Assembly: GCA_017515465.1 (NCBI GenBank)
Contig: JAFWFV010000005.1
Coordinates: forward strand, 22,728 to 86,727
From: Clostridiales bacterium
GTDB taxonomy: Bacteria; Bacillota; Clostridia; Saccharofermentanales; Saccharofermentanaceae
Direction: 5' to 3'
Length of the DNA: 64,000 nucleotides
Part shown: piece by piece, positions 1-64,000 of the stretch
How the letters are laid out: the number at the start of each line of letters is the position of its first letter
Numbering within the stretch: the first letter of the stretch is position 1
Notes under the pieces: generated by a model
Seen by the model: the letters and a program-made list of their open reading frames with translations, nothing else
Databases searched by the model: none
What the model was told of the DNA's origin: nothing
Translations under genes and position numbers: made by a program

Positions 1-1
1 T

Positions 2-35
2 GGGCTGTCTCAGTTGAGACAGCCCTTTGTTTTTG
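2..35 (+). terminator. Intrinsic terminator of an upstream gene
   Basis: A perfect 10-bp stem (GGGCTGTCTC pairing with GAGACAGCCC) closes a 4-nt loop and is followed by TTTGTTTTTGT. It ends a transcript coming from outside the window, so the racemase gene just downstream is probably the first gene of its own operon. Confidence 0.85.
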
Positions 36-73
36 TATTATAATGTTCTGGTAAAAACGTAAGGAGGATTCTA

Positions 74-772
74 GTGTCACTCGGAATCATCGGCGGAATG
101 GGACCCATGGCTACGGCTGTCTTCTATGAGAAGATAGTAGGTCTCACCGACGCCTCACGTGACCAGGACCACATAGATACGATCATATACAGCTGTCCGC
201 AGATCCCTGACAGGACGGCATTCTTTCTCGGCAGGAGCAGCGAGGACCCCTATCCCGTCATCCTCAGCCTGGCAAGGAAACTGGAACAGCAGGGCGTATC
301 CATCATCGCGATCCCCTGCATCACCGCAGCATACTTCCAGAAGGACCTGTCAGAGGATATCGGTGTTCCCGTGATCAACGGGATCGTTGAAACGTCCAGG
401 AAGCTGGCAGGCATGGGTATCAAGTGTGCAGGGATCATGGCAACCGAGGGCAGCATCAGAAACAGGCTCATAGCTGACAGCCTCGAGGATCACGGCATCA
501 CCCCCGTGGAGCCTGATGCGGAGTATCAGAAGATCATAACGGATATCATATACGACGATGTCAAGGCAGGCCGTCCCGTAGATCTTGCCAAGCTGGACAA
601 GGTGGCAGATCACCTCACATCCAGAGGAGCACAGATCTGCATTTTGGGCTGCACCGAACTGTCAGTCGTAGCCCATGACCACGACCTGGGTGACAGGTAT
701 TGTGACATCCTGGACGTACTGGCGGAGGCATCCGTTGCCGCATGCGGAAAAGAGATAAAAACGGAGAATTAA
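74..772 (+). CDS. Aspartate/glutamate-type amino acid racemase
   Basis: This 232-residue protein belongs to the cofactor-independent Asp/Glu/hydantoin racemase family, in which two cysteines act as acid and base to invert the alpha carbon. The glycine-rich start (GIIGGMGPMAT) and the two cysteines at about 82 (AIPCITAA) and 193 (ILGCTELS) are visible; the Asn that usually follows the first Cys is Ile here. The start is GTG, 7 nt after AAGGAGG. The stop lies one base before the next gene, an amino-acid-adenylating enzyme, so it is the head of a dlt-like operon. By position it should supply a D-amino acid to that enzyme. The family usually acts on acidic amino acids, which is odd because classical dlt systems use D-alanine. 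Substrate unproven. Confidence 0.9.
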   Translation: MSLGIIGGMGPMATAVFYEKIVGLTDASRDQDHIDTIIYSCPQIPDRTAFFLGRSSEDPYPVILSLARKLEQQGVSIIAIPCITAAYFQKDLSEDIGVPVINGIVETSRKLAGMGIKCAGIMATEGSIRNRLIADSLEDHGITPVEPDAEYQKIITDIIYDDVKAGRPVDLAKLDKVADHLTSRGAQICILGCTELSVVAHDHDLGDRYCDILDVLAEASVAACGKEIKTEN

Positions 773-773
773 G

Positions 774-2288
774 ATGCAGCAGAAAAACGTTCTGGAATAT
801 ATAGAAAAGACAGTGCTGGAAGTCCCTGACAAGACCGCCTATGAATCATTTGAGGGTGAGACGGTCTCACTGACATTCAGGCAGGTATACGATACGGCAC
901 GTTCCGTCGGCAGCTTCCTGGCAGATAACGGTTATTACGGCGAGCCCGTCATCATATTCATGAAAAGGACCCCCAGGGCCATTGCCACCTTCTTTGGAAC
1001 GGTCTACGGAGGATGTTCATACGTACCCATCGATGAGGAGATGCCCAAGATGAGGATAGACCTCATTTTGAGTTCAATGAACCCCCGTCTCATAATATGC
1101 GAATCATCCACAAAGGAACTGGCTGACGGTTTCGATTTCAATGGCGATACCGTCCTGTTCGAAGATATCTGCAGTACTCCCGCAAACGATGAGAGACTCG
1201 CTGATATCAGATCACGCCAGATCGATACCGATCCCATTTACGTGGTATATACTTCCGGCTCGACTGGAGTGCCCAAGGGTATCGCAGCATGCCACAGGAG
1301 CGTCATTGACTACATAGAACACCTGTCTGACGTTCTGGGCTTTGACAGGGATACCAGGTTCGGCAACCAGAGCCCCTTCTATTTCGATGCCTGTCTCAAG
1401 GAACTCTACCCCACCATCAAGTTCGGTGCCTATACTGCCATCGTTCCCAAGCAGCTGTTCATGTTCCCGCTAAAGCTCGTGGAATTCCTGAACGATAAGG
1501 AGATCAACACCGTTTGCTGGGTAGTATCCGCTCTCACCATGATCTCCGCTCTGGGAGCATTTAAGAAAGATACACCACACTTTTTAAGGACCGTCGCTTT
1601 CGGTTCGGAGGTCTTCCCCATAAAGCAGTTCAACAGATGGAGACAGGCCCTGCCTGATGCCAGGTTCATCAATCTCTACGGCCCTACGGAGGCCACCGGC
1701 ATGAGCTGCTACTACGAGGTCAACAGGGAATTCGAAGATGGTGACGCCATCCCCATCGGGCGTCCCTTTGACAATACGGATATCCTCCTGCTTGATGAGG
1801 ACAGGAAGGTCCCTGCAGGCGAAGTGGGTGAGATCTGCATCAGGGGAACAGCTCTCACTCTGGGATACTATAACGATCCCGTCAGGACTGCCGAGGTATT
1901 CGTTCAGAATCCCCTCAATACACACTACCCCGAACTGATCTACAGGACGGGGGATCTTGCCAGATATAATGAATACGGTGAACTGGTCTTCGTCTCCCGC
2001 AAGGATTACCAGATCAAGCACATGGGACACAGGATCGAGCTGGGAGAGATAGAGGCAAACGTCAATACACTGGATGAGATATATCTGTCCTGTGCCGTTT
2101 ACAATAAACAGAAGGACAGGATTGTGCTATATTATACCGGTACGATCGAAGAGGGCGCACTGAAGGATGTTCTGACTGACAAGGTCCCCAGATACATGCT
2201 TCCCGCCGTATTCACCAAACTGGAAGACATGCCGCTGACACCCAACGGCAAGGTTGACCGTAAGAAACTGCTCGAGATGGCAAACTAA
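774..2288 (+). CDS. dltA: DltA-like amino acid adenylating ligase
   Basis: This 504-residue member of the acyl-adenylate-forming superfamily has the length of D-alanine--carrier protein ligase. Visible motifs are the phosphate loop YTSGSTGVPKG near residue 160, LYGPTEAT near 305, the TGDLARY hinge aspartate near 390, and the C-terminal catalytic lysine in NGKVDRKK. It should activate an amino acid with ATP and load it onto the carrier protein encoded next. GGAG of the RBS overlaps the end of the racemase gene, showing translational coupling. Which amino acid it selects cannot be read with confidence; D-Ala is the family default, but the coupled racemase hints at another D-amino acid. Confidence 0.9.
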   Translation: MQQKNVLEYIEKTVLEVPDKTAYESFEGETVSLTFRQVYDTARSVGSFLADNGYYGEPVIIFMKRTPRAIATFFGTVYGGCSYVPIDEEMPKMRIDLILSSMNPRLIICESSTKELADGFDFNGDTVLFEDICSTPANDERLADIRSRQIDTDPIYVVYTSGSTGVPKGIAACHRSVIDYIEHLSDVLGFDRDTRFGNQSPFYFDACLKELYPTIKFGAYTAIVPKQLFMFPLKLVEFLNDKEINTVCWVVSALTMISALGAFKKDTPHFLRTVAFGSEVFPIKQFNRWRQALPDARFINLYGPTEATGMSCYYEVNREFEDGDAIPIGRPFDNTDILLLDEDRKVPAGEVGEICIRGTALTLGYYNDPVRTAEVFVQNPLNTHYPELIYRTGDLARYNEYGELVFVSRKDYQIKHMGHRIELGEIEANVNTLDEIYLSCAVYNKQKDRIVLYYTGTIEEGALKDVLTDKVPRYMLPAVFTKLEDMPLTPNGKVDRKKLLEMAN

Positions 2289-2306
2289 GTTATAAGGAGA
2301 ATTGCA

Positions 2307-2537
2307 ATGGACGTAATCATCGAGATCCTCAAAGAACTTCATCCTGATGTGGATTATGAGACAAATACATCTCTGGTCGACGACAGGATCATCGACTCCT
2401 TTGATATCATCAGCATCGTTGCAGAGATCGATGACAGACTGGATGTTCAGATCCCTGCAGAGGAGATCATCCCCGATAACTTTAACTCAGCTGCTGCTCT
2501 GGCAGCTCTCGTAAAGAAGCTCGAGGACGAAGACTGA
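2307..2537 (+). CDS. dltC: DltC-like carrier protein
   Basis: A 76-residue acyl-carrier-type protein. The serine expected to carry 4'-phosphopantetheine is S31 in IIDSFDII, matching the DS(L/F) motif, and the rest is the acidic four-helix pattern of the family. It would receive the activated amino acid from the adenylating enzyme upstream and present it to the MBOAT protein downstream. An RBS (AAGGAG) lies 7 nt before ATG. The gene order A-C-B-D differs from the textbook A-B-C-D order. Confidence 0.92.
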   Translation: MDVIIEILKELHPDVDYETNTSLVDDRIIDSFDIISIVAEIDDRLDVQIPAEEIIPDNFNSAAALAALVKKLEDED

Positions 2538-2540
2538 TAA

Positions 2541-4133
2541 ATGCTGTTCGTTTCCTATGAATTCATAGCTTTCACGATCTTATTGTTCGTGCTCTACTAT
2601 CTGTTGCCGAAGAAATGCCAATGGCCTCTTCTGCTCATTGCAAGCTACGTATTCTACTGGATAGCAAACCCCTATTACCTGATATTCATCGGCACGACCA
2701 CCATATCCGCCTTTGCCGCCGGCGTCCTGATGGACAAGGCTCAGGGCAGGGCTGATCTGGCCATCAAGGCTGCCAAGGAGGACGGCAGCTATACCTCCGA
2801 CCTGAAGAAAGCCCTTAAGGCAAAAGCCAAGTCATCGAAATGGAAGATACTGCTGGTATCGATGCTGTTCAATCTCGGCATCCTGGCAGTCACCAAATAC
2901 ACCAATTTCGTCATCACCAACATCAACAAGTTCCTGGAGGACGGCGCTGCGCTCAAGGCCGTAGACCTGATAATCCCCATGGGTATCTCCTTCTACACTT
3001 TCCAGACCGTCGGATATCTCATCGATACATACAGGGGAACCGTAAAGGCGGAAAGAAATCCCTTTAAACTGGCGCTGTTCGTATCGTTCTTCCCACAGCT
3101 GGTCCAGGGCCCCATCTCGCGTTACGGGGACCTGTCCAAGACGCTGTACGGGGAACACAAGTTTACGGAAAAGACATTCACGTACGGTCTGGTCAGGATA
3201 CTGTGGGGTTACTTCAAAAAAGTAGTGATCGCAGACAGGATCATCACTGCCGTAACAGCTCTCATCGGCGACACGGAAACATATACCGGAGCATACGTTT
3301 TCATTGCGATGTTCTTCTATGCTTTCGAGCTCTACTGCGACTTTACGGGCGGCATAGACATCACCATCGGAATTGCCCAGTGTCTGGGTATTACCGTAAC
3401 GGAGAACTTCAACCTGCCGTACTTTTCCAAGAACATCAAGGAATACTGGAACCGCTGGCACATCACCATGGGTTCCTGGTTTACGGATTACATCTTCTAT
3501 CCCCTGTCCGTTGACAAGAACATGCTGCGTCTGTCCAAATGGTCCAGAGAGCATCTGGGCAAGTTCTGGGGCAAGAGGCTCACCGTATATCTGTCCGCAT
3601 TCATCGTGTGGCTGGCAACGGGTGTATGGCACGGTGCGGCATGGAACTTTATCGTCTGGGGTCTCATGAACTTTGCAGTCATCATGATCTCCCAGGAATT
3701 AGATCCCCTCTACCTGCGCTTCCACAAGAAGTTCAAGGTCAAGGACAAGGCCGGGTACGGTGTGTTTGAGATCATCAGGACCATCTTCCTCATGAGCCTC
3801 ATCAGGATGTTCGACTGCTACAGGGACGTCCCCATGACGTTCAGGATGGTGGGCACGATGTTCACCCGTTTCAGGCTGAGTACTTTCACGGACGGCAGTC
3901 TCCTGCAGCTGGGACTCGGCTCATCTGACTATATCGTACTGGCAGCAGGCCTGCTTATCATACTGTCGGTCAGCATCTACAAGTACCGCTCCAAAAAGGA
4001 TATCCGCGACAGGCTCTACGATACGCCCTGGATCTGGTATGGCGCCATGTCATTCCTCCTGATCATAACGCTTCTGTTCGGCGCATATGGTCACGGCTAT
4101 GACGCTACGCAGTTCATCTACAATCAATTCTAA
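2541..4133 (+). CDS. dltB: DltB-like MBOAT acyltransferase
   Basis: A 530-residue polytopic membrane protein of the membrane-bound O-acyltransferase family. It starts with a hydrophobic run (residues 6-24) and carries the MBOAT signatures: PMGISFYTFQTVGYLID near residue 145, EYWNRWHITMGSW near 305, and the active-site histidine in TGVWHGAAWNF near 360. DltB proteins pass the aminoacyl group from the carrier protein across the membrane towards teichoic acid. A stretch rich in Lys/Ala/Asp at about 65-100 is an intracellular loop insertion. It starts 3 bases after the carrier gene stop, so the two are probably made in step. Confidence 0.92.
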   Translation: MLFVSYEFIAFTILLFVLYYLLPKKCQWPLLLIASYVFYWIANPYYLIFIGTTTISAFAAGVLMDKAQGRADLAIKAAKEDGSYTSDLKKALKAKAKSSKWKILLVSMLFNLGILAVTKYTNFVITNINKFLEDGAALKAVDLIIPMGISFYTFQTVGYLIDTYRGTVKAERNPFKLALFVSFFPQLVQGPISRYGDLSKTLYGEHKFTEKTFTYGLVRILWGYFKKVVIADRIITAVTALIGDTETYTGAYVFIAMFFYAFELYCDFTGGIDITIGIAQCLGITVTENFNLPYFSKNIKEYWNRWHITMGSWFTDYIFYPLSVDKNMLRLSKWSREHLGKFWGKRLTVYLSAFIVWLATGVWHGAAWNFIVWGLMNFAVIMISQELDPLYLRFHKKFKVKDKAGYGVFEIIRTIFLMSLIRMFDCYRDVPMTFRMVGTMFTRFRLSTFTDGSLLQLGLGSSDYIVLAAGLLIILSVSIYKYRSKKDIRDRLYDTPWIWYGAMSFLLIITLLFGAYGHGYDATQFIYNQF

Positions 4134-4148
4134 GGAAAGGAACGCAGT

Positions 4149-5222
4149 ATGAAAAAACGCATCGTCGCTCTCATATCAGTACTGGTGATCACAGGCATAA
4201 TATTGGCGTTCCTGTCATGTCTGGTCATGCCCAAGTACATGTCCGGCATAATCGAGGGTTCCCTGACGGAGGAATACTACGATGACAAGGCTCCTCACGA
4301 AGTCATATTCATCGGTGACTGCGAACTCTACGAGAATGTGTCAACTGTGGAGCTGTACCGTGAATACGGCATCTCTTCCTACATCAGAGGCAACTCCCAG
4401 CAACTCATCTGGCAGTCCTACTATCTCCTGGAGGACGTGCTCCGCTACGAAAAGCCCAAGGTGGTTGTATTTAATGTCCTCGCTCTGAAATACAACGAGC
4501 CGAAGAGCGAGACATACAACAGGATGACATTAGACGGCATGAAGTGGTCCATGACCAAGGTAAATGCCATCAAGGCATCAATGACAGAGGATGAGAACTT
4601 CGTCGAATATGTATTCCCCTTCCTGAGGTTCCACTCCAGATGGCAGGAACTTAAAGCCTCCGACTGGAATTACCTCATGGGCAAAGAACCCGTTTCCATA
4701 AACGGATACTATCTGAGAGCAGACGTCAGGCCTGAGACGGGATTCCCCGAACCCAAGTCCCTGACAGATCCCGCATTCGGTTCCAATGCCATGATGTACC
4801 TGGACAAGATGGCAGACCTGTGCAGGGAAAACGGCATAGAACTGATCCTGGTAAAGGCTCCCATCACCTACCCCTACTGGTATCCGGAATGGGATCAGCA
4901 GGTATCGGACTATGCACAGGAAAAGGGACTGACATACATCAACTATATAAACGAGATGGATGCCATGGGCCTGGATATGACAACAGACACCTATGACGGC
5001 GGCGAACATCTGAACGTATACGGTGCGGAAAAGTTCGCAGACCATATCGGAGCCTATCTCACGGAAAACTACGATCTCACCGACTACAGGAACGTTCCCG
5101 GAGTCGCAGCTATATGGGCAGAAAAGGAATCACTCTACGACTCCATCCTGCAGCAGCAGTTATCAGAGATCGCACAGTACGGGGAACTGATGAGCTTCGG
5201 CAAGAACGCCATTGAAGAATAA
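4149..5222 (+). CDS. dltD: DltD-like SGNH-fold membrane protein
   Basis: A 357-residue protein with one N-terminal membrane segment (about residues 5-25) and an extracytoplasmic SGNH-like domain, the layout of DltD, which helps put the aminoacyl group on the wall polymer. The nucleophile block reads FIGDCELYE near residue 57: the Ser of GDS is Cys here. The C-terminal block GGEHLNVYGA near 280 supplies the expected histidine. RBS AAGGAAAGGA lies upstream of ATG and the gene closes the operon. The Ser-to-Cys change could be a subfamily trait or alter chemistry. No clear terminator follows; the converging gene ends 11 bases away. Confidence 0.8.
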   Translation: MKKRIVALISVLVITGIILAFLSCLVMPKYMSGIIEGSLTEEYYDDKAPHEVIFIGDCELYENVSTVELYREYGISSYIRGNSQQLIWQSYYLLEDVLRYEKPKVVVFNVLALKYNEPKSETYNRMTLDGMKWSMTKVNAIKASMTEDENFVEYVFPFLRFHSRWQELKASDWNYLMGKEPVSINGYYLRADVRPETGFPEPKSLTDPAFGSNAMMYLDKMADLCRENGIELILVKAPITYPYWYPEWDQQVSDYAQEKGLTYINYINEMDAMGLDMTTDTYDGGEHLNVYGAEKFADHIGAYLTENYDLTDYRNVPGVAAIWAEKESLYDSILQQQLSEIAQYGELMSFGKNAIEE

Positions 5223-5233
5223 GCCGTTCTATC

Positions 5234-6769
5234 TTACATAAACGCCAGGAATTCACACGAATAGAATGCAGCTGATGCCATGCAGAACAGGCATATTGCC
5301 CCGGTCATGAACTTGGTAAGAAGTGACAGGTATTCGTTCCTGGACTTAAAGTCAAAGCACGTTGCCGTAAATACCGCAGAGCATATGATCAGTGGCAGGA
5401 CATACCTGAAGTTCACAGAACAGATGAGAGGGTATTTAAAGGCAAAGAGAATGCAGCTTGTAAGCTCCGTAAACATCAGGATGAAGACAGCAAAGAGCTC
5501 AATGTTCTTCTCCTTTACTGCCTTAATGAATGCCTTGACGGCGCCAGCTATTATCATGACCATTACGATCAGTGCGACTATGGTCAGGAGTATCGCCAGC
5601 AGGACGAACAGCTCACTGTTGTGGTGATCGAATTCATCGAATAAAGAGCTCTTGAACAGGGTCATGAATATGTTGTAATCCTTGTTGTTGATGTCGAACA
5701 CAACAAAGGGTATGGACGATGTTACCGGGGATATCCCGAACAGTCTGTCGGCCACGGAATAGCCGGACAGATCCTGGTTGGGGACTATTCCGAGATCAAA
5801 TACATAAGTCGGGGGTATGCCCCACCTGATGTAGTTCCTCACGGGGAACCATAATCCGAGGGGAAATACGACGGCCGCAAATGTCAGGAACATGAGCCAC
5901 ATCTTTTTGTCCCTGAACCTGGCCTTGATAAGTGCAGCCAGGAATATGAATCCCACGGGGAAAGCGATAAGGCCTGCTGAGATCTTGGTCATCATGCCCA
6001 GCCCTATGCATATGGCGGTGATGATGATCCTGCCGAAGCTGTGCTCCCTATACCACTTTATGGCATTGTAGAACGCCGCGATCACCAGCATGTTGGCCAG
6101 GGGATCGTTGTTGATGTGTCCTGCGGACACTATCAGATAAGGGTAGAAACAAGCCAGTGCAAATGAGCAGATGAGTGCCGTCTTTTCAAAGCCGAATGCC
6201 TTAAGGATCTTATAGATCAGGATCAGCGTTACGAGCGAGTAGAAAAGTGATATGCACTGCAGGAATCCGTAATCACCTGCCCTGCCGGGAAAGATCAGGG
6301 AATTGACCTTGATCGCGGCAGCACTTATGGCGTGATGGAGGGGCGGATGGTAGAACTGTCCCGTCCCCCTGAAATCGAAATCAGGCAGATGATGGTTATT
6401 GAGCAGGTACAGTATGTAGTTATCGTGTACCGCTTTGTTCATGTCAAAGTCAAAGGTGCCCACGTCATGCTGATAAATGTCACTGGTCTTGGCATAGATT
6501 ACATACCATGTGCGTGCCAGGAATCCTCCTGCTGCGCACATGATGGCGGCGGCCTTTATATCGAGCTTTTTTATGATGGCGAGAACTGCCATAAATATAA
6601 AGAGCAAGGCCATGAGGGTGATGTAGATAACCATCATGGTCTTGCTGTTTATACCTGTAACAGATGTGCTCCCGCCTGTCAGAAGCCAGACAGATATGCA
6701 CAGCAGACCCGATACGATATAAGGATGCTCAGATATGAGCTTCAGGGATCCGATGTGCTTGCCGTCCAT
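5234..6769 (-). CDS. GT-C type membrane glycosyltransferase
   Basis: A 511-residue protein with about 11-12 hydrophobic segments, in the GT-C (PMT/ArnT-like) class that moves sugars from lipid-phosphate donors on the outer membrane face. An acidic residue follows the first segments (DVGTFDFDM near 100), and the loop after it carries FYHPPLHHAI near 140 and GIPPTYV near 320. The protein encoded at 7368-9017 shares these blocks and the C-terminal NFRYVLPL motif, so the two are paralogues. It lies 2 bases downstream of a lipoprotein gene in the same operon. Acceptor and donor are unknown; closeness to the convergent dlt operon allows a role in wall polymer decoration, but that is inference. Confidence 0.8.
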   Translation of the reverse strand: MDGKHIGSLKLISEHPYIVSGLLCISVWLLTGGSTSVTGINSKTMMVIYITLMALLFIFMAVLAIIKKLDIKAAAIMCAAGGFLARTWYVIYAKTSDIYQHDVGTFDFDMNKAVHDNYILYLLNNHHLPDFDFRGTGQFYHPPLHHAISAAAIKVNSLIFPGRAGDYGFLQCISLFYSLVTLILIYKILKAFGFEKTALICSFALACFYPYLIVSAGHINNDPLANMLVIAAFYNAIKWYREHSFGRIIITAICIGLGMMTKISAGLIAFPVGFIFLAALIKARFRDKKMWLMFLTFAAVVFPLGLWFPVRNYIRWGIPPTYVFDLGIVPNQDLSGYSVADRLFGISPVTSSIPFVVFDINNKDYNIFMTLFKSSLFDEFDHHNSELFVLLAILLTIVALIVMVMIIAGAVKAFIKAVKEKNIELFAVFILMFTELTSCILFAFKYPLICSVNFRYVLPLIICSAVFTATCFDFKSRNEYLSLLTKFMTGAICLFCMASAAFYSCEFLAFM

Positions 6770-6771
6770 CG

Positions 6772-7332
6772 TTATTCAGTTCTGAGATTAGCGTAGTCGT
6801 AGACTATTCCGGAGACCTCATCGTTCTCAAATACGAAGGAGAGAACGCTCTCACCCTTTGTATACTTGATGACGCTGCCGGCATCCTGATAATCATCTCC
6901 ATAAGCGGCTGTTACATCATCTCTGGATGAACCTATCCTGATGCCTTCCTCAGTTGAGATAACGTCTGCCTTGACCTCTACGGAACTGATCATGTCCCTG
7001 TCTCCATCCGGATATGTATAGATGACAAAGAGAGGATATGTGTAGATCTTATCCAGGCCCTGATATGCGCAGGAATTTGATTCGTAATATGTGTAATCAT
7101 CTCCGAATGCTGCGAGTGCTGCTGATACGTCAGTATTTACCTGTACGGTGGTGCCTGAATAGGTGAACTTGTAGGAATCAGAGCTGACTGATGCCTCTCC
7201 GCCGTCTCCGGGAACAGTGATGGTCGTTTGTCCTCCGATGTTGACGGGATCCGTCTGCTCCTCTCCTGATGAACATCCTGCCAGCGCGAGGGCTGCTGCC
7301 AGTGAGACTGCTATGATAATCGATCTTTTCAT
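6772..7332 (-). CDS. Small lipoprotein of unknown function
   Basis: A 186-residue protein with a lipoprotein signal (basic start, hydrophobic core, lipobox LAGC at residues 17-20) and then an acidic region. The mature part contains two related halves: ALAAFGDDYTYYESNSC and SSRDDVTAAYGDDYQDAGS, each followed by a short beta pattern. This resembles small repeats in secreted Clostridia proteins of unknown role. It sits between two paralogous GT-C glycosyltransferases, so it may be an accessory of them. AGGT before the ATG is the likely RBS. Confidence 0.75.
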   Translation of the reverse strand: MKRSIIIAVSLAAALALAGCSSGEEQTDPVNIGGQTTITVPGDGGEASVSSDSYKFTYSGTTVQVNTDVSAALAAFGDDYTYYESNSCAYQGLDKIYTYPLFVIYTYPDGDRDMISSVEVKADVISTEEGIRIGSSRDDVTAAYGDDYQDAGSVIKYTKGESVLSFVFENDEVSGIVYDYANLRTE

Positions 7333-7367
7333 TTTAATTTACCTCCGTTTTCCACCCGGCTATTTTA

Positions 7368-9017
7368 TCACAAGTTCTGCAGTTCGAGCCACATATCGTA
7401 GTACCACAGTGAAATGTAGAACACATAAGACATTACTGACACCGCCACAACGCTGATATCCGTTATGGTCCCCAGTATCCTGATCCTGTCATCTCTTCCG
7501 ATCCTGTCCCTCAGTACTCCTGCCCCCAGGAACAGCGGTATCAGTACGGGAACGATGTATCTGAAGTTCATGGTGCAGATAAAGGGGAACTTGAAGCAGA
7601 AGATCGTGAAGCTGATGAGTTCCACTGCCAGCAGTGCGGTAAGAGATATTATCTCCCATGTGTACTCCCTCTTCCTGACCGTTCTGATTATCAGATATAT
7701 GACGCCGATAAATGCTGCAACTGCCAGGAAGGCAACTATCGTAAATATGATAAAGCTCAGTGTTCCAAAGAACATGTGCACCCTGTAATCGTCATCGTCA
7801 AATACTGCAGACCAGACGGCAAAGTACGGGATGTTATAGTATCCGCTGTTATCGAAAACATCGAACAGGCGCTGCCACACACTGTACTTTTCCAGAGAAG
7901 AATCGTAGAAAGGTACGGGGATATATGTCGGCGGCACGCCCCATCCCAGGTAGTTCCTTATGGGGAACCACAGCCCCAGGGGGAAGGATATCAGTGCAAA
8001 TATGCCGTACTGTCCCCAGAGCCTTAAATCCTTGCCCTTTTTCTCTATCAGTACTGCCAGCAGGATGATGCCTACGGGAACGGCGGCCATCCAGACGGAC
8101 AGCTTTGTCATCATGCCCAGGCCTATGGTAAGGGCGCTCAGCACCACGTGTACCGTCTTTCGTCCTTCCCTGTACCAGCGGAAGATAAAATATACCGACA
8201 TGACGAACAGCATTATCGATAATATGTCGTTGTTCAGTTCTCCTGCGTTGAAGACGAAGAACGGGAAGACTGCCATCATGAGCGTCATGGTGAGATCCGT
8301 CCTGTCAGTCAGACCGAACATCATAACGATCCTTCTCATGAATACGACCGTAAGCATGCTGTATACGGTGGTGAACATCTGGAGGACATCGTAGTTCTGC
8401 GCATATTTTGGGAATACCATGCCGTACAGCCTGAGAAAATAAGCGCAGATCAGATGATGGAACGGCGGGTGATACCACTGATCCATCTCCCTGACGTCAG
8501 CTGCGGGGATCCATCCGTAATATCTGATATAGCTGATATATCCCGCATGGTGGGGATCGAATACCGTCTCACCGAAGAATCCCACGTCGTTCTGCCTGAG
8601 CCAGCATGGAGTGTACTGGCTGTAACAGAACATGAGCCAGAAACCCATGGCCAGGATCAGATGTATCAGCTGATCGTGGTCAAAGCTGCCCTTGATGCGC
8701 AGATAGATGAGGCTGCCTGCTATGATCACCGTTCCTCCGGCTGAGAGGATCAGGTTGTTATCCGCACCCAGCAGGCAGGATAAGGCAGATATCATGCCGA
8801 TGGCAACGCCTGATATAGCGCAGGCAGGGATCTTTGCCTTTGCAACATAGAGGCAGAAGGCACCGAATCCCCCGGTCACGAAGAACATGTCAACGGGACC
8901 CATCAGAGATGAGTCTCCCCTGGCAAACAGTATGCAGTACAACAGCACTCCTGCCATGAAAAGGACAGGGTGTTTTACCATGAAACTGCCGTTTGTATCA
9001 TCCTTCGTTTTGCTCAT
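7368..9017 (-). CDS. GT-C type membrane glycosyltransferase, paralogue
   Basis: A 549-residue polytopic protein and first gene of a three-gene minus-strand operon. It shares with the 5234-6769 product the WYHPPFHHLICAYF block near residue 185, GLWFPIRNYLGWGVPPTY near 345 and NFRYIVPV near 495. These point to the GT-C fold with polyprenyl-phosphate-sugar donors. It differs by an extra N-terminal pair of membrane segments. The start codon follows AAAACGAAGG-type sequence rather than a strong Shine-Dalgarno. Substrates unknown. The two copies flanking a lipoprotein suggest duplication followed by specialisation on two sugars or acceptors. Confidence 0.8.
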   Translation of the reverse strand: MSKTKDDTNGSFMVKHPVLFMAGVLLYCILFARGDSSLMGPVDMFFVTGGFGAFCLYVAKAKIPACAISGVAIGMISALSCLLGADNNLILSAGGTVIIAGSLIYLRIKGSFDHDQLIHLILAMGFWLMFCYSQYTPCWLRQNDVGFFGETVFDPHHAGYISYIRYYGWIPAADVREMDQWYHPPFHHLICAYFLRLYGMVFPKYAQNYDVLQMFTTVYSMLTVVFMRRIVMMFGLTDRTDLTMTLMMAVFPFFVFNAGELNNDILSIMLFVMSVYFIFRWYREGRKTVHVVLSALTIGLGMMTKLSVWMAAVPVGIILLAVLIEKKGKDLRLWGQYGIFALISFPLGLWFPIRNYLGWGVPPTYIPVPFYDSSLEKYSVWQRLFDVFDNSGYYNIPYFAVWSAVFDDDDYRVHMFFGTLSFIIFTIVAFLAVAAFIGVIYLIIRTVRKREYTWEIISLTALLAVELISFTIFCFKFPFICTMNFRYIVPVLIPLFLGAGVLRDRIGRDDRIRILGTITDISVVAVSVMSYVFYISLWYYDMWLELQNL

Positions 9018-9060
9018 AAAGCAAGTATAACACGCATTATAATAATTAATATAAAATATC

Positions 9061-9089
9061 TTGATTTTCGCATTATTTGAATATATAGT
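9061..9089 (+). promoter_or_regulatory. Promoter of the transhydrogenase operon
   Basis: TTGATT and TATAGT are separated by 17 bp, in an AT-rich stretch upstream of the first transhydrogenase gene. This leaves a leader of about 75 nt. No hairpin was recognised in the leader. Confidence 0.55.
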
Positions 9090-9172
9090 TGATACTATTC
9101 GGGTATTAGGCTCGTTTTTTGACCTGTCAATGGCGGCAGAGCCGAAAATCTAATTTTACAGAGGGGTTTGCA

Positions 9173-10300
9173 ATGAAGAAAGTTTTAGTTTGCAAAGAAA
9201 AGATCGAAGCTGAAACCAGAGTTGCCCTCATTCCTGACGATATCAAGCGTCTTTCCGGAATGGGCTTCGAATTCACGGTAGTAAGCGGCGCAGGCCTCAA
9301 GAGTGGTATCACAGATGCCGATTACGAGGCAGCAGGAGCAAAGATCGTCAAGACCGAGGAAGACGGCTATCAGGATGCCGAGATCGTAGTGCGCATCCTC
9401 AAGCCTGAGAGTGCAAAGGGCCTTAAGCCTGATACTCTCCACGTCAGCTACCTCGATCCTTTCAACGAGAAGGACCTCCTGAAGGAATTTGCCACGAGCA
9501 ATGTTCAGGCTGTATCACTCGAGATGATCCCCAGAACAACACTGGCACAGAAGATGGACGTTCAGTCATCACAGACATCACTTGCAGGTTATGTTGCAGT
9601 CCTCAATGCTGCTGCAAGACTTCCCAAGATCCTCCCCATGATGGTTACCCCTGCAGGCACCATCAATCCCGCGAGAGTATTTATCATCGGTGTAGGTGTT
9701 GCAGGTCTGCAGGCTATCGCTACTGCCAAGAGACTCGGTGCGAGAGTAGATGCTTTCGATACGAGACCGGTAGTTGAGGAGCAGGTCAAGTCCCTCGGCG
9801 CCAACTTCGTCAAGATCGATCTCGGCGAGATGGGACAGACAGAGCAGGGCTATGCAAAGGAACTCACACCTGAGCAGGTTGAGAAGCAGCGTGAGGGCCA
9901 GGCAAAGGTATGTGAGAAGAGCAACATCATCATCACAACAGCCAAGGTCTTCGGACGCAAGGCACCCGTACTCATCAAGAAAGATGTTATCGAGCGTATG
10001 CAGCCCGGTACCATCGTCGTAGATATGGCCGTATCCACAGGCGGCAACGTTGAGGGTTCATCCCCTGACAAGGTCGTAACAACTGATAACGGCGTAATCA
10101 TCCTCCCCGGCGACATGCTGGAGCGTCAGGTTCCCGTTGACGCATCCAAGATGCTCTCCGGAAACATCTACGCATTCCTGACACACTTCTACAATAAGGA
10201 GACAAAGGAATTCGAAGTTAAGCTCGAGGATGAGATCATGAAGGGCTGTCTCCTGACAAAGGGCGGCGAGATCATTCACGAGAGATTTAAGGAGGCTTGA
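9173..10300 (+). CDS. pntAA: NAD(P) transhydrogenase subunit alpha, part 1
   Basis: A 375-residue soluble NAD(H)-binding domain of the proton-translocating transhydrogenase. The N-terminal half has the AlaDH/PNT pattern (KEKIEAETRVALIP; QTSLAGYVAV) and the second half the nucleotide-binding GVGVAGLQAIATAKRLGA near residue 165. The ATG at 9173, preceded by AGAGGGG, is chosen over an in-frame upstream start at 9119 because homologues begin with this MKKVLV-type start. The alpha chain is split into two genes, as in many Bacillota and alphaproteobacteria. With the next two genes it interconverts NADH + NADP+ and NAD+ + NADPH using the membrane proton gradient. Confidence 0.95.
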   Translation: MKKVLVCKEKIEAETRVALIPDDIKRLSGMGFEFTVVSGAGLKSGITDADYEAAGAKIVKTEEDGYQDAEIVVRILKPESAKGLKPDTLHVSYLDPFNEKDLLKEFATSNVQAVSLEMIPRTTLAQKMDVQSSQTSLAGYVAVLNAAARLPKILPMMVTPAGTINPARVFIIGVGVAGLQAIATAKRLGARVDAFDTRPVVEEQVKSLGANFVKIDLGEMGQTEQGYAKELTPEQVEKQREGQAKVCEKSNIIITTAKVFGRKAPVLIKKDVIERMQPGTIVVDMAVSTGGNVEGSSPDKVVTTDNGVIILPGDMLERQVPVDASKMLSGNIYAFLTHFYNKETKEFEVKLEDEIMKGCLLTKGGEIIHERFKEA

Positions 10301-10303
10301 TCT

Positions 10304-10633
10304 ATGGATATCCAAACAATAATGCTGCTGCTGTTCATCTTCATCATAGCAGCTTTCCTGGGTGTTGAACTTATCTCCAAGGTTCCTTCCCAGCTCCACA
10401 CACCTCTGATGAGCGGTACTAACGCCATCTCAGGCATCACCATCGTAGGTGCCATCGCAGCTACTCAGGTTAACTCTTTCCTGGCCGTTAACGGCTCAGG
10501 TTCCATCGCAGCCGACATCATCGGCATCATCTTCGGTTTTCTTGCCGTACTCTTCGCTACGATCAATGTTATCGGCGGTTACTTCGTAACTGACAGGATG
10601 CTCGGTATGTTCAAGAAGAAAGGAGATAACTGA
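10304..10633 (+). CDS. pntAB: NAD(P) transhydrogenase subunit alpha, part 2
   Basis: This 109-residue membrane protein is the short transmembrane part of the split alpha chain. It has three hydrophobic segments (about residues 3-19, 40-58 and 68-92) and the family motif HTPLMSGTNAISGI. It begins 3 bases after the stop of the first gene, with AAGGAGG as RBS, and its stop overlaps the start of the beta gene by one base. It forms part of the proton channel. Confidence 0.95.
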   Translation: MDIQTIMLLLFIFIIAAFLGVELISKVPSQLHTPLMSGTNAISGITIVGAIAATQVNSFLAVNGSGSIAADIIGIIFGFLAVLFATINVIGGYFVTDRMLGMFKKKGDN

Positions 10634-12108
10634 TGAATACGACGGCAATTAGTGTTATCAGCGCTATCTGCATTATCATGTATATTGCAGCCAGCATCTT
10701 CTTTATCCTCGGTATCAAGAAGCTCGGCAAGGCCAATACCGCACGTAAAGGTAATCTCCTTTCATCCGTAGGTATGGGTATCGCCGTTCTGGCAGTATTT
10801 ATCGAGGGCATCTCCTACATGATCCTCACAGGTAATTTCGGACGCAACATCGGTCTGTTCTTCCTGTCATTCGGAATTCCCTTCGTTGCCATCATCATCG
10901 GCGGCATCATCGGTTTCCTGTGGGCCAAGAAGGTTGAGATGACCGGAATGCCCGAGCTCGTTGCTCTGTTCAACGGCTTCGGCGGTCTGGCTTCACTCCT
11001 CGTTGCCCTCTCACAGTTCTCAGCAGGCAAGGCCGTAACAAACGACGCCTTTGCTGCCATCACACTGGGACTTACGATCGCCATCGGCGCTATCGCATTC
11101 ACAGGATCCATCGTTGCATGGGGCAAGCTCTCCGGCAAGAAGATGTTCAAGAAAAACGTTCCCGTACCTAACTTCGTTAACGGCATACTCTGCGGAGTAG
11201 GTCTGCTGGGCATCATCTTCTATGCATGCGGATACAGCAGCTCCAGCAGGGGAGCAGCAGGTGCAGGTGTTCTCGGCGTTATCGGAGTTATCCTCACAGT
11301 CATCGTATTCCTCGTTCTCGGTGTAACACTCGTTATCAAGATCGGCGGCGGTGACATGCCTGTTATCATCTCATTCCTTAACGCTCTTTCAGGTCTGGCT
11401 GCAGCATTTGCAGGTTTCCCTATCAGAAATACGGTCCTTATCGTTTCAGGATGTCTCGTTGGTGCTTCCGGTCTCATCCTCACGCTCATCATGTGTAAGG
11501 CCATGAACAGGAAGTTCTTCGACCTCCTCTTCAAGAGCTTCGGCGCAAAGAAGAGCACTGCAGCAGCAGGCGAGCAGAAGGAACCCAAGGCTATGTCCAT
11601 CGAGGATGCTTTCCTGATCCTCGAGGCTGCAAAGAACGTTGTCATCATCCCCGGTTACGGTATGGCTGTTGCTCAGGCTCAGCATGCTGTAAAGGAGCTC
11701 TGTGACGTTCTCGAGGAGAACGGATGCGAAGTCAACTTTGCCATCCACCCCGTTGCAGGACGTATGCCCGGTCACATGAACGTACTCCTCGCAGAGGCAA
11801 ACGTTCCCTACGAGCAGCTCAAGACATCTGACGATATCAATCCCCAGATGAGCAACGTTGACGTAGCCATCGTAATCGGTGCCAACGACGTTGTTAACCC
11901 CGCAGCCATCAACGATGAGTCATCTCCTCTCTACGGCATGCCTATCGTTAATGCTTACGAGGCACGTACAGTATTCGTACTGAAGCGTGGTAAGGGTACA
12001 GGTTTCTCCGGTATCGAGAACCCTCTGTTCACCAACGAGAACACTGTCATGATCTATGGCGATGCCAAGCAGACAGTATCCCAGCTCGTTGTTGAGTTCG
12101 AGAACTGA
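10633..12108 (+). CDS. pntB: NAD(P) transhydrogenase subunit beta
   Basis: A 491-residue protein with about eight to nine membrane segments (1-300) and a soluble NADP(H)-binding C-terminal domain. Diagnostic motifs are NGFGGLASLLVA near 115, the NADP site VIIPGYGMAVAQAQHAV near 340, HPVAGRMPGHMNVLLAEANVPY near 375 shortened here to its key HPVAGRMPGHMNV, and GANDVVNPAA near 418. The start overlaps the upstream stop (TGATG) and is served by AAAGGAG. A strong terminator follows the gene, so the operon is exactly these three genes. Confidence 0.95.
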   Translation: MNTTAISVISAICIIMYIAASIFFILGIKKLGKANTARKGNLLSSVGMGIAVLAVFIEGISYMILTGNFGRNIGLFFLSFGIPFVAIIIGGIIGFLWAKKVEMTGMPELVALFNGFGGLASLLVALSQFSAGKAVTNDAFAAITLGLTIAIGAIAFTGSIVAWGKLSGKKMFKKNVPVPNFVNGILCGVGLLGIIFYACGYSSSSRGAAGAGVLGVIGVILTVIVFLVLGVTLVIKIGGGDMPVIISFLNALSGLAAAFAGFPIRNTVLIVSGCLVGASGLILTLIMCKAMNRKFFDLLFKSFGAKKSTAAAGEQKEPKAMSIEDAFLILEAAKNVVIIPGYGMAVAQAQHAVKELCDVLEENGCEVNFAIHPVAGRMPGHMNVLLAEANVPYEQLKTSDDINPQMSNVDVAIVIGANDVVNPAAINDESSPLYGMPIVNAYEARTVFVLKRGKGTGFSGIENPLFTNENTVMIYGDAKQTVSQLVVEFEN

Positions 12109-12130
12109 TAGTCTTAATAGCACAAAACAA

Positions 12131-12163
12131 ATCCCGGCAGGCGCATCACCTGCCGGGATTTTT
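12131..12163. terminator. Bidirectional intrinsic terminator
   Basis: An 11-bp GC-rich perfect stem (ATCCCGGCAGG / CCTGCCGGGAT) with a 7-nt loop is followed by TTTTT on the plus strand and, read in reverse, by TTTGTTTTG. It can end both the transhydrogenase operon and the converging BlaR1-like gene. Confidence 0.9.
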
Positions 12164-12185
12164 CTATGCGGCTATTGGAGAGATA

Positions 12186-13742
12186 TCAGCCTACTCTGCC
12201 AAATGCATTGTCTTCAGCCTGTCTGTAGAAGGATACTCTGTAGATGCCGGCGCTTCCAACTGTTTCCAGTGTCACGCTGATACCGTCGCCGTTGGATGCA
12301 ACGTAGTTATGCATGTCTCCGTTTGTGTCTTCATAACCATCGTATGTGAATCCGGCATTCTTGAGAGCTTCGATATATGCCTCTATCTGCTCTTCACTCC
12401 AGGGAGTGCTGTAGTAGATGGAGAAGGCGTCACTGGCGAGAGGTTCACCCTCGACCATGAATCTGGCGAGATCAGGATGATCCTCAACCCTGGTTCCTGC
12501 GGGAAGATTCAGTTCAACATCCACCTCGGGACCGTTCAGTACAGGCAGATCGATGCCGAGAATATTGTCGTTCCTGATAGAGATGTCTGCAGAGGAAGCC
12601 TCAGTATCAGCTGTTTCCGCAACATCCGCCGTAACCTCTCCGCTCTCATCATCCATATTGATGACGACGCCATTATCATCCTCATCAACAAAGACCTGTA
12701 CTGTTGTCTCGTCGGTCATATCATTTACTTCAGCCTCATCAGAAACAACTGTTGCTTCAGATGTTTCATCAGATACGGCGTCCTCATCGGCGAATGTCCT
12801 GGCATTAAACAGACATACGAGTCCGACTCCTGCCACGAGCATCAGTGCTGATGTGGTGATCAGCTTGGATGCTCCCTTATAACCCAACACGTTTTTAATC
12901 CTCATCTTTACTTCCTTTCCGCCTGAAGCTCTGTTACTGAACGCTACAGGCACTACGATGTACTTGGAGCTGTTGCTCCTGCGGGCGAAGGAAACGAGAG
13001 ACATTGTGTAATCCACTTTAACGTCCTCACCCAGTCTGGCGATAACTTCCTCGTCACAGCTCATCTCCATATCCCGTACGAACATGGAATAAGCTATCCA
13101 TACGAGGGGATTGAACCAGTGAATGACAACCACTGCCAGACCCAATGTCTTGAAGAAGACATCACCTCTCCTGATGTGGGTCTTCTCATGAAGGATCAGG
13201 TAATCCAGTTCGTCGCGGGACAGTCCTGCGGGCATGTATATCCTCGGACGGATTATCCCCATAACGAAGGGTGAATCTATCTCATGCCCCGAGTACAGTC
13301 CGGGAGCTATCTGTTTCACATCCCTGAGAGCGGTCCTGACAGTTACGTACTGATGGATGATGTATATAACTATCCCGATGGCGATGGCAGCCCATATGGC
13401 TGTCAGCACTATGGGAACATAATTGACACCCGTTCTGTTGTTCATAACTGTCTGTGAGACATCTCTGACGGTTTCAGATACGTTCCGTGGTCCGTTCCCG
13501 TACTGTATCAGCGGCAGGTTCTTCACATGCTCCACCGAATTCCTGATCGGCTTGATGTTAAAGATGGAAATGCTCGATTCCAATGCTACCGGGCAAAGAA
13601 GCCTGAACCCGACGATGCCCCACAACAGATACATGTATTTCTTGGGCATCTTCTTCATTATCATCCTGGCCAGTAAGACCACCAGGATAACGATGCTTCC
13701 GGTGAGGCTCATATGCAGTATATTCATTAATAATCCATTCAT
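12186..13742 (-). CDS. blaR1: BlaR1/MecR1-type M56 sensor metalloprotease
   Basis: A 518-residue membrane protein. Four hydrophobic segments frame a cytoplasmic zinc protease domain whose motif HEKTH lies in LILHEKTHIRRGD near residue 185, with the downstream glutamate in DMEMSCDEE near 230. After the last segment (about 305-322) comes a roughly 195-residue extracellular tail, very acidic at first (330-400) and then a small folded region. It lacks the penicillin-binding sensor domain of true BlaR1, so the signal is probably not a beta-lactam directly. It is co-transcribed with the BlaI-type repressor, which it is expected to inactivate by proteolysis. Confidence 0.88.
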   Translation of the reverse strand: MNGLLMNILHMSLTGSIVILVVLLARMIMKKMPKKYMYLLWGIVGFRLLCPVALESSISIFNIKPIRNSVEHVKNLPLIQYGNGPRNVSETVRDVSQTVMNNRTGVNYVPIVLTAIWAAIAIGIVIYIIHQYVTVRTALRDVKQIAPGLYSGHEIDSPFVMGIIRPRIYMPAGLSRDELDYLILHEKTHIRRGDVFFKTLGLAVVVIHWFNPLVWIAYSMFVRDMEMSCDEEVIARLGEDVKVDYTMSLVSFARRSNSSKYIVVPVAFSNRASGGKEVKMRIKNVLGYKGASKLITTSALMLVAGVGLVCLFNARTFADEDAVSDETSEATVVSDEAEVNDMTDETTVQVFVDEDDNGVVINMDDESGEVTADVAETADTEASSADISIRNDNILGIDLPVLNGPEVDVELNLPAGTRVEDHPDLARFMVEGEPLASDAFSIYYSTPWSEEQIEAYIEALKNAGFTYDGYEDTNGDMHNYVASNGDGISVTLETVGSAGIYRVSFYRQAEDNAFGRVG

Positions 13743-13763
13743 ATGCTCTACCCCGTGCGGTCG

Positions 13764-14129
13764 TCAGTTAACGTTCCTGTACTTATCTATGAGTTCTATG
13801 AGTTCATCAGCTTCGCTGTCCGTGAGCTTTCTGTCGCCCAGGAAAGAAGCGAGAAAAGAAGGAAGTGATCCTCCAAATGACTTTGTCACGAGCCTCTCGC
13901 TCTCAAACCTCTGAACTCTGTCTCTGGGGATAAGCACGGATACCATTGCGTCGTCATTACGGACCATGCCCTTGGCCACGAGCTTACGTAATATGGTGTA
14001 TGTAGTCGATTTCTTCCAGTCCAGTTCGCTCTCGCAGAGCCTGACCAGCCTGCCGGATTCAACCGGTGCATAACGCCAGATCACGTCCATAAGACGGTAC
14101 TCACTCTCGCATAACATCAATTCGTCCAT
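13764..14129 (-). CDS. blaI: BlaI/MecI-family repressor
   Basis: A 121-residue winged-helix repressor. The family pattern is clear: ESEYRLMDVIWRYAPVES for the first helices, then the recognition region KKSTTYTILRKLVAKGMV near residues 40-57, and a C-terminal dimerisation helix. The mid-protein site usually cut by the partner protease cannot be placed with certainty. It lies 21 bases upstream of the M56 protease gene. A long dyad sits immediately before the gene, consistent with autorepression. Confidence 0.9.
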   Translation of the reverse strand: MDELMLCESEYRLMDVIWRYAPVESGRLVRLCESELDWKKSTTYTILRKLVAKGMVRNDDAMVSVLIPRDRVQRFESERLVTKSFGGSLPSFLASFLGDRKLTDSEADELIELIDKYRNVN

Positions 14130-14144
14130 CCTTTATTCCTCCGT

Positions 14145-14186
14145 GGTTTACGATCATAAACTGACGTCAGTTTACAACCATAAACC
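14145..14186. promoter_or_regulatory. Dyad operator upstream of blaI/blaR1
   Basis: A 42-bp dyad centred between 14165 and 14166. The core AAACTGACGTCAGTTT (14158-14173) is a perfect palindrome, and outer arms GGTTTA and TAAACC are symmetric around the same centre. It lies 16-57 bp before the repressor start codon. The TTTAC and TTACA half-sites resemble the TACA/TGTA core of BlaI operators, so two repressor dimers could bind side by side. Confidence 0.7.
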
Positions 14187-14228
14187 AAATTAGTCAACCC
14201 TTGCCACATAATTGCCATACATAACACA

Positions 14229-14258
14229 GCGGCCGCCGGCATTAACACCTGCGGCCGC
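14229..14258 (-). terminator. GC-rich hairpin after the serpin gene
   Basis: Two copies of the self-complementary octamer GCGGCCGC, 14 bp apart, can form a stem 33 bp past the serpin stop. There is no T-run after it on either strand, so termination would be weak or factor-assisted. Confidence 0.35.
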
Positions 14259-14291
14259 CATGTCTGTATATTAGGCTATCCCTGTTAAGGC

Positions 14292-15572
14292 TTAGAGGTT
14301 GTTGACCGTTCCTATGAACACCGGAGTATTGTCCGTAGTATCCACGATGGCATAGGCAAAAGGTCTGTCACATTCAACGCGTCTTATGTTATCGTCACCG
14401 ATCATGGCACCCGTGGCGCGGATCGATACAGCCGTTACCGCGGCAGCTCTCGTTCCCGCACTGTCCACTTCGATATGTGTCTTGTGGATGACATCTCCTA
14501 TATAGAGATTGCCATCTTCGAGTTCAGCAATACCGGTCAGATCTGCTCCTGCCGGAGAGAAGGCATCCGTCATGCCCAGATCCCGGAGTGTCCCGGCAAA
14601 GCTGTCACCATAGTCATATTCGAATTCGGGGAGCGTTGCGAACACCTGGTATTCGTATGTCTGGCTGTCCATGAATCCATTGAAATCATCACCTGTAAAA
14701 TCCGCCAGAAAACTGTCTGCATCGCAGTCCTCATCCTTGGGGAGCATTACGACGAAAGCATACTGGCATCCCTCATAGAACTTGATGAATCCCGTGGCAT
14801 CATCGTTTTCCAGATACAGGCCTTCCTCGCTGTTGAGCATGGTAACATCCGATTCCGTGCCGTCACTGTTCCTGAATGTGCCGTCATGAACCTGATGTTC
14901 CTCATACTGCTGCTGCCAGGATCCGTCGAAAGCTATGGCATTGAGGAGCATCATCGCGGTATTGGGTTCAAAGGAGTCTATGATCTTGTCTATCATCCCG
15001 TCTGTATTGTCATTCACCCATCCGTTGATCCTGTCCAGGGCAGCATCATCAAGATCGAGCATGTTGACCTCGGAATCATAATTGTCCCTGACGAAATCAA
15101 CATAATCATCCTTTAGTACGCCTGCCAGGATCTGCTGATTGATCCACATTGAATCAGCCGCATGCATGCTTACTCCTTCGGAGCTGTTCAGCCTGTCCAG
15201 AAGCTCAGCTGCATAGGACAGCTGTCCGTCACTGTCCTCCTGCCCTCCCCACAGCGCTGCCATCTGATCTCTCGTCGTTCCGTGTGCCCCGGCCTCAGCC
15301 ATGGACAGTGCGATCATGATGGATGCAGGTGATATCATAACGTTCGTGCCATTACCTGTCTTATTCCTGAGCAGGTCGAAAGCAGTATTGAGATATGCTC
15401 TCCTGTATTGTTCATTCTCGGATTCATCGAGCGTCCTGAGCTCTGCACTCATGGGTGCACCTGCGATCCTGTCGGGTATTACCTGCTCAGTGGGATCAGT
15501 TTCCCCTTTGCAGGCACTTACGGCTCCTGTCATCAGTGATGCCGCCAGGATGGATGCTAAGATCTTTTTCAT
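14292..15572 (-). CDS. Serpin-family protease inhibitor, lipoprotein
   Basis: A 426-residue serpin, a suicide inhibitor that traps serine (sometimes cysteine) proteases. The signal ends with a lipobox-like VSAC at residues 18-21, so it should be anchored outside the cell. Serpin blocks visible include NVMISPASIMIALSMAEAGA near 80, MMLLNAIAFDGSW near 207, and the hinge DSAGTRAAAVTAVSI near 375 with its run of small residues, which is what inhibitory serpins need. Counting from the hinge, the scissile bond is about Thr-Gly in RATGAM, with an Arg two residues before. The end DRPFAYAIVD...PVFIGTVNN is the usual serpin finish. It lies upstream of the BlaI/BlaR1 pair, same strand, but with a hairpin between them. 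The target protease is unknown. Confidence 0.92.
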   Translation of the reverse strand: MKKILASILAASLMTGAVSACKGETDPTEQVIPDRIAGAPMSAELRTLDESENEQYRRAYLNTAFDLLRNKTGNGTNVMISPASIMIALSMAEAGAHGTTRDQMAALWGGQEDSDGQLSYAAELLDRLNSSEGVSMHAADSMWINQQILAGVLKDDYVDFVRDNYDSEVNMLDLDDAALDRINGWVNDNTDGMIDKIIDSFEPNTAMMLLNAIAFDGSWQQQYEEHQVHDGTFRNSDGTESDVTMLNSEEGLYLENDDATGFIKFYEGCQYAFVVMLPKDEDCDADSFLADFTGDDFNGFMDSQTYEYQVFATLPEFEYDYGDSFAGTLRDLGMTDAFSPAGADLTGIAELEDGNLYIGDVIHKTHIEVDSAGTRAAAVTAVSIRATGAMIGDDNIRRVECDRPFAYAIVDTTDNTPVFIGTVNNL

Positions 15573-15630
15573 TTTTCTTCCCCTTTCGCTTTGGAGTTAC
15601 ACCATTTATACAACCGGCAGATCCAAAATG

Positions 15631-15661
15631 TTGCAACAACGTGCAAAAATAGTTTTATAAT
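15631..15661 (+). promoter_or_regulatory. Candidate promoter of the barnase-like gene
   Basis: TTGCAA (15631-15636) and a perfect TATAAT (15656-15661) are 19 bp apart, a long spacer. The TATAAT ends 6 bases before the chosen ATG, which would make the mRNA leaderless or nearly so. No Shine-Dalgarno is seen. TTGCA and TGCAA also form a small dyad here (15631-15646) that a regulator could use. Confidence 0.45.
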
Positions 15662-15667
15662 GTGGAC

Positions 15668-16204
15668 ATGGGCTCATTATTAAAAAGAATACTGTCAGTT
15701 ATAACCATTATATCTCTTGCCGCGGGCATCTCCGGATGTGCGGTGCCCGAATGGTCATACGAGACTGCTTCAGAGACCACTGGGTTCACATCGGCAACTT
15801 CATCAGAAACCACCGGAAATACTGAAACTACGGCAACTTCAGAAACGGAGGCTCTGATCGACGAGGACGGTGCCTATACTCATGCGGATGATGTTGCACT
15901 TTATATCCATACCTACGGACATCTGCCTCACAATTTCATCACAAAGCGCCAGGCCCGCGAACTGGGATGGAGCTCAGGAGGATTGGACGACTATCTCTAT
16001 GAGGGATGCATCGGCGGGGACAGGTTCGGCAATTATGAGGAGACGCTGCCTGAGGCAGATGGCCGCGATTACTTCGAGTGTGACATCGATACGATGCATC
16101 AGCGCTCCAGGGGCGCCAAAAGAATTGTATATTCAGATGATGGTCTGATATACTACACAGTGGACCATTACTCTACATTTGAACTGCTTTACGGGGAGCC
16201 CTGA
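15668..16204 (+). CDS. Barnase-like secreted ribonuclease, lipoprotein
   Basis: A 178-residue protein: lipoprotein signal with lipobox ISGC (Cys24), a Ser/Thr/Glu-rich linker (about 30-66), then a barnase-fold domain (70-175). Aligning by eye with Bacillus barnase, the general base Glu73 is E137 (FECDID), Arg83 and Arg87 are R148 and R152 (RGAKRIVYS), His102 is H167 (TVDHYSTF) and Lys27 is K93 (ITKRQARELGW). Barnase Glu60 is kept (E124), but Arg59, which touches both RNA and barstar, is Tyr123. It should cleave RNA on the cell surface. Start ATG 15668 is chosen; an in-frame GTG at 15662 is possible. The downstream gene begins with a barstar fold, the matching inhibitor. Confidence 0.9.
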   Translation: MGSLLKRILSVITIISLAAGISGCAVPEWSYETASETTGFTSATSSETTGNTETTATSETEALIDEDGAYTHADDVALYIHTYGHLPHNFITKRQARELGWSSGGLDDYLYEGCIGGDRFGNYEETLPEADGRDYFECDIDTMHQRSRGAKRIVYSDDGLIYYTVDHYSTFELLYGEP

Positions 16205-16208
16205 TCAG

Positions 16209-18386
16209 ATGAACAATGCCATCTACATCAACCTGACTGGTATACCGGGCAAGGAAGCCCTGCATGCAATACTTAAGGAAGCACTGGAGCTGCCTGACTA
16301 TTACGGCGCCAATCTCGATGCCCTTAAGGACATGCTGACATCCCTGGATACTCCCAAACATCTGGAGATATTCGGCATAGATGATGTGGATCCTGCGATC
16401 AAGACATACGTTCCCAAACTTCAGAGGGTCCTGGAGGAATCTCACGAAGAGAACTCCCTGTTCACATTTAAGGTGAGCGCTAATCCCGCTCCGCCGGACC
16501 GCAGACCACTGGTCGTATGCGGATCATGGGAAGATGCCGAGAACCTCAACATGTTCCTGGCCAACCTGAATTTCCCGGAACTGACATCCAGATATGTTGT
16601 TTGCTGCTTTACTTTCGGAACGGCCGCCATGACCGGCTTTTCCAAGTCACAGATAGAGTTCAAGCTTGCTGATACGATCAAAAAGCTCGAACCCGTAGGC
16701 ATGATCATATTCGCAGAGATGCTCAAATCACCCTATCTCACGGAATACCTGGCGGATATCGGCCATAATTCCAACATTCCCGTGTTCATGCTGGAGCATG
16801 ATGAGGAGGGCTGCATCAATTTCAAGCTCGACTATCTGGACGGCTTCAGGAAGCTGGTCACCCATGTGGTTGAGGATCACCACTGCACAGACCTGATGAT
16901 GATGGCCGGGTTCAAGGGCAACCTCTTTTCCGAGGACAGGATCAGGGTCTTTAAGGATGTCCTCACATCACATGATATCCCCTTCGACAGCAACAAGGTC
17001 ATTTATGGTGATTTCTGGTACATCCCTGCCAAGCAGGCACTGCAGGAATACTTTGATGAGAACGGATACGTTCTGCCGGAGGCCATAATCTGTGCCAACG
17101 ATACAATGGCCATGGGCACATGTGACTATCTGATAGAAAAGGGATACCGTATCCCTGACGACTGCATCGTAACAGGCTTTGACGGTATCAAGGATTCGCT
17201 GTTCCACTATCCCACCATCACCACAGCAGCCCCAGACTATTCACAGGCGGCACATAACATCATATCTGCCATAGATGAATGGTACGAAACGGGCACGGTT
17301 GAGACATGGACTCACAAGATTGGCTACAAGCCTCTGTATAAGCACTCCTGCGGATGCAATCTCACGACCATGGAGGAGATGCAGAACATTTCCTCTGCTC
17401 TGTTCAAGGACAATCAGGACTACTTCATGCACGTTCACGAGATGGGACGTCTGACATCCAAGGCCATAACGATAGCTGACACAAAGCTCCTGTCCGCCTT
17501 CCTGGACAAGCACCTGTGGCTGTGGAAGGATCAGATGTTCTTTGTCGGCATAACGGAATCCGATAAGTGCATCAATGCCCTCTATTCCTCATGGAAGGAC
17601 ATCTATGAATACGGCAACAAGATCTATAATTCAGAATATCTGCTCCCCTATCAGAACGAGATGTTCGCATCCGGCAGCGGGCTTAATTACCTCATATTCA
17701 GCCAGCTGAGGTCAGCAGATGAATCCTACGGCTATCTCTGCACAGGTGCGAAGAGCATTTCCCTGAGACTGCAGCAGAGGTTCGAGGAGATGGAATCCTA
17801 TATATCCTCCATCGTCCATGCCGTCCTGAACAACAAAAAGCTCATGAACGTCAACCGAGAGATGAAGCAGCTCTCTGAGCTGGACTATCTGACCGGACTA
17901 TATAACAGGAGAGGGTTCCTCTCCCACGTTGCCAAGATGGTCAAGGACCCCAAATACAAGGGAAAGATCTTCAATTACGTAACGATGGATCTGGACAATC
18001 TGAAACCCATCAACGATAACTACGGCCATCAGGAGGGGGATACGGTCATCAAGGCCCTGGCCTATGCAATACAGACCAGGGTGCACAAGATCGGCATCTC
18101 ATCCAGGTTCGGCGGTGATGAGTTTGCTTTCGTGATAATAAGTGACAAAGCCCTCGACGGAGAATCCGACACCCTCAGGAACGAGCTGGAGGCGTCTGCG
18201 GAATACGATTCCAATCTGACGGGCAAGCCCTACAGAGTCCTCGCCAGCATCGGCGTTTCTTCCTGCCCCATCTCGGAATTCCCTTCCGGAAAGATAGATT
18301 CCACTCTCGAGAAGCTGATGAACCGTGCCGACGAGATGATGTATTCCGACAAGGAAAAAAGACATAAGGACCAGTCCGGGGACTGA
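16209..18386 (+). CDS. Barstar - LacI-type sensor - GGDEF fusion protein
   Basis: A 725-residue cytoplasmic protein (no membrane segment). Residues 1-90 match barstar: LPDYYGANLDALKDML keeps the two inhibitory aspartates (D37, D41, barstar Asp35 and Asp39), and a Glu-rich helix VLEESHEEN follows at the place of barstar Glu76. Residues about 95-390 form a LacI/GalR-like periplasmic-binding fold without a DNA-binding helix (ICANDTMAMGTCDYLIEKGY; VTGFDGIKDS). A linker of about 150 residues leads to a GGDEF domain (about 555-725) with LDYLTGLYNRRGF and FGGDEF at 634-639. The allosteric RxxD site before GGDEF is absent (HKIG). It starts 4 bases after the ribonuclease stop with GGGGAG as RBS. Expected activities: binding the ribonuclease, sensing a ligand, and making cyclic di-GMP. 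Confidence 0.88.
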   Translation: MNNAIYINLTGIPGKEALHAILKEALELPDYYGANLDALKDMLTSLDTPKHLEIFGIDDVDPAIKTYVPKLQRVLEESHEENSLFTFKVSANPAPPDRRPLVVCGSWEDAENLNMFLANLNFPELTSRYVVCCFTFGTAAMTGFSKSQIEFKLADTIKKLEPVGMIIFAEMLKSPYLTEYLADIGHNSNIPVFMLEHDEEGCINFKLDYLDGFRKLVTHVVEDHHCTDLMMMAGFKGNLFSEDRIRVFKDVLTSHDIPFDSNKVIYGDFWYIPAKQALQEYFDENGYVLPEAIICANDTMAMGTCDYLIEKGYRIPDDCIVTGFDGIKDSLFHYPTITTAAPDYSQAAHNIISAIDEWYETGTVETWTHKIGYKPLYKHSCGCNLTTMEEMQNISSALFKDNQDYFMHVHEMGRLTSKAITIADTKLLSAFLDKHLWLWKDQMFFVGITESDKCINALYSSWKDIYEYGNKIYNSEYLLPYQNEMFASGSGLNYLIFSQLRSADESYGYLCTGAKSISLRLQQRFEEMESYISSIVHAVLNNKKLMNVNREMKQLSELDYLTGLYNRRGFLSHVAKMVKDPKYKGKIFNYVTMDLDNLKPINDNYGHQEGDTVIKALAYAIQTRVHKIGISSRFGGDEFAFVIISDKALDGESDTLRNELEASAEYDSNLTGKPYRVLASIGVSSCPISEFPSGKIDSTLEKLMNRADEMMYSDKEKRHKDQSGD

Positions 18387-18421
18387 TCCTTACATTAGTT
18401 ATTTCAGTATTTGTAACAATG

Positions 18422-20800
18422 TTACTCGCTTCTTAATGCCTCAACAGGGTTCTTCTTTGCTGCCATCCTGGCGGGTCTGCTGCCTGCAATGACGTTGAGC
18501 AGAACACTGAGGAATACGAGAGCTATGGCTCCCAGAACGGGCATGCTGGCGATCCCGCTGAACTCTTTGTTGATCAGACCTACAACGATGTTGATGATCA
18601 CTGTCAGGATAAATGCTGCAACCACACCCATAACGCCGGAAATGAGTCCCTCGATGATGGTCTCAGCCCTGAATACGCGGGTAATATCCTTTTTGCTGGC
18701 GCCGATCGCTCTCAGGATACCGATCTCCTTGGTCCTCTCCAGAACTGAGATGTATGTGATGATGGCGATCATGATGCTGGAAACGAGAAGGCTGATGGCA
18801 ACAAATGCAATGAGAACGTAGGATACGACATCCACGATCCTGGTGGCACCGCCTATTATCACCTTGACATCGTCAGTGTAGGATACCACGAGATCCTGCC
18901 TGCCCTCTGCCTTCTTTGATTCATTATACTTGTTCAGGATATCGAGGACTTTCTGCTTTGCCTCATAATCCTTGGGGTTGATAACGATGCTGGAACAGTC
19001 TCCTTCCTCAAAGATGCCGAGCTTTTCGCATACGCTGTCAAATGTATACATGAGACCGTCGAAAGCCTCGCCGTTCAGGATATTCGTATCCCTGTCTGCG
19101 ATCTGTGCATCATAGATTTCAGTCCCTCTGATCTCAGATACGATCTCCCCGGCAAGAGCAGGTCTGTAACCGAAGCTGCTTTCGGCTGCCATACCACTTG
19201 ATACTACACCTACTACCGTGAGCTCTCTTCCGGCATCGATGACGCTCTTCATGTGATCTGTATCATTAGAGTGGTCAACTGCAACGCCGTTTTCCAGAAT
19301 GTAGGGATCTGTATTGAGTATCAGCTTAAATGTCCTGCCCATTACCGTATCGAATGAGAATGATGCGGATGCAACCTTGTATGTTGAATCCTTGGCGATC
19401 TTGGCCAGGTCTTCCTTGAGGACGGACATATCCTTGATCCCCAGGGTATAGAGCATGGAGTCTGAGATCGTGTTATTGGGACCGAGTACCAGAACGATCT
19501 CATTGTTGTTCTCCGGCAGTCTGCCTGCCAGGACCTTGGTATATTCATCCTCCTCTGTTGTATCAAATATCGTAAACAGAGGTGTGGGCGTTCCGGTCAG
19601 ATCGGAAGGGCTGATCCTGCTGTAATCCTCTCCGTTATATACCTGGAGATCCACATTGTATCTGTAATCAACACTTTCGATGTTGCCGGCAAACTCGCTG
19701 TTGCCTTCGAAGAATCCCCTGAGTTCCTTCAGGTTGTTCTTTGTCGCCAGACCCTGATTCTCTGTTACGATGGTCTTCTCCACGATATCGTCGGTGGAAT
19801 ACATCAGTGTCTTGTCATATTCCTTCTGCTGGGTTGCGGAGGCGAACGCATTGGAAAGAGATCCGAAGAGGTCGACACTCGTCTTCTCGAGTGTGATGGA
19901 GTAATTTCCGGATCCGGTCTCCAGGCTCTTGGCCATCTTGTTGATGCCGTTTGACAGGGAGAGGATGAGTGCGATGCCGATGATCCCGATGGAACCTGGG
20001 ACTGCAGTCATGAAAGTCCTTCCCTTCTTGGTCAGGAGATTATTGAATGACAGTGACAGTGATGTCATGAGAGACATTGATGTCTTCTTTGCTTCTTCTG
20101 ATTTAACTGCTTCCTCATCGCCCGTGAAAGGATCACTGTCGTTGATGATGAGACCGTCCTTGAGCTCTATGATCCTGCTGGAATACTGTCTGGCCAGCTC
20201 GGGGTTATGTGTAACCATGATGACGAGCTTGTCGCCCGCGATCTCCTTGAGCAGATCCATGATCTGAACGCTTGTTGCGGAATCCAGGGCACCGGTGGGT
20301 TCATCGGCGAGGATGATCTCAGGATCATTTACGAGGGCCCTGGCGATGGCAACTCTCTGCATCTGACCGCCTGAGAGCTGGTTGGGCTTCTTGTCTATAT
20401 GCTCACCCAGACCTACGCGGATCAGGGCTTCCTTTGCCTTTTCTTTTCTGTCCTGCTTGGATACGCCTGACAGTGTGAGAGCCATCTCGACATTAGCCAG
20501 GATGCTCTGATGCATTATGAGGTTATAACTCTGAAAGATGAATCCTACTCTGTAATTACGGTATGAGTCCCAATCCTGGTCCTTATACCTGCTCGTAGAT
20601 ATGCCGTCGATGATGAGATCTCCGCTGTCGTATTTATCGAGACCTCCGATGATGTTGAGCAGCGTCGTCTTGCCGCTTCCTGATGATCCCAGTATCGAAG
20701 TAAACTCATTCTTCCTGAACTTTACGTTGATACCCTTGAGAACGAGCTGTCTCTGTTCTCCGATCGCATAGCTCTTTTTGATGTCTTTCAGTTCCAGCAT
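18422..20800 (-). CDS. MacB-type ABC transporter, ATPase-permease fusion
   Basis: A 792-residue protein. The first 230 residues are an ATPase of the LolD/MacB group: Walker A LGSSGSGKTTLLN, signature LSGGQMQRVAIARAL, Walker B ILADEPTGALDS. A membrane segment follows at about 265-285, then a large extracellular domain (about 290-640) and three C-terminal membrane segments with FtsX-like sequence (ERTKEIGILRAIGASKKDI). These transporters act by mechanical movement to extrude peptides or lipoproteins rather than by a channel. The N-terminal fused ATPase plus a large periplasmic-type domain is common in Clostridia. No outer-membrane partner or adaptor gene is nearby. It is transcribed alone, with RBS AAGGAGA. 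Confidence 0.88.
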   Translation of the reverse strand: MLELKDIKKSYAIGEQRQLVLKGINVKFRKNEFTSILGSSGSGKTTLLNIIGGLDKYDSGDLIIDGISTSRYKDQDWDSYRNYRVGFIFQSYNLIMHQSILANVEMALTLSGVSKQDRKEKAKEALIRVGLGEHIDKKPNQLSGGQMQRVAIARALVNDPEIILADEPTGALDSATSVQIMDLLKEIAGDKLVIMVTHNPELARQYSSRIIELKDGLIINDSDPFTGDEEAVKSEEAKKTSMSLMTSLSLSFNNLLTKKGRTFMTAVPGSIGIIGIALILSLSNGINKMAKSLETGSGNYSITLEKTSVDLFGSLSNAFASATQQKEYDKTLMYSTDDIVEKTIVTENQGLATKNNLKELRGFFEGNSEFAGNIESVDYRYNVDLQVYNGEDYSRISPSDLTGTPTPLFTIFDTTEEDEYTKVLAGRLPENNNEIVLVLGPNNTISDSMLYTLGIKDMSVLKEDLAKIAKDSTYKVASASFSFDTVMGRTFKLILNTDPYILENGVAVDHSNDTDHMKSVIDAGRELTVVGVVSSGMAAESSFGYRPALAGEIVSEIRGTEIYDAQIADRDTNILNGEAFDGLMYTFDSVCEKLGIFEEGDCSSIVINPKDYEAKQKVLDILNKYNESKKAEGRQDLVVSYTDDVKVIIGGATRIVDVVSYVLIAFVAISLLVSSIMIAIITYISVLERTKEIGILRAIGASKKDITRVFRAETIIEGLISGVMGVVAAFILTVIINIVVGLINKEFSGIASMPVLGAIALVFLSVLLNVIAGSRPARMAAKKNPVEALRSE

Positions 20801-20885
20801 AAAGTATTCTCCTTATAATAAACATCCATCATTGATTATAAGAGTATATTCCCGCCGGTCAAACACATTAAAACGCATAATAATA

Positions 20886-20909
20886 CGCCCCGGATACATC
20901 TCCGGGGCG
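20886..20909 (-). terminator. Terminator-like hairpin after the 20917 lipoprotein gene
   Basis: A 9-bp stem CGCCCCGGA / TCCGGGGCG with a 6-nt loop, followed on the minus strand by TATTATTATG. It separates the lipoprotein operon from the MacB-type transporter gene. Confidence 0.6.
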
Positions 20910-20916
20910 GTAAGAA

Positions 20917-21714
20917 TCAACAATCCTCAAACAGGTAATATCTCCCGTTATCCTCTCTGATCTCCAGGCCTGTGAGAGTTGCGCCGAACATGATCTCCCG
21001 TTCGTAGACGCCTTCGACCTCATGTTCATTGTCATCTGCGTCTATTACCGTAAAGGTGATGGCAGCATCAAATACCTGACCTCTCTCGGCTGTTCCTCCG
21101 GTTTCGAACTCATTGATCTCCAGATCGAAGAGCTCGCCCTTTTCAACTGTATCATAAGACAAATAGCCCGTTTCACCACTGAAGACTTCCTTGCCATTTA
21201 CCGATATATCATAATTAATAACTTTTACATTCTCACAGTCGCATGTGAACCTGACGATCGCAGCCGGCATATCGTAATGTATGCCCGACGAACCCCAGCA
21301 TTCATAACCCAGGGATTCGATGTAGGACGGCGCAAAGGTATCCTGCAGTCTGGTATCCGTTGCCCTGTAGAACACCGGCTGATCCATGATGCCGTTTATT
21401 ACCTTTACCATGATGAAGTTATCGTATGGATCTTCATACAGGGTGTATATGCGGGTATTCCTGTCACCATCCAGATATCCCAGGCAATCCCGGATCGAGT
21501 CATCTGACACCTTGTCCTTTACCGTGCCGAAGAGAGAATATGTCCTGCCGTTGACATCGATCGTGGTATCACCCGTATCCTCATCATAGACCTGTTCGAA
21601 TGACACCGGATTCGGCGGCAGCATCAGAGCACCTTTGTCCTGGTCGAGAAGAGAGCATCCCGACAGCATCATTGCGCCGCACATCAATAGTATTCCAAAT
21701 CTGCACACTTTCAT
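20917..21714 (-). CDS. Lipoprotein of unknown function
   Basis: A 265-residue lipoprotein: signal with lipobox LSGC at residues 17-20, then a mature region that begins SLLDQDKG. The rest is predicted beta-rich with many acidic residues (DEDTGDTTIDVNGRTYSLFG; SVNGKEVFSGETGYLSYDTVE), and no known catalytic motif. It starts 3 bases after the upstream membrane-anchored protein, so the two probably work together. Function not recognised. Confidence 0.75.
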   Translation of the reverse strand: MKVCRFGILLMCGAMMLSGCSLLDQDKGALMLPPNPVSFEQVYDEDTGDTTIDVNGRTYSLFGTVKDKVSDDSIRDCLGYLDGDRNTRIYTLYEDPYDNFIMVKVINGIMDQPVFYRATDTRLQDTFAPSYIESLGYECWGSSGIHYDMPAAIVRFTCDCENVKVINYDISVNGKEVFSGETGYLSYDTVEKGELFDLEINEFETGGTAERGQVFDAAITFTVIDADDNEHEVEGVYEREIMFGATLTGLEIREDNGRYYLFEDC

Positions 21715-21717
21715 CCT

Positions 21718-22089
21718 TTATTCCCCTTTTACCGTGATCTTTATATCATGGGAGCTCCCTTCAGGAGCATTCTCGTTAGTCGCAAAGACAGTGACCTCCG
21801 CTATTCCCGCGCCGGAGGTGATCTTAATGCTCTGGCCGTCTTCCGATATCTCGCCCTCAGCGCCGAGGATGCCGTTGATCCTCCTGGTATCGTAATTCGA
21901 GAACTCCGCCAGATCATCGATCGATAATGTGTCTCCCACAGTGCATTCGATGTTCTCCCTATCCTTTATATGTGCACAGCGGGATACATAATCCCATGCT
22001 CCATGTATCATGATCGCTGCAAAAGCAGCGAGTACTGCCAGCACGATCCCGGCAGATATCAGAACTGTTTTAAACTTACTTTTCATCAT
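21718..22089 (-). CDS. Small membrane-anchored Ig-like protein
   Basis: A 123-residue protein: short basic start, one hydrophobic segment (about 8-28), then an extracytoplasmic domain of about 90 residues with the pattern of a bacterial Ig-like or cadherin-like fold (VGDTLSIDDLAEFSNY; AGIAEVTVFATN; SSHDIKITVKGE). The start is set by the ATGA overlap with the upstream gene and by GGAGTGA before it; a longer reading frame extending to 22368 lies within the upstream gene and is not used. No function is evident. Confidence 0.75.
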   Translation of the reverse strand: MMKSKFKTVLISAGIVLAVLAAFAAIMIHGAWDYVSRCAHIKDRENIECTVGDTLSIDDLAEFSNYDTRRINGILGAEGEISEDGQSIKITSGAGIAEVTVFATNENAPEGSSHDIKITVKGE

Positions 22090-23414
22090 GTTGTCACTCC
22101 TAATCCAAGATATACTAATCCAATATATATGAGTGAAGATATTACGCTCATTACCGCAAAGCTGGATGCAGTGAACCATATCCATGCCCTGGAGCAGTCC
22201 TTCTTCCTGAGAAGTGAGATGATGACCATTACAGCTCCTGCTGCAAATATCAGTGTTCCCCACATAGCCAGCAGTCTCTTGGGCGTGTAGCCGAACCTGG
22301 AGTAGTACAGTGCCAGCTTGGAAAATGAGACCATGGCAAATACAATGCTCTCTCCCATCAGGGCGCATGTGATTGCAACAGAGGCTTTGCGTCCCATCAG
22401 TTCCCTGTTCTCAAAGTATGAGATCAGGAGGAAGATCAGCATGTTGATGAACATTATGCCCGTCAGCTCAAAGAATCCCCTTCTGGCATATTCTGCTGCC
22501 GTGAATTCCTCAGGCAGGCGTCCTGCAAATGCGCTGAACAGATACTGTCCCTCGTAGACGAAGAATACCAGATAAAGTGCCACAAATAACCCTGCGATGA
22601 CAGATGATACGAACGGTGAGATCCTGCGGCATTTCTGTCTCCATCTGATAAGTCCCTCGCATGATCTCTTCTCCTTTTCCCCGTCACTGTCAGCGCTCTT
22701 GGAGAGCATTCCGTAGAGGTAGAGACTCGTGGGAACTGCAAAGATAACATAACCCATATTATTGAGGATGAAGTTGATGACATCGAGGGGTACGATCTTG
22801 AAGTTGATATTGTCCAGCAGATCTTCGACCATCTTTCCGAAGAAGGGGTTGATCTCCGACAGGAGAGCTACGGCGATGCAGAAGATGGGGATCATGACTA
22901 TCACGATCAGTATGCCGCCAACTACGGAGCCGCGGGGCCCGGAGGCCTTCTTCTGTTCAGATGTCTCAGAGGTCTTGTCCTTTACCCTCATACTTCCCAG
23001 ATCTTTGAACAGATTGGGAAATCCGCCGAAGGCTTTGATTATTCCCGAATTGAACAGGTCGGCAATTATGAAGCTTCCCGTCCTGCCCTCGTACCACAGA
23101 CGGTTGCTGACGATGGCAACGTACATCGCACAGAGGTGGAGACCGATAAAGGATACCCAGTCTGCCAGACCCGTCTCATAGGTCACTGCCACGATAGCCA
23201 TTATTCCGTACCAGAAGTATGTTTCCTTTGCCGGCTTCTTTCCCCTGCCCCTTACGACCAGTTCGTTGAGAAGGATGAAGAACAGCACAAAGATGATCTT
23301 CTTAAGCGTTACGTATTCATCCGAAAAATCTAAGAGTACGTACTTTTGATAAGCGAATGCTATAGGATACGCCAGCAATATTCCGGCGTTCTTCGCGGTC
23401 TTTCTGATGTCCAT
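22086..23414 (-). CDS. DUF4153/DUF4173-like polytopic membrane protein
   Basis: A 442-residue protein with about 11-12 hydrophobic segments, matching in layout the DUF4153/DUF4173 group: N-terminal short helices, a cytoplasmic insert (about 140-165), a proline-containing middle (IPMFCIAVALLSEINPFFGKM-like) and the GYTPKRLLAMWGTLIF block near 375. The GFTPKR/GYTPKR block is typical of the group. The function of the family is unknown. It leads a three-gene unit with the small anchored protein and a lipoprotein, and is followed upstream by an XRE regulator on the same strand. Confidence 0.75.
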   Translation of the reverse strand: MDIRKTAKNAGILLAYPIAFAYQKYVLLDFSDEYVTLKKIIFVLFFILLNELVVRGRGKKPAKETYFWYGIMAIVAVTYETGLADWVSFIGLHLCAMYVAIVSNRLWYEGRTGSFIIADLFNSGIIKAFGGFPNLFKDLGSMRVKDKTSETSEQKKASGPRGSVVGGILIVIVMIPIFCIAVALLSEINPFFGKMVEDLLDNINFKIVPLDVINFILNNMGYVIFAVPTSLYLYGMLSKSADSDGEKEKRSCEGLIRWRQKCRRISPFVSSVIAGLFVALYLVFFVYEGQYLFSAFAGRLPEEFTAAEYARRGFFELTGIMFINMLIFLLISYFENRELMGRKASVAITCALMGESIVFAMVSFSKLALYYSRFGYTPKRLLAMWGTLIFAAGAVMVIISLLRKKDCSRAWIWFTASSFAVMSVISSLIYIGLVYLGLGVTT

Positions 23415-23423
23415 GTGATTACC

Positions 23424-23627
23424 TTATTCCTCTCTGAATTCCAGTATGTCCCCCGGCTGGCATTCCAGGTTCCTGCATATCGCATCCAGTGTCTCGAGCC
23501 TGACTGCCTTGGCCTTCTGATTCTTGAGTATCGACAGGTTCGCCTGCGTTATACCTATCCTCTGGGCGAGTTCTCCGGAGGACATCTTGCGTTTTGCCAT
23601 CATTACATCGAGATTTATGACGATCAT
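23424..23627 (-). CDS. XRE-family helix-turn-helix regulator
   Basis: A 67-residue compact Cro/CI-type DNA-binding protein (SSGELAQRIGITQANLSILKN). The ATG at 23627 with AGGAGGA is used instead of a longer start. It belongs to the YozG-like group that is normally encoded with a DUF2975 membrane protein, exactly as here (the partner lies 16 bases upstream). The pair presumably forms a small membrane-linked regulatory module whose signal is unknown. Confidence 0.9.
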   Translation of the reverse strand: MIVINLDVMMAKRKMSSGELAQRIGITQANLSILKNQKAKAVRLETLDAICRNLECQPGDILEFREE

Positions 23628-23643
23628 GGATGTTCCTCCTTTC

Positions 23644-24096
23644 TCAGATGGTGAGATCCAGCTCACTCTTCATTTCTATTGCCTTCTCGAACACTGCTCT
23701 GACGCAGAACAGCACGAGCATCATGAAGAAACAGATTATTCCCACATATATCGTACCGAACCATGCTATCGTGCCTACCATGCAGTCAACGCCCATGAGA
23801 GCCAGTGCTATGGCTATTATCTTCATCAGCTTTGTGTTCGCCTTGTCGAAAACGATGTCCTTGCTCATGTTGTTCAGGAGCTTATAGAATGCGATCAATA
23901 CCACATATGCCCCTACTGTTCCGAGATAGTAGACGGTGGACAGTGTGATCAGGGCGAATGTGTCTTCCCTGTCTGCCCAGACTCGTGTTATATAGTTCGT
24001 GATGCTGAATCCGAATACATCAGCAACTACAACGAGTACGAGAAAGATGACCGTTGCCACCTTTGTATATCTGATAACGTTGTCTGCCTTGTCCAT
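23644..24096 (-). CDS. DUF2975 membrane protein
   Basis: A 150-residue protein with four hydrophobic segments (about 13-33, 48-72, 90-112, 118-138) and the loop DIVFDKANTKLMKII between segments two and three, which is the hallmark of DUF2975. It is the usual partner of the XRE regulator encoded next. ATG 24096, 11 bases after AAGGAGG, is preferred to an upstream GTG that overlaps the Shine-Dalgarno. Role unknown; the pair is thought to sense membrane conditions, which is an inference. Confidence 0.85.
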   Translation of the reverse strand: MDKADNVIRYTKVATVIFLVLVVVADVFGFSITNYITRVWADREDTFALITLSTVYYLGTVGAYVVLIAFYKLLNNMSKDIVFDKANTKLMKIIAIALALMGVDCMVGTIAWFGTIYVGIICFFMMLVLFCVRAVFEKAIEMKSELDLTI

Positions 24097-24126
24097 AAAT
24101 AGAGCCACCTCCTTCGAGATGGCTTT

Positions 24127-24155
24127 ATACTACACCCTGTAATTCTGTTTTGCAA
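24127..24155 (-). promoter_or_regulatory. Promoter of the DUF2975/XRE operon
   Basis: Read on the minus strand, TTGCAA and TAGTAT are separated by 17 bp, in the AT-rich gap between the phosphatase stop and the DUF2975 start. Confidence 0.5.
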
Positions 24156-24199
24156 TACTTTTTTATCGTTTTACAATAAATTTTTGTTGTTTTACCAGA

Positions 24200-25984
24200 T
24201 CAGTCCTCAACCTGACGGCCATTGAACCTGAAGCCGAGCATCGTGATATCGTCGAACTGCGGAGTCTCTGCCACGAAGTCGTTGATATGTTTTGCAATCG
24301 TATTCAGTATGATCTTCGGATTGGAATCCGGATTTACGTTAAGGGCATCGATCATCCTGTCAGTTCCGAACAGCTCGTTATCCTTGTCCGTTGCCTCGGT
24401 AACGCCGTCCGTATATACATAGATGTAATCACCGGGTTCGAGCTTGAACGGATGCTCCTTGAACATGAAGTCCTCATCAACTGCAACAGGAGGCGCGTGG
24501 CGGTATTTGATGAGTTCGAACTTGCCTCCTGCTCTCTTCAATGCCGGGTGCTCATGTCCTGCATTACAGATCAGACAGTCACCTGTATTGAGATCGATCT
24601 TGGCAACCCAGGCAGTTACGAACAGACCTGCCTTGTTATTCTCCAGCAGCTGCTTATTTACTTTGTTCAATGCCTCCTCGGGAGATTCGTTATTCTGCAG
24701 ATGGTTCTTGATCAGTATCTTGGAGATCATCATAAAGAGCGCCGCAGGTACACCCTTACCGGTTACGTCGGCAATTACCAGACCCAGATGATCCTCGTCT
24801 ATCATGAAGAAATCGTAGAAGTCTCCTCCCACTTCCTTGGCGGGATTCATTGAAGCATAGATCTCAAAATCATCTCTCTCCGGGAACTTGTCAGGAAGCT
24901 GGCTGGCCTGGATCTCGGTAGCCATGGACAGTTCCGCTTCGATCCTCTCCTTGGCAGAAGTCACGTCCCTGACCTCTTCGATGTATCTGTTCAATTCGCC
25001 TACCATCGACGAGAAGCTCTCGGCAAGGGATTCTATCTCGTTATCGGAAGTGATGTGGCTCAGCAGTTTGACTGCCTCTTCAGAATCCTTGTCGCTCTCA
25101 TATTTGTGTATGATCTCCTGCTCTTTGGCCACGGGGCCTGTAACCGACTTCTTAAGGAGTATGTAGATGCTGATGCCCAGGAGCAGGAACAGTCCTGCAG
25201 AAACAGATGTGACGACAATGGCCGGTCTCAGAGAACTCGTTATAATGTCCTGCCACTCCAGTGAGACTGCAACTATCGATACGATCTTGCCGTTGCTGTA
25301 TACCGGTGAAAAGGCATGTACGGCAGAGTTATCAGCAGAATTACCCAGTGACATCTCCATTTCCTGAACAGGTCTTCTGGTCTCCAGAAGCTTGTCGAGG
25401 ACAGGATATGTGCCTACGTTATACGGGAGTTCCTTGCCAACGTCGAAGATGTCTCCGCCTTCGCTCTCTCTCTTTTCATTTACGAGGGTTCCCGTGATCA
25501 GGAATACTACGTTGTTATCCTTTATAACAAAATCGTAGAGATACATGGGCTTATAGGATCTCTTGAACGAGTCAAATATCTTACACAGCCTGACGTATGC
25601 AACCTCTGCATAATACTGCTGTGCCTCGGAACTTAGCTCCCGTGCCTGATCGTTTGTGATCTGTGAGATATCCGTAACACCGGGGAGCACTGAAAAGATA
25701 TATTTCTCCTTGCGGATCAGCTTTGCCTCGTCATTATAGAACAGCTCCATGTCACCGCTGTGTTCCTGCCAGTAGGGGATCAGGAATTCCAGTCCTCTGT
25801 AGGATGATACCTGGGTCGCAACGGCCATGCCAAAGGAACTGGCCGTATTATAACGTTCATTGATATTCTTGTTGAGATTGTACAGGAAGAGGAATATTCC
25901 GTTGGATAGGATGAGCACAATAATAAACAAGACCAGAGGTCTCATTACCTGAAGGTTTATCGTCCCACGTTTCTTTTTACGCAT
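24200..25984 (-). CDS. Membrane-bound SpoIIE-type PP2C phosphatase with HAMP
   Basis: A 594-residue protein: membrane segment 15-36, extracellular sensor of about 215 residues, second segment near 250-270, HAMP linker (about 275-345), then a PPM/SpoIIE serine phosphatase domain (about 375-590). Metal-binding aspartates are seen in EVGGDFYDFF near 393 and LVIADVTGKGVPAALFM near 412, with YVYTDGVTEATD near 540. Proteins of this RsbU/RsbP type dephosphorylate an anti-anti-sigma factor and so switch on a stress or envelope regulon. No anti-sigma or STAS gene is adjacent, so its target lies elsewhere. Monocistronic by appearance. Confidence 0.88.
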   Translation of the reverse strand: MRKKKRGTINLQVMRPLVLFIIVLILSNGIFLFLYNLNKNINERYNTASSFGMAVATQVSSYRGLEFLIPYWQEHSGDMELFYNDEAKLIRKEKYIFSVLPGVTDISQITNDQARELSSEAQQYYAEVAYVRLCKIFDSFKRSYKPMYLYDFVIKDNNVVFLITGTLVNEKRESEGGDIFDVGKELPYNVGTYPVLDKLLETRRPVQEMEMSLGNSADNSAVHAFSPVYSNGKIVSIVAVSLEWQDIITSSLRPAIVVTSVSAGLFLLLGISIYILLKKSVTGPVAKEQEIIHKYESDKDSEEAVKLLSHITSDNEIESLAESFSSMVGELNRYIEEVRDVTSAKERIEAELSMATEIQASQLPDKFPERDDFEIYASMNPAKEVGGDFYDFFMIDEDHLGLVIADVTGKGVPAALFMMISKILIKNHLQNNESPEEALNKVNKQLLENNKAGLFVTAWVAKIDLNTGDCLICNAGHEHPALKRAGGKFELIKYRHAPPVAVDEDFMFKEHPFKLEPGDYIYVYTDGVTEATDKDNELFGTDRMIDALNVNPDSNPKIILNTIAKHINDFVAETPQFDDITMLGFRFNGRQVED

Positions 25985-26049
25985 TATTGTACCTGCAATA
26001 ATATATATAGGGTAATTCTATCACAATTAACACGCCTACGCAGTAAGTA

Positions 26050-26916
26050 TTATTCCTTTGCCGCAAGTCTTCCAACAACTGCAAAGACTGCATACATGAC
26101 GATATCTGCGCATACGATCGTGGATCCTACGGGTGTTCCTGCCAGGATGGAGATCAGCATTCCCGCCAGAGTGCAGATCACGGACAGGACCGCGGAACAT
26201 ATGGTGACCTTCAGAAAACTCTTGAACACTCTCATGGCTGAAAGTGCCGGGAATATTACCAGGGCGGAGATCAGAAGGGATCCCACCAGGTTCATTGCCA
26301 GAACGATTATAGTAGCGATTATGACTGCGATGATGACGTTGTATGCACGGGCATTAGTCCCTGCCGTAGATGCAAAATCCTCATCAAAGGTCACTGCGAA
26401 TATCTTGTTGTAGAACAGGATGAACAGCACTACGACGATGAGTGAGACGGCGATGCATAATATGACCTCCGAATCGGACAGAGTGAGGATCAGTGTCGAT
26501 CCGAACAACGTGCTGCACACATCTCCTGCCAGGTTCGATGATGAGGTAAACAGGTTCATTATGAGATATCCCAGGGCCAGCGCCGATACGGATACCATGG
26601 CGATGGCCGCATCGCCCCTGAGCTTTGCACGCCTGCCCGCCGCCAGCAGTATTACCGCGCATATCACGGTCGCAGGCAGCACCAGATACATATTATTGGA
26701 CAGATTGAGGACCGTTGCCACCGACATGGCACCGAAAGCCACATGGGACAGTCCGTCTCCTATGAATGAAAACCTCTTGAGGACCAGCGTTACGCCCAGA
26801 AGTGATGAACAGAGCGCAATGAGGACACCGACTATTATCGCATTCCTGACGAAGGGGAACTGCAGGTATTCGGCGAGCTTGGACGTCCAGTCAGAAAGGA
26901 TCATTTCAGCTGACAT
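26050..26916 (-). CDS. znuB: Zinc/manganese-type ABC permease
   Basis: A 288-residue membrane protein of the ABC-3 metal permease family with about eight hydrophobic segments. The family blocks are GVTLVLKRFSFIGDGLSHVAFGA near residue 44 and VNLVGSLLISALVIFPALSA near 205 in slightly altered form (AMNLVGSLLISALVIFP). It imports zinc or manganese with the ATPase encoded upstream. The chosen ATG (26916) overlaps the ATPase gene by 16 bases and lies 10 bases after AGGAGG, also used as the last codons of that gene. No substrate-binding lipoprotein is encoded in this window. Confidence 0.9.
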   Translation of the reverse strand: MSAEMILSDWTSKLAEYLQFPFVRNAIIVGVLIALCSSLLGVTLVLKRFSFIGDGLSHVAFGAMSVATVLNLSNNMYLVLPATVICAVILLAAGRRAKLRGDAAIAMVSVSALALGYLIMNLFTSSSNLAGDVCSTLFGSTLILTLSDSEVILCIAVSLIVVVLFILFYNKIFAVTFDEDFASTAGTNARAYNVIIAVIIATIIVLAMNLVGSLLISALVIFPALSAMRVFKSFLKVTICSAVLSVICTLAGMLISILAGTPVGSTIVCADIVMYAVFAVVGRLAAKE

Positions 26917-27560
26917 GAGCAAGTCACCTCCTGACCGAATCTCAGTTCATTCGTGGCGAACCTGGCCGGGGCATCCGGATCGTGGGTTACCATGATTATC
27001 GTGATCCCATCTTCCCTGTTGAGGGAACTGATGAGCTCATACATCTCCTCTGTTACCTTCGGGTCGAGAGAAGCAACGGGTTCGTCCAATACCAGCACCT
27101 TGCCCGTTGCACACAGCGCTCTGGCCAGAAGCACTCTCTGCTGCTGTCCGCCGGACAATTCCCTGTAACAGCGTCTGCTGAGATCGGATATTCCCATCCT
27201 CTCCATGTTAAGGGCTGCCCTCTCTTTTTCCTGCGCGTTATAGAAAGGCCTGAAACCCATCCTGCCCTGACATCCTGACAGGACCACCTCCGTTACGGAA
27301 GCGGGAAAATCCCTCTGTACGGCAGTCTGCTGAGGCAGATATCCCACCCCGCTCTTTACCGCTTCATCGGACCATTTCACAGATCCGGCCAGAGGCTTGG
27401 TAAGTCCCAATATGGTCTTCATGAGGGTGGTCTTGCCGGTACCGTTCTCTCCGGTGATGCACCAGTACTCCCCCTCGCCTATCTCGAAGGAAACATCCGT
27501 TGCCAGGGTTATATTCTCATATCCGAGAGTCAGATTGCTGCAGGTCAGGATCGCACTCAT
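26901..27560 (-). CDS. znuC: Zinc/manganese-type ABC ATPase
   Basis: A 219-residue ABC ATPase: Walker A TGENGTGKTTLMK near 38, signature LSGGQQQRVLLARAL near 137, Walker B VLVLDEPVASLDP near 160, switch histidine in MVTHD near 192. The sequence type (GYLPQQTAVQRDFPASVTEVV) is that of ZnuC/MntB partners. It starts by ATGA overlap with the Fur-family gene, so the three genes are one operon: regulator, ATPase, permease. Confidence 0.92.
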   Translation of the reverse strand: MSAILTCSNLTLGYENITLATDVSFEIGEGEYWCITGENGTGKTTLMKTILGLTKPLAGSVKWSDEAVKSGVGYLPQQTAVQRDFPASVTEVVLSGCQGRMGFRPFYNAQEKERAALNMERMGISDLSRRCYRELSGGQQQRVLLARALCATGKVLVLDEPVASLDPKVTEEMYELISSLNREDGITIIMVTHDPDAPARFATNELRFGQEVTCSCQLK

Positions 27561-27967
27561 TTGGAACAGTCCTCACACAGACCGTAGAATACGGTCCTCC
27601 TGGGATTAACGGTAAATCCGTGATGTTCCCTGATATGGTCATTAAGGGAACTGATCTCCTCGCATCCGAGATGGATCAGCTTGCCGCATGATTCGCATTT
27701 CAGGTGATAACAGCTGCCTTCCTTGTGGCCTGATTCCACGTATTCGTAGCAGGCGCTGCTGCCCTCGTCGACTATGTATTTGTTAACGATGCCGTCGTCT
27801 ACCATCTTTTCCAGCTGACGGTATACGGTGGCCGTTCCGATATTCTTGCCCGAGGAACGCATGTGCATGCAGATATCACCGGCAGTTACATGCTTTCCTG
27901 CCGTATTCTTCATATATTCCAGAAGTTCTTCCTGATGTCTGGTCGAATAAGTCTTCTTGATGGTCAT
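27557..27967 (-). CDS. Fur-family metalloregulator (Zur/PerR-like)
   Basis: A 136-residue Fur-family protein: winged helix (residues 1-80, AGDICMHMRSSGKNIGTATVYRQLEKM) then a dimerisation domain with the structural zinc cysteines CESCG near 96 and CEDCS near 131, and the histidines HLK and HIREHHGF. By operon context with znuC/znuB it most likely responds to zinc, but Fur, PerR and Zur cannot be told apart safely by eye. A Fur-like inverted repeat lies 20 bp upstream of its start. Confidence 0.88.
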   Translation of the reverse strand: MTIKKTYSTRHQEELLEYMKNTAGKHVTAGDICMHMRSSGKNIGTATVYRQLEKMVDDGIVNKYIVDEGSSACYEYVESGHKEGSCYHLKCESCGKLIHLGCEEISSLNDHIREHHGFTVNPRRTVFYGLCEDCSK

Positions 27968-27987
27968 TCTGTTCCCCCGGACGAATT

Positions 27988-28011
27988 AAAATGAGAATCG
28001 TTTTCGATTTT
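27988..28011. promoter_or_regulatory. Fur/Zur-like operator
   Basis: The 24-bp imperfect dyad AAAATGAGAATCGTTTTCGATTTT matches its own reverse complement at most positions and contains a TGAGAAT-type half-site typical of the Fur superfamily. It lies between the fur-znuC-znuB operon and the upstream membrane protein gene. It probably autoregulates the operon. Confidence 0.6.
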
Positions 28012-28031
28012 ACTCGCTGATCCGGGGAAAG

Positions 28032-29657
28032 TCAATGTTGATCGGATGTAGTCTCAATAACAACTGTATCTGCACCCATGCCGCCCTCGCCGTATGTGAC
28101 GCCGTCACCTGTATTGGGCTGAAGTGCGGACAGCACCATGTCGATAAAGAATACCACCAAAAGGGCAGTGCAGATTATCTTGCGCGCTTTCATGCCTATG
28201 TTCGAATAGAGATTATCCAAAAGAGGAGAAAATACATATGTAAATGCCACGCCTGCCAATCCGAATACCAGCAGGCCTTCCAGGCAGATCCTGCCGTTGA
28301 TGTTGAGGAAATACCCCTGATAATCCCACCATTTGGCATCGAAGAGATATTCCAGGAGCCACGATGCAAAGTATTCCAGGACGCCGCATGCCACGGTTGT
28401 TCCGGCAAACATGAGAAGCGGATTCCTGCGCAGGGGCTTGAGCACCACGATTATTATCAGTCCTCCTACGCCGTATATTGGCAGCCACGGTCCGTTCATC
28501 GTTCCCCTGTTTACCAGCAGACCTTCGTTCAGGAGCGTGTAGAACACCTCCCAGATGTATCCCACTAGAGCATATGTAAAGAACAGCAGGACTATGGTGG
28601 AGAATGAATAGTTGCGTTCGTAATCGATCCTCATCCATCTGCGCTTTTCAGGTATGGGAAGCGTAAAAGCAGAGTCGGGATAGATGCTGTCTGACACGTT
28701 GACCACCGCCAGCATCCTGTCGCCCAGGAGCTCTGCGGCGCGGGGAATGTGGGTCCTCTTGTTGGATCTCAGCTGCATGTATGTCTCTGCCCTCACACAG
28801 TTCTCATAGGGAGACATCAGGAATACTGAAATGAGATTGAGGGTAAAAGGTGACAGGAGATATCCGGGAACCAGGATCAGGTCCAGCAGGAACAGACGCC
28901 TCTTGTCCCCGTTCGTCATCTTTTTGGACAGGTAGAAGGCATCCCTCCACTTGATGTCGGGATTTTCTGCCACGATATACGGGATCATGGAATACTCATA
29001 TGTCTTGATGATCCCTCCGACGATCGTCAGGTTCCACAATGCCTGGAACAGTGATCTCAGGAACATTATCAGGGCAACGTTCCAGGTCCTGTTGAACTTG
29101 TATACGAACAGCACCTTGTCGGCCTTTGTATCTGCATATCTCCTGTGTTCCAGGAAATAACGGTTCTTGCCCACGGTGATGATGTTGCTGACGAACAGAT
29201 TGAACACCACCAGTGCCACTACGGTGACAAATATGACCACGGATCTGGAAACGGAACCCTTGAACACGATCATGTTGACACCGTTTAAGATGCCGAAGAA
29301 CATGTCCTCAGACGTTGATATCTGATTGACGAATACTGACAGAACGCCTTTCGTGTACTGCTGTCCCGCCGTCTTGATCTCTTCCTTGGCAGGCAATATC
29401 CCGTTTGAGGACAGGTAATCCAGAAGGTCTTCGAGAGACTGTGCATTCGACTGTCCCGTGGAACGGTTGTTGAGTATCTGCTGGGTCTGGACCAGTTCGA
29501 TCTGAGGGCTGTCAGTCAGTTTGCCCACATAGGTGTTCATGGCGTAGCCGCCCATGATCAGTCCCACGATAAAAACGACCAGGACGTTCATAAAGTACTT
29601 TATCCGAAGTGCTTTCCAGGCTCCATTGAGAACTTCGCGTATCCTGAGCTTATCCAT
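28032..29657 (-). CDS. DUF975 - CmpB-like membrane protein fusion
   Basis: A 541-residue polytopic membrane protein. The N-terminal part (about 1-310) resembles DUF975 proteins (GAWKALRIKYFMNVLVV; FYLSKKMTNGDKRRLFLLDL near 245). The C-terminal part (about 345-520) matches the 'putative ABC-transporter type IV' (CmpB) family: YALVGYIWEVFYTLLNEG, NGPWLPIYGVGG and EYFASWLLEYLFDAKWWDY. Both families are membrane proteins of unknown function; their joining in one chain is uncommon to my knowledge. Start ATG 29657 shares one base with the endonuclease IV stop; a longer GTG start (29666) would overlap by 10. Confidence 0.75.
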   Translation of the reverse strand: MDKLRIREVLNGAWKALRIKYFMNVLVVFIVGLIMGGYAMNTYVGKLTDSPQIELVQTQQILNNRSTGQSNAQSLEDLLDYLSSNGILPAKEEIKTAGQQYTKGVLSVFVNQISTSEDMFFGILNGVNMIVFKGSVSRSVVIFVTVVALVVFNLFVSNIITVGKNRYFLEHRRYADTKADKVLFVYKFNRTWNVALIMFLRSLFQALWNLTIVGGIIKTYEYSMIPYIVAENPDIKWRDAFYLSKKMTNGDKRRLFLLDLILVPGYLLSPFTLNLISVFLMSPYENCVRAETYMQLRSNKRTHIPRAAELLGDRMLAVVNVSDSIYPDSAFTLPIPEKRRWMRIDYERNYSFSTIVLLFFTYALVGYIWEVFYTLLNEGLLVNRGTMNGPWLPIYGVGGLIIIVVLKPLRRNPLLMFAGTTVACGVLEYFASWLLEYLFDAKWWDYQGYFLNINGRICLEGLLVFGLAGVAFTYVFSPLLDNLYSNIGMKARKIICTALLVVFFIDMVLSALQPNTGDGVTYGEGGMGADTVVIETTSDQH

Positions 29658-30484
29658 CAGAACCACGACCTGATGAGTTCGATCTCTTTTTTGTATCCGG
29701 GATCCTCGTTGGGAGTCTCCAGTATAAAGGGCTTGCCCTGCAGGAGCGGATGAGTGACTATGCGTCGGATCGCTTCCTCACCGAGAAAGCCTCCCCCTAT
29801 TACCTCATGCCTGTCCTTATGGCTGTCCCTGTCATTCTTGCTGTCGTTCAGGTGTACGGCATAGAGCCTGTCCAGTCCTATGACACTGTCAAACTCCTTC
29901 AGGACACCGTCTATATCACTAACGTTATCGTAGCCGCCGTCCCATGTGTGACATGTATCAAAGCATACGCCGATCTTGTCCTTGAGCTCAACCAGGTCTA
30001 TTATCCGGGCGATCTCCTCAAAGGTCTTTCCCACCTCTGATCCCTTGCCTGCCATTGTCTCCAGCAGGACGGTGGTATCGTGTTCGGGCCTGAGCGCACT
30101 GTTGATCGCATCAGCGATCATGGGAATGGCAGCATCCGTTCCCTGACCCACGTGTGAGCCGGGATGGAAATTATAGTAATTGCCCGGTACATACTGCATC
30201 CTGTCCAGATCATCTGAGAGCATTTCCCAAGAGAACTTTCTGACGCTCTCCTTTTCCGCACACACATTCATGGTATAAGGGGCATGTGCCACGAGCCTGC
30301 CGAAATTGTTTTCCTTCATGAAGGTGACTAATGCCTTTGCATCCTCAGGATCGATCTCCTTTGCTGATCCCCCTCTGGGATTCCTGGTAAAGAATGCGAA
30401 AGTATCCGCGCCCAGTTCCACGGCATGCTTTCCCATGGCCAGAAAGCCTCCCGAACTCGACAGATGACAACCGATATTGATCAT
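29657..30484 (-). CDS. nfo: Endonuclease IV (AP endonuclease)
   Basis: A 275-residue protein matching endonuclease IV, a zinc enzyme that cuts DNA 5' to abasic sites in base excision repair. The TIM-barrel metal ligands are visible: HLSSSGG near 7, H in YNFHPGSHVGQG near 105, ETMAGKGSEVG near 145, FDTCHTWDGGYD near 178, HLNDSKN near 215, DRHEVIGGG near 225, and ETPNED near 258. It sits between the radical SAM gene and the DUF975-type membrane protein gene on the same strand, with RBS AGAGGGG. No functional link to those neighbours is apparent. Confidence 0.95.
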   Translation of the reverse strand: MINIGCHLSSSGGFLAMGKHAVELGADTFAFFTRNPRGGSAKEIDPEDAKALVTFMKENNFGRLVAHAPYTMNVCAEKESVRKFSWEMLSDDLDRMQYVPGNYYNFHPGSHVGQGTDAAIPMIADAINSALRPEHDTTVLLETMAGKGSEVGKTFEEIARIIDLVELKDKIGVCFDTCHTWDGGYDNVSDIDGVLKEFDSVIGLDRLYAVHLNDSKNDRDSHKDRHEVIGGGFLGEEAIRRIVTHPLLQGKPFILETPNEDPGYKKEIELIRSWF

Positions 30485-30506
30485 GTTTATACCCCTCTAG
30501 TAACTA

Positions 30507-31598
30507 TTAATCGAACAGTATGCCCTTCATGCAGATCAGCGGTTCGTTCTTATCGTAATCCCAGGAATGGTATGCCCCACCCCTGCAGAACTTTTTGTGT
30601 TCGCACTCACCGCATTTTGCGCAGTCATTTGACTTGTCACGCCTGAAGATCTCAAATCTGTTCTCCCAGACGTCCTTGAACCTGTCCTGTCTGATGTTTC
30701 CCTGAATGACGGCGGGATTCCTCTCGATATCCAGGCATGCACCTATGTCGCCGTTGCTCATGATGCTGGCAGTATATACGCCTGCGTTGCACAGCCAGTA
30801 CCACTCCCTGACCTCGACCTCGTAATCCAAGCCCAGATAATGGCTGCATCCGTAGAGTACCGGATATCCGTCCTTCCGGGCCTGCCTGATGAACTCGAAC
30901 ATCCTCCTGAGGTCATCGTCGGTGCACATCAGTTCGGGCCTGGTAAGAGCCCTGCCGATGGGCTCGAGATTAATGACCCTCCAGGAATCGATATCGATCC
31001 CCTTCATGATCTCAAAGAGTTCGTCCAGCTCGTTTATGTTCTCATGGTTGATGACTGTTGTTATCTGAACGGAGGAAAAGGCATTCTCGTCGATCAGGTT
31101 CTGGACTCCGCGCATCGCCAGTTCATAACCTCTCTTAAATCCTCTGAGCTTGTCATGGGTATCAGGGAGGCCGTCTATGGAAACGGAAATTGTCTTCATT
31201 CCCGTCTCCGCCAGTTTATGGGCAACTTCCTTCGTGATCAGGGTTGCATTGCTTGTCATGCCCCACTTAAATCCCAGTTCGTTGGCATAGCTCATTATCT
31301 CAAAGAAATCCCTGCGCAGGAGAGGCTCTCCTCCCGTTATGCACAGCAGGATCTTGCTGATGTCGAAATCTTCCTTGATCTGGTCCAGGATGCGCTTATA
31401 TTCATCTGTGGTGAGCTCGCCCGGCTGCGGCCTGTCGCAGTTGCTGCCGCAGTGGAAGCAGTGTTCATTACATGCTGTGGTCAGTTCAAAGAACAGATGG
31501 CGCAGCTGAGGATGACGATACAAGCCCTCGACATATTCCGAGAGCTTTGTCATGTGATCTGTCTTTGCCTGGGCGATTACCGGATTAACAGGATTCAT
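30507..31598 (-). CDS. Radical SAM/SPASM peptide-modifying enzyme
   Basis: A 363-residue radical SAM protein. The cluster motif is ELTTACNEHCFHCGSNC near residues 38-54 (CxxxCxxC), with ITGGEPLLRRD near 88. A C-terminal SPASM-type segment has NGDIGACLDIERNP near 280 and the cysteine cluster CAKCGECEHKKFCRGG near 328, ligands for extra Fe-S clusters used in peptide maturases. Its start overlaps (ATGA) the stop of a short precursor-like lipoprotein with four VYGP motifs, so the substrate is very probably that protein. No protease or exporter gene lies beside it. Confidence 0.9.
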   Translation of the reverse strand: MNPVNPVIAQAKTDHMTKLSEYVEGLYRHPQLRHLFFELTTACNEHCFHCGSNCDRPQPGELTTDEYKRILDQIKEDFDISKILLCITGGEPLLRRDFFEIMSYANELGFKWGMTSNATLITKEVAHKLAETGMKTISVSIDGLPDTHDKLRGFKRGYELAMRGVQNLIDENAFSSVQITTVINHENINELDELFEIMKGIDIDSWRVINLEPIGRALTRPELMCTDDDLRRMFEFIRQARKDGYPVLYGCSHYLGLDYEVEVREWYWLCNAGVYTASIMSNGDIGACLDIERNPAVIQGNIRQDRFKDVWENRFEIFRRDKSNDCAKCGECEHKKFCRGGAYHSWDYDKNEPLICMKGILFD

Positions 31599-31912
31599 CC
31601 CATATCTTCCGGAGGACCGTAAACGTCCTCATTCTCATTCAGATCGACCTTGTGGTCGAAACCGTCCGGAGGACCGTAAACGTCTTCGTTCTCATTATCA
31701 TCAGTCTGGTATGTGATCTCAGGTTTTTCAGTATCCTGCGTTTCTTCAGTAGTTGACGTAGGAGGGGGACCATATACATCTCCATTGATGTTATCGAGGA
31801 TAGGCGCGGGTCCGTACACACATCCGTTTACGTTGCAGCCCAGTGTAAGAGTCGCAGCGATGCCTGCGATCACCTTGGCAGCGGTAACACCATTTTTGCT
31901 TGGTTTCTTCAT
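31595..31912 (-). CDS. VYGP-repeat precursor of the radical SAM system
   Basis: A 105-residue protein. The first 28 residues are signal-like (basic start, then AAKVIAGIAATLTLGC) with cysteines at GC-NVNGC, where a lipobox could end. The mature part holds four copies of a VYGP motif: CVYGPAP, GDVYGPPP, EDVYGPPD and EDVYGPPE, three of them in acidic DVYGPP blocks, the last two inside near-identical NENEDVYGPP units. Spacers are Asp/Glu/Asn-rich. The stop overlaps the start of the radical SAM/SPASM gene. It looks like a secreted or lipid-anchored peptide substrate modified at Tyr-Gly-Pro. ATG 31912, 9 bases after AGGGGG, is used. Confidence 0.82.
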   Translation of the reverse strand: MKKPSKNGVTAAKVIAGIAATLTLGCNVNGCVYGPAPILDNINGDVYGPPPTSTTEETQDTEKPEITYQTDDNENEDVYGPPDGFDHKVDLNENEDVYGPPEDMG

Positions 31913-31936
31913 GATCACTCACCCCCTGACACGCCT

Positions 31937-31945
31937 ATTATAACA
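31937..31945 (-). promoter_or_regulatory. Extended -10 promoter of the VYGP/radical SAM operon
   Basis: On the minus strand TGTTATAAT is an extended -10 element (TGnTATAAT), 25 bp before the precursor start. No good -35 hexamer is seen at the right distance, as is common with extended -10 promoters. Confidence 0.55.
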
Positions 31946-31981
31946 CAGGTAGAGGAAGCATATAGATATAAACTGTCAGCT

Positions 31982-32629
31982 TCAGAAGATCAATCCCTTG
32001 ATGTCAGTCAGAGTATCCACCCTGGCATAGAGCATCCTGCCCAGTTCTGCATCAGGTTCTGTAAGATCGGGGACCATTATGACGTTGCATCCTGCTCCAT
32101 AGGCGCTCTTCACTCCGTTGGGTGAATCCTCGACTGCAAAGGTCTCTTTGGGATCTAATCCCAGCTCGCTGCAGGCGAAGGCATAGATGTCGGGTGCGGG
32201 CTTGCCGTACTCCACCATGTCGGCGCAGATTATCCTGTCAAAGTAATCCCTGATGCCGATCCTGCCCAGGTGTTCTTCGGTCCTCCGGAGGCCGTTGGCA
32301 GTTGCCATTGCTACCGTGATACCGTTCTCCCTGAGCCATGTTAGGATCTCTATTGCTCCCGGCTTCAGGGGGATCCCGTTCTCGGCTATGAGGTCTCTTA
32401 CGATCTGCTTTCTGACTTCCCTGACGGCATAGTAATCGAAATCATCACCATACCATTTCCTGAACTGTTCAGGTGCAAAGGGACGTCCCAGCGACCTGAG
32501 CTCGAGAGCCATTTCGGGAATCGGTTCATATCCGCATCTCCTGATCGCCTCAGGCCATGCGGTCTGATAGTATCTCTCCGTATCGGTTATGGTCCCGTCG
32601 AGATCGAAGATGACAGCCTTGATGCTCAT
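31982..32629 (-). CDS. HAD-superfamily phosphatase, beta-phosphoglucomutase type
   Basis: A 215-residue HAD hydrolase with DLDGTITDTERYY (nucleophile Asp in FDLDGT, residue 8), MATANGLRR for motif II (Thr in place of Ser), K in GKPAPDIYAFA and VEDSPNGVKSAYGAG for motif III/IV. The cap domain is the small helical type of the beta-phosphoglucomutase/phosphoglycolate branch. Substrate unknown. The start overlaps the stop of queF (TAATG), so the two are co-translated; a longer frame into queF is not used. Confidence 0.9.
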   Translation of the reverse strand: MSIKAVIFDLDGTITDTERYYQTAWPEAIRRCGYEPIPEMALELRSLGRPFAPEQFRKWYGDDFDYYAVREVRKQIVRDLIAENGIPLKPGAIEILTWLRENGITVAMATANGLRRTEEHLGRIGIRDYFDRIICADMVEYGKPAPDIYAFACSELGLDPKETFAVEDSPNGVKSAYGAGCNVIMVPDLTEPDAELGRMLYARVDTLTDIKGLIF

Positions 32630-33111
32630 TATCTGTTGTCCACTTTCTCGGGATACATGTCGTGATGGAAGAGCCTGTCTTCGGCGACCTTCTCCCACTT
32701 TGTTCCGGGCTTGCCGTAATTGCAGTAGGGATCTATGGATATTCCTCCGCGGGGAGTGAACTTGCCCCAGACCTCGATGTATTTGGGATCCATGAGCTTT
32801 ATCAGATCCTTCATTATGATGTTCACGCAGTCCTCGTGGAAATCACCATGGTTGCGGAATGAAAAGAGATACAGCTTCAGCGACTTGCTCTCCACCATGC
32901 GTTCCGAGGGAACGTATGAGATGGTTATGGCGGCAAAATCAGGCTGCCCGGTGATGGGACACAGGGAAGTGAATTCGGGGCAGTTGAACTTGACGAAATA
33001 ATCGTTATCCGGATGCTTGTTGACAAATGTCTCCAGAACGGACGGATCGTAATCAGAACTGTATGTTGTTCCGGAATTGCCCAGCAGTGTCAGATCTTCC
33101 CTTGCTCTCAT
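32629..33111 (-). CDS. queF: NADPH-dependent preQ0 reductase
   Basis: A 160-residue type I QueF, which reduces the nitrile preQ0 to the amine preQ1 in queuosine synthesis. The active-site cysteine is in [14 protein letters not shown] near residue 51, and the NADPH motif [21 protein letters not shown] follows, shortened here to its key [15 protein letters not shown]. The gene is 4 bases downstream of the transporter gene yhhQ, matching the expected pathway order: take up precursor, then reduce. The other queuosine biosynthesis genes (queC, queD, queE, tgt) are not in the window. Confidence 0.95.
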
Positions 33112-33115
33112 GATA

Positions 33116-33796
33116 TCACCCCTTGATCAGATTGTACCTGATGTCGAAATCGTATGTGTCGATACCTTCCTTCTTCTTTACCCATTTTACTACAGCATAG
33201 GTAACGGGTGTGAACAATACTTCATAACCCACCTTGAACAGGTACTGGAACAGGATCATCTGAAGTACTACGGAGTTTTCCATAGTGCCCCAGAAAGAGA
33301 TCAGTATGAACAGAACTGAGTCAAATCCTTCTCCCACCAGCGTGGAAACGATGGTCCTTACCCAGAGGTTCTTGCCCTTTGTGAGGACCTTGAGTCTGGA
33401 CAGGATTATGGAATTTGAGAATTCACCGAAGAGGTATCCTGCGAAAGATGCAATTGCAACTCTGGGAGTCGTTCCCAGGACAGTCTCGAAAGCAGCCTGG
33501 TTGTCCCAGAATCCGGGATGGGGAAGCGCAAGTGTGAGTATATACACCATTACCGCAAAAAAGCTGCATGCGAATCCCATCCAGATGACTGACCTGGCAT
33601 TCCTGAATCCGTAGACCTCTGTCAGCACGTCACCGATGATATACGTAACCGGGAACAGGATAACTGCACCCGGCAGAGTGATGCTGTCTGTTACTGCCCA
33701 CATCTTGCCTGCGACCAGGTTGGACAGCAGGAGGCATGTAACGAATACGATGCCTATGTACATGAATAATCTTGATGTTGTCTTCTCGTCCTTCAT
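33116..33796 (-). CDS. yhhQ: Queuosine precursor transporter (YhhQ/QPTR)
   Basis: A 226-residue membrane protein with six hydrophobic segments of the YhhQ (QPTR, formerly DUF165) family, which imports queuosine precursors. Characteristic blocks are [11 protein letters not shown] near 22, [17 protein letters not shown] near 50, [14 protein letters not shown] near 112 and the [17 protein letters not shown] near 183. It leads the yhhQ-queF-HAD operon and stands behind a long structured leader with its own promoter and terminator. RBS AGGAG precedes the ATG. Confidence 0.93.
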
Positions 33797-33810
33797 AAAA
33801 AACTCCTACA

Positions 33811-33842
33811 AATAAAAAAATGGCTCACAAAACAGGAGCCAT
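33811..33842 (-). terminator. Attenuator terminator in the yhhQ-queF leader
   Basis: ATGGCTC pairs with GAGCCAT around a CTGTTTTGT loop and is followed by TTTTTTTA, ending just 15 bases before the yhhQ start. A terminator placed within a leader and before the first gene is the usual output stage of a transcriptional riboswitch. Confidence 0.85.
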
Positions 33843-33927
33843 ATTCAATAATACGCATCAAACAATGACTGTCCTGGTTTTGTTTATCGACAGGATGGCA
33901 CAAACGAACTGTCGGCGCCTCAGGCGC
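33843..33927 (-). ncRNA. Structured leader, probable preQ1-type riboswitch
   Basis: On the minus strand the predicted transcript starts with the hairpin GCGCCUGAGGCGC, then CGACAG pairs with CUGUCG (33909-33914 with 33888-33893). Its loop begins UUCG and contains UUUGU, which can pair with ACAAA in the A-rich tail (33873-33887), a pseudoknot layout like that of preQ1-I riboswitches. The tail (ACAAAACCAGGA, 33872-33883) can also pair with UCCUGUUUUGU in the terminator (33827-33837), giving a plausible antiterminator. The genes it controls import and reduce queuosine precursors, so preQ1 or a related base is the likely ligand. The class is not firmly assigned, and a different ligand is possible. 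Confidence 0.55.
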
Positions 33928-33933
33928 AGAGGT

Positions 33934-33962
33934 AATATATCATCCCGAATTCATAACGTCAA
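33934..33962 (-). promoter_or_regulatory. Promoter of the yhhQ-queF leader
   Basis: TTGACG and TATATT, 17 bp apart on the minus strand, place transcription start at about 33927, exactly at the first hairpin of the structured leader. Confidence 0.75.
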
Positions 33963-34017
33963 TAACCATCCCGGATATGCTATGATAATAGCGATAATAA
34001 AACCGGAGGTCATGAAC

Positions 34018-35211
34018 ATGGCGGAGAGAAGAGTAGGTACAGTTTCCAGAGGTATCAGATGTCCCATCATCAGACAGGGTGACGATCTGGCAGATATTGT
34101 TACGACATCAGTCCTGGAGGCGGCAGAAGCAGAAGGTTTTGAGATGCGCGACCGTGACGTCATCGCCATCACCGAATCGATCGTGGCACGTGCACAGGGC
34201 AACTACTGCACGGTGGATGACATCGCTTCCGACGTTAAGAAAAAGACAGGCGGCGGAACGGTAGGCGTCATATTCCCCATCCTGTCCCGAAACAGGTTCG
34301 CCATCTGTCTCAGAGGAATTGCAAAGGGCGTAAGCAAGATCGTCCTCATGCTCTCCTATCCTTCTGACGAAGTGGGCAACTGCCTCGTAAGCCTGGACAA
34401 GATCGACAGCGCAGGTATCAACCCCTACAGCGACGTACTCTCACTGGAAAAGTACCGCGAGCTCTTCGGCGAGAACAAGCACGAGTTCACAGGCGTTGAC
34501 TATGTGGCATACTACAGTGATCTGATCAGGGAATGCGGATGCGACGTTGAGATCGTTTTTGCCAACCAGGCCAGAGCCATCCTCGACTACACCAAGGTAG
34601 TCATCAACTGCGACATCCACACCAGGGCCAGGACAAAGAGGATCCTGCTGGCAGCAGGCGCCACATCCGTCCTCAGCCTCGACGAGATAATGAACGCTTC
34701 CGTTAACGGCAGCGGATTTAATGAGAGATACGGCCTCCTGGGTTCCAACAAGGCAACGGAGGACAAGGTCAAGCTCTTCCCCAACGAATGCAAGGATCTG
34801 GTCATCGACATCCAGAGGAGGATCCTGGACAAGACCGGCAAGTGCGTTGAGGTCATGGTATATGGCGACGGCGCATTCAAGGATCCCCAGGGCAAGATCT
34901 GGGAACTGGCTGATCCGGTCGTTTCACCTGCCTTTACTGACGGACTCATCGGTACTCCCAACGAGCTCAAGCTCAAGTATCTGGCCGACAACGATTTCAA
35001 GAACCTGTCAGGCGAAGAACTGAAGAAAGCCATCTCCGATTCCATCCGCGCCAAGGATGCCAACCTGGTAGGCCAGATGGCCAGCGAGGGCACAACGCCA
35101 CGTCAGCTCACGGACCTGATCGGCTCCCTCTGCGACCTCACATCAGGATCAGGAGACAAGGGAACTCCCGTTGTCCTCGTACAGGGTTACTTCGATAACT
35201 ACACTAACTGA
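34018..35211 (+). CDS. Coenzyme F420:L-glutamate ligase-like protein
   Basis: A 397-residue protein with the CofE-like F420-0:gamma-glutamyl ligase fold: DRDVIAITESIVARAQGN near residue 45, GKVVSR-equivalent region GVIFPILSRNRFAI near 85, and later LGSNKATEDKVKLFPNE near 242, DRR-like IDIQRRIL. True F420 is not expected in this kind of bacterium, so the protein probably acts on another substrate; this group is common in Clostridia. The ATG at 34018, 8 bases after GGAGG, is preferred over an upstream ATG at 34012 only 2 bases from it. It is monocistronic, ending at a bidirectional terminator. Confidence 0.8.
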   Translation: MAERRVGTVSRGIRCPIIRQGDDLADIVTTSVLEAAEAEGFEMRDRDVIAITESIVARAQGNYCTVDDIASDVKKKTGGGTVGVIFPILSRNRFAICLRGIAKGVSKIVLMLSYPSDEVGNCLVSLDKIDSAGINPYSDVLSLEKYRELFGENKHEFTGVDYVAYYSDLIRECGCDVEIVFANQARAILDYTKVVINCDIHTRARTKRILLAAGATSVLSLDEIMNASVNGSGFNERYGLLGSNKATEDKVKLFPNECKDLVIDIQRRILDKTGKCVEVMVYGDGAFKDPQGKIWELADPVVSPAFTDGLIGTPNELKLKYLADNDFKNLSGEELKKAISDSIRAKDANLVGQMASEGTTPRQLTDLIGSLCDLTSGSGDKGTPVVLVQGYFDNYTN

Positions 35212-35236
35212 TCCGCGGGATCATCTATGATTAAAC

Positions 35237-35276
35237 AAAGGGCTGACTCCTTGCCAAGCAAGGAATCAGCCCTTTT
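35237..35276. terminator. Strong bidirectional terminator
   Basis: A long stem, AAAGGGCTGA-TCCTTGC pairing with GCAAGGA-TCAGCCCTTT around a 3-nt loop with one C/A mismatch, followed by TTTAGTTT on the plus strand and TTTGTTTAA on the minus strand. It separates the F420-ligase-like gene from the converging DinB gene. Confidence 0.9.
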
Positions 35277-35319
35277 AGTTTAGAGAGTCGATCCACTTAT
35301 TCTGAATGATCACACATAT

Positions 35320-35859
35320 TTACAGGCAAACCTGCTGCCCGGTCACCTGACCCTTTCTGTATCTGCCATAGTAGATACCGTCATCAACATACTGATCCGC
35401 CTGTGAGACCCACATCGGGAACTTGCCGGTATTGACGGCTGTCTGGCCGTTGAGCATTCCCGTGTGGAAAGAGATGTGGCGGAACTGCCTGAGCACCAGC
35501 TCCATCCTGGTAAGCGCACAGTTCTCAGGGCATTCATAGAGCATCTCATCAGTGAGGGAATCCAGATATGCGTATGTCTTCTGTTCCACACTGTCCAGAT
35601 AAGCCAGGAGCTGATCATCTGACAGGACCACCGTGGCGGGCTTGTCGGGATTGTCCAGCCCCTCCTCGTGGAACGGGGGCTCATCGTATACGCAGGGATT
35701 TATAAACCACTTATCAGCTGAATGAATGGCGTGATATGCCCATCTCCAGCAGGGCGCCCCGCAGCATAGTGCATCTCTGTCGTAGGTCTGAAGAGATGTT
35801 CTGATATTCATGAAGTTCGGCCTGACCATGTCCTTGATTATCATGCATAGCTCATTCAT
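35320..35859 (-). CDS. DinB-superfamily protein
   Basis: A 179-residue protein of the DinB four-helix fold, which normally holds a metal with three histidines. WRWAYHAIHSADKW near residue 40 and RQFRHISFHTGMLNG near 132 supply the histidines. The family includes thiol-dependent transferases and detoxification enzymes as well as uncharacterised proteins. It starts 13 bases after the ABC-2 permease stop, with AGGAGGA as RBS inside that gap, so it is the last gene of the exporter operon. Confidence 0.75.
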   Translation of the reverse strand: MNELCMIIKDMVRPNFMNIRTSLQTYDRDALCCGAPCWRWAYHAIHSADKWFINPCVYDEPPFHEEGLDNPDKPATVVLSDDQLLAYLDSVEQKTYAYLDSLTDEMLYECPENCALTRMELVLRQFRHISFHTGMLNGQTAVNTGKFPMWVSQADQYVDDGIYYGRYRKGQVTGQQVCL

Positions 35860-35871
35860 TTTCGTATCCTC

Positions 35872-36675
35872 CTATGAACCCGTAAAATCGTATCTCCTGA
35901 CACCCAGCATCCAGAACTTGTAGCTTGCGAAGAAGAACAGGAGTCCGATGAGGGGTGACAGCCATGACAGGAGCGGAACATTGCCCGGCTCCAGGATCAC
36001 AAGGCTGGGGTAATATGCTATGAACGCGATCGGGATGATAAATGTGAATATCACCTTGAACACGCCCTGAAAGATGCTCGACGGATACTTTGCGAAATCC
36101 TTGAACCTGAACATGATGACCATTACGTATCCAGAGCCCTTGAGCCAGAAACATGTGGCTGCCGCGAAGTTCATGATGGCGATCATGAACAGGGATGCTG
36201 TGAACAGGAACAGTATCAGCTTCAGTATTATCAGAACATTTACTTCCAGTCCGATGTGGATCCAGGCATATACTATGGTTCCTATACCGAATGCCAGCTG
36301 GCCCAGTCCCTTGACATCGAACACCTCCGACATAAAGTAGAAGAACACGTTGACCGGTCTGAAACAGTACTTGATAAAGTCACCTGTCTGGACCATGAAA
36401 CGCAGGTTCCAGTTGTTGTCGAAGAAGCACTGGACAGGCGTTAATGCCACCAGCGAGAATCCGTACAGGAACAGCATATGGTAGTAATCCCATCCGTTGA
36501 TGGTAGGGAAATTATGGAACAGGATCATGAAAGTGATAAAGCCTGCCAGGTTAGTCATTATCATGCCGAATGTTGAGATGACAAAGTCGGCTCTGTAGCT
36601 CATCTTGCTCTTAAGATCCTGGATGAGTATCTTGCGGTAGATACTCAGATAAAACTTAAGTCCTCTCTTTCTCAT
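35872..36675 (-). CDS. ABC-2 type permease, second subunit
   Basis: A 267-residue membrane protein with six hydrophobic segments, matching the COG3694/COG4587-type permeases that pair with a COG4586-type ATPase. Blocks such as SKMSYRADFVISTFGM near 18, GDFIKYCFRPVNVFFY near 100 and the C-terminal SPLIGLLFFFASYKFWMLGVRRY fit that group (here shortened in citing). It follows the other permease by one base. The cargo is unknown; members export dyes, antibiotics or lipids. Confidence 0.85.
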   Translation of the reverse strand: MRKRGLKFYLSIYRKILIQDLKSKMSYRADFVISTFGMIMTNLAGFITFMILFHNFPTINGWDYYHMLFLYGFSLVALTPVQCFFDNNWNLRFMVQTGDFIKYCFRPVNVFFYFMSEVFDVKGLGQLAFGIGTIVYAWIHIGLEVNVLIILKLILFLFTASLFMIAIMNFAAATCFWLKGSGYVMVIMFRFKDFAKYPSSIFQGVFKVIFTFIIPIAFIAYYPSLVILEPGNVPLLSWLSPLIGLLFFFASYKFWMLGVRRYDFTGS

Positions 36676-36676
36676 A

Positions 36677-37486
36677 TCAGCCTCCGTTCACGGTGATCCT
36701 GCGCACCGCGATCTTCCAGAAAATGTTGCCTGCAACCGTTAGTATCACCAGCCATATGAGCTGCAGACCGAACAGCTTCAAAAGTCCTTCACATGTGTCT
36801 GATCCGCTCTTCTCCAGCAGGATGGACAGCGGGATATCGTATACAGCGCGGAAGGGCAGATACTCTACCACGATCCTGGCCTTTTCCGGGAAGAATGCCA
36901 GAGGGATCGATGCGCCTGACAGGAGGAGCACGATGGTCTCCTTGACGATGTTGATGCCCCAGGTCGATTCAGTATAGAGACAGATCGGGGCAATGAGCAT
37001 CTCGATGTTGTAATTGATCACCAGTGCAAATACTGTTGCGATTATGAACCACAGCAGGTTCAGTCCCATCCTGATCGCTCCGCCGGTTACGATCATTACC
37101 ACGATGAATGTGGGAATGAAGGTTAATACGAACTGCACCACATGGTTGCCCGTATAGCTCCAGAAAGTGTATTTCCTGAAGCTCATTGGCTTGAGCAGAT
37201 CGAGTACTATCTTGCCTGACTGTATCGCTCTGCTCATGTCCCAGACTACGAACATCTCCAGGAAGTTGAACAGAGCAGTTGCCAGGATGAGATATATCAT
37301 GGTATCCGAAAAAGTCATGCCGTTGACCACGTCAGTTCCGGAGGAATCGTAGATCGCCTTCCAGAGATAATATACAAGGACCAGATAGATGAGGTTGGCA
37401 AACAGGGTGACGAAGATGCCGAGCCTGTAATGCAGCGACTCCATTATCCCGCCTCTGGTGAGAGCCAGTAATCTTTTGGGGTTCAT
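36677..37486 (-). CDS. ABC-2 type permease, first subunit
   Basis: A 269-residue permease with six hydrophobic segments: GIFVTLFANLIYLVLVYYLW near residue 25, MIYLILATALFNFLEMF near 68, GKIVLDLLKPMSFRKYTF near 90 and the sequence EYLPFRAVYDIPLSIL near 205. The LLKPMSF and PF(R)AVYDIP blocks are typical of the COG4587-type half of this two-permease exporter. It starts by ATGA overlap with the ATPase gene. Confidence 0.85.
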   Translation of the reverse strand: MNPKRLLALTRGGIMESLHYRLGIFVTLFANLIYLVLVYYLWKAIYDSSGTDVVNGMTFSDTMIYLILATALFNFLEMFVVWDMSRAIQSGKIVLDLLKPMSFRKYTFWSYTGNHVVQFVLTFIPTFIVVMIVTGGAIRMGLNLLWFIIATVFALVINYNIEMLIAPICLYTESTWGINIVKETIVLLLSGASIPLAFFPEKARIVVEYLPFRAVYDIPLSILLEKSGSDTCEGLLKLFGLQLIWLVILTVAGNIFWKIAVRRITVNGG

Positions 37487-38424
37487 CTTGTGCCTCCCTC
37501 GTATATCTTCTTGATGACATCCTCTGTTGAGATCTCCAGGATCTTGATGTCTGTTATCTTCTTTTCCTTCTGCTTTTCCATGATGACGTCCATAACGTCT
37601 GTCGTCTTCTCATCGATCAGCATCTCTTCCCAGGTGTTGTCTGCCAGCTTGAGCTTCAATGTGCGGTAGGATCCGAAATAGCTCTTCAGATGTTCAATGT
37701 CGTTATCGTAGATCTTCTGGCCGTGGTCTATTATTACGATCCTCCTGCAGAGAGCATCAACGTCACCCATGTCGTGGGTGGTCAGTATTACGGTAGTGTT
37801 CTTTTCCTTATTGAGACCCCTGATCAGTGCACGGATCTTGTCCTTCATGGACACGTCGAGACCGATGGTAGGCTCATCCAGGAATACGATTGCGGGGTTA
37901 TGCAGGAACGCCGCCAGGATATCGCTTAATGTCCTCTGACCCAGTGACATCTGTCTTACGGGCTTGTGCAGGATCGGCTCGATGTCCACCAGCGAGCGGT
38001 AGAGCTCTATCATCTCCTCATAGTCCTTCTGGGGAACCATGTACAGATCCCTGAGGAGCTTAAAGGATTCAATGAGAGGCAGCGACCACCACAGCTGGCT
38101 CCTCTGACCGAAGACTACACCGATGTTCTCGCAGTTCTGTGTCCTGTTTCTGTAGGGTTCCTTGCCATTTACCAGGATCTCGCCGGATGTGGGTTCCAGA
38201 ACTCCCGTCATCATCTTGATGGTCGTGGATTTGCCCGCACCGTTAGGTCCCAGGTATCCGATGATCTCCCCTCTTTCAACTGTCATCGATACATCCTTTA
38301 CCGCGCTTACAGTCTTGTAATCACGGGAGAAAAGGTCCTTGATGCTTCCCTTCAGACCCTCATGCCTGTTAAGGACTTTGAAATCCTTGCAGACGTTATT
38401 CATGATCAATGCTTCATTACCCAT
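37483..38424 (-). CDS. ABC exporter ATPase
   Basis: A 313-residue ATPase: Walker A GPNGAGKSTTIKM near 58, signature MSLGQRTLSDILAAFLH near 157 (LGQR rather than SGGQ, as in the COG4586 group), Walker B VFLDEPTIGLDVS near 180. The approximately 20-residue N-terminal extension before the core (MNNVCKDFKVLNRHEG) and the C-terminal regulatory tail are usual for the group. ATG 38424, about 8 bases from AAAGGAGA, is preferred over an ATG 2 codons upstream. It heads an operon with two permeases and a DinB protein and is divergent from an AraC regulator, a likely controller. Confidence 0.88.
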   Translation of the reverse strand: MGNEALIMNNVCKDFKVLNRHEGLKGSIKDLFSRDYKTVSAVKDVSMTVERGEIIGYLGPNGAGKSTTIKMMTGVLEPTSGEILVNGKEPYRNRTQNCENIGVVFGQRSQLWWSLPLIESFKLLRDLYMVPQKDYEEMIELYRSLVDIEPILHKPVRQMSLGQRTLSDILAAFLHNPAIVFLDEPTIGLDVSMKDKIRALIRGLNKEKNTTVILTTHDMGDVDALCRRIVIIDHGQKIYDNDIEHLKSYFGSYRTLKLKLADNTWEEMLIDEKTTDVMDVIMEKQKEKKITDIKILEISTEDVIKKIYEGGTR

Positions 38425-38533
38425 CCTCATTCTCCTTTTGTTCCATTTTCCACTTGCGTTTGTGTGATATCATAAGTATATTGTAGATATACACCGTATA
38501 AAACGTGATTTATTATCGATTTTAACAACTATT

Positions 38534-38549
38534 TTCCATACATATGGAA
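38534..38549. promoter_or_regulatory. Dyad in the araC/ABC divergent region
   Basis: TTCCATA and TATGGAA flank 2 bp, upstream of the AraC-type gene. A second dyad, GTATAT-N5-ATATAC, lies at 38476-38492 nearer the exporter. Both are candidate regulator sites between divergent genes; neither is proven. Confidence 0.4.
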
Positions 38550-38587
38550 TATTGTTATGATTTTTGAACTATTGGGAGCAGATTGTT

Positions 38588-39481
38588 ATGAACCGCGACG
38601 TTATGGGACTGATCGTCAAGAGAGATGACGGATCCGAGATTGTAAATTACGATAATCCATCCTTCCCCTCCTATATCTACGACGGGTGGATCGCACCGAA
38701 CGTAACATGGGAGAAGGTCCCTCACTTTCACGAGGATATTGAACTGCTGAGCGTCAAATCCGGCAGACTGGCATATTCCGTCAACGGCAAGACCCTGGTC
38801 CTGAACGAGGGCGATACCATCGTGGTCAATTCCAATCAGATCCATTACAACATGTCCCTGGACGGCCAGGTAGCTAAGTATGTCGTATTCATCATCCATC
38901 CCAGCGTGCTTTCCTCTACCGTTGCCGTGGAGATGCAGGCCGTCAGGCCCATCATCGATAATCCGGACATTCAATACATCCGCTTCAGGTACATCAATGA
39001 ATATACGGAAGATATGTATAAGCTCATGATGGGCATGCCGGAACTGAGAAACGATCCTTTTGCGGTCACGAAGCAGTTCTTTCAGATATGGGACCTGATC
39101 CGCAGGCAGATCGCCTCATGGGGAACTGCGAATGAAGAGATCGTAAAGGATCCCAAGATGCAGTCATTCAAGGAGATGATGTCCTATATATCGAACAATT
39201 ACAGGAACAGCATAACCCTGGATGACATCGCCTCCAGTGCCAATATCAGCAGGTCGCTGTGCAATAACCTGTTCCATCAGTATGTGGAGGAGTCACCCAT
39301 CAACTACCTGATGCACTTCCGCGTCAGGAAGGTAGCAGAATACCTCAGATCAGGTTCATACTCCCTCAAGGAGATAGCTGATCTGACCGGCTTTAACGGC
39401 GTGAGCTATATGTCGGAAACGTTCAAGAAATTCTTTGGCACTTCCCCCAGGGATTACAGGAAACAGTGGAAGACTGACTGA
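38588..39481 (+). CDS. AraC-family regulator with cupin sensor
   Basis: A 297-residue protein. Residues about 1-170 hold an AraC-type cupin (VPHFHEDIELLSVKSGRL near 42, NEGDTIVVNSNQIHYN near 75). The C-terminal 100 residues form two helix-turn-helices: NSITLDDIASSANISRSLCN near 212 and the end signature SLKEIADLTGFNGVSYMSETF followed by FFGTSPRDYR. This class usually activates transport or sugar-use genes on ligand binding. The ATG at 38588 is preceded by GGGAG; an upstream TTG (38564) is weaker. Adjacent divergent ABC exporter is the most likely target. Confidence 0.9.
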   Translation: MNRDVMGLIVKRDDGSEIVNYDNPSFPSYIYDGWIAPNVTWEKVPHFHEDIELLSVKSGRLAYSVNGKTLVLNEGDTIVVNSNQIHYNMSLDGQVAKYVVFIIHPSVLSSTVAVEMQAVRPIIDNPDIQYIRFRYINEYTEDMYKLMMGMPELRNDPFAVTKQFFQIWDLIRRQIASWGTANEEIVKDPKMQSFKEMMSYISNNYRNSITLDDIASSANISRSLCNNLFHQYVEESPINYLMHFRVRKVAEYLRSGSYSLKEIADLTGFNGVSYMSETFKKFFGTSPRDYRKQWKTD

Positions 39482-39544
39482 CTGTTTTATTCCCTGGCAC
39501 GCACGGATCCTATTATCCTGCCGTCCGGTGTTCACTGCCTGCTA

Positions 39545-39593
39545 TTGACAATCGTCTCACTGCACGTTAAAATGACACCGTGTCATTTTAACG
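39545..39593 (+). promoter_or_regulatory. Promoter with 29-bp palindromic operator for the TetR operon
   Basis: TTGACA (39545-39550) and TAAAAT (39568-39573) are 17 bp apart. The -10 lies inside a near-perfect palindrome of 29 bp (39565-39593: 14-bp arms with core AATGACAC-C-GTGTCATT and a single central base). A TetR dimer bound here would block the promoter completely, so the operon is very probably autorepressed. Confidence 0.8.
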
Positions 39594-39610
39594 CAAAGGC
39601 GGACCTTTCC

Positions 39611-40288
39611 ATGCCGAGAGTAAGTGAAGAATATATCAGGAATAAACGCAGGGAGATCGTGGATGCAGCATACCGCGTATGCACCAGAAAGCCCATCACG
39701 TCCATTGAGATGAAGGACATCATAGCAGAGACCGATTTCTCGCATGGTGTCATCTACAGATACTACAAAGACCTGGACGAGGTCCTGCGGGATCTGGTCA
39801 TCACCATCAACTCTAACAACAAGATAGATGACAGTCTGGATGACATTATCAGGAACGCTGATCCGGACAACTGGGAACAGGCGATCTACGACATATGCGA
39901 TATGCAGGCAGGATACATGAGATCGGTGGGAACTGACCTGCTCAAGGTATCGATCTACAGCGACATGCTGGCCATGACAGATCCTGACAGAGCCATGAAG
40001 ATAGCTCAGAGACTTGGAAAAGATGAACAGAGCCCCCTGCTCTATGCCACCGTGAAAACGGAGGAATTCCTGAAAAAGATAATAAGTCACAATAACCTGC
40101 ATCCGGTATCTTCCGTCGATGAGATCATCCAGTTCATGATCGTCACATATCACGGCATTCAGACCGGGTATGTTCTTTCTGAGTGTTTTAGAGCAGAACA
40201 CATAGATGGCAAGTATAAGCCCGAGGATATGTTCCGGCAGCTTGCAAGATCAGTGATCCTGATGATGGGAGGAGAAGCGGAAAGATGA
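39611..40288 (+). CDS. TetR-family repressor
   Basis: A 225-residue protein with an N-terminal TetR helix-turn-helix (RREIVDAAYRVCTRKPITSI, then DFSHGVIYRYYKDLDEVL) and a variable ligand-binding C-terminal domain. It is the first gene of a three-gene operon with two alpha/beta hydrolases, joined by ATGA overlaps, so it probably senses the substrate or product of those hydrolases. The palindrome just upstream is its likely operator. Weak RBS (AAAGGCGGA). Confidence 0.9.
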   Translation: MPRVSEEYIRNKRREIVDAAYRVCTRKPITSIEMKDIIAETDFSHGVIYRYYKDLDEVLRDLVITINSNNKIDDSLDDIIRNADPDNWEQAIYDICDMQAGYMRSVGTDLLKVSIYSDMLAMTDPDRAMKIAQRLGKDEQSPLLYATVKTEEFLKKIISHNNLHPVSSVDEIIQFMIVTYHGIQTGYVLSECFRAEHIDGKYKPEDMFRQLARSVILMMGGEAER

Positions 40289-41034
40289 TCTTTCACACAT
40301 ACGGGAAAAAAGAAAACAAGGCAGTCATCCTGATACACGGGGTGCTCACACCGTGGCAGATATGGAATACGGCGGTCAAAAAGTTCCGGGGAGATTACTA
40401 TGTCATAGTGCCTGAGCTGGACGCTCATACAGAGGTTACGCCCACAGTTTTTCATTCGGTCGAGGAGGAAGCAGACAGGATATATCAATACATCATGGAT
40501 GAGCTGGACGGACATGTCTTTCTCCTGGCAGGCCTTTCCATGGGAGGCAGGATAGCTGCAACCATTGCGGCAAGGGACGGAATAACCATAGAAAACCTGG
40601 TACTCGACGGAGCGCCTCTTGCGAAGATGAACTTCCTGATGAGGGCGGTCATGAAGAACAACTACAAAACGATAATCATGAAGTCGAAAAAACACGATGC
40701 CAGGATCATTGAGCAGGCAAAAAGAGATTTTCTCCCGGAGGAGATGATCCCCTACTACATCAAGATCGCCGAGAACATGATAATGGTGTCGATAGACCAC
40801 ATGATCGATTCGGTATTCTCAGGTTTTGTCATTCCTGAATATGCTGGCACAATGAGGATACTGTTCATGCACGGAACAAAAGGCAACGAAGCTGTCTCCA
40901 GAAAGTGTGCAGCAAAGATGAAGAAAGCAAATCCCCAGACTGAGATCAGATGCTTTGACGGACTTGCCCATGCGGAACTGGCATGCTTCAAGCCGGATCT
41001 GTGGGTCAATGAAGTGGAGGGTTTCATATCATGA
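40285..41034 (+). CDS. Alpha/beta hydrolase
   Basis: A 249-residue alpha/beta hydrolase. HGVLTPWQIWN near residue 20 carries the oxyanion region, the nucleophile elbow is LAGLSMGGRIAA near 87, and the C-terminal triad His is in GLAHAEL near 235. No lid of known type is recognised. ATGA overlap with the repressor gene before it and with the next hydrolase. Probably acts on a small ester or amide that the TetR protein also detects. Confidence 0.85.
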   Translation: MIFHTYGKKENKAVILIHGVLTPWQIWNTAVKKFRGDYYVIVPELDAHTEVTPTVFHSVEEEADRIYQYIMDELDGHVFLLAGLSMGGRIAATIAARDGITIENLVLDGAPLAKMNFLMRAVMKNNYKTIIMKSKKHDARIIEQAKRDFLPEEMIPYYIKIAENMIMVSIDHMIDSVFSGFVIPEYAGTMRILFMHGTKGNEAVSRKCAAKMKKANPQTEIRCFDGLAHAELACFKPDLWVNEVEGFIS

Positions 41035-41867
41035 TCGATTACATCAGAGAAAACCTGAGCTACTATCCGATATACTTCAGATTACTGTTCAGGACAAAGA
41101 AGGATCTAACGCCTGATCATGTATCCTACGGGAGTGATAAGGAGCAATACTTTCTATACTATGAACCGAAGCAGCCTGTAAGTGACAAGGTAGTCGTCTG
41201 GGTCCATGGCGGAGGATGGAATGCCGGAAATCCCCGGTTCTTTGACTATGTCGGACAGAACATGGCAAGGGCCGGTTACAGATTCGTATCCATCGGATAC
41301 CGTCTGTCGCCTAAGAACAAGTATCCGGTGCAGCTGGAGGATGTCTGCTGCGCATATAATGCTGCCATCAGATATCTCCGGGATAAGGGCATAGACACAT
41401 CAAGGACGGTGGTGTCTGGTCCTTCGGCAGGAGCTCATCTGTCATCGATAATGTGCTACAGCAAAGATGCACAGGACAGATACAATGTGGATATTTCAGA
41501 TGTTATCGGATTTGCGGGTTTCGGAGGTCCGTACTCATTCAGGAAGAGTGCGACCAACACTTTGAAGATGCTGATAAACATGCTCTTTGCAAAAGGCTAT
41601 GACAGGAGACAGGGTGAGCCTCTGTCCCTCATGACAAAGAACCACATCCCGATGCTCCTGATCCAGAGCAGGCACGACGGTCTGGTGGGATTCGAATGCG
41701 CGGAAGACTTCGCGGATAAGGCGAAGACACTCGGGATAAAGTGTGAGGTCTACGAGGTCGAGGATAAGCGCAATACACATTCCTGGTATACGGCAGGATG
41801 TTTCCTGTTTGAACGGAATGAGAACAAAACGCTGGACCGGTTCATAGGATGGATAGAGGGTCTGTAA
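41031..41867 (+). CDS. Alpha/beta hydrolase-3 family esterase
   Basis: A 278-residue esterase of the HSL-like class: HGGGWNAG near residue 60 for the oxyanion hole, the nucleophile elbow in VVSGPSAGAHLSSIM near 130, an acid in SRHDGLVG near 205 and the histidine in KRNTHSWYT near 245. Membership of this class suggests short-chain esters or acylated sugars. It is the last gene of the TetR operon. The following gene is on the other strand. Confidence 0.85.
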   Translation: MIDYIRENLSYYPIYFRLLFRTKKDLTPDHVSYGSDKEQYFLYYEPKQPVSDKVVVWVHGGGWNAGNPRFFDYVGQNMARAGYRFVSIGYRLSPKNKYPVQLEDVCCAYNAAIRYLRDKGIDTSRTVVSGPSAGAHLSSIMCYSKDAQDRYNVDISDVIGFAGFGGPYSFRKSATNTLKMLINMLFAKGYDRRQGEPLSLMTKNHIPMLLIQSRHDGLVGFECAEDFADKAKTLGIKCEVYEVEDKRNTHSWYTAGCFLFERNENKTLDRFIGWIEGL

Positions 41868-41883
41868 GACCCTCTGCCACTGT

Positions 41884-42204
41884 TTATCCGTACACCTCTT
41901 TGGCCAGGTTAAACACTGCCCACGCCTTTGGCCAGCCCGAATAGAATGCCGTATGTGTGATCACGGCGGCAATCTCCTCCCTGGTCACGCCATTGTTCTT
42001 TGCATTCTGTATGTGGTATTTGAGACTGGAATCGGTTATACCCTGAGACATGAGCGCTACTACCGTTATGATCGATCTGGTCTTGAGATCGATATCCTCA
42101 TTATTCCAATTCTCGCCGAACAGGATATCATCATTATAATGTGCAAATTCAGGAGCAAAACTCCCCAACTGATCTCTGCCTGCTGTCTGAACTATCTTGG
42201 CCAT
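41884..42204 (-). CDS. Carboxymuconolactone decarboxylase-family protein
   Basis: A 106-residue small helical protein of the CMD family (LKTRSIITVVALMSQG near 40; VTREEIAAVITHTAFYSGWPKA near 73, cited shortened). It lacks the CxxC of AhpD peroxidase-type members, so it is more likely the plain fold with unknown activity. It is encoded after the hydrolase at 42221-43213 on the same strand, with RBS GGAGGT. The pair probably acts in one pathway controlled by the MerR gene further upstream. Confidence 0.85.
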   Translation of the reverse strand: MAKIVQTAGRDQLGSFAPEFAHYNDDILFGENWNNEDIDLKTRSIITVVALMSQGITDSSLKYHIQNAKNNGVTREEIAAVITHTAFYSGWPKAWAVFNLAKEVYG

Positions 42205-42220
42205 GCTGCCACCTCCATCT

Positions 42221-43213
42221 TTATTTCAGATATTCCGAATAAAAGGCTGCGATCCTGTCAAAAGGGATCACACCGGTATTATCGTACAGGTCTGTATGGA
42301 CCGCACCCGGAATGATCATGAGTTCCTTGTTATCAGTATATTCGCTGTCCGTGATCATGTTCCTGTAGGCATCCTCCGAGAAATAACATGAATGTGCCTT
42401 GTCTCCGTGGATGATGAGGACCGCACTCCTGATCTCGTTTGAATACTTGAGTATCGGCTGATTCATGAACGACATGCACCCGGTTACGTTCCATCCGTCA
42501 TTGGAATTTAGCGATCTGGGGTGGTATGCCCTGCCCTTGTAGTATTCGCTGTAGTCCTTTACAAAGAAGGGTGCGTCCTCGGGAACAGGCAGAGGCAGAC
42601 ATCCTCCTCCACGCTTATTTGATCCGTTCCTGATATCTTCCAGGCGCTGTGCACACATGCTCTTCTTTTTTTCGTAGCGCTGCTGTTCAGAATCCTCGGA
42701 ATCAAAATAACCGTTGGCATTGACCCTGGTCATGTCATACATAGTAGCCGTTACCGTTGCCTTGATCCTCGTATCCAGAGCAGCAGTGTTCAGCGCCATG
42801 CCTCCCCAGCCGCATATGCCGAGTATTCCTATGCGCTCCGGATCTGCTCTGTCGTTCAATGACAGGAAATCCACGGCAGCCATAAAGTCTTCCGTATTGA
42901 TGTCCGGGGATGCCACATATCTGGGCTCGCCGCCGCTCTCACCCGTAAATGAGGGATCAAAGGCAATGGTCAGGAATCCCCTTTCTGCCATTGTCTGTGC
43001 ATAAAGACCGGAGCACTGCTCCTTTACCGCACCAAAAGGACCGGATACTGCTATTGCAGGCAGTCTGCCGGATGCATCCTTTGGCAAGTACATATCGGCT
43101 GCCAGTGTTATGCCATAACGGTTGGTAAATGTTACCTTGCTGTGGCTGACCTTATCGCTTTTGGGAAATGTCTTGTCCCATTCATTTGTCAGGTTTAATG
43201 TTTCCTTTTCCAT
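42221..43213 (-). CDS. Alpha/beta hydrolase, YcjY/dienelactone type
   Basis: A 330-residue alpha/beta hydrolase. The N-terminus has YLPKDASGRLPAIAVSGPFG and a strand-loop giving the oxyanion site, then the elbow GILGICGWGGMALN near residue 147, an acid in IHGDKAHS near 265 and the C-terminal histidine in PGAVHTDLYDN near 303. The elbow has Cys where Ser is usual (G-I-C-G-W-G-G), a known variant of the group; activity cannot be told from sequence. Its RBS is AAAGGAGA. Confidence 0.85.
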   Translation of the reverse strand: MEKETLNLTNEWDKTFPKSDKVSHSKVTFTNRYGITLAADMYLPKDASGRLPAIAVSGPFGAVKEQCSGLYAQTMAERGFLTIAFDPSFTGESGGEPRYVASPDINTEDFMAAVDFLSLNDRADPERIGILGICGWGGMALNTAALDTRIKATVTATMYDMTRVNANGYFDSEDSEQQRYEKKKSMCAQRLEDIRNGSNKRGGGCLPLPVPEDAPFFVKDYSEYYKGRAYHPRSLNSNDGWNVTGCMSFMNQPILKYSNEIRSAVLIIHGDKAHSCYFSEDAYRNMITDSEYTDNKELMIIPGAVHTDLYDNTGVIPFDRIAAFYSEYLK

Positions 43214-43230
43214 TTGTCTGTTCTCCTTTA

Positions 43231-43695
43231 TTAATCTGATCCTATCGTTACAGTTACATCCCCGTGTGAGAGCATCTCTGTCATCCTGTCCCGGGGCAGG
43301 TCTATCTTACCGAGCCTCGTATAAGACCATGAATTGGACCCGTAAAAGATCACCATCTGATCTCCGGAATACAGGACAATGTCACCCGGTGATGTAGTGA
43401 TCTGCGAATCATTACGCGGGATCCTGTGACCTATATCCCCTACCTGTTCAAATCCGCCATACATGGACATTTCGATCTCGATCCCATTTTCGGCCAGCGA
43501 CCTGAGTTCTGATACTGACTCGTTCTGTTCCCAAATGACAGGAACTGTCTCTCCGTCTATCTTAAGTACCATTTCCCTTACCTCTCCTTCGGTCTCCTGC
43601 GCCTGAGTGATCGCGGAAGGATCAGTATTTCCTCCTGAGCATGCACATAGGCACAAGGCCAATAAAACAGCCAATATGACCGGTAACCTTCTCAT
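43231..43695 (-). CDS. Cyclophilin-like domain lipoprotein
   Basis: A 154-residue lipoprotein (signal, lipobox LCAC near residue 20) followed by a cyclophilin-like fold: VLKIDGETVPVIWEQNES, EMSMYGGFEQVGDIG, ITTSPGDIVLYSGDQMVIFYGSN and LGKID. This small beta-barrel family is not an active prolyl isomerase. It often sits beside MerR-type regulators and hydrolases of the type seen here. It starts by ATGA overlap with the MerR gene. Confidence 0.85.
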   Translation of the reverse strand: MRRLPVILAVLLALCLCACSGGNTDPSAITQAQETEGEVREMVLKIDGETVPVIWEQNESVSELRSLAENGIEIEMSMYGGFEQVGDIGHRIPRNDSQITTSPGDIVLYSGDQMVIFYGSNSWSYTRLGKIDLPRDRMTEMLSHGDVTVTIGSD

Positions 43696-44081
43696 TTGTC
43701 TTCACCATCATCCCATGTCAGAACGCCGGTTTTCTGTGCGAGTTCATATCTTCCGATCTTGTAGTCGAGTTTTTCAAGGGCGATATCGTACTTTTTCCTG
43801 GCCTCCAGTATCGTTTCCCTGGCCTCCTTCAGCAGATTGGTCCTGGCATCGATGGTCGAATCTCCGGCCTGAAAGAGCTTTACATATTCGATGAGCATTT
43901 CCACGGGCATTCCCGCATCTCTGAAGCAGATCGCATTTTCGACCCACGCGATATCCTCATCCTGATAATCCCTGATCCCGCCGGCAGTCCTGGTCACTGC
44001 AGGTATGACCCCGACACGCTCATAGTAACGCAGCGTATCGGCAGTGATATCGTACTTTTCACATACTTCCTTGATCGTCAC
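43692..44081 (-). CDS. MerR-family regulator
   Basis: A 129-residue MerR-type protein: KEVCEKYDITADTLRYYERVGVIP is the helix-turn-helix (DTLRYYERVG signature), followed by DEDIAWVENAICFRDAGM and a C-terminal coiled coil. There is no cysteine metal site, so it is the non-metal kind. A GTG at 44081, behind GGAGGT, is the most likely start. It activates from a 19-bp spacer promoter placed upstream of its own gene, and the operon continues into the cyclophilin-like lipoprotein, the hydrolase and the CMD-family gene. Confidence 0.9.
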   Translation of the reverse strand: MTIKEVCEKYDITADTLRYYERVGVIPAVTRTAGGIRDYQDEDIAWVENAICFRDAGMPVEMLIEYVKLFQAGDSTIDARTNLLKEARETILEARKKYDIALEKLDYKIGRYELAQKTGVLTWDDGEDK

Positions 44082-44122
44082 GGTAAGCACCTCCAATTGA
44101 AGAATGATCAGCTGATGACTGT

Positions 44123-44153
44123 ATTCTACAACCTGGAGTTAACTCTAAGTCAA
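44123..44153 (-). promoter_or_regulatory. MerR-type promoter with 19-bp spacer
   Basis: Read on the minus strand, TTGACT and TAGAAT are separated by 19 bp, and GAGTTAACTC forms a perfect palindrome in the spacer. A too-long spacer with a central dyad is the signature of promoters that MerR proteins activate by twisting the DNA. It lies 42 bp before the MerR start. Confidence 0.85.
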
Positions 44154-44199
44154 GGGTATTTTTGCATTTTTCGGGAAATTATCTGTAATAAACAGTCTG

Positions 44200-44883
44200 T
44201 TATGAAATAACCTTGTATCTGAGCCTCAGATAGGAACCCTTCAGCACACTGCAGTCTTCCAGTCTCAATACGCCCAGGGCGTTCAGTTCTCTTTCACTGA
44301 CGAGTGATGTGCCGTCTATCAGGGTGGATGTGTCCCTGCCTCCGATCAGGACAGGTGCCACCACCAGGTCAACATGATCAAAGAGCTTATTCCTCAGGAA
44401 CAATCCGTTTACCGTTCCCCCGCTCTGGACGGTCAGCCGTTCACAGCCGTATCTTTCCTTCAGCTCATGAAGTGCATCCTCCAGATCAGTCTCCTCCTGA
44501 AAGATGATGTGGAGATTTGGCTCACGGATCCTGAATGCGGGATGATCCCTGTTCGTTGTGATCAATACAAACTCCCTGGATCTGGCGCAGAAATAACGTA
44601 CTCCGTGCTCATTCAGATGGGTGTTGTCCAGGATCGCGAATGACACAGGGGTCTTGTCCGGGAATGGCTTTTCATTGGCGCCCATCTTTTCCTGCACACG
44701 TCCCGTGTTAAAAGACCACAGATCCGTTGTCTGTTCTATGTCGTAGTACTGATCCAGTCCTTCCCTTAATCCCTCTATGGACGGGAAGTCCTTGTCCACA
44801 TCAAGTGAGTCCGATGCTCCGGGACTGATCTTGCCATCCACGGACATGAGCATGAACAGCGTTGTAACAGGTCTGTCTTTCAT
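44200..44883 (-). CDS. RibD C-terminal/dihydrofolate reductase-fold protein
   Basis: A 227-residue protein of the RibD_C (DHFR-like) fold: TTLFMLMSVDGKISPGASDS near residue 8, LWSFNTGRVQEKM near 55, LTVQSGGTVNGLFLRNKL near 150 and VAPVLIGGRDTSTLIDG near 178. Such stand-alone RibD_C proteins use NADPH to reduce pyrimidine-like or unknown substrates; there is no riboflavin gene next to it. It lies just after the NHLM ABC gene on the same strand, with RBS GGAGG, but seems unrelated. Confidence 0.85.
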   Translation of the reverse strand: MKDRPVTTLFMLMSVDGKISPGASDSLDVDKDFPSIEGLREGLDQYYDIEQTTDLWSFNTGRVQEKMGANEKPFPDKTPVSFAILDNTHLNEHGVRYFCARSREFVLITTNRDHPAFRIREPNLHIIFQEETDLEDALHELKERYGCERLTVQSGGTVNGLFLRNKLFDHVDLVVAPVLIGGRDTSTLIDGTSLVSERELNALGVLRLEDCSVLKGSYLRLRYKVIS

Positions 44884-44896
44884 TTATTTCCTCCGT

Positions 44897-47077
44897 TCAC
44901 AACTGCTGACGGGCAACCAGTTCCGCGAACACTCCGTTCTTCTGCATCAGTTCATCATAAGTTCCTGATTCCGCGATCCTGCCCTCTTCCATAACGAAGA
45001 TCCTGTCACAGCTCTGAACGGTTGAAAGGCGGTGTGCCACCACGATCCTGGTGGTGCCCTTCAATTGGGCAAGGGAATCGGCAACGTGTTTCTGGGCAAT
45101 GTTATCCAATGCACTGGTCGCTTCATCAAAGATCAGCATCTTACGCTCTCCGCAGATTGCACGGGCGATGAGCAGCCTCTGGCGCTGACCGCCTGATATG
45201 CCTCCTCCGCCTTCGGTTATGATCGTGTGCATCCCCATCGGCATCTTTCTGATATCATCGGCGATCCCGACCATCTCGGCTGCTCTCCATGCATCCTCTT
45301 CTGTTGCGGACGGCGTGGAAAGAATGATATTACTGAAGATATCTCCGTGGAAGAGACTGCTGTTCTGCATTACAGTACCGATATGACGGCGCAGCGAGTG
45401 AACATCCACGTTGGACACATCGTGGTGCCCGCAGAATACGTTCCCCTTGACCGGAGTCTCAAAGCCGAGCAGTAAACGTACTATCGTTGATTTTCCGCAT
45501 CCGGACCGGCCGACAAATGCGACGTATTCACCGGGTCTTACCGTAAAGGAGAGATCTTCGAGCACCCAGGGACTGTTTTCCTCATAACGGAATGAAACGT
45601 TATTGACTTTCACACCGCCATTAAGTTCGGTCACCATGTACTTATCCCTGGATACATCCGGAGCGGTCTCGAAAATGGGCCTGCTCATCTCATACAGCGG
45701 TCTAATCTTCACTGCGCTTGCGATCAGGCCGGAAAGAGACATTACCGATGCGGTCATCATTCCGTAGGCAGTGGAGAAAGTCATGAAATCAGCAACGGAC
45801 AACTGTTCGCTCCCCGCAATGTAATAAATGACGATGGTTCCAAACAGACCGATCATGGTAACACATGCAGGCAATGCACGGACAAATCCGGGACGGTTAT
45901 ATGCGGAGCGGGCATATTCGGCATAGTCGTGAGCCCACTTAGCGAAAGCACGGTTCTCCGCACCTGACAGCTTTATCTTTTGAACGCCGTTTAGCAATGT
46001 GGTGACCGTTCCGGACAGCTTTGCGCCGGAGTTCATCGTATCCATCTCGAACCGTGCCGTTACCCGGACCGAAGCCACGATGAATATGATCTGCAGCAGA
46101 ACAGTCAGGAAAGCTGTTCCTGTCAGCTCCGGGGTATAGTGGAAGATCTGCCCGATATAGACCAATGACAGGAGCGCGTTCAGACCGGCGCCCATTACCA
46201 GTGCGGTCAGTTCCTGCGTCAGCTGACTCATCTTCATTATCCTGTTCGACAGATTTCCGGAAGAATACTTTCTGAAAAAGGACGGATGAAACATCAGGAC
46301 GCGGGCATAGACCGCCGCTTCGATATTGATCTGCAGTTTTGTCGTAACGCGGTTTATCACCAGATTACGGCCGGTATTGATCAGGAGCGTTGATACCATG
46401 ACTCCCAGGAGCAGTGCGGCGATCGGCGGGATCAGATAGAGCTTGCCGGATGGAATAACGATGCCGAAGGCTATCTGGTGTACCCATGCGGGCAGCAGTC
46501 CGATCAGCGCGCAAGCCAGAGCGGCAGCCAGAACTTTAAGATATTCTCTCTGACTGAATGAACCGAATATAAAGTTGACCAGATCTCTTATTTTCAATGA
46601 CCTTGCAGGCAGAGGGGGATAGAACAGTATCACTTTGTCATCCAGCTGTTCCTCTGTCTTGCCGGTGACGGGAATCTTTTTCCCCGTAACCGGTTCAATA
46701 TAATCGTAGCCGAACATCTTTCTCGGCAGGATAGCAACGGGAGATCCGTTCTTCAGCTTTCCCACCATGGCACCAAATGTTTTCTTATGCCAGTTCTTAG
46801 TAAGTGATACGGAGCGGTGCATGGTACCGCTGGGTCTGCAGATATAGTCAGTCCTTTCCTCAGTATCGGGAACGCTGCCGGGAACCGCACCGGCCTCAAC
46901 ATGGTAATGCTCCAGACATATCATCACAGCTTTGTCGAATAATTCCAGATTATCGGTCTGATAGACAACGCGTTCCTCCGGAGGCAGAACGCTGGAGGCA
47001 AGCTCTGCGTAAGCCTTCTCGGTGATCTCCGCATCCAGACGGGACCTGGCTTCCATCTGCGATTCGTTATATTCCAT
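44897..47077 (-). CDS. NHLM-type bacteriocin ABC transporter without peptidase
   Basis: A 726-residue half-transporter: a soluble N-terminal domain (about 1-150), a six-segment membrane domain (about 160-440) and an ATPase (Walker A GRSGCGKSTIVRLLLG near 510, signature ISGGQRQRLLIARAI near 612, Walker B MLIFDEATSALD). It pairs with the C39-peptidase ABC gene directly upstream, whose stop overlaps its RBS region, as in the NHLM bacteriocin export system. Its long N-terminal domain without cyclic-nucleotide motif is the second-subunit hallmark. ATG 47077, after AGGAG, is chosen over a longer start inside the previous gene. Confidence 0.88.
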   Translation of the reverse strand: MEYNESQMEARSRLDAEITEKAYAELASSVLPPEERVVYQTDNLELFDKAVMICLEHYHVEAGAVPGSVPDTEERTDYICRPSGTMHRSVSLTKNWHKKTFGAMVGKLKNGSPVAILPRKMFGYDYIEPVTGKKIPVTGKTEEQLDDKVILFYPPLPARSLKIRDLVNFIFGSFSQREYLKVLAAALACALIGLLPAWVHQIAFGIVIPSGKLYLIPPIAALLLGVMVSTLLINTGRNLVINRVTTKLQINIEAAVYARVLMFHPSFFRKYSSGNLSNRIMKMSQLTQELTALVMGAGLNALLSLVYIGQIFHYTPELTGTAFLTVLLQIIFIVASVRVTARFEMDTMNSGAKLSGTVTTLLNGVQKIKLSGAENRAFAKWAHDYAEYARSAYNRPGFVRALPACVTMIGLFGTIVIYYIAGSEQLSVADFMTFSTAYGMMTASVMSLSGLIASAVKIRPLYEMSRPIFETAPDVSRDKYMVTELNGGVKVNNVSFRYEENSPWVLEDLSFTVRPGEYVAFVGRSGCGKSTIVRLLLGFETPVKGNVFCGHHDVSNVDVHSLRRHIGTVMQNSSLFHGDIFSNIILSTPSATEEDAWRAAEMVGIADDIRKMPMGMHTIITEGGGGISGGQRQRLLIARAICGERKMLIFDEATSALDNIAQKHVADSLAQLKGTTRIVVAHRLSTVQSCDRIFVMEEGRIAESGTYDELMQKNGVFAELVARQQL

Positions 47078-47078
47078 A

Positions 47079-49238
47079 TCAGTTACTCCTGACCAATGCT
47101 GCATATGCACCATTTTGCTCCATCAGTTGCTGATGACCGCCGCGTTCCTTAACCTTACCATTCTCCAGTACGATTATCTCATCACAATCACGGATCGTGC
47201 TCAGACGGTGTGCTATGACAACGCAGCTGATCCCTCTGTCACGAATGTGACTGATAACCTGTTCCTCCGTCTGCGCATCCAGAGCGCTTGTTGCCTCATC
47301 GAGGATGAGCAGTGTCGGAGCCGTAGCCAGAGCATGAGCTATCTCCATTCTCTGCAGCTGTCCGCCGGAGAAGTTCTTGCCTCCCGGCTGTATCATTACG
47401 TGATAACCGCCTGAACGTGCAATGATATCATCATGGACTTCCGCATCCCTGCATGCCATGATCATCTCGTAATCCTCTATGGACTGATCCCAGAGCTTGA
47501 TATTGTTGGCAAAGGAATCTTCAAATGTGACCATATCCTGATCGACCATCGTAACGGAATTATGGAATACTGCCTTCGGGATCTTTTCCAGAGGTATCCC
47601 GTCCAGCAGGATCTCGCCGGACCATGCGGGATAAAGACCGGTGATCAGTTTTGCGATCGTCGACTTGCCGCAGCCGCTGGAACCCACCAGGGCGATCCAT
47701 TTACCGGGTTCCAATGTAAGCGAAAGGCCTTCGATCAAGGGCGGATCCAGAGGGGAATAACCGAATGTCACATCCTTCAGCTCGAGCTTTCCCTGCAGCT
47801 TTTTCTGCAAGTCAAAGCCCTCAGGTATGTCCTGTTCAGCTGTCTCATCTACATCTGCAGGATAGCGCATTACATCCTCGATACGCTCCATCTGGGTCGT
47901 TGCCTCCTGGATCGTCTGACCCAGGCCGATAAGCTGCGAAACAGGCGTCATGAAGGCCGACAGGAAACCGGAAAAGGAGAGCAGTGCGCCGGGAGTGAAA
48001 TCACCCTGGATTATCAGCCGGATGCCGAGCAGCAGGACCAGTATATTGGCGAACTGGCACAGAGCGTTCGGGATCATTCCCAGGTATTCATTGATATAGG
48101 ACAGCAGAGTCCTGTCATTGCTGACCAGCGCCTGGTATCCGGCCCAGCGGCTGAAAAACTGGTTTTCCGCACCGGATGCCTGGATGGTCTCTATCATGTC
48201 GATTCCGCTGACAGTTGTACCATACATCTTGCCCGCATTGGCAGAGAGCCTCCTGGTCGCATTGATGCGTTTCCTGGAGACCATGCGTGCAACGAACACG
48301 TTGAGGAATACGGCACATATGCCGACACATGTCAAAAGCGGGCTGTAATTGAGCATAATGATCAGATACAGGATCAGCATTATCCCATTGATCAGAACGG
48401 GGGCGATCTGAACGACCATTGCATAGACGATACTCTCGTTATCGATCTGGCGCATCTGCAGATCGCCTGTGGACCTCATGGCATAAAACCGGACCGGAAG
48501 CCTGAGCAGATGCTGCATAAAACGGGACGACGAAACAACTGCAGTCTTGCCCTGTATCTTGACCAGATATATCGAATTGATGATCGCGATGGTTCCCTGG
48601 ATCAATGCGAGGACCAGCATGATCAAAACCATGGGTACCAGCCATTCCGTATTGTAGCCCGACAGTATGCGGTCCAGAAAGACTGTTCCTGATGACGTGA
48701 AAAGGATCGCCGCCAGAGAGGTAACGGCGGTTGTCAGTGTCACCAGCAATAATGCGGATTTCATCCCTTTGAGACGTGTTCTGATATACCCTGCCGTATC
48801 GGGTCTGGTCCCTCCGGGGATAAAGGCTTCTGTAAGCTTAAATATAAGTGCTATGCCTGTGAAGCAATCATCGAATTCACTGCGGCTCACGGCGATATGT
48901 CCCCGGGCGGGGTCGTTGATCCATACCTTGTTTCCTCGGAAGCCGTCGACTACGACAAAGTGATTGAAGTTCCAGTAAGCGACACAGGGAAAGAGCCCCT
49001 GCTTACGCATGCCATCCAGACTTATTGCCATGCCCTTGGCTTCCATGCCATATGAACGGGCTGCCCTCAGTATGTTCGTGATCTTCGAGCCGTCACGGCT
49101 GACTCCGCAGTCTGTCCTGACCTGTTCCAGAGGGATCCATTTTCCGTAATATGCACAGATCATTGCCAGGCAGGCAGCCCCGCATTCCACGCTTTCCATC
49201 TGCATGATCTGGGGAACTTTTGCGATCTTTGTGCTCAT
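47079..49238 (-). CDS. C39 peptidase-containing peptide ABC exporter
   Basis: A 719-residue transporter whose first 140 residues are a C39 cysteine protease: catalytic Cys19 in QMESVECGAACLAM, His in NFNHFVVVDGF near 92 and Asp in WINDPARG near 108. Then a membrane domain (about 160-440) and an ATPase (GSSGCGKSTIAKLITGLY near 515, FSGGQLQRMEIAHAL near 622, LILDEATSALDA). It should cut the precursor after its GG motif and pump out the peptide. With the second ABC gene, the membrane fusion-type protein at 49263 and the precursor at 49901 it forms a complete export cassette. Confidence 0.93.
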   Translation of the reverse strand: MSTKIAKVPQIMQMESVECGAACLAMICAYYGKWIPLEQVRTDCGVSRDGSKITNILRAARSYGMEAKGMAISLDGMRKQGLFPCVAYWNFNHFVVVDGFRGNKVWINDPARGHIAVSRSEFDDCFTGIALIFKLTEAFIPGGTRPDTAGYIRTRLKGMKSALLLVTLTTAVTSLAAILFTSSGTVFLDRILSGYNTEWLVPMVLIMLVLALIQGTIAIINSIYLVKIQGKTAVVSSSRFMQHLLRLPVRFYAMRSTGDLQMRQIDNESIVYAMVVQIAPVLINGIMLILYLIIMLNYSPLLTCVGICAVFLNVFVARMVSRKRINATRRLSANAGKMYGTTVSGIDMIETIQASGAENQFFSRWAGYQALVSNDRTLLSYINEYLGMIPNALCQFANILVLLLGIRLIIQGDFTPGALLSFSGFLSAFMTPVSQLIGLGQTIQEATTQMERIEDVMRYPADVDETAEQDIPEGFDLQKKLQGKLELKDVTFGYSPLDPPLIEGLSLTLEPGKWIALVGSSGCGKSTIAKLITGLYPAWSGEILLDGIPLEKIPKAVFHNSVTMVDQDMVTFEDSFANNIKLWDQSIEDYEMIMACRDAEVHDDIIARSGGYHVMIQPGGKNFSGGQLQRMEIAHALATAPTLLILDEATSALDAQTEEQVISHIRDRGISCVVIAHRLSTIRDCDEIIVLENGKVKERGGHQQLMEQNGAYAALVRSN

Positions 49239-49262
49239 ATTTCCGGTCTTCCTATCTGGTGA

Positions 49263-49778
49263 TTACGGATTCAGGATCAGGTCGATCGGGTGCACTGATC
49301 TCGTGTGGATCACTGCATCCACTGTTGTCATGGATGTTCCGTGACCACGTCCGAAAGCGGGGGTTTTATTGCCGGGTTCAAGTGTGACCTGATAGCACTT
49401 GTTTGAAGTGACCAGTTCGGAAACCAGAAAATCACTTTTGATTATCCCGTATGCCATATCTCTCGATAGGGGAACAGAGGAACACTCCGTGACGACCCAT
49501 GGAGAATGGTCGATATAGACCGGATCACCGACCCTTACCAGCTGATACTCGTCAGCCGGGAGAAAGCAGCACATCTTGCCGTCCACCATAGCCGCACGCG
49601 TATCCACCGTCGTTGCAGCAGTACCCCAGAATGCCCAGATGATAAGGCCGATCAGCAATGCAGAAGCCGCGCCCAAAACTATCCAAACGCCCGGAGAGGT
49701 GAGGTGCACATACTGCTCCAGGTCGTCTGTAGTCTTTAGTTTTTTCATCGCCTTATCACTGAAGATCTGATCTGGCAT
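49263..49778 (-). CDS. Short HlyD/NHLM secretion-type membrane protein
   Basis: A 171-residue protein: a cytoplasmic start (about 1-28), one hydrophobic segment (about 30-52) and an extracytoplasmic beta-rich domain (VDGKMCCFLPADEYQLVRVGDPVYID near 65, cited shortened). This is a shortened version of the NHLM secretion proteins related to HlyD. It should bridge the transporter to the cell surface. It lies between the precursor gene and the C39 transporter in the operon; the usual helical hairpin of full-size HlyD proteins is missing. Confidence 0.75.
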   Translation of the reverse strand: MPDQIFSDKAMKKLKTTDDLEQYVHLTSPGVWIVLGAASALLIGLIIWAFWGTAATTVDTRAAMVDGKMCCFLPADEYQLVRVGDPVYIDHSPWVVTECSSVPLSRDMAYGIIKSDFLVSELVTSNKCYQVTLEPGNKTPAFGRGHGTSMTTVDAVIHTRSVHPIDLILNP

Positions 49779-49820
49779 ATTTTGTCACATCCTGTCTGGG
49801 TAATATATTTGTATTATAAA

Positions 49821-49850
49821 TGTTAAATCGACCTTGCGGCCGATTCAACA
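49821..49850 (-). other. Stable hairpin between precursor and exporter genes
   Basis: On the minus strand TGTTGAATCGGCC and GGTCGATTTAACA pair as a 13-bp stem (two G-U pairs) capped by a GCAA (GNRA) tetraloop. It lies 51 bp after the precursor stop and before the exporter genes, with no U-tract. Such hairpins often let much more precursor than exporter RNA accumulate, by partial termination or by stabilising the 3' end. Confidence 0.6.
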
Positions 49851-49900
49851 TTACTTTTACATTAAGTGATGATAACTATTATGTGCCGAAGATCAGCAGC

Positions 49901-50260
49901 TCACTGCTTATCATACCAGCCCAAAGGACCTGTTCCATTCGCAGGATCACAGGAATTCAAAGGACCGGTCTCATCGAGAGGGCCTGTTCCGAGGGGGCCT
50001 GTTCCGAGGGGGCCTGTTCCGAGAGGGCCTGTTCCGAGAGGACCTGTCTTCACGGGTCCTGTCGTATCAAGGGGACCTGTCTTAAGGTAAGGATAGTTCA
50101 GAGGACCTGTGCCGCCTGCGAGACCTTCAACCTGCTCATCAGTCAGATCGATGCCGAAATCCTTTATGATGGAGATAACTTCTTCGATCGAATTTGCTGA
50201 TGTTACTTTTGCCTTCTGCTCATCTGTCAATTTACTTAAGATATTCTCAGGAATGTTCAT
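49901..50260 (-). CDS. TGPL-repeat peptide precursor with double-glycine leader
   Basis: A 119-residue precursor. Residues 1-50 form a Nif11/NHLP-like leader (LTDEQKAKVTSANSIEEVIS; DLTDEQVEGLAGG) ending in GG, the C39 cut site. The predicted mature peptide (51-119) is made of ten TGPL/TGPV units: TGPLNYPYLK, TGPLDT, TGPVK, four consecutive TGPLG, TGPLDE, TGPLNSCDPANG and TGPLGWYDKQ. There is a single Cys. No modifying enzyme gene lies next to it. The chosen ATG follows GAGAGGAGA; a longer start (50278) is unlikely. The DNA repeats are perfect 15-mers, which suggests recent expansion. Confidence 0.88.
   Translation of the reverse strand: MNIPENILSKLTDEQKAKVTSANSIEEVISIIKDFGIDLTDEQVEGLAGGTGPLNYPYLKTGPLDTTGPVKTGPLGTGPLGTGPLGTGPLGTGPLDETGPLNSCDPANGTGPLGWYDKQ
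49976..50047. repeat. 15-bp tandem repeat inside the precursor gene
   Basis: Four full copies of a 15-bp unit (GAGRGGGCCTGTTCC, R = A or G) plus a fifth partial one encode the consecutive TGPLG units. The copy number can change by slippage in steps of 5 residues without shifting the frame. Confidence 0.9.
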
Positions 50261-50460
50261 AGTTCTTTCTCCTCTCAACTTGTTTTTCGCTTTCGCTGTT
50301 TCTTAACTATCATGGTGATATTAGCACAGTTTTTTCTCCATGTGTTGTATTGCGCGATCATTTAACAATCACTTAATTTTGACGTAAAAGTTATGACAAA
50401 AAATCAAATATTTTGAACAGTCTTTGACTAATCTGAAATCAGACGGGATGTCTCCCGCTT

Positions 50461-51747
50461 TCACGACATCTTCAGTTCTGTCAGCACCCAGTCATCGGTG
50501 ATCAATTCATATTCCTTGCCGCAGCTGGGACAGAATTTGTTCTGTACGGGGTTAAAGCTCTTGGTACAGGAAGGGCATGCGATCCTCGTCATCGAAAAGT
50601 TCATGTCAACCGGTATGTCTGTTCTTCTCTGAAACGTTGCACTGATGACAGGCAGCGTGGATCCGACTTTACCGTCCCTGACAGAGAGAACGTCAAAATA
50701 CGATCTGGTCTCGACCGAAACGATCCCGTTTTCCTCATTGAAACCCTTGATGCCGAAAGTGCCTGCATAGTTCAGATCGATAATGTCCTTGAACTCTGCA
50801 GGAAGCGGATCTCCCTTGTAGCACAGAAGCGTGCTCTCATCCCCGGAATAAACGGCCGTCTTGATCAGAGAGATCGCCTTGTTCTTGAAATACTCATAAG
50901 AGAACTCCGGAGTGATCTTCTTCATACGTAGTTCAAAGCGGCTTCTTGATTCTGCCGTTCCCATCCTGTCCAGATCAACGATCGCCTTGGCTATCTTGAA
51001 CAGCAGGTGCATGAACAGGAATAAAAAGAATCCGTACATGGCGCCCAGGACAACGACGAAGACCGGTCCGTTTTGAAAGATGGTATTTATCATGTTCTCG
51101 GTCAAATGAAAAGACCTGAGGGTTGGAGCAACGGCGAAAATGGCGATCGTACAGATGAGCGCGCAGACCGGCCAGCCGATCAATACCTGCTTTTTTGTCA
51201 TCTGGAGCTGATCAAAGAAATAAAAACCCGTGATCTTGGGAAAGAGATCGTCCATCTTATACTGTGTTCCGCAGTAGGGACATCCGTTCTGCAGCTCCGC
51301 TATCGTACTGACGGCAGCACAGTTCGGGCATATATGGGTCTCGTCATCAGGATGAGAGTCTGAGATGACGTCCGTGACAGTCCCGTAGAATACGCGTTTC
51401 AGATCATCTATATAAATGAGTTCCCCATTCTTCCTGATCTTTCTCCTGACTCCCAGGACGGCGAATCCCACAGTGCTCTTGTAATGCTTGTCGTTCCAGT
51501 CCTCGACATCAAAGAATGTATTCCCCAGGGCAGAATCCTTTGTCCTCTTGTACACCTGATAGTCGAGTTCGATATCCTTTTCCTTTATACGTCTGTTCTG
51601 CAGATCGATCGTGTATGCAACATCATTATCAGCATAGGGAATATCCTCACCCTTGCCAATGGCATCTCCCAAAGATGATGAAAAACTAATGAGCTTTTCA
51701 TCATAAGAAGGATCTATCGGTATCGCCTGCAAGTAATTCTTTCCCAT
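50461..51747 (-). CDS. Zinc-ribbon and TIM44-like membrane protein
   Basis: A 428-residue protein. A first zinc ribbon pair (ICPNCAAVSTIAELQNGCPYCG) lies near residues 138-160, two hydrophobic segments at about 195-215 and 225-255, a TIM44-like region (ITPEFSYEYFKNKAISLIKTAVY) at about 282-400, and a second ribbon (ACPSCTKSFNPVQNKFCPSCG) near the end, cited shortened. This composition is seen in Clostridia proteins of unknown role. It is 201 bp upstream of the precursor on the same strand, so a link to the peptide system is possible but unproven. RBS GGAGGG. Confidence 0.75.
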   Translation of the reverse strand: MGKNYLQAIPIDPSYDEKLISFSSSLGDAIGKGEDIPYADNDVAYTIDLQNRRIKEKDIELDYQVYKRTKDSALGNTFFDVEDWNDKHYKSTVGFAVLGVRRKIRKNGELIYIDDLKRVFYGTVTDVISDSHPDDETHICPNCAAVSTIAELQNGCPYCGTQYKMDDLFPKITGFYFFDQLQMTKKQVLIGWPVCALICTIAIFAVAPTLRSFHLTENMINTIFQNGPVFVVVLGAMYGFFLFLFMHLLFKIAKAIVDLDRMGTAESRSRFELRMKKITPEFSYEYFKNKAISLIKTAVYSGDESTLLCYKGDPLPAEFKDIIDLNYAGTFGIKGFNEENGIVSVETRSYFDVLSVRDGKVGSTLPVISATFQRRTDIPVDMNFSMTRIACPSCTKSFNPVQNKFCPSCGKEYELITDDWVLTELKMS

Positions 51748-51775
51748 ATGGTTCCCTCCGTTTCTCCTCTACTTC

Positions 51776-52138
51776 TTATGTCGCATCAGGGTAATCCCAA
51801 AAACCGCCCTTGTGGAAATTCTCATTTCCAAGCGGTGTTGCAGTAAGCCTGAATATCACGCACCCGTCCGGACATACAATGGTCTTTGTATATTTACCGT
51901 CACCGCCCAGGTTCTCCAGGTCGCCGCCGCTCCTGACCGCCTCCATCAACGGATGGAGCATCATCATGGTCTTGGAACAGATCCCAAATCCGTCTTTGTT
52001 AACGGGACAGCCATAAGTACATGTGTATGTGTCACCGATCTCTTCCCCGTTACGGCAGTATCTTTCCGTATGGTCACCGTGAAGGAATCCGGTGACTTCA
52101 ATGGTAAACTCATATTCCTCGTCATACCACTTTTTCAT
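51776..52138 (-). CDS. TIGR04076-family protein
   Basis: A 120-residue protein with the conserved pattern of the TIGR04076 family: YGCPVNKDGFGICSKTMMMLHPLM near the middle, GDGKYTKTIVCPDGCVIFRL, and the end NFHKGGFWDYPDAT (cited shortened). The two Cys-containing blocks suggest a metal or redox role, but no function is known. A second, internally deleted copy of the same family survives at 60815-60880. It precedes a GNAT gene with a 6-base gap. Confidence 0.85.
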   Translation of the reverse strand: MKKWYDEEYEFTIEVTGFLHGDHTERYCRNGEEIGDTYTCTYGCPVNKDGFGICSKTMMMLHPLMEAVRSGGDLENLGGDGKYTKTIVCPDGCVIFRLTATPLGNENFHKGGFWDYPDAT

Positions 52139-52144
52139 TTTTCC

Positions 52145-52630
52145 TCATCCTTTCAATATCTCCATGAAGACGTCAACCTCATTGCGGTCATACTCTGTAA
52201 AGCCGCACTGTTCATAAACATGTATGGCTCTCGGATTATCAGCATATACACTCAGATAGATCCTCGATAGACCAAGTTCGTTAAAACCGTATTCGACAGA
52301 CCTTGTAAGAGCCTCTTTCCCATATCCTTTACCCTGCATCCCGGACGTTATCACTATGCCCCATTCGGCTTCATCTGCACTGCGGTTAAAGAATTCGACA
52401 TTGCCGATGAACCCGCCGGTCTTCTTCTCGATCATTGAAAACATTGTCGCGCCTTCATCCATCTTATTTCTGATATAATCACATTCCTCCTCATAGGTGT
52501 ATGGTTCACGCCTTTCACCTATGAATCTGGCGACGTTGTTGATGTCATTGACCATATCAAGATAGTCGGGAACCAGATCCATGGAGGGTCTGATGTAATC
52601 TATGTTGGCAGACTCAAATATTATATTCAT
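52145..52630 (-). CDS. GNAT acetyltransferase, RimJ/RimL type
   Basis: A 161-residue GNAT protein. The acetyl-CoA loop appears as SGMQGKGYGKEALT near residue 103, preceded by AEWGIVITSG and followed by NELGLSRIYLSVYADNPRAIHVYEQCGF. It most resembles the protein N-terminal acetyltransferases of the RimJ/RimL branch, which modify proteins, toxins or antibiotics. Start ATG (52630) overlaps the upstream stop by ATGA. Substrate unknown. Confidence 0.85.
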   Translation of the reverse strand: MNIIFESANIDYIRPSMDLVPDYLDMVNDINNVARFIGERREPYTYEEECDYIRNKMDEGATMFSMIEKKTGGFIGNVEFFNRSADEAEWGIVITSGMQGKGYGKEALTRSVEYGFNELGLSRIYLSVYADNPRAIHVYEQCGFTEYDRNEVDVFMEILKG

Positions 52631-53061
52631 ACCTCTGTACCGCTCCATATAAGTTCATTAAGCATGCTGATGCTCTGTCCGGTAAGCATATCACGCAGAT
52701 CCGGCGGGACACTCCTCTGTACAAAATCCAGGATCCTGATCAGACCCAATATGCGGGCCTTGTATTCGATCCCGGCCAGTTCTTCCCTGCTCATACCGTC
52801 ATAATACAAAGAGAGCGTGCGTTTCCAGATATGGTAAGCATTTTCCACCTTTACTATATCGAAAGAGATGGCGGTGGGAACACCGAGGATGAAGGCGCGC
52901 TTGGCCCTCCTCTTCTCAGTCAGTACCCTCTCATAGGGGATGTCTTCCCTGTAGACCTTGACGATCTCATCAGGCGCGATCCTGTACACGGAAGCATGTG
53001 CACCTCTTCCTATCAGTTCGCATCCCTCTATGCTCAATTGTTTAAGCTCATCCGCATTCAC
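52627..53061 (-). CDS. Truncated kinase-like protein (APH/TIGR02172-type N-lobe)
   Basis: A 144-residue protein that looks like only the N-terminal lobe of an aminoglycoside-phosphotransferase-like kinase: glycine loop LIGRGAHASVYRI near 16, lysine in EIVKVYRED near 32 and a helical stretch of about 90 residues. The catalytic loop (HGDLH-type) and metal-binding DxD are absent, so it is not an active kinase as encoded. Full-size relatives are about 240-260 residues. Its GTG start overlaps the CRP-family stop and its stop overlaps the GNAT start, so it is translationally coupled and maintained rather than decaying. Confidence 0.7.
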   Translation of the reverse strand: MNADELKQLSIEGCELIGRGAHASVYRIAPDEIVKVYREDIPYERVLTEKRRAKRAFILGVPTAISFDIVKVENAYHIWKRTLSLYYDGMSREELAGIEYKARILGLIRILDFVQRSVPPDLRDMLTGQSISMLNELIWSGTEV

Positions 53062-53657
53062 TTGGATCCACCATTCATGGAACTCCTGATCCTGCTCAGC
53101 GACTCGGGTGTGATCCCCAGGTACGTTGCAATATAACGCAGCGGAACCCGCTCAGACAGCATCGGATACCTTTTTCTGAACGCTATATACCTCTCTGTGG
53201 CATTCTCGACCAGAAAGCCGTTCTCCCTGTAGATCTTATATCTCATCCCGCTTTCCAGGACACTGATCCAAAGATCCTTCAGGTGCTCATCACTATATAT
53301 CAGCGCCTTCATGTCCTTCACATCGAAGAGCATGACCGTAGTATCCTCTATCGCTTCCCAGTTGGCCTGCATCTCATCAAAACCCACCATTCCGGAATCT
53401 ACGCACCAGTTTCCTTCTGCGGCAAAATACTGTGTGACGTCGTTATAATCCCCGTCAACATAGTAGCTTCTGACCACGCCGCTTATCACCAATCCGGCGG
53501 AAGCCGCCGGATCGCCTGTCCTGGCGATGACTTCACCCTTTGAATACACCTTGAACCTGGACAAGCCGATAGCCCTGGCGATGATATCTTCTGAGATGGA
53601 AAGACCCGATGCGTCGGACAGTTCCTTAAGCTGTTTTATAAGATATGCTTTATCCAT
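53058..53657 (-). CDS. CRP/FNR-family regulator
   Basis: A 199-residue protein of the CRP/FNR superfamily: a cyclic-nucleotide-binding-like beta barrel (GEVIARTGDPAASAGLVISGVVRSYYV near 35, cited shortened) and a C-terminal helix-turn-helix (RYIATYLGITPESLSRIRS near 174). It lacks the FNR cysteines, and the cyclic-nucleotide phosphate-binding RxA is absent, so the ligand is unknown. It heads a tightly overlapping operon with the kinase-like and GNAT genes. Confidence 0.88.
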   Translation of the reverse strand: MDKAYLIKQLKELSDASGLSISEDIIARAIGLSRFKVYSKGEVIARTGDPAASAGLVISGVVRSYYVDGDYNDVTQYFAAEGNWCVDSGMVGFDEMQANWEAIEDTTVMLFDVKDMKALIYSDEHLKDLWISVLESGMRYKIYRENGFLVENATERYIAFRKRYPMLSERVPLRYIATYLGITPESLSRIRSSMNGGSK

Positions 53658-53661
53658 ATGT

Positions 53662-54348
53662 TTATCCTGTCACCACAATCGAATATACCAGAGCAATGAA
53701 GTTTATACCGCCGTGAGCGATCATCGGGGCAATGAGATGTCCTGTTTTCTTATACGCCCATATACATATTAAACCAAGTATGAATGAAAATCCAAAGTTA
53801 TACCAGTCGAGCATCGCGAACATCACGTTAAACAGTATCAGTGCACACATCTCCCCCATGACAGGACCGCAGAAGACTTTCGCCAGACCTCTGAAGAGTA
53901 TTTCCTTGACGATACCGCTCACCAGTGTCAGGGCAATGACCCCCATGACCGTTATGCCTATGGAAGGACTACCGGCCTTGAACGCCAGATCCGTCTGTCC
54001 TTTATAAACAAGTGTCTGGAGCAGTGCGGCTATTCCGGATAACGCGAGAGCAATGATCCCGGTCAGGATATCTTTGCCTAGTGTCTTTTTCTCAAAGATC
54101 TCATCCTTGAGACTTATGCCGTTTTCCCTGAACAGGAGTACCGCTCCCGGCAGCAATATCATGTTTGCAGCTATCAGGATCAGATAATAGAAATACCTGT
54201 TTGACGTAACGTAGCTTGCAATATCGATAAAGTTCATCCCCTGCTTATAATGCGTATAAGCCATGAAGATCTCGAAACCTGTGACAAACAGGGTCAGTAC
54301 CGTAGTGATCGCGATCGCGCGTGTTGCATTTGTTTTTGAATTATCCAT
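53662..54348 (-). CDS. CPBP-family membrane protein, degenerate motifs
   Basis: A 228-residue protein with seven or eight hydrophobic segments of the CPBP (Abi/CAAX protease-like) family. The motif block is SGIVKEILFRGLAKV near 130: the first Glu of EExxxR is Lys, while the second Glu and Arg remain. The FxxxH histidine is not present (LFNVMFAMLDW), but HxxxN-like IAHGGINF appears near the end. Hence the protease activity is doubtful. ATG 54348 after GGAGGTG is used; a start at 54396 would be longer. Located just upstream of the CRP-family gene. Confidence 0.78.
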   Translation of the reverse strand: MDNSKTNATRAIAITTVLTLFVTGFEIFMAYTHYKQGMNFIDIASYVTSNRYFYYLILIAANMILLPGAVLLFRENGISLKDEIFEKKTLGKDILTGIIALALSGIAALLQTLVYKGQTDLAFKAGSPSIGITVMGVIALTLVSGIVKEILFRGLAKVFCGPVMGEMCALILFNVMFAMLDWYNFGFSFILGLICIWAYKKTGHLIAPMIAHGGINFIALVYSIVVTG

Positions 54349-54402
54349 TGTTATCACCTCCGGTGAGACGATACCAGACAACAGGATAGTCCGCATTGAT
54401 GT

Positions 54403-54540
54403 ATGTTAACCGGTTACAAGACAACACATGCCGCTATCGTTCTCAATGTAGGAGAGATCTACTATCATGGCCACATTGCGTCCTTCAACTTCTTTGACCA
54501 TGCCGTCCGCCCTGCTTTGTGGCTGAGAGTTGATCAGTGA
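54403..54540 (+). pseudogene. Remnant of a DUF6273-type gene end
   Basis: In this plus-strand frame the 45 codons read ...HGHIASFNFFDHAVRPALWLRVDQ-stop. The VRPALWL ending is characteristic of DUF6273-like surface proteins, but only the last part remains and nothing of the rest is found upstream; a stop codon precedes it in frame. The fragment lies between the CPBP and kinase-like genes, so a whole gene was lost here by deletion. Confidence 0.65.
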
Positions 54541-55055
54541 CCTGCTGATCTCAGTATGAATCTGTCCTCTTTCAGCACAGAGGCTGCCGTCTCACCGGCA
54601 GTTATGTGTGATGTATCCAGGATATAGTCTGCCGGATAGTTGTGATCCTTGAATTCGTTAAGGAGGACTATGCAGCGTTCTTTCATCTGATATTCTGCGG
54701 GACGTCTCCTGTCCCTTGCAAGGATCGTCTCTTCGTCCACGAGCAGGACCGCGAACCTGATCTCATAGTCACTGAATTCTTTCCTGATCATCCCGAGCTG
54801 TTCAGGACTGATTATATAGTTGAATACCACATCAAACCCGTCCTCCAGATAGATCCTGATCGAGCTTAAGCTCAGCTTCCAGAAAGTATCGAGGAAATTA
54901 CCCTCTTCCCAGGGGGCAACGTATCCTCCGATGATCTGATCATAAAGATCATCGCCCTCTATTAAAGCTGACCTGGAGGATGATCCGGCGATCAGCCTTG
55001 AGACCGTACTTTTGCCTACTCCTGCAGGACCTGTTATCACATATAGTTTAGCCAT
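54534..55055 (-). CDS. P-loop kinase-like protein
   Basis: A 173-residue protein: Walker A ITGPAGVGKSTVSRLIAG near residue 7, then the acidic IEGDDLYDQIIGG near 34, a VFNYIISPEQLGMIRKEF region near 75 and an Arg-rich lid (ILARDRRRPAEYQM near 113). This fits small AAA_33/zeta-toxin-like nucleotide kinases that phosphorylate a small metabolite or antibiotic. The substrate is unknown. The gene is at the end of the minus-strand run and its last 7 bases overlap the DUF6273 remnant on the other strand. Confidence 0.8.
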   Translation of the reverse strand: MAKLYVITGPAGVGKSTVSRLIAGSSSRSALIEGDDLYDQIIGGYVAPWEEGNFLDTFWKLSLSSIRIYLEDGFDVVFNYIISPEQLGMIRKEFSDYEIRFAVLLVDEETILARDRRRPAEYQMKERCIVLLNEFKDHNYPADYILDTSHITAGETAASVLKEDRFILRSAGH

Positions 55056-55065
55056 ATTATTACTT

Positions 55066-56211
55066 TCATCCCTGAACCGCCGGGTTACCACAGTTTGGAC
55101 AGAACTTGCCGGTGTTCCCTGTCTGTCCGCACTCACTGCAGGTCCAGGTGCCATCAGCATCCCTCTGTACTGTCTGCGCTGCCACGGCTGCTTTCTGAGC
55201 CGGCATGATGCCCTTAAAGGCATTAGTCAGCGAAGGATCCGCTCCCATACCCAAGGGCGAAAATTCCTGATACTTCACTTCCGGCATCTTAACGTCTACG
55301 CCTGACCCGGCGACACAGTCACCTACCATCTTCGAGAGCAGACTGCTGACTTCATCTCCGCCCATCTTGCATGCACTCTCACCGATCGTGCGCTTTACTC
55401 TCGGGCATCCCGTGATCAATGAATCGTCATAGTATATATTTACGCAGCCGCTACTCGAATAATCCAACGGTATCATTGACCGGTCGACTGGGATCGAAGG
55501 ATCGATCGAAGCATAATGCCAGCAAGGGAGATTCTCACGGTCGGATATCTCCTGCACTTTTGTCAGTATGCCGGATCTCAGTTCTCTGCTGTCAGACGCT
55601 TCGGGTTCATTGCCGGCCTTCATCCTGACCGTAACACGGACCGTACCGTCAACGCCCTCAACCTTTTCAACAAGTTGAACTACACTCCGGTTGCTTCCGT
55701 ACATCATGCCTGATGAAGAAAAACTGGTCTCTACCGCAACAACGGGACCATGCTCTTCCTTCATCGCGCGGCATTGATTCAGAGTCGGATATTCCAGAGT
55801 TTCTGAGATGAGATCCTCATCCGAAGTTGCAGTGAAGAACAGTTTGCCGAACTCTTCTGCCGCCTCCTTGAATGACGCGTCATTTTCCCCGAAAGTCACC
55901 TTCTTCTCGGAACCGTCATCGTAACATAAAATGAGGAACGATACCCTATGGGAATGTTCGTCTCTGAAGACTTCCGGTGCCTGCTCTATCTTTCCTGCCT
56001 GCTCTTCGATGCCGTATTTCCCGATCAGGGCCAAATACCGGTCTATGGTCTCTTGGGACAGCTTAAAGCGCTTGACCGAGGTCTCATAAGAATCCCTGCT
56101 ATACCACGTTATCTCATGCTCCTCTCCGGACACCGGTATCCGGCCTTCTACAGAATGGTCCATCCTCGGACTGAATATCGTCATAATATATCTGACAGCA
56201 GCGATCGCCAT
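55066..56211 (-). CDS. Zinc-ribbon protein of unknown function
   Basis: A 381-residue soluble protein. Only the C-terminal 30 residues are recognisable: WTCSECGQTGNTGKFCPNCGN, a zinc ribbon with CxxC-N9-CxxC. The middle part is mixed alpha/beta without known signature (TSFSSSGMMYGSNRSVVQLVE; GILTKVQEISDRENLPCWHY). The sequence ends of the ribbon group imply it binds a partner by adaptor-like contacts. It begins within the last bases of the upstream gene (56231), with GGGAGAA as RBS. Operon with 56231-57241, whose role is also unknown. Confidence 0.7.
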   Translation of the reverse strand: MAIAAVRYIMTIFSPRMDHSVEGRIPVSGEEHEITWYSRDSYETSVKRFKLSQETIDRYLALIGKYGIEEQAGKIEQAPEVFRDEHSHRVSFLILCYDDGSEKKVTFGENDASFKEAAEEFGKLFFTATSDEDLISETLEYPTLNQCRAMKEEHGPVVAVETSFSSSGMMYGSNRSVVQLVEKVEGVDGTVRVTVRMKAGNEPEASDSRELRSGILTKVQEISDRENLPCWHYASIDPSIPVDRSMIPLDYSSSGCVNIYYDDSLITGCPRVKRTIGESACKMGGDEVSSLLSKMVGDCVAGSGVDVKMPEVKYQEFSPLGMGADPSLTNAFKGIMPAQKAAVAAQTVQRDADGTWTCSECGQTGNTGKFCPNCGNPAVQG

Positions 56212-56230
56212 GATCTTTTCTCCCATTTCA

Positions 56231-57241
56231 TCAGGTCTCGATAACCTCGATATCGACACCAAGTATCTTCTTGTCTTTGAGCGCCTTGAATGATTCCGAT
56301 AAGAATACCTTTTCCTTCAGGTCTCCGCCGTCATCCATCATGTTGTCATAAGGGATCTTCCCGTCTCCTGTGTCAAGACTGATGTTCATCTGCAGCTGGT
56401 AGAACTCATCATCTTCCTGCGGTGTCCAGCGCATCAGGTTGAAAAAGCACTCATTCCCGATTCCGGGAAATCTTATAGGGTTAGTTCCGGCTGTATAACT
56501 GACCTCTTCCTCCGGGTTTTCTTTTGCGGTCGCTATAACCTCGAAAAAAGCATTCACGTAATCTTCCAGAGTCTCACATTTCTTAGTGCGCTTCCTAAGC
56601 TCACTGCAGAGCGCTTCCTGATCATCAATAACCCGGTCTGAACTGTCGGGAACTCCGCTGCCGGAATCCAACATATCATTCTCGTTTGTCAAAACATACC
56701 CTCCGTCAGATGATCTGAAACTCTGATGCAATGCAGATACGGCAGCTGCGGTCTCACCTTCATATTCAAGCGCGATCCGTGTTATTCTTGCCGTCTCAGG
56801 CAGACCGGTAACATACAGTTCTATTATCTCCTTTACCCTGTCTCCGTCTGTGACATAGTATGCAAAGAACATCGGAGACACATTTCTGCCCATTACCATG
56901 TATCTGGTGCCGACATAATATCCGTCGTAGTAATCGAAGACCTCATATGTATCGATCATACCCATGATGCTGCTCCAAATACCGCCGGGCTTTCCGTCCT
57001 TCCTGATGAAAAAGGTTATCTTGTTATTGCTCTTATAATCGGGACTGGAACTCATCGTGTGCCAATAGCGCCCCAAGTATTCGCCATGTTTATCGAGCTC
57101 AATAAGCTTTAAGATCCTCTCATCGGTGTTTCTGCCCAGAACGGTGGAATCACAGCTCATAAGATCTGCTTTGTAGATATCATGCGTTGCCATATGATCC
57201 AGAGCAGTCTGTACGATCTGACCGATATTACTGAAATCCAT
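56231..57241 (-). CDS. Hypothetical protein
   Basis: A 336-residue soluble protein with no motif I can assign. It contains NVSPMFFAYYVTDGDRVKEI, a serine-rich acidic linker (DMLDSGSGVPDSSDRVI near 193), and an ordered C-terminus (YTAGTNPIRFPGIGNECFFNLMRW). No membrane segment or signal. It is co-transcribed with the zinc-ribbon gene downstream, possibly making a complex. RBS GGAGGG, 5 bases before ATG. Confidence 0.65.
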   Translation of the reverse strand: MDFSNIGQIVQTALDHMATHDIYKADLMSCDSTVLGRNTDERILKLIELDKHGEYLGRYWHTMSSSPDYKSNNKITFFIRKDGKPGGIWSSIMGMIDTYEVFDYYDGYYVGTRYMVMGRNVSPMFFAYYVTDGDRVKEIIELYVTGLPETARITRIALEYEGETAAAVSALHQSFRSSDGGYVLTNENDMLDSGSGVPDSSDRVIDDQEALCSELRKRTKKCETLEDYVNAFFEVIATAKENPEEEVSYTAGTNPIRFPGIGNECFFNLMRWTPQEDDEFYQLQMNISLDTGDGKIPYDNMMDDGGDLKEKVFLSESFKALKDKKILGVDIEVIET

Positions 57242-57277
57242 TTTTGCCCTCCATAATCATATGATCTAAAATTGTTT

Positions 57278-58300
57278 TCAAGATAGATCAACAAGACCTG
57301 TAGTGTTCATGTTATATCCGTCAATTAAGGAAGAATGCAGCTCATAATTGCGGCCGTCTGTTGTTATAACTGTTGTATAATTGGGCTGGCAATAAAAGTC
57401 GAATAATCCGGAGAATCTCTTTCCGTATCTCAGATAGATCTTATTGCTTCCTAAAGCATAGGTGAACCCCGTTATATAATTTCCCTTGCTGCATTTATAA
57501 ACCTCGCGGGTCTCACCTGACGGGATATCGTACTCACATAAAACAGGAGTATCATCTTCTATATCCAGCCAATTGACTTGGCTGCAATTATCTTTTGTTT
57601 TAGCAAACAGGACTTTGCTCTTATCACCGTTCAATACGATTAGATCAATGCCTTTCCCTATCTTTCCGATGTCACTTGCAACAGTTCTGTTTTCTCCTGT
57701 CGTTTTATCAAAAATGTCCAATTCATACTTAATATAGTATTTACCGTCCTGATGCTTAACATTTACATTTTTCACATATACAATGAAGTTACCCGCATCC
57801 CTTACAAAAACAGGACTTTCTATATCATAACGCGCTGTATCCACCAGCTCACCATTCTCGCAGTCAAAGGTAAAGACAACAAGTGTACTATCATCGGAAT
57901 CTTGTGCATAAATGTTCACTTTGCCTTCTTCATACCAGGCGTTAAGTCCATACATCTCCTGTCCTTCATATTCGATCAGGCTATGACTGTCGTCGGCCTC
58001 CGGAAAGCCGATATCAGTTTTCGCGCCGGTTTCCAGGTTATAGATTGATACGTTCGTAGTGTAGTATTTTGAGGATGCTATGAGAAGATTATTATCGGAA
58101 TCGTATTGCCAATAGGTTGCTTTATTATTACTGATATCCAAAAGGTTTTTCTGCCCGTCAGATGTGACCTCAGTTATGTTATCTCCAATTTCCAGCATTA
58201 CTTTATCATCAGAGTCCTTTTTTACTCCGCATCCGCTGATAAGAATAGAAACTGCCATAGTTCCTATTAGAAGAGCCTTAGATCTTATTCCGCTTAACAT
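57278..58300 (-). CDS. Lipoprotein with beta-propeller-like repeats
   Basis: A 340-residue lipoprotein: signal with lipobox ISGC at about 20-23, then a Lys/Asp-rich linker and a beta-rich body with recurring patterns (ATYWQYDSDNNLLIASSKYYTT; SIYNLETGAKTDIGFPEADD; CEYDIPSGETREVYKC), as in a beta-propeller. Each repeat carries aromatic-Asx pairs typical of propeller blades. A binding rather than catalytic role is likely. The ATG at 58300 is preferred to a GTG four codons earlier. Confidence 0.7.
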   Translation of the reverse strand: MLSGIRSKALLIGTMAVSILISGCGVKKDSDDKVMLEIGDNITEVTSDGQKNLLDISNNKATYWQYDSDNNLLIASSKYYTTNVSIYNLETGAKTDIGFPEADDSHSLIEYEGQEMYGLNAWYEEGKVNIYAQDSDDSTLVVFTFDCENGELVDTARYDIESPVFVRDAGNFIVYVKNVNVKHQDGKYYIKYELDIFDKTTGENRTVASDIGKIGKGIDLIVLNGDKSKVLFAKTKDNCSQVNWLDIEDDTPVLCEYDIPSGETREVYKCSKGNYITGFTYALGSNKIYLRYGKRFSGLFDFYCQPNYTTVITTDGRNYELHSSLIDGYNMNTTGLVDLS

Positions 58301-58360
58301 CTTCGTTATCACCTGTGTTTCTTTTTTACACCTTTCAATTAATGAACTGTACTGATCATA

Positions 58361-59149
58361 TTACAGTCTTTCCAGTTCGACTAATCTGTAGATCTTCTTA
58401 TACATTTTACCTGTAAACATCAACTTAAAAAAGGTTTTATCAGATCCTTTAAGTTCATTCACCAGATCAGGAGGAGTCAGCGAGTGTTCCGCTTTAAACC
58501 GGATCTGCAAACCTTTTAGCAGATCACTAATATCGTCTATGCCATAGACAGTTGTTACCCCGACATCATTTATGGGATTCTTGTACCTGGATGCTTTCGC
58601 ACCGAACACGGTATATATGTCCATCAGGATATGAACAGATCCGTACTTTTCCTGCAGCACCGCAAAAAGAGCCCTGAGCTGCCCGTTAGTAAGATACATG
58701 CTTATGCCTTCGAGAATGACGATCACATTATTGCTGTCCGGCAGGGCTCTGACCTGTTCAGTATCTGATGCGTTCAATTCGCGCATTTGATATATGGATG
58801 TCTCTTCGTAATAACTCCTGCGCATGGATATAACATCCGGGAAATCACAATCAAGCCAGAGTTTAGGATGATTTTTCACCCGAAGACATCTGCTGTCGAG
58901 ACCGCAGCCTATGTGAAGGACCAGGGAACCGGGATCCTGTTCGATCATTGAATCAGTCCACTCATCAAATATCCTGGCTCTCATCGCCATGTTATATGCC
59001 AGCCATTTGGAAGCTGACTTCCCCTTTACCGGAAAAGCTTCCTTCTCCCAGATCTTCTCGGCATAAGGATCGCTCAGAATAATATTCTTCTTGCTTACCC
59101 TGGCCTTTCCGTATAGCGGAATGAATAATGTCCTGTTAACGTTGTTCAT
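58361..59149 (-). CDS. Leucine carboxyl methyltransferase-like protein
   Basis: A 262-residue class I SAM-dependent methyltransferase of the LCMT/PPM family: LVLHIGCGLDSRCLRVKN near residue 76 for the SAM loop, DCDFPDVISMRRSYYEE near 100, and LEGISMYLTNGQLRALF near 150 (cited shortened). Bacterial members often methylate small acids or polyketides. No biosynthetic cluster is next to it. The RBS is weak. Confidence 0.88.
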   Translation of the reverse strand: MNNVNRTLFIPLYGKARVSKKNIILSDPYAEKIWEKEAFPVKGKSASKWLAYNMAMRARIFDEWTDSMIEQDPGSLVLHIGCGLDSRCLRVKNHPKLWLDCDFPDVISMRRSYYEETSIYQMRELNASDTEQVRALPDSNNVIVILEGISMYLTNGQLRALFAVLQEKYGSVHILMDIYTVFGAKASRYKNPINDVGVTTVYGIDDISDLLKGLQIRFKAEHSLTPPDLVNELKGSDKTFFKLMFTGKMYKKIYRLVELERL

Positions 59150-59178
59150 ATTTCTTACCGATCCTGCACGAAGGCCGG

Positions 59179-59646
59179 CTAATCCTTCTCGTAAAAGACA
59201 ATATCCATGCGGTCGTTGATATGTTCAATTCGTCCTGTCTGATGGTAACCCATTTTCTCATAGAGATAGAGATTGCCTTCCTCCTGAAGTATCGTGTCAA
59301 GTTCCCAGTAATGTTCGCCGTATATCTTCTCAACGGCGAGGATCGCATCCTGTGCATAGCCTTTGCCTCTGTCCTCTTCCATGATCCACAAGGGCGAGAT
59401 CCGCTTCCTCGAACCGTCCTTCTTATCAACAACCCTGATCACACCAACATCTTTGCCTTCAGCTGAAATAAAGAAATATGTTGTCTCAGGCTGATCGAAT
59501 CTCTCCCGGATCCTGCCGGCATCTTCTGAAGCAGGACTCAGGTCATAGTCCTGATACTTATCAAGAAGACCGCTAAAAGCTTCGACCTGCATCTGCCAGA
59601 TCTTTTGAATGTCATCAACAGCCGCTTTTCTTAGTGTTATACTCAT
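59179..59646 (-). CDS. GNAT acetyltransferase
   Basis: A 155-residue GNAT-fold acetyltransferase with the acetyl-CoA block RGKGYAQDAILAVEKIYG near residue 94 and the end motif LYLYEKMGYHQTGRIEHIND. Substrate unknown. It sits 6 bases after the CDP-alcohol gene and 30 bases before the methyltransferase gene, on the same strand. Confidence 0.82.
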   Translation of the reverse strand: MSITLRKAAVDDIQKIWQMQVEAFSGLLDKYQDYDLSPASEDAGRIRERFDQPETTYFFISAEGKDVGVIRVVDKKDGSRKRISPLWIMEEDRGKGYAQDAILAVEKIYGEHYWELDTILQEEGNLYLYEKMGYHQTGRIEHINDRMDIVFYEKD

Positions 59647-59651
59647 AGTCC

Positions 59652-60164
59652 TTATGGTTTCTGATAAAAGTTGAACCCATCCTCAACCTTTATTATACGA
59701 TATCCTTCATGAATTGCCGCCACAGATGCAACAGTACACATGACTACGGCACTGCACCTTAAGTCTATGAACGCCAGAGTCAGCGGAAAAGCAAACAGCA
59801 AAGCTCCGGTCACCTTATTTATCAGGGAATGAACCGATGCGAACTCTTTTTTCCGGATATATCCTGCTGCGATATTTGCCACCTTAATAAATGCGATGAT
59901 TGCAATCCATATATAAAGCCAGCCCGGAACATCTAATACCGGAAGCACTTTTATCAGGCAGACCGATACAAATACAATATCTGCGACCGTATCCAGTCTT
60001 GAACCGAACTCGCTGACGGTACCGGTTTTCCTCGCCACAAGACCATCGATCATATCGGAAACACCGGTCACTATATAGAGCACAAGAAACACAGGAGAGA
60101 ATACCGGGCAGAACAATAAAGCAACGCTGAGTATTATTCTGAGGAAGGTTATGATATTTGCCAT
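59652..60164 (-). CDS. CDP-alcohol phosphatidyltransferase with swapped end
   Basis: A 170-residue membrane enzyme of the CDP-alcohol phosphatidyltransferase family: the active motif SDMIDGLVARKTGTVSEFGSRLDTVAD appears near residue 36 (shortened; key residues D-G-x2-A-R-x8-G-x3-D-x3-D all present). It makes phosphatidyl-lipid head groups. Homologues end shortly after the AAIxEG segment; here that segment continues into EGYRIIKVEDGFNFYQKP, which is the same as the last part of the acetyltransferase at 60321-60770. The last 16 residues were therefore acquired by recombination at the 48-bp repeat, probably harmless. Confidence 0.88.
   Translation of the reverse strand: MANIITFLRIILSVALLFCPVFSPVFLVLYIVTGVSDMIDGLVARKTGTVSEFGSRLDTVADIVFVSVCLIKVLPVLDVPGWLYIWIAIIAFIKVANIAAGYIRKKEFASVHSLINKVTGALLFAFPLTLAFIDLRCSAVVMCTVASVAAIHEGYRIIKVEDGFNFYQKP
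59658..59705. repeat. 48-bp direct repeat, copy 1 (end of CDP-alcohol gene)
   Basis: The sequence encoding GYRIIKVE(D)GFNFYQK is 44 of 48 bases identical to 60333-60380. The two copies are in the same orientation, 675 bp apart, and sit at the 3' ends of two unrelated genes. Confidence 0.92.
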
Positions 60165-60168
60165 ATAC

Positions 60169-60294
60169 TCAAGATTTGATCCTGTACTTCGTGCCTCTTC
60201 CTGTGCCTTCTATATCAACAAGTTTTTTGCTTGCTAACCGCTTCAATATCTCTGTCTCCTTACTTTTTCCAAATCCAATACTTGGCGAGGCCAT
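60169..60294 (-). pseudogene. C-terminal fragment of a winged-helix protein
   Basis: A 41-codon reading frame (ATG at 60294) that translates as the end of a winged-helix regulator: SKETEILKRLASKKLVDIEG, then GTGRGTKYRIKS and a stop. It is the C-terminal wing typical of AlbA/RecG-like (COG2865) or Fic-associated proteins. A stop lies in frame nine codons upstream of ATG, so the rest of the gene has been lost. It follows the acetyltransferase and lies between the two repeat copies. Confidence 0.6.
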
Positions 60295-60320
60295 AATCTC
60301 GCTGCTTTGATATTATTCCT

Positions 60321-60770
60321 TCAGATCCTTCTTTTCTGATAAAAGTTGAACCCGCCCTCAACCTTTATGATACGGTATCCTAGTTTTTTGTAAAAAGCAT
60401 TTGTCCGCTCATTCCAGCATGGAGTATCCAGATTGAACTCATTAGCAAACGGGAACAGCTTTTCTATGCAATCCATCAAGAGGATCCCGTAACCTTTTCT
60501 GTGACAGACGCTGTCAATAAAAATCCTGCCAATGTATACGCTTTTTTCTTTTTCATCCGGGAACACAATGGCAGCCCCAACCGGGTCATTTCCTATCATC
60601 GCCAGATACAAATGCCCCTCACTTGCCATTTGTTTATGCCATTCTATTGAATCAAATCCGGGCGGACAATCACCTTCTGCCCCACCAACATTTACATCTG
60701 TTTCAAAAGCTCTGACAGACATATCCACGATCATATCTACCTGACTTGTTTCTGCTTTGACAATATACAT
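60321..60770 (-). CDS. GNAT acetyltransferase
   Basis: A 149-residue GNAT protein: YIGRIFIDSVCHRKGYGILL near residue 80 and the end ERTNAFYKKLGYRIIKVEGG. The GNAT signature V-x-x-x-Q/R-x-x-G-x-G/A is in VCHRKGYG. Its last 48 bases are the source-like copy of the duplicated segment, since this sequence forms the normal acetyltransferase C-terminus. Substrate not identified. Confidence 0.85.
   Translation of the reverse strand: MYIVKAETSQVDMIVDMSVRAFETDVNVGGAEGDCPPGFDSIEWHKQMASEGHLYLAMIGNDPVGAAIVFPDEKEKSVYIGRIFIDSVCHRKGYGILLMDCIEKLFPFANEFNLDTPCWNERTNAFYKKLGYRIIKVEGGFNFYQKRRI
60333..60380. repeat. 48-bp direct repeat, copy 2 (end of GNAT gene)
   Basis: This copy encodes GYRIIKVEGGFNFYQK at the natural end of the acetyltransferase. 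It is the probable donor for copy 1 at 59658-59705, with four base differences. Recombination between the copies would delete the CDP-alcohol gene. Confidence 0.92.
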
Positions 60771-60814
60771 CCTATAACACCTTCAATGCTTTTTGCTCTA
60801 TAAACTCGGCTCTG

Positions 60815-60880
60815 TCAAAGACCAATAGCATCCGGGTATTCCCAGAATCCGCCCTTGATCCTTGTTATCTCATATTTCAC
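60815..60880 (-). pseudogene. Internally deleted TIGR04076-family gene, 21 codons
   Basis: A 21-codon frame with its own RBS (AGGAGG), GTG start and TGA stop, reading KYEITRI then KGGFWEYPDAIGL. The end matches the C-terminus of the TIGR04076 protein at 51776-52138 (HKGGFWDYPDAT) and the beginning resembles the N-terminal strand of the family. The whole middle (about 90 residues including both Cys blocks) is missing in frame. It may be simply a relic, although it could still be translated into a small peptide. Confidence 0.6.
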
Positions 60881-60935
60881 TTTTCCCAACCTCCTATTCC
60901 CACAACGTTATTATACCATCAGGCATATGAGTCCG

Positions 60936-60983
60936 TTGACATTTTGAACAGTGTTCAATATAATTATTTTGAACATTGTTCAA
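60936..60983 (+). promoter_or_regulatory. TetR-type promoter with two operator dyads
   Basis: TTGACA (60936-60941) and TATAAT (60959-60964) are 17 bp apart, an ideal promoter. TTGAACA-N-TGTTCAA fills the spacer (60944-60958), and an identical dyad (60969-60983) lies 25 bp downstream, just before the RBS. Both are expected binding sites of the regulator encoded next, giving tight autorepression. Confidence 0.85.
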
Positions 60984-60993
60984 GGAGACTGGT

Positions 60994-61572
60994 ATGAGCG
61001 ATATAAAAGAACTTCTTATAGATCAGACAATTGCCCTTATAAAAGAATCAGACGGCAAACCGGAAAGTATTACAGCCAGAGCCATAGCCCAAAGGAGCGG
61101 CGTGGCTCTCGGCCTTATCAATTACCATTTCGGCAGCAAAGACAATCTGCTTGCGGAATGCTCCAATAAGATCATAACTGATCTTCTCTGCAGCATGAAG
61201 CCGGGGCTTATGAATGCAGAAGACGACGGTCTTTCTGATCGTGAGCGTCTGACCGGTTACGCGAATCAGACGTTTGAATTCCTTTTCGCAAACCGTGCAA
61301 TAGTTAAGATGTCTATCCTGTCAGACTTCAGATCTTACAGGGCCGACTCCAATTCAGCTCTTACACAGAAAGGTTTTCAGATGGCATTAAGGGGTGACAT
61401 CCCGGACAAGAGCAAACGCCTGATATCCTTCAGCCTTGCGTCATCGATGCAGGCTGCTTTCCTCGCGGCAGAAGAGTCCAAAAAGATTACAGGCTATGAT
61501 CTTAATACCAGAAAAGGCCGCAGTTCTTTTATCGAAGACACGGTCAATATGCTCATGGGAGATATAGTATGA
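60994..61572 (+). CDS. TetR-family repressor
   Basis: A 192-residue TetR-type repressor: KPESITARAIAQRSGVALGLINYHFGSKDNLLAECSN (shortened; HTH core ARAIAQRSGVALGLINYHF) then an all-helical ligand domain. The preceding operators match its expected dimeric recognition. The ATG at 60994 follows AAGGAG that itself overlaps the second operator; an earlier TTG (60976) is not favoured. It overlaps by ATGA the gene of a CPBP-type membrane protein, which is likely the effector under its control. Confidence 0.92.
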   Translation: MSDIKELLIDQTIALIKESDGKPESITARAIAQRSGVALGLINYHFGSKDNLLAECSNKIITDLLCSMKPGLMNAEDDGLSDRERLTGYANQTFEFLFANRAIVKMSILSDFRSYRADSNSALTQKGFQMALRGDIPDKSKRLISFSLASSMQAAFLAAEESKKITGYDLNTRKGRSSFIEDTVNMLMGDIV

Positions 61573-62282
61573 GCAAGAAATTCCTCCCCATTCTCATGCC
61601 GCTCAGAAGCATCATATTTATTGCCGTGTTTATCGTTATATCGATGATCGCCGGCAGGAGCTTGTCTGATATCAGCAACACATGGTCAGTCACAGCAAGC
61701 GCAGTAAATATCATCACCGCCGCAGCCTTGATCTTCATAACTAAAAATGACGGCGGATTTAAAAAACTGATCAACTATGAGAAGGGTAAAACAGCTCCCA
61801 AACAAGCCGTCGGCATGAGCGTACTCATACTCTTTCTCGGTATGGGAGGAATGTATCTGGCAGGTTTTCTCTGCTATGGAAAAATACTTTATGCGCCACC
61901 GATGATGATCGCACCGATACCCGTTCCTCTTGCAGTGATCAATCTCATTGTTCTTCCCGTCAGTACGGCGCTTGCAGAGGACAGCATCTATCTCGGCTGC
62001 GGAGTAAACACGATCAAAAACAGATACATATCAGTGATCTTTCCGTCTTTCTTCTTTGCACTTCAGCACAGCTTTATTCCGACACTGCCGGATGCAAGGT
62101 ATATGGTCTACCGTTTCCTGTCATTCCTTCCTCTTACGATAGTTCTTTGCATCATATACAGGAAAAACAGAAACCCGATGCCCATTATGATCGGCCATGC
62201 GATCATCGATTTGTTGACAGCCGGGCAGATCCTGGCAACATCGGCAATCCCCGGATTCTATGACATGATGATAAACCGATGA
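61569..62282 (+). CDS. CPBP-family intramembrane protease-like protein
   Basis: A 237-residue membrane protein with seven or eight hydrophobic segments. The CPBP active block reads STALAEDSIYLGCG near 135 (AE rather than EE, and no Arg at the fixed place), but FFALQHSF near 163 keeps the FxxxH histidine and GHAIIDLLT near 215 keeps the final HxxxD/N. It is a probable member with altered first motif. It follows the TetR gene by ATGA overlap. Such proteins process prenylated-like or peptide substrates, or act as immunity proteins. Confidence 0.8.
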   Translation: MSKKFLPILMPLRSIIFIAVFIVISMIAGRSLSDISNTWSVTASAVNIITAAALIFITKNDGGFKKLINYEKGKTAPKQAVGMSVLILFLGMGGMYLAGFLCYGKILYAPPMMIAPIPVPLAVINLIVLPVSTALAEDSIYLGCGVNTIKNRYISVIFPSFFFALQHSFIPTLPDARYMVYRFLSFLPLTIVLCIIYRKNRNPMPIMIGHAIIDLLTAGQILATSAIPGFYDMMINR

Positions 62283-62329
62283 TCTTCCCCTATGATTCAG
62301 CACTTAGAAAGCCCCGGAAAAATGAAGTG

Positions 62330-62360
62330 AACCCCTGAAGTTGAACAAACTTCGGGGGTT
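62330..62360 (+). terminator. Hairpin after the CPBP gene
   Basis: AACCCC-T-GAAGTT pairs with AACTTC-G-GGGGTT around GAACA, a strong 12-bp stem with a T/G wobble, followed by TATATATG. It could end the TetR-CPBP operon, or be the end of the insertion element whose remnant follows. Confidence 0.55.
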
Positions 62361-62365
62361 TATAT

Positions 62366-62515
62366 ATGAAATACAGTTTTGAATTGAAAAAAGAGATTTA
62401 CGAGAAGCATTGTGAAGGATATGGCAGTGAATATCTTTCTAAAAAGTATGGACTTGATGCATCCCATCCGACATCAGTCTTTCCGGGACAGAGACAGCAC
62501 TGTTCAATTGTATGA
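62366..62515 (+). mobile_element. Fragment of an IS3-type transposase OrfA
   Basis: A 49-codon frame beginning MKYSFELKKEIYEKHCEGYG and EYLSKKYGL, the helix-turn-helix of IS3/IS150-type OrfA. After about 36 residues the sequence becomes unrelated and stops. The OrfB part and the inverted repeats are not seen, so this is a dead remnant. Confidence 0.7.
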
Positions 62516-62559
62516 GCAAAGATTCCGTTCTGAAAAGAACGATAGAGCCGCTCCGGTTA

Positions 62560-63186
62560 TCATACCGTAGTATCAATTTGCTTGATCAATTCAAAGCAAA
62601 GATTACGATACTCCGTATCCAGCGGATATTTATCATGGTATTGGGCGATAAGATGTGAAATTCCGCTCTTATATCCGGTTTCCGTAACATAACGATCACT
62701 GTTCAAAAATGCAACGATCTCATTAGCGATGCTGACTCCGGCCTCTTTCTTACCAGCCAGATATTTGATCAAGCTTCGGTGAAAGAGGCGTGCAATCTGA
62801 TACGGAAGATCATTTCTATGACAAATTGCCCTGCTAATACTGCTGTTACGTTTAAACACACGATCCTTTATGTTTTCCATATGGAAGAAACAGCTATTAT
62901 CCGTTACATCTACGGACTCAATCGCTTCAAGATCGACTGCTACTCCATCCTCATATATGACTATGATGATTCCTTCCGGATTGGAGGTATACGACATATA
63001 TATTGGATCTCCATAGCCATATATAAATGTTTTTAAGGCGTCTATTCCCATATAAACACTGATATCAACATCCGAAAATGGTGTAGGATTTCCGTGCAGA
63101 AAAGAACCACCCAACCAAATATGAGTCCTGGTTGTTTGGGAATAATCTCTGACGTATTCAATGTATTTTCTTTGATTGCTATTCAT
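62560..63186 (-). CDS. Nucleotidyltransferase-domain protein
   Basis: A 208-residue protein with the minimal nucleotidyltransferase core: WLGGSFLHGNPTPFSDVDIS near residue 25, giving the GS...DxD metal site, and a third acidic strand AVDLEAIES near 80. The remainder is helical. The order resembles ANT/aadA-like or MNT-type enzymes that modify a drug or a partner. No HEPN toxin-type partner is adjacent. The substrate is not known. Confidence 0.82.
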   Translation of the reverse strand: MNSNQRKYIEYVRDYSQTTRTHIWLGGSFLHGNPTPFSDVDISVYMGIDALKTFIYGYGDPIYMSYTSNPEGIIIVIYEDGVAVDLEAIESVDVTDNSCFFHMENIKDRVFKRNSSISRAICHRNDLPYQIARLFHRSLIKYLAGKKEAGVSIANEIVAFLNSDRYVTETGYKSGISHLIAQYHDKYPLDTEYRNLCFELIKQIDTTV

Positions 63187-63247
63187 ACCGATTTTTTATA
63201 GCTTTTTCTGATCCACCTATTGCGTTTGGATAACATGCAAGGTTATT

Positions 63248-64000
63248 TTATTCAATAAAACTCTTGATTTCTTCGCTGATGCGATCACTCTCATAATAAT
63301 GTACATAGTGTCCGCAGTTTAATTGAATGATCTTTGCATTGTTGCGTTTGGCGAACTCTTTCTGATACTGAATCCAATTCGCGGATACCTGCTTACCATC
63401 AGATACAAACATCAGGACCGGACAATCTATTTCACCGCTTTTGTCAACAAGCTTTGCATTGTCCAACACAGTTTTTGCTTCACCAATATAACAATCATTC
63501 ATTCCGTTTCTTTTCCACAGGAGTTTTTGCTGTTTTATCTCTTCTTTGTTAAGTCCACGCTTATTCAACGGATACCAGAATAACAGGCCTTTTTTATGAA
63601 GCTTCTGCAATTTGATCATCTGATCGATCTTCTTATCAAGTTCTTCCTGTCCCCAGCTTAAATACTGCGCAGGAACTGCCATATCAAGCCCTATAATTGC
63701 TTTTTTTTCCTCCGGATATGTCTGTTTCCAGCGAATTGCCTCAAGCCCGGACAATGAATGAGGAAGGAGAATATATGGCCCTTCCTCACCTATTTTCGTT
63801 AACGCTTCTCTATGGTAGGAAATCAATGAATCAATGTCGTTTGGAGCATCGTAAAGATCCGAGTAACCATATCCGAATTTCTCGATAACTATTACCTCAA
63901 AGTCACTTAGAAGTTTCTGATAAAGGATTTTGAAATCATATACCGGAGCCACGGTGCCTGAACCTGACAAAAAAACGAGTTTAGGTCCATTAACATTCCC
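63248..64000 (-). CDS. Alpha/beta hydrolase, partial at window end
   Basis: An open frame that continues past 64000, so the N-terminus is missing. Seen are the strand LVFLSGSGTVAPVYDF, the nucleophile elbow PHSLSGLEAI near the middle (Ser in HSLSG), an acidic strand CPVLMFVSDGKQ and the triad histidine in NCGHYVHYYE close to the end. The fold fits an esterase/lactonase or epoxide hydrolase type. Substrate unknown. Confidence 0.85.
   Translation of the reverse strand, partial: GNVNGPKLVFLSGSGTVAPVYDFKILYQKLLSDFEVIVIEKFGYGYSDLYDAPNDIDSLISYHREALTKIGEEGPYILLPHSLSGLEAIRWKQTYPEEKKAIIGLDMAVPAQYLSWGQEELDKKIDQMIKLQKLHKKGLLFWYPLNKRGLNKEEIKQQKLLWKRNGMNDCYIGEAKTVLDNAKLVDKSGEIDCPVLMFVSDGKQVSANWIQYQKEFAKRNNAKIIQLNCGHYVHYYESDRISEEIKSFIE

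What the first reader, a model, noticed from the sequence alone, without database searches (positions are those of the whole stretch)
15668..18386. Barnase-like secreted RNase coupled to a barstar-sensor-GGDEF fusion
The first gene encodes a lipoprotein whose last 110 residues match barnase, with the catalytic Glu, two Arg and His retained. The second, starting four bases later, begins with an 90-residue barstar fold (both inhibitory Asp kept) joined to a LacI-like ligand domain and a GGDEF diguanylate cyclase. Barstar normally stands alone; as an N-terminal cap of a second-messenger enzyme it would let the cell read out free RNase in the cytoplasm, or let the ligand control how well the RNase is neutralised. 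I know of LacI-like/GGDEF fusions in Clostridia but not of one headed by barstar.
Basis: partly seen in the sequence, partly recalled or inferred. Interest (0 to 1): 0.95.

Follow-up and report, generated by a model that had tools for sequence, protein, structure and literature searches.

The report
RNase inhibitor wired to c-di-GMP enzyme
In a small group of Saccharofermentans-like bacteria, the barstar-type inhibitor predicted to block the cell's own surface RNase is built as the head of a sugar-receptor-like protein with a c-di-GMP-making type of domain, so catching the RNase would likely both protect the cell and change its internal signalling.

Summary
Window 15668-16204 encodes a predicted lipoprotein barnase. 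Four bases later, 16209-18386 encodes one 725-residue protein: barstar (1-90), LacI-like core (98-383), an unassigned middle domain, and GGDEF with intact motifs. It is no artefact: 16 protein clusters share the architecture, down to 41% identity, and group as one clade (SH-aLRT 94).

It does not always follow barnase. Of 8 fusion genomes, 5 have barnase directly upstream; in 3, barnase sits on another contig without a barstar beside it, and the fusion is the only barstar found with both inhibitory Asp. All 8 carry barnase. So the fusion is probably the working immunity protein, also in trans.

The parts
15631..15661 (+). Promoter-like TTGCAA-19-TATAAT just upstream of the barnase ATG (possible leaderless start)
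   Evidence: read by eye; no transcript data, no scan run
15668..16204 (+). Barnase-like predicted lipoprotein gene, 178 aa
   Evidence: (PF00545, 66 bits)
15668..15739 (+). Predicted lipoprotein signal peptide with lipobox ISG|C
   Evidence: sequence by eye; hydropathy peak 2.24 at residue 8
15893..16186 (+). Barnase domain (residues 76-173), K27/E73/R83/R87/H102 kept, R59 to Tyr
16193..16198 (+). GGGGAG Shine-Dalgarno-like site inside the barnase 3' end, ahead of the fusion's ATG
   Evidence: by eye
16209..18386 (+). Fusion gene barstar - LacI-like core - middle domain - GGDEF, 725 aa
16209..16478 (+). Barstar head (residues 1-90)
16317..16331 (+). DALKD: the two inhibitory Asp (D37, D41 = barstar D35, D39)
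   Evidence: kept in 16 of 16 fusions
16500..17357 (+). LacI-like ligand-binding core (residues 98-383), no HTH in front
17370..17828 (+). Middle alpha/beta domain between two long helices (residues 388-540), unassigned
   Evidence: secondary structure; no Pfam match
17880..18362 (+). GGDEF diguanylate cyclase domain (residues 558-718), motif GGDEF at 18111-18125, no RxxD I-site
14292..15572 (-). Divergent serpin lipoprotein gene; a serpin gene lies near the fusion at all 4 cis loci long enough to test (downstream in L002), not at the 3 trans fusion loci

Best explanation
A predicted lipoprotein barnase gene is followed, four bases on, by one gene that joins barstar, a LacI-like ligand core and a GGDEF domain, and binding of the RNase to the barstar head likely both neutralises it and alters c-di-GMP synthesis. 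Proposed mechanism: the fusion stays in the cytoplasm (no signal peptide or membrane segment seen), where it would catch barnase that has not yet left or has leaked back. LacI-like cores pair up and normally pass changes between ligand pocket and DNA-binding head (recalled). Here the head is barstar, so RNase occupancy, probably together with a small ligand, would shift the dimer and thus the paired GGDEF domains. Shown: gene order, one conserved frame, barstar fold in the model, kept inhibitory and catalytic residues, kept cyclase motifs, barnase in all 8 fusion genomes, purifying selection in the one usable pair. Inferred: binding, immunity, coupling to the cyclase, and its sign.
For: Architecture and fold. 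One old origin: 16 fusion clusters, one group in a 100-row tree (SH-aLRT 94, quick method). Inhibitory Asp kept in 16 of 16 fusions and in 49 of 49 distinct standalone barstars collected at E <= 1e-5 from fetched loci; barnase K27, E73, R83, R87, H102 kept in 55 of 55 distinct barnases. All 8 fusion genomes carry barnase. In 3 (G049, G054, G073) barnase lies behind sirtuin- and CPBP-protease-like genes (names by eye), with pfkA next in two and beyond one inserted gene in G049, and no barstar-like ORF beside it; the fusion lies behind hpt and ftsH on another contig. In 2 of these 3 the fusion is the only barstar match; G049 has one more, divergent, with Asn in place of D35. Of 66 barnase genomes among 198 relatives 65 also have a barstar; the exception is cut by a contig end. 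Exchangeable head: the nearest relatives of the core mostly carry GH16 (43 of the 120 listed), with one or both catalytic Glu lost in 32 of 43; others have no head. The barstar ends about where LacI residue 60 aligns, the place of the DNA-binding head. GGDEF and substrate motifs kept in 16 of 16. The genome has 27 GGDEF matches (26 over the cut-off, some of them pieces of one domain) and 11 EAL matches. dN/dS barstar 0.14, LacI 0.04, GGDEF 0.06 in the one unsaturated pair.
Against: No binding, inhibition or cyclase assay exists, and no complex was modelled. Two residues that are strong contacts in barnase-barstar (recalled: R59, W38) are replaced here (Tyr, Lys), so affinity may differ. Barnase is predicted to be exported and barstar not, so they meet only before export or after leakage. 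Six of 71 barstar genomes have no barnase match, so barstar does not always need barnase. No PilZ receptor was found in the genome, while the control rang in 5 genomes; c-di-GMP riboswitch searches were blank but so were their controls. The GH16 heads could be passive as well. The cis barnases and the trans barnases form two separate clades, so the history is not simple co-inheritance. The barstar-domain tree alone does not recover the 16 fusions as one clade (79 columns; 8% of bootstrap trees).
Confidence: 0.5

Rival explanations
1. Passive immunity: the barstar head neutralises barnase, but being joined to the cyclase has no signalling effect; fusion merely secures co-production.
For: RNase gene followed by inhibitor gene is the ordinary arrangement: 45 of 50 distinct adjacent pairs in the fetched loci have a standalone barstar, several in the same genus.
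Against: In 3 of 8 genomes the fusion is kept without linkage to barnase, so co-production is not the reason. A 725-residue carrier is costly and was kept down to 41% identity. Relatives put another recognition-type domain in the same slot.
Confidence: 0.22
2. Ligand-gated inhibitor: a sugar-like ligand in the LacI core sets how tightly the head holds the RNase, as inducer sets the grip of LacI on DNA; c-di-GMP is a second output.
For: The barstar sits in the position of the DNA-binding head, before about LacI residue 60; thermodynamic linkage makes this the mirror image of the best explanation.
Against: No ligand known; releasing an active RNase inside the producing cell would be harmful unless it is exported or the aim is growth arrest.
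Confidence: 0.13
3. Repurposed barstar: the domain no longer binds barnase and only helps dimerisation or binds another protein.
For: W38 and barnase R59 are replaced; 3 of 8 genomes lack linkage; 6 of 71 barstar genomes have no barnase match.
Against: Both inhibitory Asp kept in 16 of 16; all 8 fusion genomes keep barnase; they would then hold a barnase with intact catalytic residues but no usual barstar, whereas 65 of 66 barnase genomes have a barstar match.
Confidence: 0.1
4. Artefact: two genes joined by a sequencing or assembly error.
For: None found.
Against: 16 clusters of 717-730 aa and 8 genomes.
Confidence: 0.01

Closest known systems
Barnase-barstar pair (PF00545 / PF01337)
   Different: RNase is a predicted lipoprotein; inhibitor is the head of a 725-residue signalling-type protein, unlinked in 3 of 8 genomes; R59/W38 contact replaced
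LacI-like (Peripla_BP_3)-GGDEF proteins of Clostridia
   Same: Same core and cyclase; 721 relatives at E <= 1e-20, 120 listed
   Different: Most of the listed distant ones start directly at the core; here a barstar precedes it
GH16-LacI-like-GGDEF relatives (found here; no paper seen)
   Same: Among the nearest relatives of the core (36-44% identity), a recognition-type domain in the same N-terminal slot, no signal peptide by hydropathy
   Different: Head is a mostly degraded GH16 beta-glucanase domain, in some with a CBM-like stretch, instead of barstar
LacI/GalR repressors (LacI, CcpA, PurR)
   Different: No DNA-binding head, barstar in its place; GGDEF at the C terminus
Imm-barstar of polymorphic toxin systems (PMC3482391, passages read)
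   Same: Barstar with DxxxD tied to barnase-like toxin, toxin-immunity gene order
   Different: No large toxin with trafficking domains or cassettes; immunity domain is fused to a second-messenger-type enzyme

Membership tests
Barnase-type RNase (PF00545) | Profile match over curated cut-off | tested here: met
   66 bits against 24
Barnase-type RNase (PF00545) | Catalytic Lys27, Glu73, Arg83, Arg87, His102 | tested here: met
   kept in 55 of 55 distinct barnases aligned, the window's included
Barnase-type RNase (PF00545) | RNA cleavage | not testable with these tools
   needs assay
Barstar (PF01337) | Profile match over curated cut-off | tested here: met
   58.8 bits against 23.4
Barstar (PF01337) | Barstar fold | tested here: met
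Barstar (PF01337) | Inhibitory Asp35 and Asp39 (DxxxD) | tested here: met
   16 of 16 fusions
Barstar (PF01337) | Binds and inhibits barnase | not testable with these tools
   no complex prediction available
LacI/GalR repressor | LacI-like ligand core | tested here: met
LacI/GalR repressor | N-terminal helix-turn-helix DNA-binding head | tested here: not met
   no HTH family among the 5 Pfam matches up to E 1; the LacI-family matches shown by NCBIfam (25 of 33 listed) lie within 157-394; barstar occupies the place
Diguanylate cyclase (GGDEF) | GGDEF signature and D-x-D..ND..GH substrate motif | tested here: met
   16 of 16 fusions
Diguanylate cyclase (GGDEF) | Makes c-di-GMP | not testable with these tools
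   needs assay; RxxD inhibitory site absent in 16 of 16
Polymorphic toxin system | Large multidomain toxin with trafficking/repeat domains and C-terminal toxin cassette | tested here: not met
   178-aa protein with only the PF00545 match in Pfam
Known anti-phage defence system | PADLOC model match | tested here: not met
   0 families for either protein

The most novel reading that the evidence does not exclude
A LacI-type switch whose DNA-binding head was exchanged for an RNase-binding head: cells read their own exported RNase into c-di-GMP, and an inducer-like ligand tunes the grip on the RNase. The wider chassis is a plug-in sensor platform, in which enzyme inhibitors (barstar) or worn-out enzymes (GH16) serve as exchangeable recognition heads of a diguanylate cyclase.
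Probability: 0.35. Interest if true: 0.9.

Novelty: new variant of a known kind. Interest (0 to 1): 0.75.

Why it matters
Barnase-barstar is the textbook protein-protein pair, and barstar is known as a plain inhibitor. If the fusion signals, an immunity protein doubles as a receptor and a toxin-like RNase becomes an intracellular signal. As far as I found, that would be the first protein ligand for a LacI-type cyclase, and it would make the old question of what secreted barnases do for their makers directly testable, with c-di-GMP as the readout. The GH16 relatives suggest a general route by which enzymes and inhibitors turn into sensor heads.

Tried and rejected
Frame error or mis-assembly: rejected. 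'Always behind barnase': rejected, 3 of 8 unlinked. An assembly split as the reason for the missing linkage: unlikely in these three, whose two loci both have genes on either side; in another genome, G043, barnase and standalone barstar do look split by contig ends. An unseen barstar beside the unlinked barnases: the ORFs of 45 aa and more listed around the three barnases showed none, by eye. The unlinked barnase loci as remnants of the standalone operons elsewhere: not supported, the flanking SIR2, CPBP, pfkA and ACS genes matched in no fetched locus of another genome, but many of those loci are only about 3 kb. The separate barstar in G049 as inhibitor: it lacks D35; it fell below the E <= 1e-5 of the collection and is not among the 49.

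W38/R59 covariation: in 50 adjacent pairs W38 occurs only with R59 (4 of 4) and His38 only with Tyr59 (14 of 14), but lineage was not corrected for, so I give it little weight. dN/dS: five of six pairs have saturated or high dS; only one is usable.

The whole-model fold search was filled by LacI chains; the barstar part was then folded alone. The middle domain was not searched alone. c-di-GMP riboswitch searches gave nothing, with blank controls, so they are inconclusive. Rfam on the window at gathering threshold: 0. A search for further fusions like P0028 found only itself, so its neighbours are unknown. P0015 (610 aa, starts inside the core) was left out as a likely fragment. The core tree left out 20 of the 120 listed proteins (4 partial, 16 GH16 rows to thin the set). 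Barstar frames of 207-295 aa in the class and phylum samples were not examined.

Literature. Lists were complete for 31, 46, 60, 71 and 84 and capped for 32 (20 of 253), 45 (15 of 18), 72 (10 of 29) and 83 (10 of 195). No title or abstract start described a barstar-GGDEF fusion. Passages were read in six papers; all three papers holding both 'barstar' and 'GGDEF' were checked so, for 'barstar' alone in PMC9394441: no passage shown joins the two. One of them reports that loss of a Salmonella gene with a Barstar-like domain raised swarming (PMC4534456, passage).

Full report
WHAT IS THERE. Window 15668-16204 (+) encodes a 178-residue protein with a lipoprotein-type signal (lipobox by eye), a Ser/Thr-rich linker and a barnase domain (PF00545, 66 bits). 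Four bases after its stop, 16209-18386 encodes 725 residues in one frame: Barstar, Peripla_BP_3 and GGDEF, all over their curated cut-offs. No membrane segment is seen in the second protein (highest 19-residue hydropathy 0.95, against 2.24 in the RNase signal), so it is predicted to be cytosolic.

HOW CONSERVED. A whole-database search with residues 1-125 gave 14 proteins, all 722-730 aa and all with the full architecture. A search with the core (residues 96-545) gave 721 relatives at E <= 1e-20, 120 listed; 16 of the 120 carry barstar, including P0028 at 41% identity. In a tree of 100 core sequences the 16 form one group (SH-aLRT 94; quick method, P0028 on a long branch). The tree of the short barstar domains does not recover the 16 as one group. 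In the family (115 genomes) 61 have barstar, 8 of them as the fusion, all in the window's genus. Class-wide (391) and phylum-wide (398) samples held no fusion of this kind beyond G000 and G049; the other barstar frames reach at most 295 aa. The contig lengths of four of the eight (G031, G036, G051, G076) equal those of the named records (UBA3708, RUG14124, RUI031, YRB3002), so I take them as the same.

PARTNER. All 8 fusion genomes have barnase. In 5 (G000, G031, G036, G051, G076) it lies directly upstream; these five barnases form one clade (100/99). In 3 (G049, G054, G073) the fusion stands behind hpt and ftsH (3 of 3). There barnase stands on another contig behind sirtuin- and CPBP-protease-like genes (3 of 3), with pfkA next in G054 and G073 and beyond an inserted gene in G049, and with no barstar-like ORF beside it (gene names by eye). 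These three barnases form another clade (98/88). In G054 and G073 the fusion is the only barstar match in the genome; G049 has one more, with Asn in place of D35. Of 66 barnase genomes among 198 relatives, 65 have a barstar; the one without has its barnase cut by a contig end. The reverse is looser: 6 of 71 barstar genomes have no barnase match. From this I infer that the fusion is the working inhibitor, also when unlinked. Incomplete assemblies (86-98% for the three) leave room for a missed barstar.

RESIDUES. The inhibitory Asp pair is kept in 16 of 16 fusions and in 49 of 49 distinct standalone barstars collected from fetched loci; the barnase catalytic residues in 55 of 55. R59 of barnase is Tyr in 32 of 55, the window's included, and barstar W38 is Lys, Tyr, His, Met or Gln in the fusions. 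In the classical pair these two are strong contacts (recalled), so the interface differs in detail. GGDEF and substrate motifs are kept in 16 of 16; the RxxD feedback site is absent in all 16. In the one pair with usable dS, dN/dS is 0.14 (barstar), 0.04 (LacI), 0.06 (GGDEF).

THE SLOT. The nearest relatives of the core that lack barstar mostly carry a GH16 domain before the same core (43 of the 120 listed by the Pfam column; six such proteins from fetched loci also checked by Pfam), some also a CBM-like stretch; a few near ones (P0022, P0032) have no head. The 43 have no signal peptide by hydropathy (highest 0.47). In the aligned catalytic motif 11 of 43 keep both Glu; 32 lost one or both (MAFFT alignment, motif read by me). 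More distant relatives mostly start straight at the core. Two standalone barstars of the same genus, those of G017 and G001, end at the residue aligned with fusion residue 91, the domain boundary (DNA of G017). So the head looks like an exchangeable module, and the GH16 case suggests that it recognises rather than catalyses. That is the main ground for reading the barstar as an input domain; it is an analogy, not a test.

HOW IT LIKELY WORKS. RNase that has not been exported, or has leaked back, would bind the barstar head and be neutralised. Because the head sits where LacI repressors pass allosteric change, occupancy would alter the core dimer and the paired GGDEF domains, changing c-di-GMP. 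A small ligand in the core probably tunes this. The sign is unknown. The genome has 27 GGDEF matches (26 over the cut-off, some pieces of one domain) and 11 EAL matches, so c-di-GMP is probably in use; no PilZ receptor was found.

KNOWN OR NEW. Barnase-barstar pairs and LacI-like-GGDEF proteins are both known. A review of c-di-GMP inputs mentions the periplasmic-binding-like domain as a putative solute or sugar sensor, and the word barstar does not occur in it (PMC8846402, word search and one passage). The polymorphic-toxin survey ties Imm-barstar to barnase-like toxins (PMC3482391, passages). Nine searches (four lists capped) showed nothing on a barstar-GGDEF fusion; subscription papers are mostly not held. 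I file it as a new variant of a known kind. It is not a LacI repressor: the DNA-binding head was looked for and is absent.

LIMITS. No complex was modelled and nothing was assayed. Binding, immunity and signalling are inferred.

Noticed in passing
L112, L114, L117, L118, L122, L126 and 43 proteins among P0017-P0067: Cytosolic-looking GH16 (some with CBM-like stretch) fused to LacI-like-GGDEF; 32 of 43 lost one or both catalytic Glu. Possibly glycan sensors made from worn-out beta-glucanases.
   Followed up: partly
P0111: A relative of the core with a NUDIX match (PF00293, name recalled), C-terminal by eye.
   Followed up: no
window 14292-15572 (-); L002, L004, L005: Serpin lipoprotein gene (266 bits) near all 4 cis loci that are long enough to test, two copies in L002 and L005.
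   Followed up: partly
L003, L005 (barnase ORFs): The barnase lipoproteins carry about 80-90 extra residues between signal and barnase domain; in L005 no Pfam match there (L003 not scanned).
   Followed up: partly
window 15656-15668: TATAAT ends six bases before the barnase ATG, so the transcript may be leaderless.
   Followed up: no
window 44897-49778 (-): Peptidase C39 ABC exporter and second ABC exporter with a short membrane-anchored protein (by eye), a bacteriocin-export-like set.
   Followed up: partly
window 12186-14129 (-): BlaR1-type M56 peptidase gene next to a BlaI/MecI-like regulator (by eye).
   Followed up: partly
L043 2464-2868: Divergent barstar-like protein of G049 with Asn in place of D35, between leucine-rich-repeat-like genes (by eye), no barnase match beside it.
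   Followed up: partly
genome G000: 27 GGDEF and 11 EAL matches but no PilZ: the c-di-GMP receptor is unknown.
   Followed up: partly
G022, G032, G037, G110, G124, G181: Barstar match without a barnase match; G110's lies at a contig end.
   Followed up: no
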